Assembly (NCBI GenBank): GCA_031257795.1
Contig: JAIRNW010000011.1
Span: 1-35,344, forward strand
DNA length: 35,344 nt
Direction of reading: 5' to 3'
DNA from: Holosporales bacterium
GTDB taxonomy: Bacteria; Pseudomonadota; Alphaproteobacteria; BNTO01
The notes beneath the pieces were generated by a model that ran no database searches, was not told the origin of the DNA, and saw nothing but the letters and a program-made list of their open reading frames with translations. Below, piece by piece: positions 1-35,344 of the stretch. The position numbers and the translations under genes were made by a program. How positions within the stretch are numbered: position 1 is the first letter of the stretch; each line of letters opens with the position of its first letter.

Positions 1-72
1 GGCTGCAGAAAACAAAAACACACCACCATTCAAAAAAGCTGAAAACTTGCTCCTCATATCACTCCTCCTCAT
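1..72 (-). CDS. 5' end of a gene running off the left edge (MRRSDMRSKFSAFLNGGVFLFSAA..., signal-peptide-like)
   Basis: Open minus-strand frame from ATG at 72 (or 57) with a GAGGAGGAG Shine-Dalgarno-like stretch upstream of the inner ATG; hydrophobic N-terminus; truncated by window edge. Confidence 0.4.
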   Translation of the reverse strand, partial: MRRSDMRSKFSAFLNGGVFLFSAA

Positions 73-296
73 ACTGACTCCCCTCAAAAAACATTGTGAC
101 GACCACACGTATGTATAGCTCCCCCGCACGAAATGTTAAAATATTTTTACTTTGTGTACAAAAAAAATCATGAGCCCGGCTTTTGCTGGGAACGTGGCAT
201 AAAGCCGGTAGTGAGATTTTTGGCCGTTCAAAAAATTATCAATACGCAAATGTGTAAAAATTTTGCTGAGATATCGGGCCAGACCTAATCAAAAGC

Positions 297-683
297 CTAC
301 GACTTCGCCTTCACCCCATATTCGCACGCCGTCCTGATTAGGTCCTCTATTTCAAGTTTAGTAACAGAGCCCACGTTACGGACGGCCAAGCTGCCACGAT
401 TGAATAAGAGCAGGGTTGGAAGGTTGCAAATGGAGTATTGCTTAGCAATGTCCGGGCTATTATCAACGTTGACCTTGAAGAACTTTATGCCATCCCGCTC
501 CTCTGCGATCTCCTCCAAAAAAGGCATCAACATCCTGCACGGCCCGCACCAATCCGCATAAAAATCAACCAGCACAACCCCATCATGAGACAAAACCTCT
601 TTTTCGAAATCAATTTCGCCAATTTCCTGCAACATATCCCCTGCCACCAAAAGCTTGCGAGCGCGTCGATCCGCTGTTCCCAA
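297..683 (-). CDS. trxA: Thioredoxin
   Basis: VLVDFYADWCGPCRMLMPFLEEIA...KVNVDNSPDIAKQYSICNLPTLLLF; CGPC active site and cis-Pro motif. The start may be the internal Met (MLQEIGE). Confidence 0.93.
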   Translation of the reverse strand: MGTADRRARKLLVAGDMLQEIGEIDFEKEVLSHDGVVLVDFYADWCGPCRMLMPFLEEIAEERDGIKFFKVNVDNSPDIAKQYSICNLPTLLLFNRGSLAVRNVGSVTKLEIEDLIRTACEYGVKAKS

Positions 684-800
684 TTCTCTTAGTGACAGGG
701 TTAGGCCACGACTCTAAACAACTAAACAGCGGATTGTAACAGAAAGCTTTAACTCGCTCAACACTCCGTGTCTCCTGCTCACAATCCACTTGTGACTGGC

Positions 801-1775
801 TTATATCCTCAGGCCAATCACTAAAGCGATTGCTTTGGCGCTTTTGGACAGAGGGATTTGCATTTTGTCCTCGCTGACAACCGGCGTCTGATGTGTAACC
901 CCTCCTGTTACGCCTGTAGGGTCGTATCTAGAGACAGTCGCTTTCAAATTCTTTGAGCGGTCAAAAAGGTATTTCATCTCAAGACCAACGAAAAGTTTAT
1001 CTAAGCAAAAATATTTGCGCACACCCGCTCCAACAGAAAAAGCTGGGCAGAGGTTGAAAGGAGGCTTTATCTGCGGGAAATTAATTCCATTCACAACTTG
1101 TGTATTGTTTCCAAAGAATGTTGCGAATTCTGGCCTAGTTTCCTGATTACTTGCTGTGGCCGTTGTGTTGGAGGCGTCGTCTTCAACTTTGTACCCAACA
1201 ATATCGCCTCGAACCCTGATAATTGTGATGTCGACTCCGGCAGAAACAAAAAAGAGGCACCCAAAGGCATTCAGCCCCAGCAAAGCGTCGAAGCCGAAGT
1301 TCCTTTTGGGGCGGATGGACAAATTCGAGACTACATCGTATTGCTTACCTGGCTCACTGCTGAGGATTCCGCGTTTTTTTGTCTCTATGTTCCCTGTATT
1401 GTGCCCAATATACCACTGCCCGGCGAGAACAATGCAATTAGCTATTTCATATGCATAACCAACAATAATATTCATTGCCAGCGCGTTGCGTATGTATTCA
1501 TTGTTCAGAGGGGGGATGTCTGGCAGCGACACGATCCCCTGCTCCTTTAAAACGCCACCTTTTAGCCCGATGTAGTAGCCGGTGTTGGAGGCGGAGCAGC
1601 AGGGGAACGGCAGTAATACTAGACAGAGCGACAGCCAACAAAACCCGCGGCTTTGCCGGAGAACTGACCCACCGCTAGGCTTTGTCGATACGCACAACGC
1701 CGCTCCGCCACTGCGCAGAGCCACTCCTCCACACAATTTTCCTAGCGATTGTATTTTCAAAGCACGACACAACAT
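801..1775 (-). CDS. Putative outer-membrane beta-barrel/surface protein
   Basis: Hydrophobic leader ending near LVLLPFPCCSASN, then GYYIGLKGG...YAYEI...LLGLNAF...SVGAGVRKYFCLDKLFVGLEMKYLF...IALVIGLRI, alternating barrel-like strands with an aliphatic C-terminus. Confidence 0.55.
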   Translation of the reverse strand: MLCRALKIQSLGKLCGGVALRSGGAALCVSTKPSGGSVLRQSRGFCWLSLCLVLLPFPCCSASNTGYYIGLKGGVLKEQGIVSLPDIPPLNNEYIRNALAMNIIVGYAYEIANCIVLAGQWYIGHNTGNIETKKRGILSSEPGKQYDVVSNLSIRPKRNFGFDALLGLNAFGCLFFVSAGVDITIIRVRGDIVGYKVEDDASNTTATASNQETRPEFATFFGNNTQVVNGINFPQIKPPFNLCPAFSVGAGVRKYFCLDKLFVGLEMKYLFDRSKNLKATVSRYDPTGVTGGVTHQTPVVSEDKMQIPLSKSAKAIALVIGLRI

Positions 1776-1871
1776 ACTTTATCACTCACTCGATCTCCTC
1801 ACATTTTCAACTGTATATACTAAATTATGAAAAGTTTGCAAGCAAACCCATCGGCGTCTGCATGGCCATTT

Positions 1872-2010
1872 AGAACCCGTTGGCATAATGATTTAAATTG
1901 GCCTTTTCTGCGTCAAATCTGGTTCGAAGCTCATGTCCGTTTAGTACACGCCTCTGCGCTCCGTTTCTCCTGAAAAACCCTCATTTTAAATCATTATGTC
2001 AACGGGTTCT
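1872..2010 (+). repeat. Palindromic element, family 2, copy 1
   Basis: AGAACCCGTTGGCATAATGATTTAAA (1872-1897) / TTTAAATCATTATGTCAACGGGTTCT (1985-2010), one mismatch in 26 bp. Confidence 0.92.
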
Positions 2011-2123
2011 CAGTGATGGCAGCTCTATTCCAGTTTTAGCTGGGCAATCGCACGCAGAACGGTAAGTTTTGCTGGGTTGTTATTTGTTCTAGTTGTTGGT
2101 TAGACTTAATGTAGCTAGCCGCA

Positions 2124-2516
2124 TTGACTGAACACACTACATTGCTTGATAAGTCGAAACAATTTTTTTTATTCAGTGCGTTGATCCTTTCGACCTGCTT
2201 TATTTTTTTTTGCTGTGGCTATTTCATTGCAAAAAGAGTTAGGATGCCGAGCTTCGCGAAACAGCAGGAAGCACACAGGCGGCAGGTTACACTAGACGTC
2301 ATAACCCCTGCAACCGGCCTTACAGCCATAAAAACAGGGGCTTTAAAAGATATCTCGAAAGATGTTGCTTCTTTTCTGAAAACACAACGCGTGAGGCGCA
2401 CGGTTTCAGAGAGCGTGACCTGGCGGAAGTATCACCCCTTGACACCAATTGAGAGAGATAAGTTCCTGAAAAAAGCAGGGCAGTATAGGAACATCAAACC
2501 GCCGAAAGGGTACTGA
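2124..2516 (+). CDS. Small single-pass membrane protein of unknown function
   Basis: 130 aa ORF (TTG start in track) with N-terminal TM segment FFLFSALILSTCFIFFCCGYFIA; no recognised family. Confidence 0.45.
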   Translation: MTEHTTLLDKSKQFFLFSALILSTCFIFFCCGYFIAKRVRMPSFAKQQEAHRRQVTLDVITPATGLTAIKTGALKDISKDVASFLKTQRVRRTVSESVTWRKYHPLTPIERDKFLKKAGQYRNIKPPKGY

Positions 2517-2533
2517 TTCGTCGAGCTCGGGGC

Positions 2534-3514
2534 TTAAAGCATGTTTGATAACCCCCCTAACATATAGCGTATTTCCTTGCTTAATATCCTAGGATGTTTT
2601 GCTAGTATACACTTTATATCTTCTCTTATTCCTTTTGGTATTGCAAAAAATGTCTTCTTTCTTGCGTCTTCCGACAAAATCGCCAACGACTCCGCGAACC
2701 TTTCAAAAGCCGCTATAATATTTGAGTCAATGACCAAGTCTTCCAGTGGTTTTAGGCCTTTGGCTCCCATATCTTCTAGGATTTCTATAATAGTCTTACT
2801 TTCGTATTTAGCATCAGCAGTAGCACGCGCTACTTCTAAGCCTTTCGCAACAACAGCGTCGATGGTATGGCGAGGGTCACAACTTGCTTTAAGCACGTAC
2901 TCCTTATTGGTTCTATGAATCCGCAGATCTTCCAACCTAGAGGAAGATATTTCTTTTTGGAAAAGTTTTGCGACTTCTCCATCTCCGCTCAAAAGTTCGT
3001 CAAAAGCTCTCTGCGAACGCTTGCCAAGGGACGCACATGGAAGATAACAAATGACATACTTAGCAAAAATAACTGCTGCATATACAGCTGGAAGGGTCAG
3101 CTGGAGAGACTTCTCAAAAAGAGCAGACCATGTGAATGAAGAAAGGGTGGCTAAACTTATTGCCAGATCTCCCGTCACCCCATACGCAAAAGCAGAAAAA
3201 CACACTCCGCAGGAAATTCGTTTTATGACTTGCCAATCGTTCAAGCGGTTCAAGTGCAGCCAATTTACCCAGCGTCTACCGGACAGATAATATTTCCAAT
3301 AGCTCAATATCCCCGACTGCTGCTGTTGCAGAGGAGCTTCTTTGACTACTACCACAGGATGTTTTGTAGGCGCGCCAGGCCCCTCAGCGCTGATGTCTTG
3401 ATGCCACGCATGACTCGGCTCTTCGGCCATTGATATGCCACTGCTAACCAGCATCCCTGCGGAAAGAACAATAAAAAATTTTGCTGTATCAAAGATGCGC
3501 ATAAACAATTCCAA
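2534..3514 (-). CDS. Secreted/membrane orphan protein
   Basis: 326 aa with signal peptide (FFIVLSAGMLVSSGISMA) and internal hydrophobic segments; no recognised family. Confidence 0.55.
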   Translation of the reverse strand: MELFMRIFDTAKFFIVLSAGMLVSSGISMAEEPSHAWHQDISAEGPGAPTKHPVVVVKEAPLQQQQSGILSYWKYYLSGRRWVNWLHLNRLNDWQVIKRISCGVCFSAFAYGVTGDLAISLATLSSFTWSALFEKSLQLTLPAVYAAVIFAKYVICYLPCASLGKRSQRAFDELLSGDGEVAKLFQKEISSSRLEDLRIHRTNKEYVLKASCDPRHTIDAVVAKGLEVARATADAKYESKTIIEILEDMGAKGLKPLEDLVIDSNIIAAFERFAESLAILSEDARKKTFFAIPKGIREDIKCILAKHPRILSKEIRYMLGGLSNML

Positions 3515-3634
3515 TAAAGAATCTATATACTATACATAGTTGACACCAGCGTCTTTTCAAGAAAAAAACGAGCAATAATAAAGCTATACACACAGTCATA
3601 GAGAGACTTTGAAGCAGCAAAGTCAAGGCTAGGT

Positions 3635-3880
3635 TTACTTGAATAGAATAAGCATTGCCACAATAAAGGCAAACAAAGCTATCGACTCCGTCATCGCCCC
3701 ACCGATCAGCGCTATCGGGAAAAGGCTGTCCCTCGCGCTCGGATTCCTGCCTATCGCCTCACTCACCGCAGAGAAAATCTTGCCAAGCCCAAGCCCCACG
3801 CCAGTCAGCGCAAAAGTCGCCAGCCCTGCTCCTATCATCTTCATCGAATCGACATCCATTCCTTTGCTCACAATACTCAC
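3635..3880 (-). CDS. atpE: ATP synthase F0 subunit c
   Basis: GAGLATFALTGVGLGLGKIFSAVSEAIGRNPSARDSLFPIALIGGAMTESIALFAFIVAMLILF; two TM hairpin with conserved Glu. Confidence 0.93.
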   Translation of the reverse strand: MSIVSKGMDVDSMKMIGAGLATFALTGVGLGLGKIFSAVSEAIGRNPSARDSLFPIALIGGAMTESIALFAFIVAMLILFK

Positions 3881-3900
3881 AAACCACAGCTCACGTGATT

Positions 3901-4638
3901 TTAATGCATGTGTAGTACATCATTCAAGTAAATACAGCTTAAAATTGTGAAAACGTAGGCCTGTAGGCAGGCGACAAATAGTTCGAAAGTTGTTAGAAGA
4001 ACGTTAATCCCAACGGGAAAAACAATCAGAGGAACCAAGGAATTCACAGCGCAAACAACGGCCGCGCTCGCTATGATCTTCAGAACAATGTGGCCCGCGA
4101 CCATGTTTGCGAACAGCCTGATAGATAGGCTGATTGGCTTGGAAAGGTACGAAACTATTTCAACCGGAATCAGCAGCGGAGCGATAAAAGCAGGAACTCC
4201 CGAAGGCAGGAAGATTTTGAAAAATTTCACGCCGTGCTTCGCGGCCCCAACGACCGTTATCCCGATGAAAACGAGCATCGCTAGTGTGAATGTGACGGCT
4301 AGATGGCTTGTGATTGTGAAGGAATATGGCAAGAGGCCAATGAGATTCGCAAGTAAAATGAAGATAAATAAAGAAAATATATACGGAACGAATTGCACGC
4401 CTTCAGAGCCGGCTTGTTCGCCTACCAGCTTTGAAACGAAGCTGAAGAGCGACTCACACAAAGACTGCATTGCGCCGGGAATCAATTTTTTGTTTCTTGA
4501 GCCCAAGTGTAAAAACAAGCACGCTAGCAATGTTATCGCGAACATCCAAGCCGAGGCGTTTGTGAAGGAAAAATCCAACCCGCCTAGGGACAGCTTTATT
4601 ATTGGGTGTATTTCAAATTGGTGTAATGGATCGAGCAT
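3901..4638 (-). CDS. atpB: ATP synthase F0 subunit a
   Basis: PLHQFEIHPI... and SLSIRLFANMVAGHIVLKI plus C-terminal FELFVACLQAYVFTILSCIYLNDVLHMH, diagnostic of AtpB. Confidence 0.95.
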   Translation of the reverse strand: MLDPLHQFEIHPIIKLSLGGLDFSFTNASAWMFAITLLACLFLHLGSRNKKLIPGAMQSLCESLFSFVSKLVGEQAGSEGVQFVPYIFSLFIFILLANLIGLLPYSFTITSHLAVTFTLAMLVFIGITVVGAAKHGVKFFKIFLPSGVPAFIAPLLIPVEIVSYLSKPISLSIRLFANMVAGHIVLKIIASAAVVCAVNSLVPLIVFPVGINVLLTTFELFVACLQAYVFTILSCIYLNDVLHMH

Positions 4639-4730
4639 AATAACGAAATCCTCAAACGAGCCCCGCTTCGACGCAGTGGATCAAGCATAGCGAACCCTTC
4701 AAAAGGTCCGCTTTGACGTAATCGCCACCT

Positions 4731-5165
4731 CTACAGGACATCCTTTTTCTCTTTTTTCTCTCTCGGATAGAACTTCTGAGATAAGCAAACGAATCGGTAA
4801 AAGTTAGCCCCTGCAATTATCATACCCAAAATAATGCCGATGATAAAGAACAAGGGGCTTAGGGCGAGTTTTTTATCCAAGAAGATGCCCAAGAACATCC
4901 AGGCAAGCACTATAAACACAGTCTCCACTGCGAGCTGAAACGTCAGCCCATACAGCAACACAAAAAAACGGCTTTTATCTTCGGCTTTTTTCTGTTTCAC
5001 AAGCAATTTCTTGTTTGACGCCAGCGCGCGCACTTCTCCAGTGTGCTGCCCTTTTGTGGCCCCTTTCTCAACGGCAAGACCAACGCCTCTCTCGGCTTTG
5101 CCCGGCTCCCCCCCCAGCCTCAGCTCTTCAACATGCTCTTTCTTCAAGTCCTCAACTTTTTTCAT
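4731..5165 (-). CDS. atpI: ATP synthase protein I-like (AtpI) membrane protein
   Basis: FLDKKLALSPLFFIIGIILGMIIAGANFYRF is an AtpI-type TM pair; position upstream of atpB; start MKKVEDLKKEH at 5165 overlaps the lspA stop (TAATG). Confidence 0.75.
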   Translation of the reverse strand: MKKVEDLKKEHVEELRLGGEPGKAERGVGLAVEKGATKGQHTGEVRALASNKKLLVKQKKAEDKSRFFVLLYGLTFQLAVETVFIVLAWMFLGIFLDKKLALSPLFFIIGIILGMIIAGANFYRFVCLSQKFYPREKKEKKDVL

Positions 5166-5683
5166 TATTTTCCCCGTACCGTTATGAAGAACAACATTAT
5201 CCCGCCGCATACTACTGCAGCGTCGGCAAAGTTGAAAGCCGGCCAATGGCAGTCATAGATTGTTGTGTTCGTGAATGGAATGCTCCACTCGCTTACGTAG
5301 AAATCAATGAAATCAATAACGGCCCCGTGTATCACCCTATCTAAAATATTGCCAGAAGCTCCGGCCAACATCAATACCGGGGCGGCAGCCTGCGGGACGG
5401 TGGAGGCGAATAAAAAAGTGCGAACAAGCCATAAACACGATAGCGAGATGGCTGTGTATATAATGGCTAACTGCCATGTGGCTCCGGTGTTTAGCAGGCC
5501 GAAGCTAATCCCCTTGTTGGTCACGAAAACCAAATTAAGGAAGCCGCAAACGGGGATATAGCCACCGGCCGCCGGGAGAAATTTGTTGACTATGGCCTTG
5601 GTTATTTGATCGAGCAAAACGACTGCACAGAAGATTAGTGCTCCAATAGTATAGAACCGCCCACTAATACGTTTTCCTGCCAT
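5165..5683 (-). CDS. lspA: Lipoprotein signal peptidase (signal peptidase II)
   Basis: LLDQITKAIVNKFLP, LNLVFVTNKGISFGLL, AGASGNILDRVIHGAVIDFIDFY, FNFADAAVVCGGIML; catalytic Asp motifs present. Confidence 0.92.
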   Translation of the reverse strand: MAGKRISGRFYTIGALIFCAVVLLDQITKAIVNKFLPAAGGYIPVCGFLNLVFVTNKGISFGLLNTGATWQLAIIYTAISLSCLWLVRTFLFASTVPQAAAPVLMLAGASGNILDRVIHGAVIDFIDFYVSEWSIPFTNTTIYDCHWPAFNFADAAVVCGGIMLFFITVRGK

Positions 5684-5687
5684 TTAT

Positions 5688-6017
5688 CTACTTTGCGTTT
5701 GTTCCATCTTGGCTCTTCTTTTTCGCTGACATGACTTTCGCGTACTTTTTTATCTGCTTCTCTTCCCACTCTGGGCTGAAAAAGCAAGTGAGTCGCCCGA
5801 GAATGCTTTTCCCATCCACAAGTCCGCTTGAAGTCGCTCTGATGAAAAGCTTTATTATAAAGGCGATCAGCACCCACAGTGGCCAGAAAGCCCCGCCCGT
5901 TGTGAGCCAAATCACGACACATACCAAAAAGACGCACGCACAAACGAACCCTTCTTGATACAAAAGCTTTAGCGAGCGCACATACTCTCGAACATCATCG
6001 TCTGAAACATTAGGCAT
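5688..6017 (-). CDS. 2TM-domain-like membrane protein
   Basis: Two TM segments followed by WEEKQIKKYAKVM, resembling 2TM-domain proteins. Confidence 0.45.
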   Translation of the reverse strand: MPNVSDDDVREYVRSLKLLYQEGFVCACVFLVCVVIWLTTGGAFWPLWVLIAFIIKLFIRATSSGLVDGKSILGRLTCFFSPEWEEKQIKKYAKVMSAKKKSQDGTNAK

Positions 6018-6243
6018 CTCTCACGCTCCGTGCACTAAACCAACACACAGGGAGTTTACTTTATGTGCGGTGGTGCGTCCAGCGCAAATTTTTTCTCAGA
6101 TACATGCGAGATACATGCGAGAAAGAAGTGCGTGATTGAAATTCCGATTTGTTTTGTTAGACTTTCCACCAGGAAGTTCCAGTCAGTTATGGAGCGCTTC
6201 TTTTAAGAGCCTACTAGCTCCGGACACAAAGAGAAATGAAAGC

Positions 6244-8589
6244 ATGAACAGCGAAGCCCATGAGTTAAACCCGCTCAGAAATAGAGAAGCGTACAAAAAG
6301 GCGTACGAAGAATCGCTGAGAGACCGAGATGGTTTTTGGTTGCGTTGTGCGAAGATCGTTGATTGGTACGCCTCCCCCTCTATCGGCGATAGGTCCAGTT
6401 TCTCCGGGAAGCCGGAGGTTAGGTGGTTCGAGGATGGAGTTCTAAACGCCTGTTACAACTGTGTTGATAGGCACGCCGAGAGAACGCCAAACAAGACTGC
6501 GATAATTTTTGAGCCAGACTGTGGCGAGCCCAAATACATTACGTACGGGGAATTATATGAAAAGGTCTGCCTCTTTGGGGATGTTTTGCTGCGAAACGGC
6601 GGGAAAAGGGAGGAGATAATAACTGTATATCTTCCGATGATCCCAGAGGCTATCTACGCGGCATTGGCGTGTGCCAGGCTGGGGATCCCTCATTCTGTGG
6701 TTTTTTCCGGATTTTCATCGACGGCGCTGGCTTGTCGGTTAGCTCAGGCCAAATCTAGGATCGTGATTACCACGCGTACTAGTTCACGCGGAGGCCGCGT
6801 TGTTTCTTTAGGGGAAAATGCGTGCAAGGCGGTTGAGGAGAATCAAAAAAAAGGGATAAATGCCGTAGAAAAGGTGCTGTTTGTTGAGGATTTTGAGTGG
6901 GCGCGCGCGGAAGCAAAATCCGACGAACCCGCGGGTTCCAGAGGGCTTAGTACATATGTCCCGCACGTTAAGTGCGTTCCGGTTAAGGCAACGGACCCTC
7001 TTTTCATATTGTATACATCTGGCTCCACAGGGACGCCGAAAGGATTGGTACATAGCACTGGGGGGTATCTGGTTTACACTGCAATTACGCAGAAACTGAT
7101 TTTTGATATGTCGGGCAGTGATCAATCCTACAATCAAAGCTGTGAAAATTATTGCGGGTCCGATTCGACGAACCAGCAAACTTTTTGTGATCCGACGCAT
7201 ACACAGTCACAAAAAGAGTTGATGGCAGGAGAAGCGACGCACAGGCGTGGAGCTGTACTCGACGTACTGCTCAAGCCGAGCATCGATTCGACGAACCAGC
7301 AAACTTTTTGTGACTGTGTGGTGTATTTTTGTACGGCGGATATAGGCTGGATCACTGGCCATTCATATGGTATTTACGGACCGCTAGCCAACGGCGCAAC
7401 CATCGTCTTGTTCCAGGGCATCCCAACGCATCCCAACGCCTCCAGGTATTGGCACATCATCAGCAAACACAAAGTCTCGATTTTTTATACCTCCCCCACG
7501 GCCCTGCGCTCCCTCCGGCGCTTAGGCGACTCTTTCATTACGGAAGCGGATGGTGTGGACTTGTCTTCGTTGCGCGTTTTGGGATCTGTTGGGGAGCCAA
7601 TAGACCCGGCGACGTGGCAGTGGTTTTTCGAGAAGATTGGCGGGGGAAGGTGCCCGATTATGGATACGTGGTGGCAGACAGAATCTGGCGGCGCGCTGAT
7701 TTGCCCGCTTCTAGAGCAGCCGCAAAAACCGGGCTGCGCGGCAAAGCCGTTTTTGGGGATTTGTGCGTGTCTGGAGAAAACGTCTGGGACAGGAGGTACG
7801 TCTGGAAAAATTAGTAACACCGAGAAAACGCAGGAAGACATCAGGCCCACCGCGGCAGAGGAGACGGGCTGCCTTTGTATTGAGAAAGCGTGGCCCGGAC
7901 AAGCAATAGGCGTCTACAACGACCTGTCGTATTTCGAGAATTATTTTCGTGACGGAAAGTTTGTCAGCGGGGACGAGGCGAGAGTTGATGAGGACGGAGA
8001 TTTTTGGCTTTTGGGACGGTTGGATGATGTCCTGAACGTCTCTGGGCACAGATTTAATTCGGCAGAGCTCGAGTATGCGGCAGTGTCACATCAGGCGATT
8101 GCGGAGGTTTGTGTCGTCGGCTTTCCTCATAACATAAAGGGACAGGGAATTTGTATTTTTGCGGTTTTGAAGGGAGGTGGCGAGGCTCGTTCTTCTACGG
8201 AAGAGTTATGTGGTTCTGAACCTCAAAAGAAACTAGCCACAGCGGTTAGTGATGAACTTGGCGCGATTCGCGATGAAGTTGTGCGGAAAATCAGAGCAGA
8301 GATTGGGCCGATCGCATCCCCTGACCTTGTGTTTTTTGTTCGTGACTTGCCGAAAACGCGATCAGGCAAGATTGTGCGGCGGATTTTGAGGAAAATCGTC
8401 GAGGCGCTGACAAAAATTGTTTTTGCTAAGAGCGAAGAAACAAAGGAGAGCACAAGTGGAAAAAGCGGCGCCGAAGATAATCAAAATATAGGTGAAATAG
8501 CTATTGATGTTGGAGATACTTCGATGCTTACCAATCCATCAGTTATAGAAGAAATAAAGTGTACGGTTTGCACAGAACTCAAGATGTAA
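6244..8589 (+). CDS. acs: Acetyl/propionyl-CoA synthetase carrying an in-frame palindromic-element insertion
   Basis: RWFEDGVLNACYNCVDRHAERTPNKTAIIFE, LFILYTSGSTGTPKGLVHSTGGYLVYTA, CTADIGWITGHSYGIYGPL, DTWWQTESGG, GRLDDVLNVSGHRFNSAELE, PKTRSGKIVRRILRKI. Probable start MNSEAHELNPLRNRE; the track ORF starts at 6136. Confidence 0.93.
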   Translation: MNSEAHELNPLRNREAYKKAYEESLRDRDGFWLRCAKIVDWYASPSIGDRSSFSGKPEVRWFEDGVLNACYNCVDRHAERTPNKTAIIFEPDCGEPKYITYGELYEKVCLFGDVLLRNGGKREEIITVYLPMIPEAIYAALACARLGIPHSVVFSGFSSTALACRLAQAKSRIVITTRTSSRGGRVVSLGENACKAVEENQKKGINAVEKVLFVEDFEWARAEAKSDEPAGSRGLSTYVPHVKCVPVKATDPLFILYTSGSTGTPKGLVHSTGGYLVYTAITQKLIFDMSGSDQSYNQSCENYCGSDSTNQQTFCDPTHTQSQKELMAGEATHRRGAVLDVLLKPSIDSTNQQTFCDCVVYFCTADIGWITGHSYGIYGPLANGATIVLFQGIPTHPNASRYWHIISKHKVSIFYTSPTALRSLRRLGDSFITEADGVDLSSLRVLGSVGEPIDPATWQWFFEKIGGGRCPIMDTWWQTESGGALICPLLEQPQKPGCAAKPFLGICACLEKTSGTGGTSGKISNTEKTQEDIRPTAAEETGCLCIEKAWPGQAIGVYNDLSYFENYFRDGKFVSGDEARVDEDGDFWLLGRLDDVLNVSGHRFNSAELEYAAVSHQAIAEVCVVGFPHNIKGQGICIFAVLKGGGEARSSTEELCGSEPQKKLATAVSDELGAIRDEVVRKIRAEIGPIASPDLVFFVRDLPKTRSGKIVRRILRKIVEALTKIVFAKSEETKESTSGKSGAEDNQNIGEIAIDVGDTSMLTNPSVIEEIKCTVCTELKM
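7201..7319 (+). repeat. Palindromic element, family 1, inserted in frame inside acs
   Basis: Perfect 16-bp terminal inverted repeat ACACAGTCACAAAAAG (7201-7216) / CTTTTTGTGACTGTGT (7304-7319); core GAGCTGTACTCGACGTACTGCTC; an extra copy of CGATTCGACGAACCAGCAAACTTTTTGTGA at 7161-7190 duplicates 7284-7313. Confidence 0.9.
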
Positions 8590-8596
8590 CATCCCA

Positions 8597-11230
8597 TCAG
8601 AATAATTTCTGATGTTCCTCATCTCTATCTCCCTTCGCCGGCTCCTTCGTCAGCTTAGCGGCTTTTGGCCCGTCTTTCGCCCTTCCCTCAAACGATTCCA
8701 AAAGCTCAACAGCCCTCAATATCACGCTCTTCGGCAAACCAGCCAGCTGCGCAACATTAATCCCATAAGATCTCTTCGCAACTCCATCGACAATCTTGTG
8801 CAAGAAAATGACCTTTCCTTCCCACTCTTGAATCGCCGCCGTCAGCGGAACAAGGCCCGGCAAATTCTTGTTCAGCTCGGTTATCTCGTGATAATGTGTG
8901 GCAAACATCGTTCTGCACGCAATCACCCCGTAAACATACTCACTCACGGCCCACGCTATAGCCAGCCCATCATACGTGGATGTCCCGCGCCCGATTTCAT
9001 CCAAAATCACGAAAGACCGCGCCGACGCCTGATGCAAAATTGCCGACGTCTCCATCATTTCCACCATAAACGTGGATCGCCCAGACGCTATATCATCAGA
9101 CGCCCCAATCCGGCTGAAAATTTTATCCACAATGCCGATCCTCGCGCCTTTCGCCGGCACGAAAAACCCAGCCTGCGCCATGATAATGATCAGCGCGTTT
9201 TGCCGGAGATAAGTGCTTTTCCCGGACATGTTTGGGCCCGTTATCAACAAAAAGCGCCGCGATTCATTGATGATGCAGTTATTGCTTGTGAAGTTTTTGT
9301 AATCGTCTTTAAAAGACAGCTCGACGACCGGATGCCTGCCCTCCTCAATTTCTATGACGTTATCGGTTGTTAGCGAGGGGCGCACGTAGTTGTACTTCTC
9401 GGCAAGAAACGCGATGGAGGCGAAAACGTCGATTTCGGCGATGGCCTGCGAAAGCTTCAAAAGTTTATCCTTGTTGTCCAACACGGCCGCGCACAGGTCG
9501 CCGAATAAATCCAATTCTCTGAGCAACGCTAGGTGCTCGGCTTCCTTGAGGGATTTTTCCAATTCGATTAATTCGGGGGTTGTGTATCTGGTGTAGTTGG
9601 TGAGGGTCTGGCGGTGGATAAAATCAAATGGAACTTTCGAGATTTGCCCCGAGCTCACCTCGATGTACACCCCCCAAACGTTGTTGCTTCCCACGCGCAA
9701 ATTGTTGATTCCAGTTTGTTGAATGTATTTATGTTGTAGGTCGATAAGCATTTCCGAGGCGTTGGTGTGCAAGCCTCTATGGTATTTTAATTTTTCATCA
9801 AAGGAGTCTTTAATGAAATTTCCGTCTTTGGCTAGGATTGGAACTTCATCCTTTATGGCTTGTTCTAGGAGATCTTTCAGTTCCGATAACCGTCCCAAAA
9901 TGTGCCAAGAGGAAGCAAGACTGGCGGTGGAATCGTTTTGCTCGGACGTTGATGCGCTACCTACCTCAGTCTCTCCGCCAAACCCCGCCTGCAAATCGCT
10001 CGGGAAAAACTTATCGCGCAAAATTCTCCAGACAGAGTCGACCTTTCGCAATGCAATCTTCAAGGAAAGCAAGTCCTTAGGCGCCACTCTTCCCAAAACA
10101 ATTCTTGAAAGAATCCGCTCAATATCCGGAACTCCGCCAAGCGCCCCGCGCACCTCCTCGCAAAAGCTAGGGCTCTCCATGAAAAAGCCGGCCAGATCCA
10201 AACGCTCGTTGATTTTTGTTATATCGGTCAGCGGGGCCATCAGCCAGTTTTGCAAAAGCCTACGCCCCACGGAAGTTACGGTTTTGTTAAGAGTGGCGAA
10301 CAAGGAAAGGCCGTTTTCGGATTGAGAGGTCGCCAGCTCGAGGTTCCGGCGCGTTGAGGCATCTATCCCCATGAACTCGTCCGAACAAATGATTTTAGGG
10401 GCAAGCAGAGAAATGTTGCGCGTGCATTGCGTTATCATTATGTAGTCAACCAAAATTCCCGCGGCCTGCACCTCCTGCTCTTGCATTTTCCCGAAAATAT
10501 CCAAAGAGCAAACGTTATATACAGTTTCCAGGAGGGCCCGCGCGTTGGCGCTGTTGAAGCGCGCCTTAGGGAGCAGGGTCAGCCGCTTTTTTATGGGCTC
10601 AAAAACAGGGAGAAACGCGGAAAAGGTCTCGTCCGACATGATCACCTCAACAGGGCTCCAGCGGGCCAAAACATTACCGATTTCCGCTTTGCAAAAGGAC
10701 TCTACCCCTAGGAAACCCGTCGAAACATCCGCAACGGCAACTGACATAGTGGCTTTGTTCGCTTGATTAAGAGACACGGCCATGATGTAGTTGTGGTTTG
10801 GCGATAAAAGCTCGTCCTCAGTCAGCGTTCCCATCGTGACAATGCGAATGACGCTGCGCTGCAGGGGCCCCTTGTTGCCGCGCTTTTTGGCGGCTTCTGG
10901 GGTTTCCGTTTGATCGCAGATCGCAACCTTGTAGCCGCCCTGGATCAGCCTGGAAAGGTACCCCTCAAAAGACTGCACGGGCACACCGCACATCGGGATG
11001 TCTTTATTTTCGTACTTGCCGCGTTTGGTTAAGGCAATGTCAAGCTCTCGCGAGGCGGTTACGGCGTCCTCAAAGAACATCTCGAAAAAATCGCCCATCC
11101 TATAGAACAGAAGGCAATCAGGGTGCTGCTTTTTTATGTCGATGTACTGGCGCATCGTTGGGGATATGCAGGAGGATCCCACAGGGCAATCAAACGCCTC
11201 GTTCACATTTGAGCTAGAAACGTCTTTCAT
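8597..11230 (-). CDS. mutS: DNA mismatch repair protein MutS
   Basis: PTMRQYIDIKKQHPDCLLFYRMGDFFEMFFEDA; ITGPNMSGKSTYLRQNALI; FVILDEIGRGTSTYDGLAIAWA; MFATHYHEITEL. Confidence 0.97.
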   Translation of the reverse strand: MKDVSSSNVNEAFDCPVGSSCISPTMRQYIDIKKQHPDCLLFYRMGDFFEMFFEDAVTASRELDIALTKRGKYENKDIPMCGVPVQSFEGYLSRLIQGGYKVAICDQTETPEAAKKRGNKGPLQRSVIRIVTMGTLTEDELLSPNHNYIMAVSLNQANKATMSVAVADVSTGFLGVESFCKAEIGNVLARWSPVEVIMSDETFSAFLPVFEPIKKRLTLLPKARFNSANARALLETVYNVCSLDIFGKMQEQEVQAAGILVDYIMITQCTRNISLLAPKIICSDEFMGIDASTRRNLELATSQSENGLSLFATLNKTVTSVGRRLLQNWLMAPLTDITKINERLDLAGFFMESPSFCEEVRGALGGVPDIERILSRIVLGRVAPKDLLSLKIALRKVDSVWRILRDKFFPSDLQAGFGGETEVGSASTSEQNDSTASLASSWHILGRLSELKDLLEQAIKDEVPILAKDGNFIKDSFDEKLKYHRGLHTNASEMLIDLQHKYIQQTGINNLRVGSNNVWGVYIEVSSGQISKVPFDFIHRQTLTNYTRYTTPELIELEKSLKEAEHLALLRELDLFGDLCAAVLDNKDKLLKLSQAIAEIDVFASIAFLAEKYNYVRPSLTTDNVIEIEEGRHPVVELSFKDDYKNFTSNNCIINESRRFLLITGPNMSGKSTYLRQNALIIIMAQAGFFVPAKGARIGIVDKIFSRIGASDDIASGRSTFMVEMMETSAILHQASARSFVILDEIGRGTSTYDGLAIAWAVSEYVYGVIACRTMFATHYHEITELNKNLPGLVPLTAAIQEWEGKVIFLHKIVDGVAKRSYGINVAQLAGLPKSVILRAVELLESFEGRAKDGPKAAKLTKEPAKGDRDEEHQKLF

Positions 11231-11239
11231 TTAAACATA

Positions 11240-11347
11240 CCCATTTACCAAAAGTTTGCGAGTTCGTCGCTGCGATGCTCGGCTTGAGCAGTACAGCTAT
11301 GTGCCTACGCTTCGATGCTCCTGCCACAAATTCTTTTGGTGAATGTG
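11240..11347 (-). repeat. Palindromic element, family 1, upstream of mutS start
   Basis: Arms CCATTTACCAAAAG / CTTTTGGTGAATGTGG; core GTTCGTCGCTGCGATGCTCGGCTTGAGCAGTAC matches the reverse complement of the acs copy. Confidence 0.85.
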
Positions 11348-11809
11348 GAATAACACAAGGCCGACCGCCAAAATCCGAGGCATCGCCGGAATCTTAACAC
11401 AATTTTTGCGAAGCGCACAAAACCGCAAAATTTTGTTCGTTACTTCGAAGCACAGACGCGTGGGTTGAGGCCCCAACGTAGTTAAGTATAGTCAAACACA
11501 CCTAATTTTCCCCTTGACACGAATACTTCCCTATACTATGCGGCAATCGGAATATTGCTAATTGGTATACTGTGAAAAATTTTCTATCATCAGCAGACCG
11601 CACGGAACTCCAAGAACTCTTGAAAAAAGAAAAAAAGCTTCAATTGCTGCCCGCATAATGTTCTCTTCGTATTTTCGCCGCCCAAAAACAATACTTACAA
11701 TTATACATGTGTACGAAAAATTAATTTTCAGCTTATGTGCTTATACAAATCGTAAAAATAATTGGGAGGTAGAATTTATCATAGATGCTCGGCTTGAAAT
11801 GTTGAATCC

Positions 11810-12559
11810 TTACCTGGGCATTGGATAAGGGGGAATCATCTGCTGATAAGTCGGCTCAACTTGCCCGGTTACATGCCCGAGTCTGCTGGCTTGAGACCTC
11901 GCCTCTTCTTCAGAAGGTACGGCAAATATGATATACGACTTCCCTGGCGGAAGGGATATGATTTCTTGCTGACTATAGCTTCTATTTGTGCTTGGCACCT
12001 TTACAATAAAATACCCACCATCCTTCAGTATAAAAGTTGCCGCTCCCTCTTTCATACGCGTAGGAATGTACGAAGAAGCACTAGAAGACTGGTCTTGAGG
12101 TGTTACGTCATTGCTTGGATCAGAGAAACTTTGATTTGGGAAAGAGGAAGCGTAAGTTGGCTGTTGTGCATTGGAATTTGGGGCATATCCGTGGAATTGT
12201 TGTTGGATAGGAGGATATGGGTAATACGGATTTGGCGGGTTGTAATACTGAAATGGGTTTTGTTGCATTGGATTTCCCCAAGCATCGTACTGTGGACCGA
12301 ATGGTGAGCCGAATTGTTGTTGGTACGTCTGGAATTCACTTTGCTCTTGAGATTCTTCGGCTTCTGGGTATTGCTGCATGAGGCTTTCTTCAGAAAATGC
12401 TGGGGATAATGCGGCAATATGCAAGCCCAGCAGCGCAACCAGGCTCGGCAACAAAAAGTTTGTTGGTTCATCGAGTCGTTGCCCTAACAAAATCTGCGAC
12501 TTTGATGGGAGCCCGGTGCGTCTAGGCTTGAGCAGTACGTATACGCAGCTTCTGTACAT
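11810..12559 (-). CDS. P/Q/Y-rich secreted protein of unknown function
   Basis: Hydrophobic leader FLLPSLVALLGLHIAALSPAFS then Q/P/Y/N-rich region and a small folded C-terminal domain (FILKDGGYFIVKVPS...YIIFAVPSEEEARSQASRLGHV). Confidence 0.55.
   Translation of the reverse strand: MYRSCVYVLLKPRRTGLPSKSQILLGQRLDEPTNFLLPSLVALLGLHIAALSPAFSEESLMQQYPEAEESQEQSEFQTYQQQFGSPFGPQYDAWGNPMQQNPFQYYNPPNPYYPYPPIQQQFHGYAPNSNAQQPTYASSFPNQSFSDPSNDVTPQDQSSSASSYIPTRMKEGAATFILKDGGYFIVKVPSTNRSYSQQEIISLPPGKSYIIFAVPSEEEARSQASRLGHVTGQVEPTYQQMIPPYPMPR
12450..12550 (-). repeat. Palindromic element, family 1 (left arm truncated), overlapping the 5' end of ORF 11810-12559
   Basis: Minus strand CGTACTGCTCAAGCCTAGACGCACCGGGCTCCCATCAAAGTCGCAGATTTTGTTAGGGCAACGACTCGATGAACCAACAAACTTTTTGT, alignable to copies in rnpA and downstream of miaA. 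Confidence 0.8.
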
Positions 12560-12884
12560 ATCTCCGCCCCAGTTTACTACTTGTATATCTTACTAATCGT
12601 CTGACATATTAAAGCAGAAAAATTAATATTCAATTTATACTGCTTGGAGCCTTGGGATAAACCAGTCGGCCGAAAGAATTGTAATGAAACATTTTGATTG
12701 ACGGAGAATTTTGAAAATGCTCCAATGTCAACATATTCTTGGCGAGTGTGCGTTTTCACCTTTGTTTTTACAGGTTGCAAATTTGAAAAGTGCCGCATCT
12801 TGGGCCTCCAGATGTTCTGTTTTGGCTCGGCCCGTCATCTTTGTCGGGTTTTTATGAGAGCCGTTTGAATGTGGAGTTAATGGC

Positions 12885-13235
12885 ATGTTCACTTGCACTG
12901 TGCGTGATCTAGCTGGAACGGCTGTTTCATATCATGTTACTTCAGTTTCTTTTACGTCGGAAGTCGGAGATTGCGTTGTTTTGCCGCACCATGAGCCACT
13001 TTTCGTAACGCTTGTTCCGCAGACCGTGTTTGTTACTACGAAGGGCGAGGGGAAGCATAAGGATGCGGGCGAAGCAGGCAGTAAAAAGAAAAAAGAAAGT
13101 CAGCCAGCACATTCGGCATCTTCCGAAGCAGTAAGCATTCCAGACGGTGGTGCCGGTAGTCGACGATCAATCGTCGTGAAAAACGCTGGGGTGTTGTCTG
13201 TTAGGATGAATCATTGTGATATTTGGGTTTGGTGA
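12885..13235 (+). CDS. atpC: Probable ATP synthase F1 epsilon subunit
   Basis: MFTCTVRDLAGTAVSYHVTSVSFTSEVGDCVVLPHHEPLFVTLVPQTVFV matches the AtpC N-terminal beta domain pattern; KNAGVLSVRMNHCDIWV matches its end; lysine-rich insert between. Confidence 0.6.
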   Translation: MFTCTVRDLAGTAVSYHVTSVSFTSEVGDCVVLPHHEPLFVTLVPQTVFVTTKGEGKHKDAGEAGSKKKKESQPAHSASSEAVSIPDGGAGSRRSIVVKNAGVLSVRMNHCDIWVW

Positions 13236-13272
13236 TAACCAAGCGCTAGTTTTGTCTGAGTACTGGAGTGAC

Positions 13273-13396
13273 TATAGCCAATCACAAGTGAATTGTTGGC
13301 AGGAGACACGGAGCGCAACCGCCGAGCCGTACCTAAATGTACCGCTCAAGGCGAGCACTGGATCGACGAACCCACATTCACTTGTGATTGGTTATA
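13273..13396 (+). repeat. Palindromic element, family 1
   Basis: 20-bp terminal inverted repeat with one mismatch, TATAGCCAATCACAAGTGAA / TTCACTTGTGATTGGTTATA; core GTACCTAAATGTACCGCTCAAGGCGAGCACTGGATCGACGAACCCAC. Confidence 0.9.
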
Positions 13397-13587
13397 TAGC
13401 CAATCGCCCCTAATTTATAGAGCGGCTAAGGTAGCAAGTTTACGCAAAGTACCCCCTCCCATTAGGGAATCGCCCTGGCAAATTGCGTTGACAGTATCTG
13501 TTTTTTTGTTGCAAATCAGAATGCACGGGCTATAATCAGCTGTGATTTGACCCCATTTGTTTTGGAAAGCCTGGAGAGGGAAAATAT

Positions 13588-15651
13588 ATGTGCGTTAGAA
13601 AAGTTGTTACAGCCAAAAAATTACTTGGTTTTTTTTACGTTTATAGTGCTCTATCGGGCATGGTTTGCTTTGGGAGTTCTAGTGTTTTGGCGCCTGTTTT
13701 TAGAAGTTTCCAGTCTGCAACAGCTAAACGGCCTGGCGCGTCTACAAAATTGGTCAAGCGCGTATCCGGAAGGCAGCCTGGTGCGCCTGCAAAATTGGTC
13801 AAGCGCGCAGCCAGAGGACAGCCGGAATCTGCCTGGGGACGTTTCCGTGGAGAGATCGATGCCTTGCTAGAAAAAAATCTATCACCTGGGTTGTATAAAA
13901 AAATTAGTGGCAATCCTTATGGGGTTGAAATCGTCATAGGTGGCGTCGTAGTGGCCTTGTCCGTTGTTGCAGTCACTGCGTACAAAATGCTTGCTTCTGG
14001 CAAAAACGTTGTCGTCGCTGCTGAATCTGCGCCAAATTCTCCACATGTGGAAAGTGTTCAGAATATTCGAACGGTGGAGCAAGCGCAAATTCCAGTGGGT
14101 GCCGAGATGGGATCAGCCATACCAGAGTGGTTACCGCTAGGCGACCCTGCAGAAGTTGCGCATGCCTCTTCTGAAACAGAAGTTGTGCGCGCCTCTTCTG
14201 AAACAGAAGTAGCAAGCGGCCAGGCGAAACTTCCGACGCCTGAAGTAGAGCATGGACCTGTTGAACACTCCTCTTCATCAGGCAATGTCACTAAGACGGG
14301 AACAGCTATACCAGAGGCTTTACAGCCAGGCACCCCTGCAGAAGTTGTGCATGCCTCTTCTGAAACAGAAGTAGTGAGCAGCCAGGTGAAACTTCCGCCG
14401 CATGAAGTAGAGTATAGACTTGTTGAAGTCTCCTCTTCATCAGGCGGTGCCCCTGAGTTGGACTCGACATCAGGCAATGACTCTGAGTTGGACTCATCAA
14501 ATGGTGTTTCCACACCAGACGATGCTCCAGAGTCCGATTCGAACAATCCCGATCTCGCCACCACAGGACATGATAGTACGGAGGTAGCGGGCAGCCAGGT
14601 GAAACTTCCGCCGCATGAAGTAGAGTATAGACTTGTTGAAGTCTCCTCTTCATCAGGCGGTGCCCCTGAGTTGGACTCGACATCAGGCAATGACTCTGAG
14701 TTGGACTTGATGTCAAATTTAACGATGAGGCAAGTACAAAATTCAGATGGTGTCTTCTGGACGAGACCAGCTATACAACGGACTCAATGTCTCTTAGGCC
14801 CTGGCTCAAGCCGAACATTTCCCCAGTTAGACAGTGCTCTTAAGTTAAACTCGTCATCAAATGGTGTTTGCTCATCAGACAATGCCCCTGAGTTGGACTC
14901 ATCAAATGGTGCTTCCACACCAGACAATGCTCCAGGATCCAATCTGACGTGGGGTGCTATTGGTAGATGGCTCGTCGCACACATTCCTGGTGCTAGCACT
15001 GTTTTGGAAGTTTTTCTCAATCCCGATTTGGCCTTCGCTAAACATGATGGTGCGGAGGTAGGGAACAGCCCGGTGGAATCTCCGAAGCCTAAAGTAGATG
15101 AACAGGGGTTTTTCAGTTGGTTGTTTACACCAGGTAAGAAAGTGGAACCGATGCTCGTCGGTTGCAAAGTAACAAGCCAGAATGAAGGTAATTGGCATGA
15201 CAACGATAAGGGGCAGAAAGAAGCACTGCCAGCTACTGCCTCGCCAACTCCAGAACCGGTTGTAGCGGGGGGTGGGGAAATCGTAGCCCCGGGAAATAAT
15301 GGGGGCCAGCAGGATTTCTCTGAGACACCGTCATTTGCTTCTCTCGTTAACCCGTTTTCTGAGTGCGCAGAAAAGACTGATTACAATCAACGTAGTTGTT
15401 ATACAGATAAGTTTGAAGAAGACCCTGAAGGAGGAGAGCAAGCGTGTCGGTTTTTTAGGGCTGGCCTAGATACTAGTGCTGACGGGCTGTATATGACTGG
15501 TCATTGTGCAGGTCTTGGGCGTGGTGGCGAAGTAAATCATCAACAAGCTCTTGAGTTTTTTAATCGATCTCACTCACTCGGAAACTGGGCAGCTACGATT
15601 AAGATGGGCTCAGTTCCAGAGAATGAGAGACGAAAGTTCTTCAATGAGTAG
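13588..15651 (+). CDS. Large repeat-containing membrane/secreted protein with C-terminal Sel1-like segment
   Basis: 687 aa; TM segment GVEIVIGGVVVALSVVAVTAYKML; acidic Ser/Asp-rich repeats; C-terminus QACRFFRAGLDTSADGLYMTGHCAGLGRGGEVNHQQALEFFNRSHSLGNWAATIKMG resembles Sel1 repeats. Confidence 0.65.
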   Translation: MCVRKVVTAKKLLGFFYVYSALSGMVCFGSSSVLAPVFRSFQSATAKRPGASTKLVKRVSGRQPGAPAKLVKRAARGQPESAWGRFRGEIDALLEKNLSPGLYKKISGNPYGVEIVIGGVVVALSVVAVTAYKMLASGKNVVVAAESAPNSPHVESVQNIRTVEQAQIPVGAEMGSAIPEWLPLGDPAEVAHASSETEVVRASSETEVASGQAKLPTPEVEHGPVEHSSSSGNVTKTGTAIPEALQPGTPAEVVHASSETEVVSSQVKLPPHEVEYRLVEVSSSSGGAPELDSTSGNDSELDSSNGVSTPDDAPESDSNNPDLATTGHDSTEVAGSQVKLPPHEVEYRLVEVSSSSGGAPELDSTSGNDSELDLMSNLTMRQVQNSDGVFWTRPAIQRTQCLLGPGSSRTFPQLDSALKLNSSSNGVCSSDNAPELDSSNGASTPDNAPGSNLTWGAIGRWLVAHIPGASTVLEVFLNPDLAFAKHDGAEVGNSPVESPKPKVDEQGFFSWLFTPGKKVEPMLVGCKVTSQNEGNWHDNDKGQKEALPATASPTPEPVVAGGGEIVAPGNNGGQQDFSETPSFASLVNPFSECAEKTDYNQRSCYTDKFEEDPEGGEQACRFFRAGLDTSADGLYMTGHCAGLGRGGEVNHQQALEFFNRSHSLGNWAATIKMGSVPENERRKFFNE
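14378..14494 (+). repeat. 117-bp perfect direct repeat, copy 1 (39 codons)
   Basis: GCAGCCAGGTGAAACTTCCGCCGCATGAAGTAGAG...CTCTGAGTTGGACT, identical by eye to 14591-14707. Confidence 0.92.
14591..14707 (+). repeat. 117-bp perfect direct repeat, copy 2
   Basis: Identical to 14378-14494; offset 213 bp, in frame. Confidence 0.92.
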
Positions 15652-15714
15652 CCTTACGAGTGAAAATTTTGATGAGCGGTTTGGATTGTGCTCTCTTTGT
15701 GACTGGTTATAAGT

Positions 15715-16794
15715 TTAGTTCAGCGTGATCTTGAACCTCGAGAACGAGCACAGCGCTATGAACAAGGTGGCGGCGAGTATCGCCAAGCAATGCTGCGTGA
15801 CGTATACAGCGTCGCCGCCTTTAAGCAAAATATTGCGCACCAAGAACGTGTGGTGCGCCAGCGGATTGGCGTACGCAACCCAGCGCAACCACACAGGCAT
15901 GTTGTCTATCGGGAAAAAGGACCCAGACAGCATCATGAGCACGAAAATAACAATAAAGCTACACAGCATTGATTGCTGTTGATTCTTCACGAAAGTGGAC
16001 ATCAAAAGCCCGAGCGTCACCGCGCAAATCACATACAGCAAGTTCTCCACAAGAAACACAAAAAAATTCCCGCGGAATGGAAGGTCAAAGAAAAGCATTC
16101 CGGCGATCAGCACAACAAAAGTGTTGAATAGCCCTATCATGGCAAACGGGATTGTTTTCCCAAGAATTATGTCTCTTCGCTTAATCGGCGCAGAAATGAT
16201 CGTCTCAAACGTCCCGCTCTCCCTCTCTTTCGCTATCGACGTACAAGTCAGCATCATAACCAGAATCGTCAGGATCATCGCAATAATCCCAGGAACAATA
16301 AATGTCGTCGTCTCAAGGGCCGGGTTGTAAAGCGGGCGCGTGACAATGTGTATTGGGCTGCTGCCATTCTGCCAGCAAACGTTATGAACAATGCTCTGTA
16401 TATAGCCGTCAATAGCCCTCGCCCGCAAAACATTCGACGCATTGATCAGGAGCTGCAGCTTCCCGTCCCCGCGCCCAACCGCCTTCGTCGCGCCGCCCTC
16501 TGGCGCAACTATGACGGCGTCAACCTTCCCACTCAAAATCGCTTGCTCCGGCGCGACATCGGACGTGTCGACAGGAAGGAACCAGCGCGACGCAATCGCT
16601 GACCTGTAAATGTCCTGCGCAATAACGTCTCTTGGCTGGAAATACGCGCCGAGTCTTATGTTGATGACGTCGTTGGTTATGGCGTAGCCAAACACCAATA
16701 TCTGTATCACAGGCGTTAGCAATACCATCACGCCTAGGCGCGGGTCTCGCAGCGTTTGTATAATTTCTTTTTTGATGAATCCGCGTAAGATCAT
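15715..16794 (-). CDS. ABC-2 type transporter permease
   Basis: IQTLRDPRLGVMVLLTPVIQILVFGYAITNDV; KERESGTFETIISAPIKRRDIILGKTIPF; MLSGSFFPIDNMPVWLRWVAYANPLAHHTFLVRNILLKG (YbhS/YbhR/YhhJ-like). Confidence 0.9.
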   Translation of the reverse strand: MILRGFIKKEIIQTLRDPRLGVMVLLTPVIQILVFGYAITNDVINIRLGAYFQPRDVIAQDIYRSAIASRWFLPVDTSDVAPEQAILSGKVDAVIVAPEGGATKAVGRGDGKLQLLINASNVLRARAIDGYIQSIVHNVCWQNGSSPIHIVTRPLYNPALETTTFIVPGIIAMILTILVMMLTCTSIAKERESGTFETIISAPIKRRDIILGKTIPFAMIGLFNTFVVLIAGMLFFDLPFRGNFFVFLVENLLYVICAVTLGLLMSTFVKNQQQSMLCSFIVIFVLMMLSGSFFPIDNMPVWLRWVAYANPLAHHTFLVRNILLKGGDAVYVTQHCLAILAATLFIALCSFSRFKITLN

Positions 16795-17906
16795 TTTTCC
16801 AAAGTCCTCTTGAATTTTTGTACACACAAACTGACGATGAGGCAAACATTTGCCAGCAAAGCGGAGAAAGGGAGCCACAGATTCGCTATTGAAGACCCTT
16901 TGAGGAATTGGTCCCTTGCTATATCAACAAACCACTGTGCCGGGAAAATCGTTGCTATCCACCTACACACAACGTGCATCTGCTCTAATGGGAAGATGAA
17001 GCCGGAAAAAAGCATCGAAGGCATCAAGCCTAGCACCATGGCGACCTGCACTGCGGCCTGTTGGTTGCGGACCACTGTTGAAACTAACAAACCAAGCCCC
17101 AAGTAAGACAACAAAAACAGCAAAGCCCCTAAGCCAAAAACCCAGTGCGAGCCCACGAAAGGCAGGGAATACACGATGCGGGCGATCAGATACACAACGA
17201 AAACGGAAAAAATTCCTAAGAAGGCATACGGAATAATTTTTCCGCAGACTATTTCTATTGGACGGACGGGTGTTGAAAGGAGTAATTCCATAGATCCGCT
17301 CTCCCACTCCCTTGAAATCGTTAGCGCCGTTAGTAGAATCGACAGAATGGCCATGATAACAGCGGTTAGCCCCGGCACGATAAACCATTGCGAACTCAAC
17401 TCCGGATTAAACAAAAATCTGCTCTCCACTTTCAGCGGCGCTTTTATGCTTCCGCCTTTATAGATCTCTTTGATTATTTTTTCTTGTATGAGGCCGATGT
17501 AGCCAGCAATCGCGCCAACTGAGGAATTGTCCGTTCCATCCAAAAGGACCTGTACGTGGCTGGGGCATCGCCCGGAAAGATTCATCTCGAACGTTGGCGG
17601 GATAACGATCAGGGCGCTGGCCCGCTCCCTTTCCATCCTTTGATTCCCCTGCAAGACGCTGTCAACCGGCTCGAGCTTAAAATATTGTGAGCTGCCAAGC
17701 ATACGCAAGAGCATCCTGGATGACTGCGAGTGGTCTTGGTCAACGTAGGCGGTGGGGACTTTTTGCACGTTAAATTCAATGGCGTTTCCAAAGATCAGCA
17801 CCATAACAACCGGCATCACTAACGCCATGATAATCGTGAATGGATCGCGTAATATGTGAAAAACTTCCTTTTTCAAAATCGAAAAAACGCGACGACGACT
17901 GACCAT
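16791..17906 (-). CDS. ABC-2 type transporter permease
   Basis: FHILRDPFTIIMALVMPVVMVLIFGNAI; REWESGSMELLLSTPVRPIEIVCGKIIPY; FSGFIFPLEQMHVVCRWIATIFPAQWFVDIARDQFLKG. Confidence 0.9.
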   Translation of the reverse strand: MVSRRRVFSILKKEVFHILRDPFTIIMALVMPVVMVLIFGNAIEFNVQKVPTAYVDQDHSQSSRMLLRMLGSSQYFKLEPVDSVLQGNQRMERERASALIVIPPTFEMNLSGRCPSHVQVLLDGTDNSSVGAIAGYIGLIQEKIIKEIYKGGSIKAPLKVESRFLFNPELSSQWFIVPGLTAVIMAILSILLTALTISREWESGSMELLLSTPVRPIEIVCGKIIPYAFLGIFSVFVVYLIARIVYSLPFVGSHWVFGLGALLFLLSYLGLGLLVSTVVRNQQAAVQVAMVLGLMPSMLFSGFIFPLEQMHVVCRWIATIFPAQWFVDIARDQFLKGSSIANLWLPFSALLANVCLIVSLCVQKFKRTLEK

Positions 17907-17936
17907 TTATCTGTTCCCTTCTACCATTACGCCTTT

Positions 17937-18887
17937 TTATCTATCCCCTTCCACCAATTGTACGAAAACGTCCTCCAAAGATGGAGTAACATTTTCCACA
18001 TTTGCAATTGTCTCAAAATCGCCCATGCTTTGCCCATCTTTTGGGATCACGTGGAAGTGTATTCCGTATGGCTTAAAGAGGTCGCATTTTTGTGAGAAAT
18101 CACGGATTTGTTCCTTTGTTAGCTCGTTTTTCGGCGTTATGCTGTATATCTGTTGTTTAAATGTGTTTTGCTTCAGCTCTTGCCCGCTTCCAACGGCAAT
18201 AAGCTCCCCAGACCGCATCAGCGCTATCCTATTACAATTCTCCGCCTCGTCCATATAATGTGTTGTGACGAAAACGGTTTTGCCAATTTCCGTCAGCCTT
18301 TTTATGAGGGCCCAGAATTGGGCGCGCGATGCTGGGGAGACGCCGGCGGTTGGCTCATCAAGCACGACGAGCGTTGGGTTGTGGATGAGCGCGGCGACAA
18401 GGGCGATTTGCTGCTTAATGCCGCTTGGGAGATCGGCGACGAGATCAGACTCGTCTCGGTCTATTTTGACGAGCTCGAAAAGTTCGCTCTTGTTCTTTTG
18501 CATTGTTTTCCTTGGAACTTTGTGGATGGCCGCGGCGAAAGCCAAATTTTCTTTTATTGTTAAGTCGTTATATAGCGTAAATCTTTGCGACATGTAACCA
18601 ACTTTTGATTTTATGATGTCCTCTTTTCCGGGAATAAAATGCTCATTGTCGACGATTACTTCGCCGCTGGTTGCGCAGAGAAGGCCGCAGATCACACGAA
18701 TTGTTGTTGTTTTTCCGGCTCCGTTAGCGCCTAAAAAGCCGAAGATCTCTCCCTTGTTTACAAAAAAAGAGACGTCTTTCACTGCAAAAAACGAGCCGAA
18801 AACGACATTAAGATTTTTCACTTCAACTATGTGATAGGAATTCGCATTAGCAGCGTTTACATTGCTCATAATATAACACTCCGTCAC
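17937..18887 (-). CDS. ABC transporter ATP-binding protein
   Basis: FGFLGANGAGKTTTIRVICGLL Walker A; LPSGIKQQIALVAALIHNPTLVVLDEPTAGVSP signature/Walker B; adjacent to two ABC-2 permeases. Confidence 0.93.
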   Translation of the reverse strand: MTECYIMSNVNAANANSYHIVEVKNLNVVFGSFFAVKDVSFFVNKGEIFGFLGANGAGKTTTIRVICGLLCATSGEVIVDNEHFIPGKEDIIKSKVGYMSQRFTLYNDLTIKENLAFAAAIHKVPRKTMQKNKSELFELVKIDRDESDLVADLPSGIKQQIALVAALIHNPTLVVLDEPTAGVSPASRAQFWALIKRLTEIGKTVFVTTHYMDEAENCNRIALMRSGELIAVGSGQELKQNTFKQQIYSITPKNELTKEQIRDFSQKCDLFKPYGIHFHVIPKDGQSMGDFETIANVENVTPSLEDVFVQLVEGDR

Positions 18888-18894
18888 AGAAAGC

Positions 18895-19052
18895 CTGCGT
18901 GCTGCTAGCTCGAGTCAGCACCCGAACAAAGCCTGCGGACACATCGCTCGAACCAACGCCCAGACAAAGCCTGAGACTTGCCGTGGGCTCGGGACTGCCT
19001 TATCATAGCACGGTTCTATACCTGTGCTACGTCGCAATTCTTTTTGTGGCTT
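18895..19052 (-). repeat. Degenerate/compound palindromic element, family 1
   Basis: Minus strand GCCACAAAAAGAATTG...CAGGCTTTGTCTGGGCGTTGGTTCGAGC...GCAGGCTTTGTTCGGGTGCTGACTCGAGC...GCAGGCTTTCTGTGAC: repeated right-half module. Confidence 0.6.
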
Positions 19053-19063
19053 GGGACATAAAA

Positions 19064-19615
19064 CTAGAAGAACTTCGTTATAGCCATCATTATAAGTTTA
19101 ACAACAACTCCAGCGCAAAGTCCGGCTAGGATATCGTCGAACATTATGCCCAGGCTACGCAGGCCTTCCTTTTGGCTTATTTTCTTTTCGATTTGCCGTA
19201 TTGGCCATGGTTTCAGAATATCGAACAATCTGAAAAAGGCAAAGCACAGCAGCATTTTGGGAAGGCTGATGTACTCCGACGCTGCTGGAATGGCCAGCGC
19301 TATCAGCTGCCCAACAACCTCGTCTATGATCACGTATGGTGGGTCGGTGTCGTATTTTCCGGAGTGTTTCGTAGTCACGAGCTTGTTGCCGCAGCTAATG
19401 TTTTTTAGAACAACCTCAAGAGCAATCAGCGAAAGTGAAAACAAAACGAAGCAGATCACGAGCAACACTGGGCGCAAGTAGTGCGTGTGGTTGAGGGCTA
19501 CGGCTATGCAAACCCCAACAAAACTCCCAACTGTCCCCGGCATCACAGGCACAAAACCTAGCCGAAAAACAGAAACAAACGTTAAAGCGACTCCGCGCCT
19601 CGCTACAACTCCCAT
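19064..19615 (-). CDS. pgpA: Phosphatidylglycerophosphatase A
   Basis: FGFVPVMPGTVGSFVG-like N-terminus (LGFVPVMPGTVGSFVGVCIA), DPPYVIIDEVVGQLIAL, FFRLFDILKPWPIRQIEKK, GIMFDDILAGLCAGV. Confidence 0.92.
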   Translation of the reverse strand: MGVVARRGVALTFVSVFRLGFVPVMPGTVGSFVGVCIAVALNHTHYLRPVLLVICFVLFSLSLIALEVVLKNISCGNKLVTTKHSGKYDTDPPYVIIDEVVGQLIALAIPAASEYISLPKMLLCFAFFRLFDILKPWPIRQIEKKISQKEGLRSLGIMFDDILAGLCAGVVVKLIMMAITKFF

Positions 19616-19879
19616 AAGACTCCGTCCATAGGTCTATTCCTTAAGAACACACTAAATTATATACACAGTTACAACACTTTGCGTATACCCAGCCACCGAA
19701 AATTGCGATCGTTTGTAGCAATCTGCGACCGCAATTATACACAGCTAACCTGACATAGCGGATTTTTGCAGTGACTGGAAATTATCATTTATTTATGTGG
19801 ATCGGAACTTTTTGTGACTTGGTTATCCCTGCCTTTTTATGTTATACACTAGCAATATCGTCAGGGAGAGGTAGGGCGT

Positions 19880-20014
19880 ATGAAGCGTACATTTCAACCA
19901 AGTATTCTAGTGAGAAAGCGGCGGCACGGCTTTAGAGCCAGGATGTCTACACCAGGTGGGCGCCTTGTGTTGTCCGCGCGTAGGGCCAAGGGGCGGCGGC
20001 GTTTGGCTGCGTGA
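19880..20014 (+). CDS. rpmH: 50S ribosomal protein L34
   Basis: [44 protein letters not shown] (44 aa); not in ORF track because of size. Confidence 0.97.
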
Positions 20015-20021
20015 TTTAATT

Positions 20022-20834
20022 TTGAAGCTCGTTACATTAAGAAAACGCTCCGACTTCCTTGCGATGGCGAAGTGGGGTGTTTTCATCCGCGGAGGCGGAG
20101 TTCTCTTGCAGATTTGCAGGGCTCGTTTCGTGCCGAGGAGGCGTGCTGCCTGGAGCGCGGGTGGAGGTGCTTTTGAGAAAGGAGATTCTGAAACCGAGCC
20201 GCCTCTGCTTTTTTACGGGATAACAGCCAGCAAGAAAGTAGGAAATGCAGTAATCAGGAATCGCGCCAAACGCCGCCTCTTGGCACTCGTTAGGACGGAA
20301 CTGGCTCTGAATGTCGAGCAAAACGGGCATGGTGCCGGTGAGGCCCACTCAACTTCCCTGCCAACCCCCGCATGCGCTTGGCACAACCCCCAGACTTGCC
20401 CAGTCACCGAAAGAATTGAAGGCAGAGAACATGTAGTGCAACGTACTGCTCAATCCGAGCAGCACCGGGCTTCAGGCAAAGCCGCCGACTTTGTTGTGGA
20501 GCCGTTCGACGAACCCGCAAACTTTCGAGGGCTGGGTATAAGTAAAAATTTTGTTTTCTTGTCACAAAAAACAATAGAAGGAATTCCGTGGGGCTCCAGA
20601 AAAAAAGCAGACTTTGTCGGGGGCCCGGTTCGACGACCCAACAAACTTTTGTGGACTGGGTATAGAGGACTGGCTTTCGTTTTTATTGCGACAAAACAAA
20701 CCCCAGAATTAGAGTGGAAAAAGCTCAAAGGCGAGTTTTGCCGAGAAATTCGTGAAGGTCTTTGTAAGATAGGGCAGGGGAAAGACTCATTTCGAAAGCC
20801 TCAGAATCAAAGCTTTAGCCGTATTCGCGGCTAG
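20022..20834 (+). CDS. rnpA: Ribonuclease P protein component, enlarged by in-frame palindromic insertions
   Basis: LKLVTLRKRSDFLAMAKWG...LLFYGITASKKVGNAVIRNRAKRRLLALV...LAFVFIATKQTPELEWKKLKGEF; immediately downstream of rpmH; TTG start at 20022 proposed (track ORF begins 19956, overlapping rpmH). Confidence 0.9.
   Translation: MKLVTLRKRSDFLAMAKWGVFIRGGGVLLQICRARFVPRRRAAWSAGGGAFEKGDSETEPPLLFYGITASKKVGNAVIRNRAKRRLLALVRTELALNVEQNGHGAGEAHSTSLPTPACAWHNPQTCPVTERIEGREHVVQRTAQSEQHRASGKAADFVVEPFDEPANFRGLGISKNFVFLSQKTIEGIPWGSRKKADFVGGPVRRPNKLLWTGYRGLAFVFIATKQTPELEWKKLKGEFCREIREGLCKIGQGKDSFRKPQNQSFSRIRG
20399..20536 (+). repeat. Palindromic element, family 1, in frame within rnpA (copy 1)
   Basis: Arms CCCAGTCACCGAAAG / CTTTCGAGGGCTGGG; core CGTACTGCTCAATCCGAGCAGCACCGGGCTTCAGGCAAAGCCGCCGACTTTGTTGTGGAGCCGTTCGACGAACCCGCAAAC. 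Confidence 0.85.
20560..20660 (+). repeat. Palindromic element, family 1, shorter copy within rnpA (copy 2)
   Basis: CTTGTCACAAAAAACAA left arm; GCAGACTTTGTCGGGGGCCCGGTTCGACGACCCAACAAACTTTTGTGGACTGGG right half; GTAC apex missing. Confidence 0.75.
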
Positions 20835-20903
20835 TTTTCTCACCCCCGGATTTCGCACCGTATTAACAAAAGTTTTCCAGAAAGAACACGATGTGTATAT
20901 ACT

Positions 20904-20991
20904 CATCTCACCTGGCTCTCAGGAATTTTTTCTAAGTGAATCGCGGTCTACGAGTCGAAAAAATCCTGGTTTTCATGTTCGAAATGTATAG
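20904..20991 (-). repeat. Family 3 repeat, copy 1
   Basis: Minus strand CTATACATTTCGAACATGAAAACCAGGATTTTTTCGACTCG...CCTGAGAGCCAGGTGAGATGAG, closely similar to 28256-28346. Confidence 0.85.
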
Positions 20992-21022
20992 TATCTGTAG
21001 TATACGTGTCAAGATGGGGAAA

Positions 21023-22054
21023 TTAGCTGTGATTGGCTATATTCAACGGGTTTTTGTGACTTAACGCACTTTTCCCATCATCCTTTTCTTTCGCCACCTT
21101 AACAAACAGGTGCAAGTAAACTCGCCTTTTTAGAGCTCTTTCTATATTCAATCTCGCCCTGTGACCTATCGACTTTAGCGTTTCTCCGTTATGCCCTATC
21201 ACTATTATCTTCTGACTGTGCTTTGGAACGATAATGTCCTGGAAAAAGTGCTCAACATTACTTTGCCTTTCCAAAAACACATGCTCAACCTTCAGGGAAT
21301 ACGGGAGTTCTTGGTGCAATTGTTGGAAAATCTGCTCTCTCACGAGTTCGCTTACTAAAGCCGCTGCCTCATTGTCTGTCGTAACTTTTGCAGGCTTAAA
21401 CGTGCTGGTTTTGGTCTTTTCAAAAGTTCTTTCCTCTCTTGTTGTTACTGTGTTTACGCCATTTAATTGATCACGCGCGTCTAAACTATCCCCAAGTTTC
21501 ATTTGATTTCCTAGGCGCCCAGCTATGTATTTCCTAACATCGTCAACGCCATCATTGTTTTTCACGGAAACCATAAAAAACGCGCTGACCCTCTCGCATC
21601 CCAACCCACCAGCTTTTGGTGATTTTGTATACGTTTGAAAGACGGCTAAACGCGAAATAAGTTCTGTTTTGTTAATTTTATCAATTTTATTAAAAACAAT
21701 TATAAACTCAGACGTGTCTGCAGCATGCTTGGCAAAAATCTCTTCGATCATTCTTTGGGCATTTGCACAGTCCCTTCGCGATATATCTACAACAACCAGG
21801 ATGATGTTTTGATGCGGGCCAAACCCGCAAGAATCAGATTCCGATGGTTTCGCAGTCCCCCTAGTGTGTTGGATTCCTGGAGTGTCTAATATAGCGAAGT
21901 GAGTTTCACCAAAACTTGCGCAAACGCACAAATCGCGCTGCGTGGTTTGCGGTTTATCCGAAACGGCAGACCTATTTTCGCCAATTAATGCATTAAAGAG
22001 AGATGACTTTCCGGCATTCGGGGCTCCACATATGATAACGACACTTTCTGACAT
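21023..22054 (-). CDS. era: GTPase Era
   Basis: VVIICGAPNAGKSSLFNALIGENRSAVSDKPQTTQRD; AILDTPGIQHTRG; FNKIDKI; C-terminal KH: QKIIVIGHNGETLKSIGHRARLNIERALKRRVYLHLFVKV. Confidence 0.95.
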   Translation of the reverse strand: MSESVVIICGAPNAGKSSLFNALIGENRSAVSDKPQTTQRDLCVCASFGETHFAILDTPGIQHTRGTAKPSESDSCGFGPHQNIILVVVDISRRDCANAQRMIEEIFAKHAADTSEFIIVFNKIDKINKTELISRLAVFQTYTKSPKAGGLGCERVSAFFMVSVKNNDGVDDVRKYIAGRLGNQMKLGDSLDARDQLNGVNTVTTREERTFEKTKTSTFKPAKVTTDNEAAALVSELVREQIFQQLHQELPYSLKVEHVFLERQSNVEHFFQDIIVPKHSQKIIVIGHNGETLKSIGHRARLNIERALKRRVYLHLFVKVAKEKDDGKSALSHKNPLNIANHS

Positions 22055-22112
22055 CGTTTGCGCTAGTTACCGTCGTGTACGTACAGAAGTGAACAGCCTA
22101 CCAGCAGTGCTT

Positions 22113-22187
22113 TGGCGTCTCCTAGGGGACTCGAACCCCTGTTACCGCCGTGAGAGGGCGATGTCCTAACCGCTAGACGAAGGAGAC
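22113..22187 (-). tRNA. tRNA-Glu (anticodon CUC), CCA encoded
   Basis: Minus strand GTCTCCTTCGTCTAGCGGTTAGGACATCGCCCTCTCACGGCGGTAACAGGGGTTCGAGTCCCCTAGGAGACGCCA folds as cloverleaf; anticodon loop CTCTCAC. Confidence 0.93.
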
Positions 22188-22358
22188 TATTGATATGTAC
22201 ACTGTTGCGAGAAGAATCAAGAGCAGGAGACATGGCGCATAGATACTGAGCTAAGCCGCGCTCAACCCGAGCGGTTTCGCCCACACGGCCAAATCGCAAA
22301 CCTCGCTGGAATCCCACCCCAACACGCCAAATCTTTTGGGACTTAGCAATCCGCCAGA

Positions 22359-22526
22359 TCACTTGATCTTTGCTTCTCTGAAGACAACGTGCTTCCGAAC
22401 AACAGGATCGTATTTTTTCAATTCCAATTTTTCTGGCTTTTTTCTCGCATTCTTAGAGCGTACAACGAAAAACCCAGTTTTCGCCGTACTAACCAGTTTT
22501 ATCAAAGTACTCGCCGGCTTCGCCAT
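22359..22526 (-). CDS. rpmG: 50S ribosomal protein L33
   Basis: [55 protein letters not shown] (55 aa); too short for the track. Confidence 0.95.
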
Positions 22527-22858
22527 AAATCACCTTTAACACAAAATGCTAACTCAGAACGCGACAACAACGCAAAGAAGCCGGAACGGTATCACAGCCC
22601 TCTTGTCACACGGGACCAAACCCTATTTAGGATGATAACAGAACGCATATAGTACGGCAATCAAATTCGCTTTGTGCCGCGCAGCCGCATCTGTCCTTCG
22701 CTGTCGGATGTATCCAGTTCTTTTTGTGGCCTGTGTACGCCAGTTTAAACAAATCAGTAGCTATTTACCATAATTTTAGTGTTTACATTTCCCTTTTTTT
22801 TGGAGTAGCATGCTCTATGCTCCGCTTAGGGAGCTGAGGTATTATGCTGTTGTTAGTC

Positions 22859-22982
22859 TATAGCCAATCACAAATGAGTTGTGGGCAGGAGGCGCGGAAT
22901 ACAGGCGCAGAGCTGTACTTAAACGTACTGCTCGAGCCGAGCACCGGATGACAACTCCACAAAACGATTGTGATTGGCTATA
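22859..22982 (+). repeat. Palindromic element, family 1 (clearest full copy)
   Basis: Perfect 15-bp terminal inverted repeat TATAGCCAATCACAA / TTGTGATTGGCTATA; internal GAGCTGTACTTAAACGTACTGCTC hairpin. Confidence 0.92.
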
Positions 22983-23033
22983 TAGGCTTCGTGTGATTAA
23001 AAAGCAGAGGCTCGGAAGGCTTGAGGATTTTTG

Positions 23034-23846
23034 ATGAGATTTTGGATTGTTGATACGTTTTCGTCGTCGTTATTTGAGGGGAACACTGCCGTTGTGTGTT
23101 TGCTCGAAAGGGACGTGGCAGCGCCCGTGCTTCAGAAGATCGCACGGGAATTTAATGCGCACGAGACCGTATTCGTCTCACCGGTGAGCGGGAATAATTT
23201 CCAGATAAAGTGGTTCACCCCCTTTTCCCAGGAAAGCCTCTGCGGCCACGGTCTGCTTGCCGCCGCACACGTCTTATGGAATGAAATGTCGGAAATAAGC
23301 TCGGATTTCGCCAATTTTGACACGCCAACTGGAACGATAATGGTCTCTAAGAAAGACAATAAAATCGTTTTGAGAACGCGCAAAAAAATCGACGAACCGT
23401 CGGCTTCCCCCGACCGCTTGATCAATGCTCTAGGGATTCCGCCGATTTCAGTGAGCAAGTGCGAGCAGATTTACATCGTCGAAATGTTTAGTGTTAAGCA
23501 AATAATGAAATTGGAGCCAGATATCTCGAAGCTAGAGAAGGTCCCGTGCAACGGCGTTGTTGTGACGGCAGAGTACGGGAATGACGTGCCTTATGACTTC
23601 GCGTCTAGGTTTTTCGCGCCGAGGATGGGAATCAACGAAGACCACGCTACAGTCTGGAACCACTGTTTACTTGGCCCTTACTGGAGCACGCGTCTTGGGC
23701 GCTCTTCGTTTGTCGCGGTTCAGTCTCTCAAGCGCAAAAGCGTTATTTCTGTTGAGTGTAGCGGGAATTACGTGAATATTTCTGGGGATTGCGCTGTTGT
23801 GGCGAGTGGTTCTTTGAGAAATGTGAGTGATTGGACAATTAACTAA
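23034..23846 (+). CDS. PhzF family (phenazine biosynthesis-like/epimerase fold) protein
   Basis: VDTFSSSLFEGNTAVVCLL, NAHETVFVSP, IKWFTPFSQESLCGHGLLAAAHVLW, ASRFFAPRMGINEDHATVWNHCLLGPYWS. Confidence 0.9.
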   Translation: MRFWIVDTFSSSLFEGNTAVVCLLERDVAAPVLQKIAREFNAHETVFVSPVSGNNFQIKWFTPFSQESLCGHGLLAAAHVLWNEMSEISSDFANFDTPTGTIMVSKKDNKIVLRTRKKIDEPSASPDRLINALGIPPISVSKCEQIYIVEMFSVKQIMKLEPDISKLEKVPCNGVVVTAEYGNDVPYDFASRFFAPRMGINEDHATVWNHCLLGPYWSTRLGRSSFVAVQSLKRKSVISVECSGNYVNISGDCAVVASGSLRNVSDWTIN

Positions 23847-23872
23847 ATGTATTTAAAGGTAGTGTGCAGAAT

Positions 23873-24829
23873 ATGATTTATTTTAATGAAAAAACGATAA
23901 TTCCAATAGGCGGTCCAACTGCAAGCGGGAAGTCTGCTGTGGCGCTTGGGGTTGCCGTTGGTTTAGAGGGGACTGTAGTAAACGCCGACAGTCTGCAGCT
24001 CTACAAAGATTTGCCGATTTTGACGGCCTGCCCTTCGCAAGAAGACATGAAGACGGTCACGCACCTCCTATATGGTGTGTACGACTACAACGAGACCCCG
24101 TCTGCGGGGCGCTGGCTTTCCCTGGTTTCCGATGTTATCGAGTCAGACAATTCGTCTAATGTGCTCGTAACAGTTGGTGGGACCGGTTTGTACCTCAGCT
24201 CCCTAATGTATGGGCTGTCCCCAATCCCCGATATATCCGACGGAATACGCTATCAAGTGCGCCAGCACGGGAAGGCCCTCATCATGTCTTCAGGGGAAAC
24301 CGCCCTGTACGCATGCGTTGTGAAGAAGGATCCGCTCATCGCCGGGCGCATCCACCCAAACCACACCCAGAAGCTGCTGCGCGCGTGGGAAGTTATAGAG
24401 CAGACTGGGCGTTCTATTGTATACTGGCAGACAGAGCCAAGGCGCAAGATAGACAACCCGAGATCGCCGTTGTTTGTGTTGGACCTGGACAGGCAGGCCT
24501 TGCGCGAACGCATAGAGAAGAGATGCTGGCAAATGGTTGAGCAGGGCGTGGTGGATGAGGTGCGGCGGCTGCTTGATATAACGGAGAGGAAGTTTGCGCC
24601 GATATGTAAGGCGATTGGGGTGCAGGAGTTTAGGCGACATATAGACGGGGAGTGTAGCTTGGAAGAGGCTGTGAACGATGTTGTCACGAGCGCTTGCCAG
24701 TATGCGAAGCGCCAGCAGACATGGTTCAGGACCCAGTATCAAGCTGGGGATATAATTTCGATTCCGCACGACACTCCGCAGAATCAGGCGTCGATGATCA
24801 TCAAGAGCTTGTATTCTCTAAGTGCTTAG
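23873..24829 (+). CDS. miaA: tRNA dimethylallyltransferase
   Basis: IPIGGPTASGKSAVALGVAVGLEGTVVNADSLQLYKDLPILTACPS; GGTGLYLSSLMYGLSPIPDI; KAIGVQEFRRHIDGE; AKRQQTWFRTQ. Confidence 0.95.
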   Translation: MIYFNEKTIIPIGGPTASGKSAVALGVAVGLEGTVVNADSLQLYKDLPILTACPSQEDMKTVTHLLYGVYDYNETPSAGRWLSLVSDVIESDNSSNVLVTVGGTGLYLSSLMYGLSPIPDISDGIRYQVRQHGKALIMSSGETALYACVVKKDPLIAGRIHPNHTQKLLRAWEVIEQTGRSIVYWQTEPRRKIDNPRSPLFVLDLDRQALRERIEKRCWQMVEQGVVDEVRRLLDITERKFAPICKAIGVQEFRRHIDGECSLEEAVNDVVTSACQYAKRQQTWFRTQYQAGDIISIPHDTPQNQASMIIKSLYSLSA

Positions 24830-24830
24830 T

Positions 24831-24991
24831 GTAGCCGATCACAAGTGAACTGTGGGTTCGTCGAGTCGCTCCCCAAACAAAGTCTGCGACTTCGCCGGAA
24901 GTCCGGTGGCGCTCGGCTAGTACGATTCAGTACAGCTCTGCGCCTGCGCGACGTGTCTCCTATTCCTTCTCCAAATTCTTTTTATAGCTAC
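24831..24991 (-). repeat. Palindromic element, family 1 (long form), directly after miaA stop
   Basis: GTAGCCGATCACAAGTGAACTGTGGGTTCGTCGAGTCGCTCCCCAAACAAAGTCTGCGACTTCGCCGGAAGTCCGGTG...GTACGATTCAGTACAGCTCTGCGCCTGCGCGACG...; begins 1 bp after the stop codon. Confidence 0.85.
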
Positions 24992-25328
24992 TTACAGCAT
25001 TTTATCTATCAACTTGCGCCTGCTTTTTTAGGAGCGGGAAACGCAAGCCTCTCGTGACAGAGTATCCTTCTTTTTGAGCATTCAGAGGTAGATTTTTGAG
25101 AGGAAACACGCGTGGAAGCGTGGTTGGTCGTCTATAAGCAAGCTCGCATAATAAACAGTAAAATTGAGCAAATAAACAGTGGGTTGAGCAAAACAAGCAA
25201 CCATTATGTTAATAGTAACAATGGTGCTTTTCCTTTTTGTTATTTCAATAATGTGCTACATCGTCCGCGGGTTTGTTTTTTTTAGCGAAGCGGCCGTTGC
25301 TGCTTGGTTCGTGTGTTATGGAGATGTT

Positions 25329-26225
25329 ATGTTGAAAAATGTTTGCTTTTACGCATTTGTGTCTTATATTAGTTGCAGCTATTTGTGTGATGGTGGAGTA
25401 GTGGCAGCTGTGCGACAGCCGTGGGCGGTGCAGCTGCATGCACCGGCGATTGCTGCTGCTGGCGTCTGCGGCGTAGCAGCGTTGACAGGAGTGTGGAAAT
25501 ACACGTCCGGGCGTGTTAGTGAAGTTGAAAGTTTGTGGCAAGATCGGTTCGATAAGGCTAGTAATACATGTCTTTTTAATGTGGGGATTGTTAATGCGTC
25601 GCTGGATGCCTGCAGGGCAAGTCAAGGAAGAGCCGAGAGCATGGTGGATTCTTTGCTTAGAGGTGGAACAGAGCTGTCAAAGTGCCAGGACGAGAGGAAA
25701 AGATTTTCTGATAAATTAATCGAATATTATGAGTATGTTCAAAAGACAACTGAGATGAACAATCAGCTTGTCCTCGCCAATCAGACCAACGCTGCGGAAA
25801 TAGAGCGGCTTAAGAATGAGGCGAATGTATTGAAAGAGGAAGGAAACGCTCTTCAAAGGAAAAATATATTTTTAGCAGATAAGAGTAACAGGAAGGAGGG
25901 AGAACTTGCAGAAGCCAAGGCATTCAATAGGGATCTAAGGGTAAGAATGGGTAAAGAACAAAATAAAACCGCAGTTTGTGAAAATAAAATGGCAGAATGC
26001 GAGGAGAAATTAAAGCAGAGAAAAGGTGATGCCTTAAGCTGTAATACAAGCTTAGTACTGAAAGAGAAAGAGTTTTCTCAGTACAAGGAAGGAAGTGAAG
26101 AGAGAGACCGAAATGCGCAAGAAATTTTGGTTGCTTATCGTAGGCTGCGTGCTGCAGCAAAGAAAGTAAATGATGAAAAATGGTTTTGGGAAGTGATTCC
26201 GAGCAATTTGATGCCTGAATATTAA
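25329..26225 (+). CDS. Secreted/membrane coiled-coil protein
   Basis: Start ATG 25329 preceded by GGAGATGTT; hydrophobic leader, TM (APAIAAAGVCGVAALTGVW), long charged coiled coil. Track ORF starts at 25206. Confidence 0.6.
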   Translation: MLKNVCFYAFVSYISCSYLCDGGVVAAVRQPWAVQLHAPAIAAAGVCGVAALTGVWKYTSGRVSEVESLWQDRFDKASNTCLFNVGIVNASLDACRASQGRAESMVDSLLRGGTELSKCQDERKRFSDKLIEYYEYVQKTTEMNNQLVLANQTNAAEIERLKNEANVLKEEGNALQRKNIFLADKSNRKEGELAEAKAFNRDLRVRMGKEQNKTAVCENKMAECEEKLKQRKGDALSCNTSLVLKEKEFSQYKEGSEERDRNAQEILVAYRRLRAAAKKVNDEKWFWEVIPSNLMPEY

Positions 26226-26279
26226 GTTGGGAGAAGTGGGCTGCTTAGCGATTTTTTATGGTTCTGGCCGTGGAAATGT

Positions 26280-27290
26280 TTGTCGCTCTTTTCTTCTTGG
26301 AGGATTTTCGTACTGTTGCAGGATGTAAGGAGGAAGAAGGTGAGAAGGTTTGTTTTTATTTTTGCGTTTGTCTCAGTGTTGTCAGGTTCTTTTGAGGTAG
26401 GATTGGCTTCCTCCCATCTAAGGCGCGTTCAGTCAGAATCTGCGCGACGTTCGCCTGGCAGCCCAGAGGATTCGTCTCGTCTAAGGAGGCGGACTCAGTC
26501 AGAACCTGCGCGACGTTCGCCTATACTGGACGGCAGCCCAGAGGCTTCCTCTCGTCTAAGGCGAACTCAGTCAGAATCTGCGAGACAACACCAATCTCCT
26601 GTAATGAGGTGGTGTGGTCGCCATGCTAAATGTATCTGGTTCTCTGTAACAGCGGTAGCCGTTGTGGCGGCTTACATTTGGGGAAGCCGCCTCGGGAAAA
26701 GTAGTGCCCAATGTCATTTTACAGGGGCAGAAGGAAATATAGAGATCAACAATGAAATTGCTGGATTGGAAATAGAAAACGCGTCTATGCAACATGAGCT
26801 CGATAGCTGTCAAAGGCAGAAAGAAACAAATAGCTGCCCGAAAGAACGAACATTTGGGGAAGAAACACCGTATGGAGAGTTGTGCACTCCTTATGCTTGC
26901 TTTGTTTTAGAGGAAATTCCGGAAGAGTTGGGCTTGGAAAACGTTCCGTTAGAAGAATTTCCTGATGCACTCAACAAGCAAGCGAAGTCGTTAAAAGAAG
27001 ATTTCCTGAAATACAATACCGAACGTGCTCCATTAGAAAGAGAGATACATGACAACAAGAAACGGGATGGAGAAGTAGCTGTGGTGATGAATAATCTTTC
27101 AGCGCTTAAATCAAGGAAACTGTCGGCTGAAAATGAAATAGAAAGGGTACGGGAGGAGAGCGCTAAGTTTCAAGAGTGGTTGAATAGTTGCCGTAGGACG
27201 ACAGGATTGATACTCCCTAGCTGCAAACCATGTGAGTGCCGATCGTGTCAGGAGTGTGATTGTTCGCAAAGCTCAAAAAAGGAGTTGTAG
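26280..27290 (+). CDS. Membrane coiled-coil protein with Cys-rich tail (paralog A)
   Basis: Leader, LRR(R)TQSE(S/P)ARR repeats, TM, coiled coil, C-terminal SCKPCECRSCQECDCSQSS. Confidence 0.6.
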   Translation: MSLFSSWRIFVLLQDVRRKKVRRFVFIFAFVSVLSGSFEVGLASSHLRRVQSESARRSPGSPEDSSRLRRRTQSEPARRSPILDGSPEASSRLRRTQSESARQHQSPVMRWCGRHAKCIWFSVTAVAVVAAYIWGSRLGKSSAQCHFTGAEGNIEINNEIAGLEIENASMQHELDSCQRQKETNSCPKERTFGEETPYGELCTPYACFVLEEIPEELGLENVPLEEFPDALNKQAKSLKEDFLKYNTERAPLEREIHDNKKRDGEVAVVMNNLSALKSRKLSAENEIERVREESAKFQEWLNSCRRTTGLILPSCKPCECRSCQECDCSQSSKKEL

Positions 27291-27364
27291 AAAATTTATT
27301 GTGATCGACCGTCCCGCGTCATGTTACGTTGCATGTGAATGCGCAATGAAAAAGAGGTGAAGAA

Positions 27365-28231
27365 ATGAGAAAATTTATTTTTATGTTTGTCGCAATATTG
27401 TCGATGTTCTCAGGACTTTGCAAGGGAAGTTTTGCCTCCTTTGTTCCAAGTCTCGATCAGTTGGAAAGTGCCGATCCTGACGGTGGAGTCGAATCAACTC
27501 AAGGCCGTTCTCGTCAGTCTACACCTCCGAATGGACCGCAAAATCGCGCTTTGATAAAATCCAGGTCTGGTTGGAAATATACGATGCTGCTAAAATGGTG
27601 TGTGTTAACGGGAATGGCGGTTGGATCTGCCTGCCTTTTAGGATACTGCATTGGTGGTGGAGGTGTGCCTTCTTGTGGTAAAGGAGGAGAACTCAGAGAT
27701 AAAAGATCAAGGTTGAAAATAGAAAACGAAAATCTACGGCGTGAACTCGACGGATGTAGAACGCAGCGAGACATACTTGGCACCAAAAGCTGCTCGAAAA
27801 CGCAAACAGTTCATGAACAAGGGGAATGTTCTCCTCGTGCTTGTGTTGTTTTAGAGAAGATACAGAAAGATTTCGGAATGGAAAACGTTCCATGGAAGAA
27901 GCTTACTGTTGCGCTCAGAGATAGAATGAAATTGCTGAAAAAAAGGGCCAAACAGAGCAAGATATCTGTTGACTCATTGAAAAGCACGATTGCTCGCAAC
28001 AAGGAACAGGCTGGGAGCGTGGAAGAGGCAAGGGTTGAGATTCCAAAGTTTCAAGCCGAAGTTTCGAAGTTGGAAGACCTGTTGAGCAGATTGCAGGTTG
28101 ATAACGAGAACATCAAAACGCTATACGAGAACTGCCATGAGCAGGCACGGCCCGATTGTAAACCATGCCCTGACTGCAAGCCGTGCCCGGCGTGTAATTG
28201 TTCGCAAGATTCGACAGATTCGGCAAAATAG
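27365..28231 (+). CDS. Membrane coiled-coil protein with Cys-rich tail (paralog B)
   Basis: Leader MRKFIFMFVAILSMFSGLCKGSFA, TM, coiled coil, tail DCKPCPDCKPCPACNCSQD; GMENVPWKK / GLENVPLEE shared with paralog A. Confidence 0.62.
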   Translation: MRKFIFMFVAILSMFSGLCKGSFASFVPSLDQLESADPDGGVESTQGRSRQSTPPNGPQNRALIKSRSGWKYTMLLKWCVLTGMAVGSACLLGYCIGGGGVPSCGKGGELRDKRSRLKIENENLRRELDGCRTQRDILGTKSCSKTQTVHEQGECSPRACVVLEKIQKDFGMENVPWKKLTVALRDRMKLLKKRAKQSKISVDSLKSTIARNKEQAGSVEEARVEIPKFQAEVSKLEDLLSRLQVDNENIKTLYENCHEQARPDCKPCPDCKPCPACNCSQDSTDSAK

Positions 28232-28255
28232 CAGAGAGTTTGTCATCTAATTCCT

Positions 28256-28346
28256 CTATACATTTCGAACCTGAAAACCAGGATTTTTCTCGACTCGGAT
28301 GCCGCAATTCATCTGTGGGAAACACCTGAGAGTCAGGGGAGATGGG
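28256..28346 (+). repeat. Family 3 repeat, copy 2
   Basis: CTATACATTTCGAACCTGAAAACCAGGATTTTTCTCGACTCGGATGCCGCAATTCATCTGTGGGAAACACCTGAGAGTCAGGGGAGATGGG. Confidence 0.85.
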
Positions 28347-28435
28347 TTTTGCAATATAATTTTGTGCTTGCGACACGATTCCCCAATTTGGCATAATCCA
28401 GCCCAGCGCGTTGTTCTTTCTTGTGGTTTTCCGTG

Positions 28436-28789
28436 ATGAGTAGGGTGGCCCTGTTTGTAACGCATACTGCTACTGAAAAAATAAAAGAGTTTGCCGCCGC
28501 TAGAGAGCCGGAGCCGTACGGAGTGCGCGTTCTTGTGTATAAGGACGAATTCAACAACATCAATTACAGTATGGTTTTTGTTGATGGGGCGAGCAGTACT
28601 GATTTAATCTTCGAGATTGCGGGGATAATCTTCGTAACCGACCAGAACTCCGCAATCTTTTTGAACGGAATGACGATGGACTTTGAGGATTCTGTGGGGA
28701 TACAGGGCTTCACATTTAAAAATGAATGTCTGACCAAAAGTTGCCTGAACTGCACTGGAGCTTGTGGACGAGTTGCAGTCGACAGTTAG
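28436..28789 (+). CDS. HesB/IscA-like iron-sulfur cluster assembly protein (divergent)
   Basis: ALFVTHTATEKIKEFAA...GVRVLVYKDEFNNINYSMVFVDGASSTDLIFEIAGIIFVTDQNSAIFLNGMTMDFEDSVGIQGFTFKNECLTKSCLNCTGACG; next to iscS. Confidence 0.75.
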   Translation: MSRVALFVTHTATEKIKEFAAAREPEPYGVRVLVYKDEFNNINYSMVFVDGASSTDLIFEIAGIIFVTDQNSAIFLNGMTMDFEDSVGIQGFTFKNECLTKSCLNCTGACGRVAVDS

Positions 28790-28833
28790 GATATGGTTCG
28801 CACATCTTTTCTTTTCCATTAACTGGAGGCTTT

Positions 28834-31174
<2,341 letters not shown>

Positions 31175-31175
<1 letters not shown>

Positions 31176-31312
31176 GAACCCGTTGACATAATGATTTAAA
31201 TTGGTCTTTTCTGCGTCGAATCCGGTTCGAAGCTAATGTACGTTTAGTACACTCCGCTTCTGCTCTCCGTTTCTCCTGAAAAATCCTCAATTAAATCTTA
31301 TGTCAACGGGTT
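31175..31312 (+). repeat. Palindromic element, family 2, copy 2, abutting obgE stop
   Basis: Left arm AGAACCCGTTGACATAATGATTTAAA, right arm TTAAATCTTATGTCAACGGGTT; apex GTACGTTTAGTAC. Confidence 0.9.
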
Positions 31313-31341
31313 ATAAGTTCGTCGAATTTTGGTGTTAAAAA

Positions 31342-32145
31342 ATGTGGACAGCAAGCGTTTTAACTTTATTCCCAGAAATGTTTCCGGGCCCACTTGCTTA
31401 TTCTCTTGCTGGGAAAGGTTTGCAGCGTAAAATCTGGAACCTGTGCGTAACTCAGATTCGCGATTTTGCAACCGACAAACACCATTCCGTCGACGACACC
31501 AGCTGTGGGCACAATGCCGGAATGGTAATGAGGCCGGACGTTGTGAATAGCGCCCTCGAATACGCAGTAAGTAATTTTGCTAAAGTGGGTGTGGAGCGGG
31601 GAGGCGGTCAAAGGCCACCAGACGTTAGCTCAGTTTTCGACGAGCCTCGAGAGGCTGCCGCAAAGCCAGCGATTATATATATGACGCCGCGCGGCTTCCC
31701 ACTCACGCAAAAGATGGTTCACAAATTCGCGGAAGGCAGCGGCGTAGTCATATTATGCGGAAGATACGAAGGGGTCGACGAGCGCGTAATCGAATTGTGG
31801 CGGGAAGAGCGAGGCTTGCGGGAAATTTGCGTTGGGGATTATGTGTTGTCAGGAGGGGAAATCCCCGCTTTGACCCTGATTGACGCGTGCGTGCGTTTGC
31901 TTCCGAATATTGTTCACAACGAAGTTTCTCTAATTTCTGAGAGTTTCGAGCTGGATTTGCTTGAATTTCCACAGTATACTAGACCTTGTGAGTGGATGGG
32001 CAAGTGTGTGCCGGAGGTTTTGCTGTCGGGTGACCACAAACGGATGTTGGTCTGGCAATTGCGCGAGGCGGAGAGGATTACTGAGGAGCGGAGGCCGGAC
32101 GTGTGGTCTGCTTATGTGCGGAAGAATGGGGGGCGAGGGGCCTGA
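31342..32145 (+). CDS. trmD: tRNA (guanine-N1)-methyltransferase
   Basis: MWTASVLTLFPEMFPGPLAYSLAGKGLQ; IIYMTPRGFPLTQKMVHKFA; ILCGRYEGVDERVIE; VGDYVLSGGEIPALTLIDACVRLLP. Confidence 0.96.
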   Translation: MWTASVLTLFPEMFPGPLAYSLAGKGLQRKIWNLCVTQIRDFATDKHHSVDDTSCGHNAGMVMRPDVVNSALEYAVSNFAKVGVERGGGQRPPDVSSVFDEPREAAAKPAIIYMTPRGFPLTQKMVHKFAEGSGVVILCGRYEGVDERVIELWREERGLREICVGDYVLSGGEIPALTLIDACVRLLPNIVHNEVSLISESFELDLLEFPQYTRPCEWMGKCVPEVLLSGDHKRMLVWQLREAERITEERRPDVWSAYVRKNGGRGA

Positions 32146-32201
32146 GCGGCGAATTGACGAGCCGGCAAACTTTTTGTGGCTGAGATCAAATGGAGGAAAG
32201 G

Positions 32202-32561
32202 ATGAACTTATTACAACAAGTAGAACAAGAACATATTAGTAAGTTGCTCAAGGGAAAGGAGATTCCACCTTTTAAAGCCGGCGATAATGTTCGCGTGAGC
32301 ATCAAAATTAAGGAAGGGGATAACGAGAGGGTGCAGGCCTTTGAGGGCACCGTGATCGGCCGGAAAAACCGCGGAATCAATTCTTCTTTCCGGGTGCGCA
32401 AGGTGTCTTACGGAGTTGGCGTGGAGCGGGTGTTTCCTTTGTATTCTCCAAACATCGACATAAAAAGGGTACGAGAGGGGCGAGTGAGACGCGCAAAATT
32501 GTACTATTTGCGGAGCCGCTCAGGGAAAAGCGCGAAGATTGCCCAGCTGACCCACTTCTAA
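32202..32561 (+). CDS. rplS: 50S ribosomal protein L19
   Basis: [92 protein letters not shown]. Confidence 0.97.
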
Positions 32562-32799
32562 CCTAGCGTTTCTTGAAATTTCGATATGTCGCGCCAATGG
32601 TCGATGGCGCGGCTCGTGTGCTGTGGTGACATTTCGTAGCGCACCGCACGGTCAGAACCAACCTCACGGTAAAGGCCTGAACTTCGTTTTTGCATCAAAT
32701 CAACAGTTCAGCAAAGATTTTTGAGGCCTTGCAGGAATTGGTGCTTGATTCCCCAATTTTTTTATGTGACCAATATACTGTTGTTAGGTAGTTTTTAGG

Positions 32800-34305
32800 A
32801 TGGTTATGCGTTTTTGTTATAAGAAGTTACTGAAGCACGCTTCGATCGGTAGCTGTGTGTTATGTAGTGTGTTTTGTTGTCAGAGTTTGTTCGCTGGGCT
32901 TTGGGGGAGCAAAGCGTCAAGTCAGGCGAACGTAGAAGCGGGAAATACAGCTCAACAGCAACAAGTTCATGAAGGAATTGTTAAACCAAATCAGCACACT
33001 GCAGCTAACGGCAAAAAGTCTGCGAGTGGTACAATGCCTCAATCGTCCTATCAAAGAAACCTAGGGGCCCCAGTTATAGCAGAATACGATGTGTACTCAC
33101 GGCCATTAGATCATTATAGGTCTGGTGGGAAAGGAGCAAATGGAATTGTTAAACCAAATCAGTTCACTGCAGCTAACGGCAAAAAGTCTGCGAGTGGTAC
33201 AATGCCTCAATCGTTCCATCAAAGAAACCTATTGGCCCCAGTTATAGCAGAATACGGTGTGTACTCACGGCCATTAGATTTTCTTATGCCTGGTCCGAAA
33301 GGAATGTCCGAATGTGAACGCGCTCATTACTCTAAAGGAAGGAAACGGAATAGCTTGTCGAGTAAAAATGCAAAGAATAACGAGATTCACAGCCTCCGAG
33401 AGTTATGCAAAGGATGTGAATGTCCAGAGGAAGTTCCGCTGGTAAAGAACAAGCCAATTTATCAGCCTAAGCCACATGGTTGGGATAAACAGCAACGACG
33501 AGTCGATGAAGAGTTTCCGGATGAAGAGTTTCTGGATGAAGAGTTTCCGGGGGATCCTTTGGTGTCGCAAATTGGAAGCGCCAAGGCTAAAGCGCCAGAT
33601 GTTACTGGACCTCTTTCGAAACCTTCAAATGATGATAAATGTTCGCCTGAGTCTCCATATGCGGCAAAGCAACTTCGTATAGCTAGAAGTATTGCAGAGA
33701 GGCAGCGTGATACAGCGAGGCGTGTTGCAAGGAAACTGGCAGAACAGCAAATGGAACGGACAGGGCGGCCGAAGAAAAAGGACACGCCTAAGTCGGAGCA
33801 CGTCCCATCCCCTAAAGAACTGCGTGACTCGGACGGAAGGGCAAACGCTAAGGGAATAAAGGGACGGTCGATAGTATATACTGCCCCGCTAGATGTCGAT
33901 GGCCGCGGATTAGGTCCTCATCATGATGGCGATGATCGCAGTGGCTATACTGCCCCGCTAGATGTTAATGGCAGCGGATTAGGTCCTCGTCATGATGGCG
34001 ATGATCACAGTAGCTGTACTGCCCCGCTAGATGTCGACGGCAGCGGATTAGGTCCTCGTCATGATGGCGATGATCGCAGTGGCTATACTGCCCCGCTAGG
34101 TGTTGATGGCAGCGGATTAGGTCCTCGTCATGGTGGCGATGATCACAGTGGCTGTTTAGATGAAAAGGAGACTGCTGAAGATTCACAAAAACCAACATTG
34201 TTTCCTTTTGATCCTATTATTGCGCCTCGTGCAACAAGTATAAAAGCCGCAAAGCGTGGCCAGGAGGCTTCAACAGGCCCTTGGAGCAAAATCACTTCGA
34301 AGTAA
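32800..34305 (+). CDS. Secreted repeat protein of unknown function
   Basis: Leader KHASIGSCVLCSVFCCQSLFAG; two ~46-aa repeats (GIVKPNQ.TAANGKKSASGTMPQS..QRNL.APVIAEY.VYSRPLD); four 23-aa C-terminal repeats. Confidence 0.65.
   Translation: MVMRFCYKKLLKHASIGSCVLCSVFCCQSLFAGLWGSKASSQANVEAGNTAQQQQVHEGIVKPNQHTAANGKKSASGTMPQSSYQRNLGAPVIAEYDVYSRPLDHYRSGGKGANGIVKPNQFTAANGKKSASGTMPQSFHQRNLLAPVIAEYGVYSRPLDFLMPGPKGMSECERAHYSKGRKRNSLSSKNAKNNEIHSLRELCKGCECPEEVPLVKNKPIYQPKPHGWDKQQRRVDEEFPDEEFLDEEFPGDPLVSQIGSAKAKAPDVTGPLSKPSNDDKCSPESPYAAKQLRIARSIAERQRDTARRVARKLAEQQMERTGRPKKKDTPKSEHVPSPKELRDSDGRANAKGIKGRSIVYTAPLDVDGRGLGPHHDGDDRSGYTAPLDVNGSGLGPRHDGDDHSSCTAPLDVDGSGLGPRHDGDDRSGYTAPLGVDGSGLGPRHGGDDHSGCLDEKETAEDSQKPTLFPFDPIIAPRATSIKAAKRGQEASTGPWSKITSK
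32974..33279 (+). repeat. Pair of ~138-bp in-frame direct repeats (period 168 bp)
   Basis: GGAATTGTTAAACCAAATCAG...GTGTACTCACGGCCATTAGAT at 32974 and 33142. Confidence 0.88.
33877..34152 (+). repeat. Four tandem 69-bp repeats (23 codons)
   Basis: Units start at 33877, 33946, 34015, 34084: TATACTGCCCCGCTAGATGTCGATGGCAGCGGATTAGGTCCTCGTCATGATGGCGATGATCGCAGTGGC. Confidence 0.93.
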
Positions 34306-34465
34306 TGCTCTCAAATTGGCGTCTGGACAACCCCCTGACACCAGGGTTGGTTTTTCAAAACACGGAAGAGCGGCAGGTGTGCACGAGCTCCAGGCGCCAG
34401 GGAGAATTCCTCAAAATAGCGGGGTAAAGCGGCGCGCTTGAACAAATTTTAGATCATGACCCAAC

Positions 34466-34978
34466 TCAAGTAACTGGCGCAGTGAGCCCGTCCAATTCAC
34501 TTTTGGTGCAAAAGCCAAGCACGACGGGGCTATGCGGCTCTAGGTTCCCGTAATTCCAATACGTCCTGTTCCTAATAGCCTGCACGGTCGCGCGCGTGGT
34601 GCCCAAGAACTTACAAATCTGGGCATCACTCAACTCTGGGTAGTATTTCACCAGCCAGAAGATGGCACTGGGCTTGTCCTTCCTTTTAACGATCGGCGTG
34701 TATTTCGTATTGCTCGTTCTAGACAATTGCTCGATATCCACAACGGGGCAGAGCTTCAACCTTGCCTTGGGATCGGCCTCACACCGCTTGATCTCATCCA
34801 ATGTAAGCTGAGAGGAAACGATAGGGTCGAAGCCGCACAGTTTGTCCATCTCTTCGTAAGCAATGCTCTCCACCTCCAGCAAATGCAAGCCACAGAAGCA
34901 GGCTATCTGCTCGAAAGTTAAACACGTGTTTTCTATGAGCCACACGGCCGTGGCTTTTGGCATTAATGGTTGAGTCAT
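34466..34978 (-). CDS. DUF1013 family protein (TrcR-like cell-cycle regulator)
   Basis: MTQPLMPKATAVWLIENTCLTFEQIACFCGLHLLEVESIAYEE...GFDPIVSSQLTLDEIKRCEADPKARLKLCP...FWLVKYYPELSDAQICKFLGTTRATVQAIRNRTYWN. Confidence 0.85.
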   Translation of the reverse strand: MTQPLMPKATAVWLIENTCLTFEQIACFCGLHLLEVESIAYEEMDKLCGFDPIVSSQLTLDEIKRCEADPKARLKLCPVVDIEQLSRTSNTKYTPIVKRKDKPSAIFWLVKYYPELSDAQICKFLGTTRATVQAIRNRTYWNYGNLEPHSPVVLGFCTKSELDGLTAPVT

Positions 34979-35286
34979 CTCACACCCAGTAAAGCAATGA
35001 ATCTACTTTGGTTTTTCTCATAGTGCGTGGGAGTTTGCAATCCTTTTTGTGGCGGCGCTCAACACCCCGAGCGACCTCATGAAAAAAATGTGGTAAAACC
35101 TGGGTTCCTAGAAAGGTTGTGTTTACACTCGAGACATTTTCCCAATTTTATGCCAGAAATGAGGTTTTGAAATGTGTGGGGTGTTAAGAAAACAGCATTT
35201 TTGTGTTGTTTTTTGTTATTAAGCTATATATACCCATCTTGACTGACCTCTTGGAGAAAACCGAATAATGTGTTAATACTCCATCC

Positions 35287-35344
35287 ATGAAATACGATTT
35301 TCTGACAGACGTGGTCCGCCTCGAGTTAAAAGCTCGGCACCGCA
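35287..35344 (+). CDS. 5' end of a gene truncated by window edge (MKYDFLTDVVRLELKARHR...)
   Basis: ATG followed by open frame to window end. Confidence 0.35.
   Translation, partial: MKYDFLTDVVRLELKARHR

Follow-up and report, generated by a model that had tools for sequence, protein, structure and literature searches.

How does the gene of a small essential RNA-binding protein come to carry copies of a palindromic repeat in its reading frame, and would its product still work with them? The question is raised by rnpA, the gene of the RNase P protein, in a Holosporales bacterium (GenBank assembly GCA_031257795.1, contig JAIRNW010000011.1); "the window" refers below to the whole stretch of DNA that was analysed, 35,344 nucleotides making up one contig of a single, fragmented assembly (0.91 Mb, 86 contigs, 89% complete). 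A preliminary description of the window had proposed that rnpA carries two in-frame palindromic insertions. Protein-coding palindromic elements have so far been a Rickettsia curiosity, and both the survival of the proteins that carry them and the spread of the elements are unsettled matters. We argue, with a probability of roughly 85%, that rnpA has received selfish insertions of the Rickettsia palindromic element (RPE) type, which would be tolerated in a peripheral loop of RnpA and kept in the product, the RNase P protein remaining functional.

Results

The rnpA gene occupies positions 20022..20834 of the forward strand and is open throughout its 813 nt, giving a product of 270 aa, in agreement with the length of about 270 aa given in the preliminary description; the TTG at 20022 was assumed to be the start, and the true start may differ. 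Its usual upstream neighbour rpmH (ribosomal protein L34) lies directly before it as a 44-aa ORF at 19880..20014 on the same strand. The product matches Pfam PF00825 (E 1.3e-8, 35.3 bits, cut-off 22.3) and scores 32 bits against the NCBIfam rnpA model TIGR00188, under the model cut-off of 38.35. A genome-wide search for a second rnpA found none, the window gene being the only PF00825 match, and no frameshift was found in it. The features by which an RnpA is recognised, the SKKVGNAV...RNRxKRR motif and the C-terminal strand-helix, are present: the core YGITASKKVGNAVIRNRAKRRLLALV is intact at 20214..20291 (+), with the RNR motif at 20256-20276 and the core motif YGITASKKVGNAVIRNRAKRRL unbroken, and the C-terminal strand and helix LAFVFIATKQTPELEWKKLKGEFCREIREGL at 20670..20762 (+) are intact in alignment with relatives. 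The earlier proposal that the RNR region and the C-terminal strand flank the extra residues is borne out by this alignment, and no core motif is disrupted by either element piece. A single-sequence AlphaFold run on RnpA gave a pLDDT of 35, too low to be informative.

The two insertions are real, and can be described more exactly as one complete copy of an element and the right half of another. Copy 1, at 20398..20540 (+), is complete and of the type that we call D, encodes PVTERIEGREHVVQRTAQSEQHRASGKAADFVVEPFDEPANFRGLGI, and matches positions 4-163 of an nhmmer model of the element with E 5e-38; this model was built from 20 full-length copies, copy 1 among them, but copy 1 was also recovered independently of the model by plain blastn with a hand-made consensus and with other genomic copies. 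Copy 2, at 20590..20664 (+), has the right half only, encodes about GSRKKADFVGGPVRRPNKLLWTGY, and matches model positions 89-163 with E 1.1e-12. Both pieces are translated in frame with the gene and together account for about 73 residues. Chance origin of these repeats is excluded because dozens of homologous copies exist elsewhere in the genome. The coordinates originally proposed, 20399-20536 and 20560-20660, are close to ours, except that 20560-20589 is not element sequence. This segment was considered as the left part of copy 2, since its TCACAAAAA resembles one form of the left end of the element. That reading was rejected, because the match to the profile begins only at 20590 and because the segment codes for FVFLSQKTIEGIP, a motif found throughout the order. 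The segment belongs to a native, order-specific stretch, FVFLSQKTIEGIPW, at 20550..20591 (+) between both copies, which is conserved in the RnpA of the order. In copy 1 about 20 bp of the centre are deleted, including a TAA that the consensus has in that frame, which fits pressure for an open frame, as a single case and without amounting to proof; copy 2, compared with copy 1, changes frame internally. Folded as RNA, copy 1 is more stable than 200 of 200 shuffled sequences (-54 kcal/mol, z -3.8), and the half copy is unremarkable (z -1.0). Remnants of another form of the element, A, were suspected by eye at the 3' end of rnpA (20790-20816) and in the rnpA of a sister genus (G006, 'TDFEEFCKKS'); neither gave a blastn match and neither is claimed.

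Searches with blast, with the purpose-built nhmmer model and for repeats place these copies in an abundant mosaic superfamily of this genome, of which 96 copies of at least 55 nt were counted in the sampled loci, the scope of this census; they stand both within genes and in the stretches between them. The A form is 146 bp long, encodes SKPSKSEFWEGDTEHRSGAYLDVREHSSTGSTYPKTDFEEFGKRS and matches the NCBIfam model RPE1 (TIGR01045, Rickettsia palindromic element 1). The B form is about 125 bp with near-perfect terminal repeats, as in the copy at 13273..13398 (+), which has near-perfect terminal inverted repeats and an RNA fold of z -8.2. The D form, the type found in rnpA, is about 164 bp with some 40 bp extra in its right part, and most of its copies start and finish with TATA. 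A DNA core is common to the three: A and D align directly at 80% over 54 nt (E 1.4e-5), and a chain through the B form (E 1e-11 and 1e-13) joins A to B at 75% over 85 nt and B to D at 79% over 86 nt. Palindromic elements of roughly 100-165 bp with terminal inverted repeats are seen at 13273-13398, in the RNase P RNA gene (rnpB) and in copy 1 of rnpA. RPE1 matches occur at 101 places in the genome, most of them over cut-off (an A form in an AddB-like protein has E 2.5e-16 and 59 bits against a cut-off of 30), and many stand at contig ends, as expected because repeats break assemblies. For the rnpA-type element itself, neither RnpA nor the consensus, tested in three frames, matched TIGR01045. 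Three further genera of the order have RPE1 matches, 29 of them in one genus; the other genomes of a class-wide sample of 290 gave one weak match (G137), which is alone in its family and yielded nothing more. An RPE1-like peptide sought in named plasmids gave no match. The sister genus G006 has an RPE1-like type of its own, VAKVSNFEEFLGAHEAQNRSVLDVREDSSIGATPKLPKERSF, which lies within long open frames or at their ends (L120, L131, L139, L141, L143).

Other repeats are also present in the window. A different palindromic family of 93 bp, TATACTCATCTCACC..., lies just downstream of rnpA at 20898..20990 (+), with a second copy at 28257-28347 and similar sequence beside several other loci. Tandem or near-tandem repeats, with units of 69 bp, 168 bp and others, were noted at 33879-34154, 32974-33303, 26405-26586 and 14105-14943, as was a dispersed palindromic pair (1867-2015 and 31175-31295; 84 nt, 90% alike), flanked by inverted arms and weakly related to the A form.

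Tolerance of the element is not peculiar to RnpA, as members of its superfamily stand in frame in numerous other proteins. Within open frames with at least 30 codons on each side lie 29 of the 96 sampled copies, although some of the shorter frames among these will be due to chance. Genes with an in-frame element and Pfam or NCBIfam support include those for acetyl-CoA synthetase (AcsA), RecJ, IleS, GltX, TsaC/Sua5, a pyridine-nucleotide reductase and FabH. In these the host protein can be recognised on both sides of the element, which in IleS lies near the C-terminal part. In the window itself, element pieces stand in frame at 7128..7319 (+) in the AMP-binding domain region of acetyl-CoA synthetase (ORF 6136-8586). 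MurF, by inspection, has an in-frame A form. The boundaries are clean in FabH, in which 39 residues that are absent in six relatives coincide exactly with the element and conserved sequence runs up to both edges. The peptide encoded by the rnpA element recurs in GltX, FabH, TsaC, the pyridine-nucleotide reductase and the AddB-like protein, and is also in frame in RecJ and at the N-terminus of EF-P (EF-P and AddB being named by inspection, the AddB-like protein having no Pfam match). Four or five element pieces, including an RPE1 match, lie in one frame of the AddB-like protein (L011 2-2194).

That the same peptide stands in so many unrelated proteins means that one protease could serve all of them, and the insert in RnpA has a complete secondary-structure element on either side of it, so that a cut there could be tolerated. 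The element residues might then be removed after translation, leaving a mature RnpA free of the insert, or RnpA might be cut into two pieces that stay associated. We consider such processing very unlikely: no conserved cleavage motif or intein-like motif was noticed, and the peptide varies in length, and sometimes in frame, among the genic copies, which argues against a recognised processing signal. Retention of the insert in the product, as part of tolerated selfish insertions, is the reading that we prefer.

The site of insertion was extended in this order irrespective of the element. The RNR motif and the last strand are 25 residues apart in ten reference proteins of the class (an eleventh value was dropped because the automatic pattern misfired), 57-88 in six other genomes of the order and 140 in the window RnpA, so that every relative measured exceeds the class norm by 32-63 residues. 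The preliminary description had attributed more than 100 extra residues largely to the elements, which is roughly right: the surplus over the class norm is 115 residues, of which about 73 are element and about 42 belong to the non-mobile extension found across the order. Less the element, the window value is 140 - 73 = 67, within the range of the relatives. Within the extension, past the RNR helix and ahead of the last strand, eight of eight RnpA proteins of the order (L001, L032-L038) have a motif, LS(K/R/Q/N)(K/R)(T/S), with F in place of L in one; it reads LSQKT in the window protein. The complete copy stands before this motif and the right half after it, and the two insertions are accordingly not at one surface position, as had been supposed, but are separated by a conserved motif within an already extended loop. 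The order-specific extension possibly provides an extra contact to RNA. No element match was found inside the rnpA of seven other genomes of the order; a further member, G002 (74% complete), has no rnpA match at all.

These comparisons also bear on a second alternative, that rnpA is a decaying pseudogene and RNase P functions with its RNA only or uses a different protein. In favour of decay are the small, repeat-rich genome and a Pfam score that, at 35 bits, is low for the class; however, the element-free relatives score almost as low, at 32-43 bits, so that the weak score reflects the order. An 813-nt frame that stays open across two element copies, core motifs and an LSQKT motif that agree with relatives, and a genome search that found no alternative rnpA all argue against decay, as does the presence of an RNase P RNA gene of class A with its core (L058, contig 28 of G000; 244 bits). 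We regard decay as highly improbable, and a working protein with a tolerated insert as the better account of the same observations.

The RNase P RNA gene contains an element of its own. A complete B-type copy lies at L058 378-498, between the 3' strands of P2 and P4, a site that we take, from the layout of class A RNase P RNA, to be the position of helix P19. A hairpin at the P19 position is normal in many class A RNAs. The element is predicted to fold as a long hairpin (-55 kcal/mol, z -7.2). In relatives the same position has an unrelated insert in one case (L057) and nothing in another; two genomes of the order gave no RNase P RNA match, and these absences, like that of rnpA from one genome, presumably reflect incompleteness. 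A second, different element lies just past the 3' end of the RNase P RNA gene (L058 213-318). Judged from their genes, the two RNase P subunits each have an element of this superfamily, at sites that are predicted to be peripheral. Co-option, in which the basic peptide or the RNA hairpin would aid RNase P and the hairpin would serve as helix P19, draws on this coincidence, on the hairpin common at that site in class A and on the unrelated insert in L057, but is scarcely credible given that an element so abundant in many unrelated genes needs no special cause to enter RNase P twice and that other relatives have no insert in either subunit.

Discussion

The course of events that best accounts for tolerated selfish insertion in rnpA would begin with an RnpA loop that, in this order, had been long and variable beforehand. 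Into this loop a palindromic element of the RPE superfamily, resembling a MITE and having no gene of its own, is proposed to have entered; the second, partial copy may derive from another insertion or from recombination with the first. Tolerance would follow because the site is a loop of naturally varying length, and frame and RnpA core would have survived because the insertions came after the RNR helix and before the last strand, and introduced no in-frame stop, the stop of the consensus having been lost from copy 1 with its central segment. The insert most likely stays in the mRNA and is translated as a peripheral and probably flexible loop of an enzyme that would still work. The elements themselves are best regarded as selfish and tolerated, probably neutral for the host protein and without a part in enzyme function.

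On balance, and with some reserve, we favour the wider view that RPE1 is not private to Rickettsia, and that its superfamily has multiplied to 100 copies or more in another order, one whose genomes are reduced, where it behaves as a protein-coding parasite and, in one lineage, has reached both RNase P subunits. With its hundred or so RPE1 matches and numerous clean in-frame insertions, this second order supplies data independent of those from Rickettsia. The two RNase P genes are in addition a testable case, in which a small essential RNA-binding protein and the ribozyme that it serves both house the parasite, and insert-free relatives are natural controls. The kind of mechanism is known already; the host order and the double RNase P insertion appear to be unreported; the scale in the host order and the mosaic D form also appear to be new. 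A literature search for an RPE in rnpB or rnpA found no relevant paper, and earlier reports may exist.

The nearest known system is that of Rickettsia, in which RPEs of about 150 bp lie in frame within genes (PMC10969869); a further case of an in-frame palindromic element is also on record (PMC5656822). The elements described here resemble Rickettsia RPEs, and RPE1 in particular, in being palindromic, about 100-165 bp long, present in many copies and in frame in unrelated genes, and one subfamily of this genome matches RPE1 (TIGR01045) well over cut-off. Unlike Rickettsia RPEs, they are hosted by a separate order, of which one family with nine genomes was compared; that it is not the order of Rickettsia is our assumption from the GTDB Rickettsiales being far larger than one family of nine genomes. 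Unlike RPE1, the copies in rnpA are mosaic, with other terminal repeats, about 40 bp of extra internal sequence and another reading frame. Ogata and colleagues are said to have described protein-coding palindromic repeats of Wolbachia in 2005, which by that description would be similar as in-frame palindromes in an intracellular alphaproteobacterium. Heterocyst-forming cyanobacteria have short repeats (STRR) inside rnpB, in a part of that gene that is likewise peripheral, but these are short tandem repeats in other bacteria rather than a palindrome common to the RNA gene and a protein gene. Finally, in their terminal inverted repeats, lack of an own transposase and high copy number the elements are like MITEs, for which occasional in-frame fusions are known (PMC10969869).
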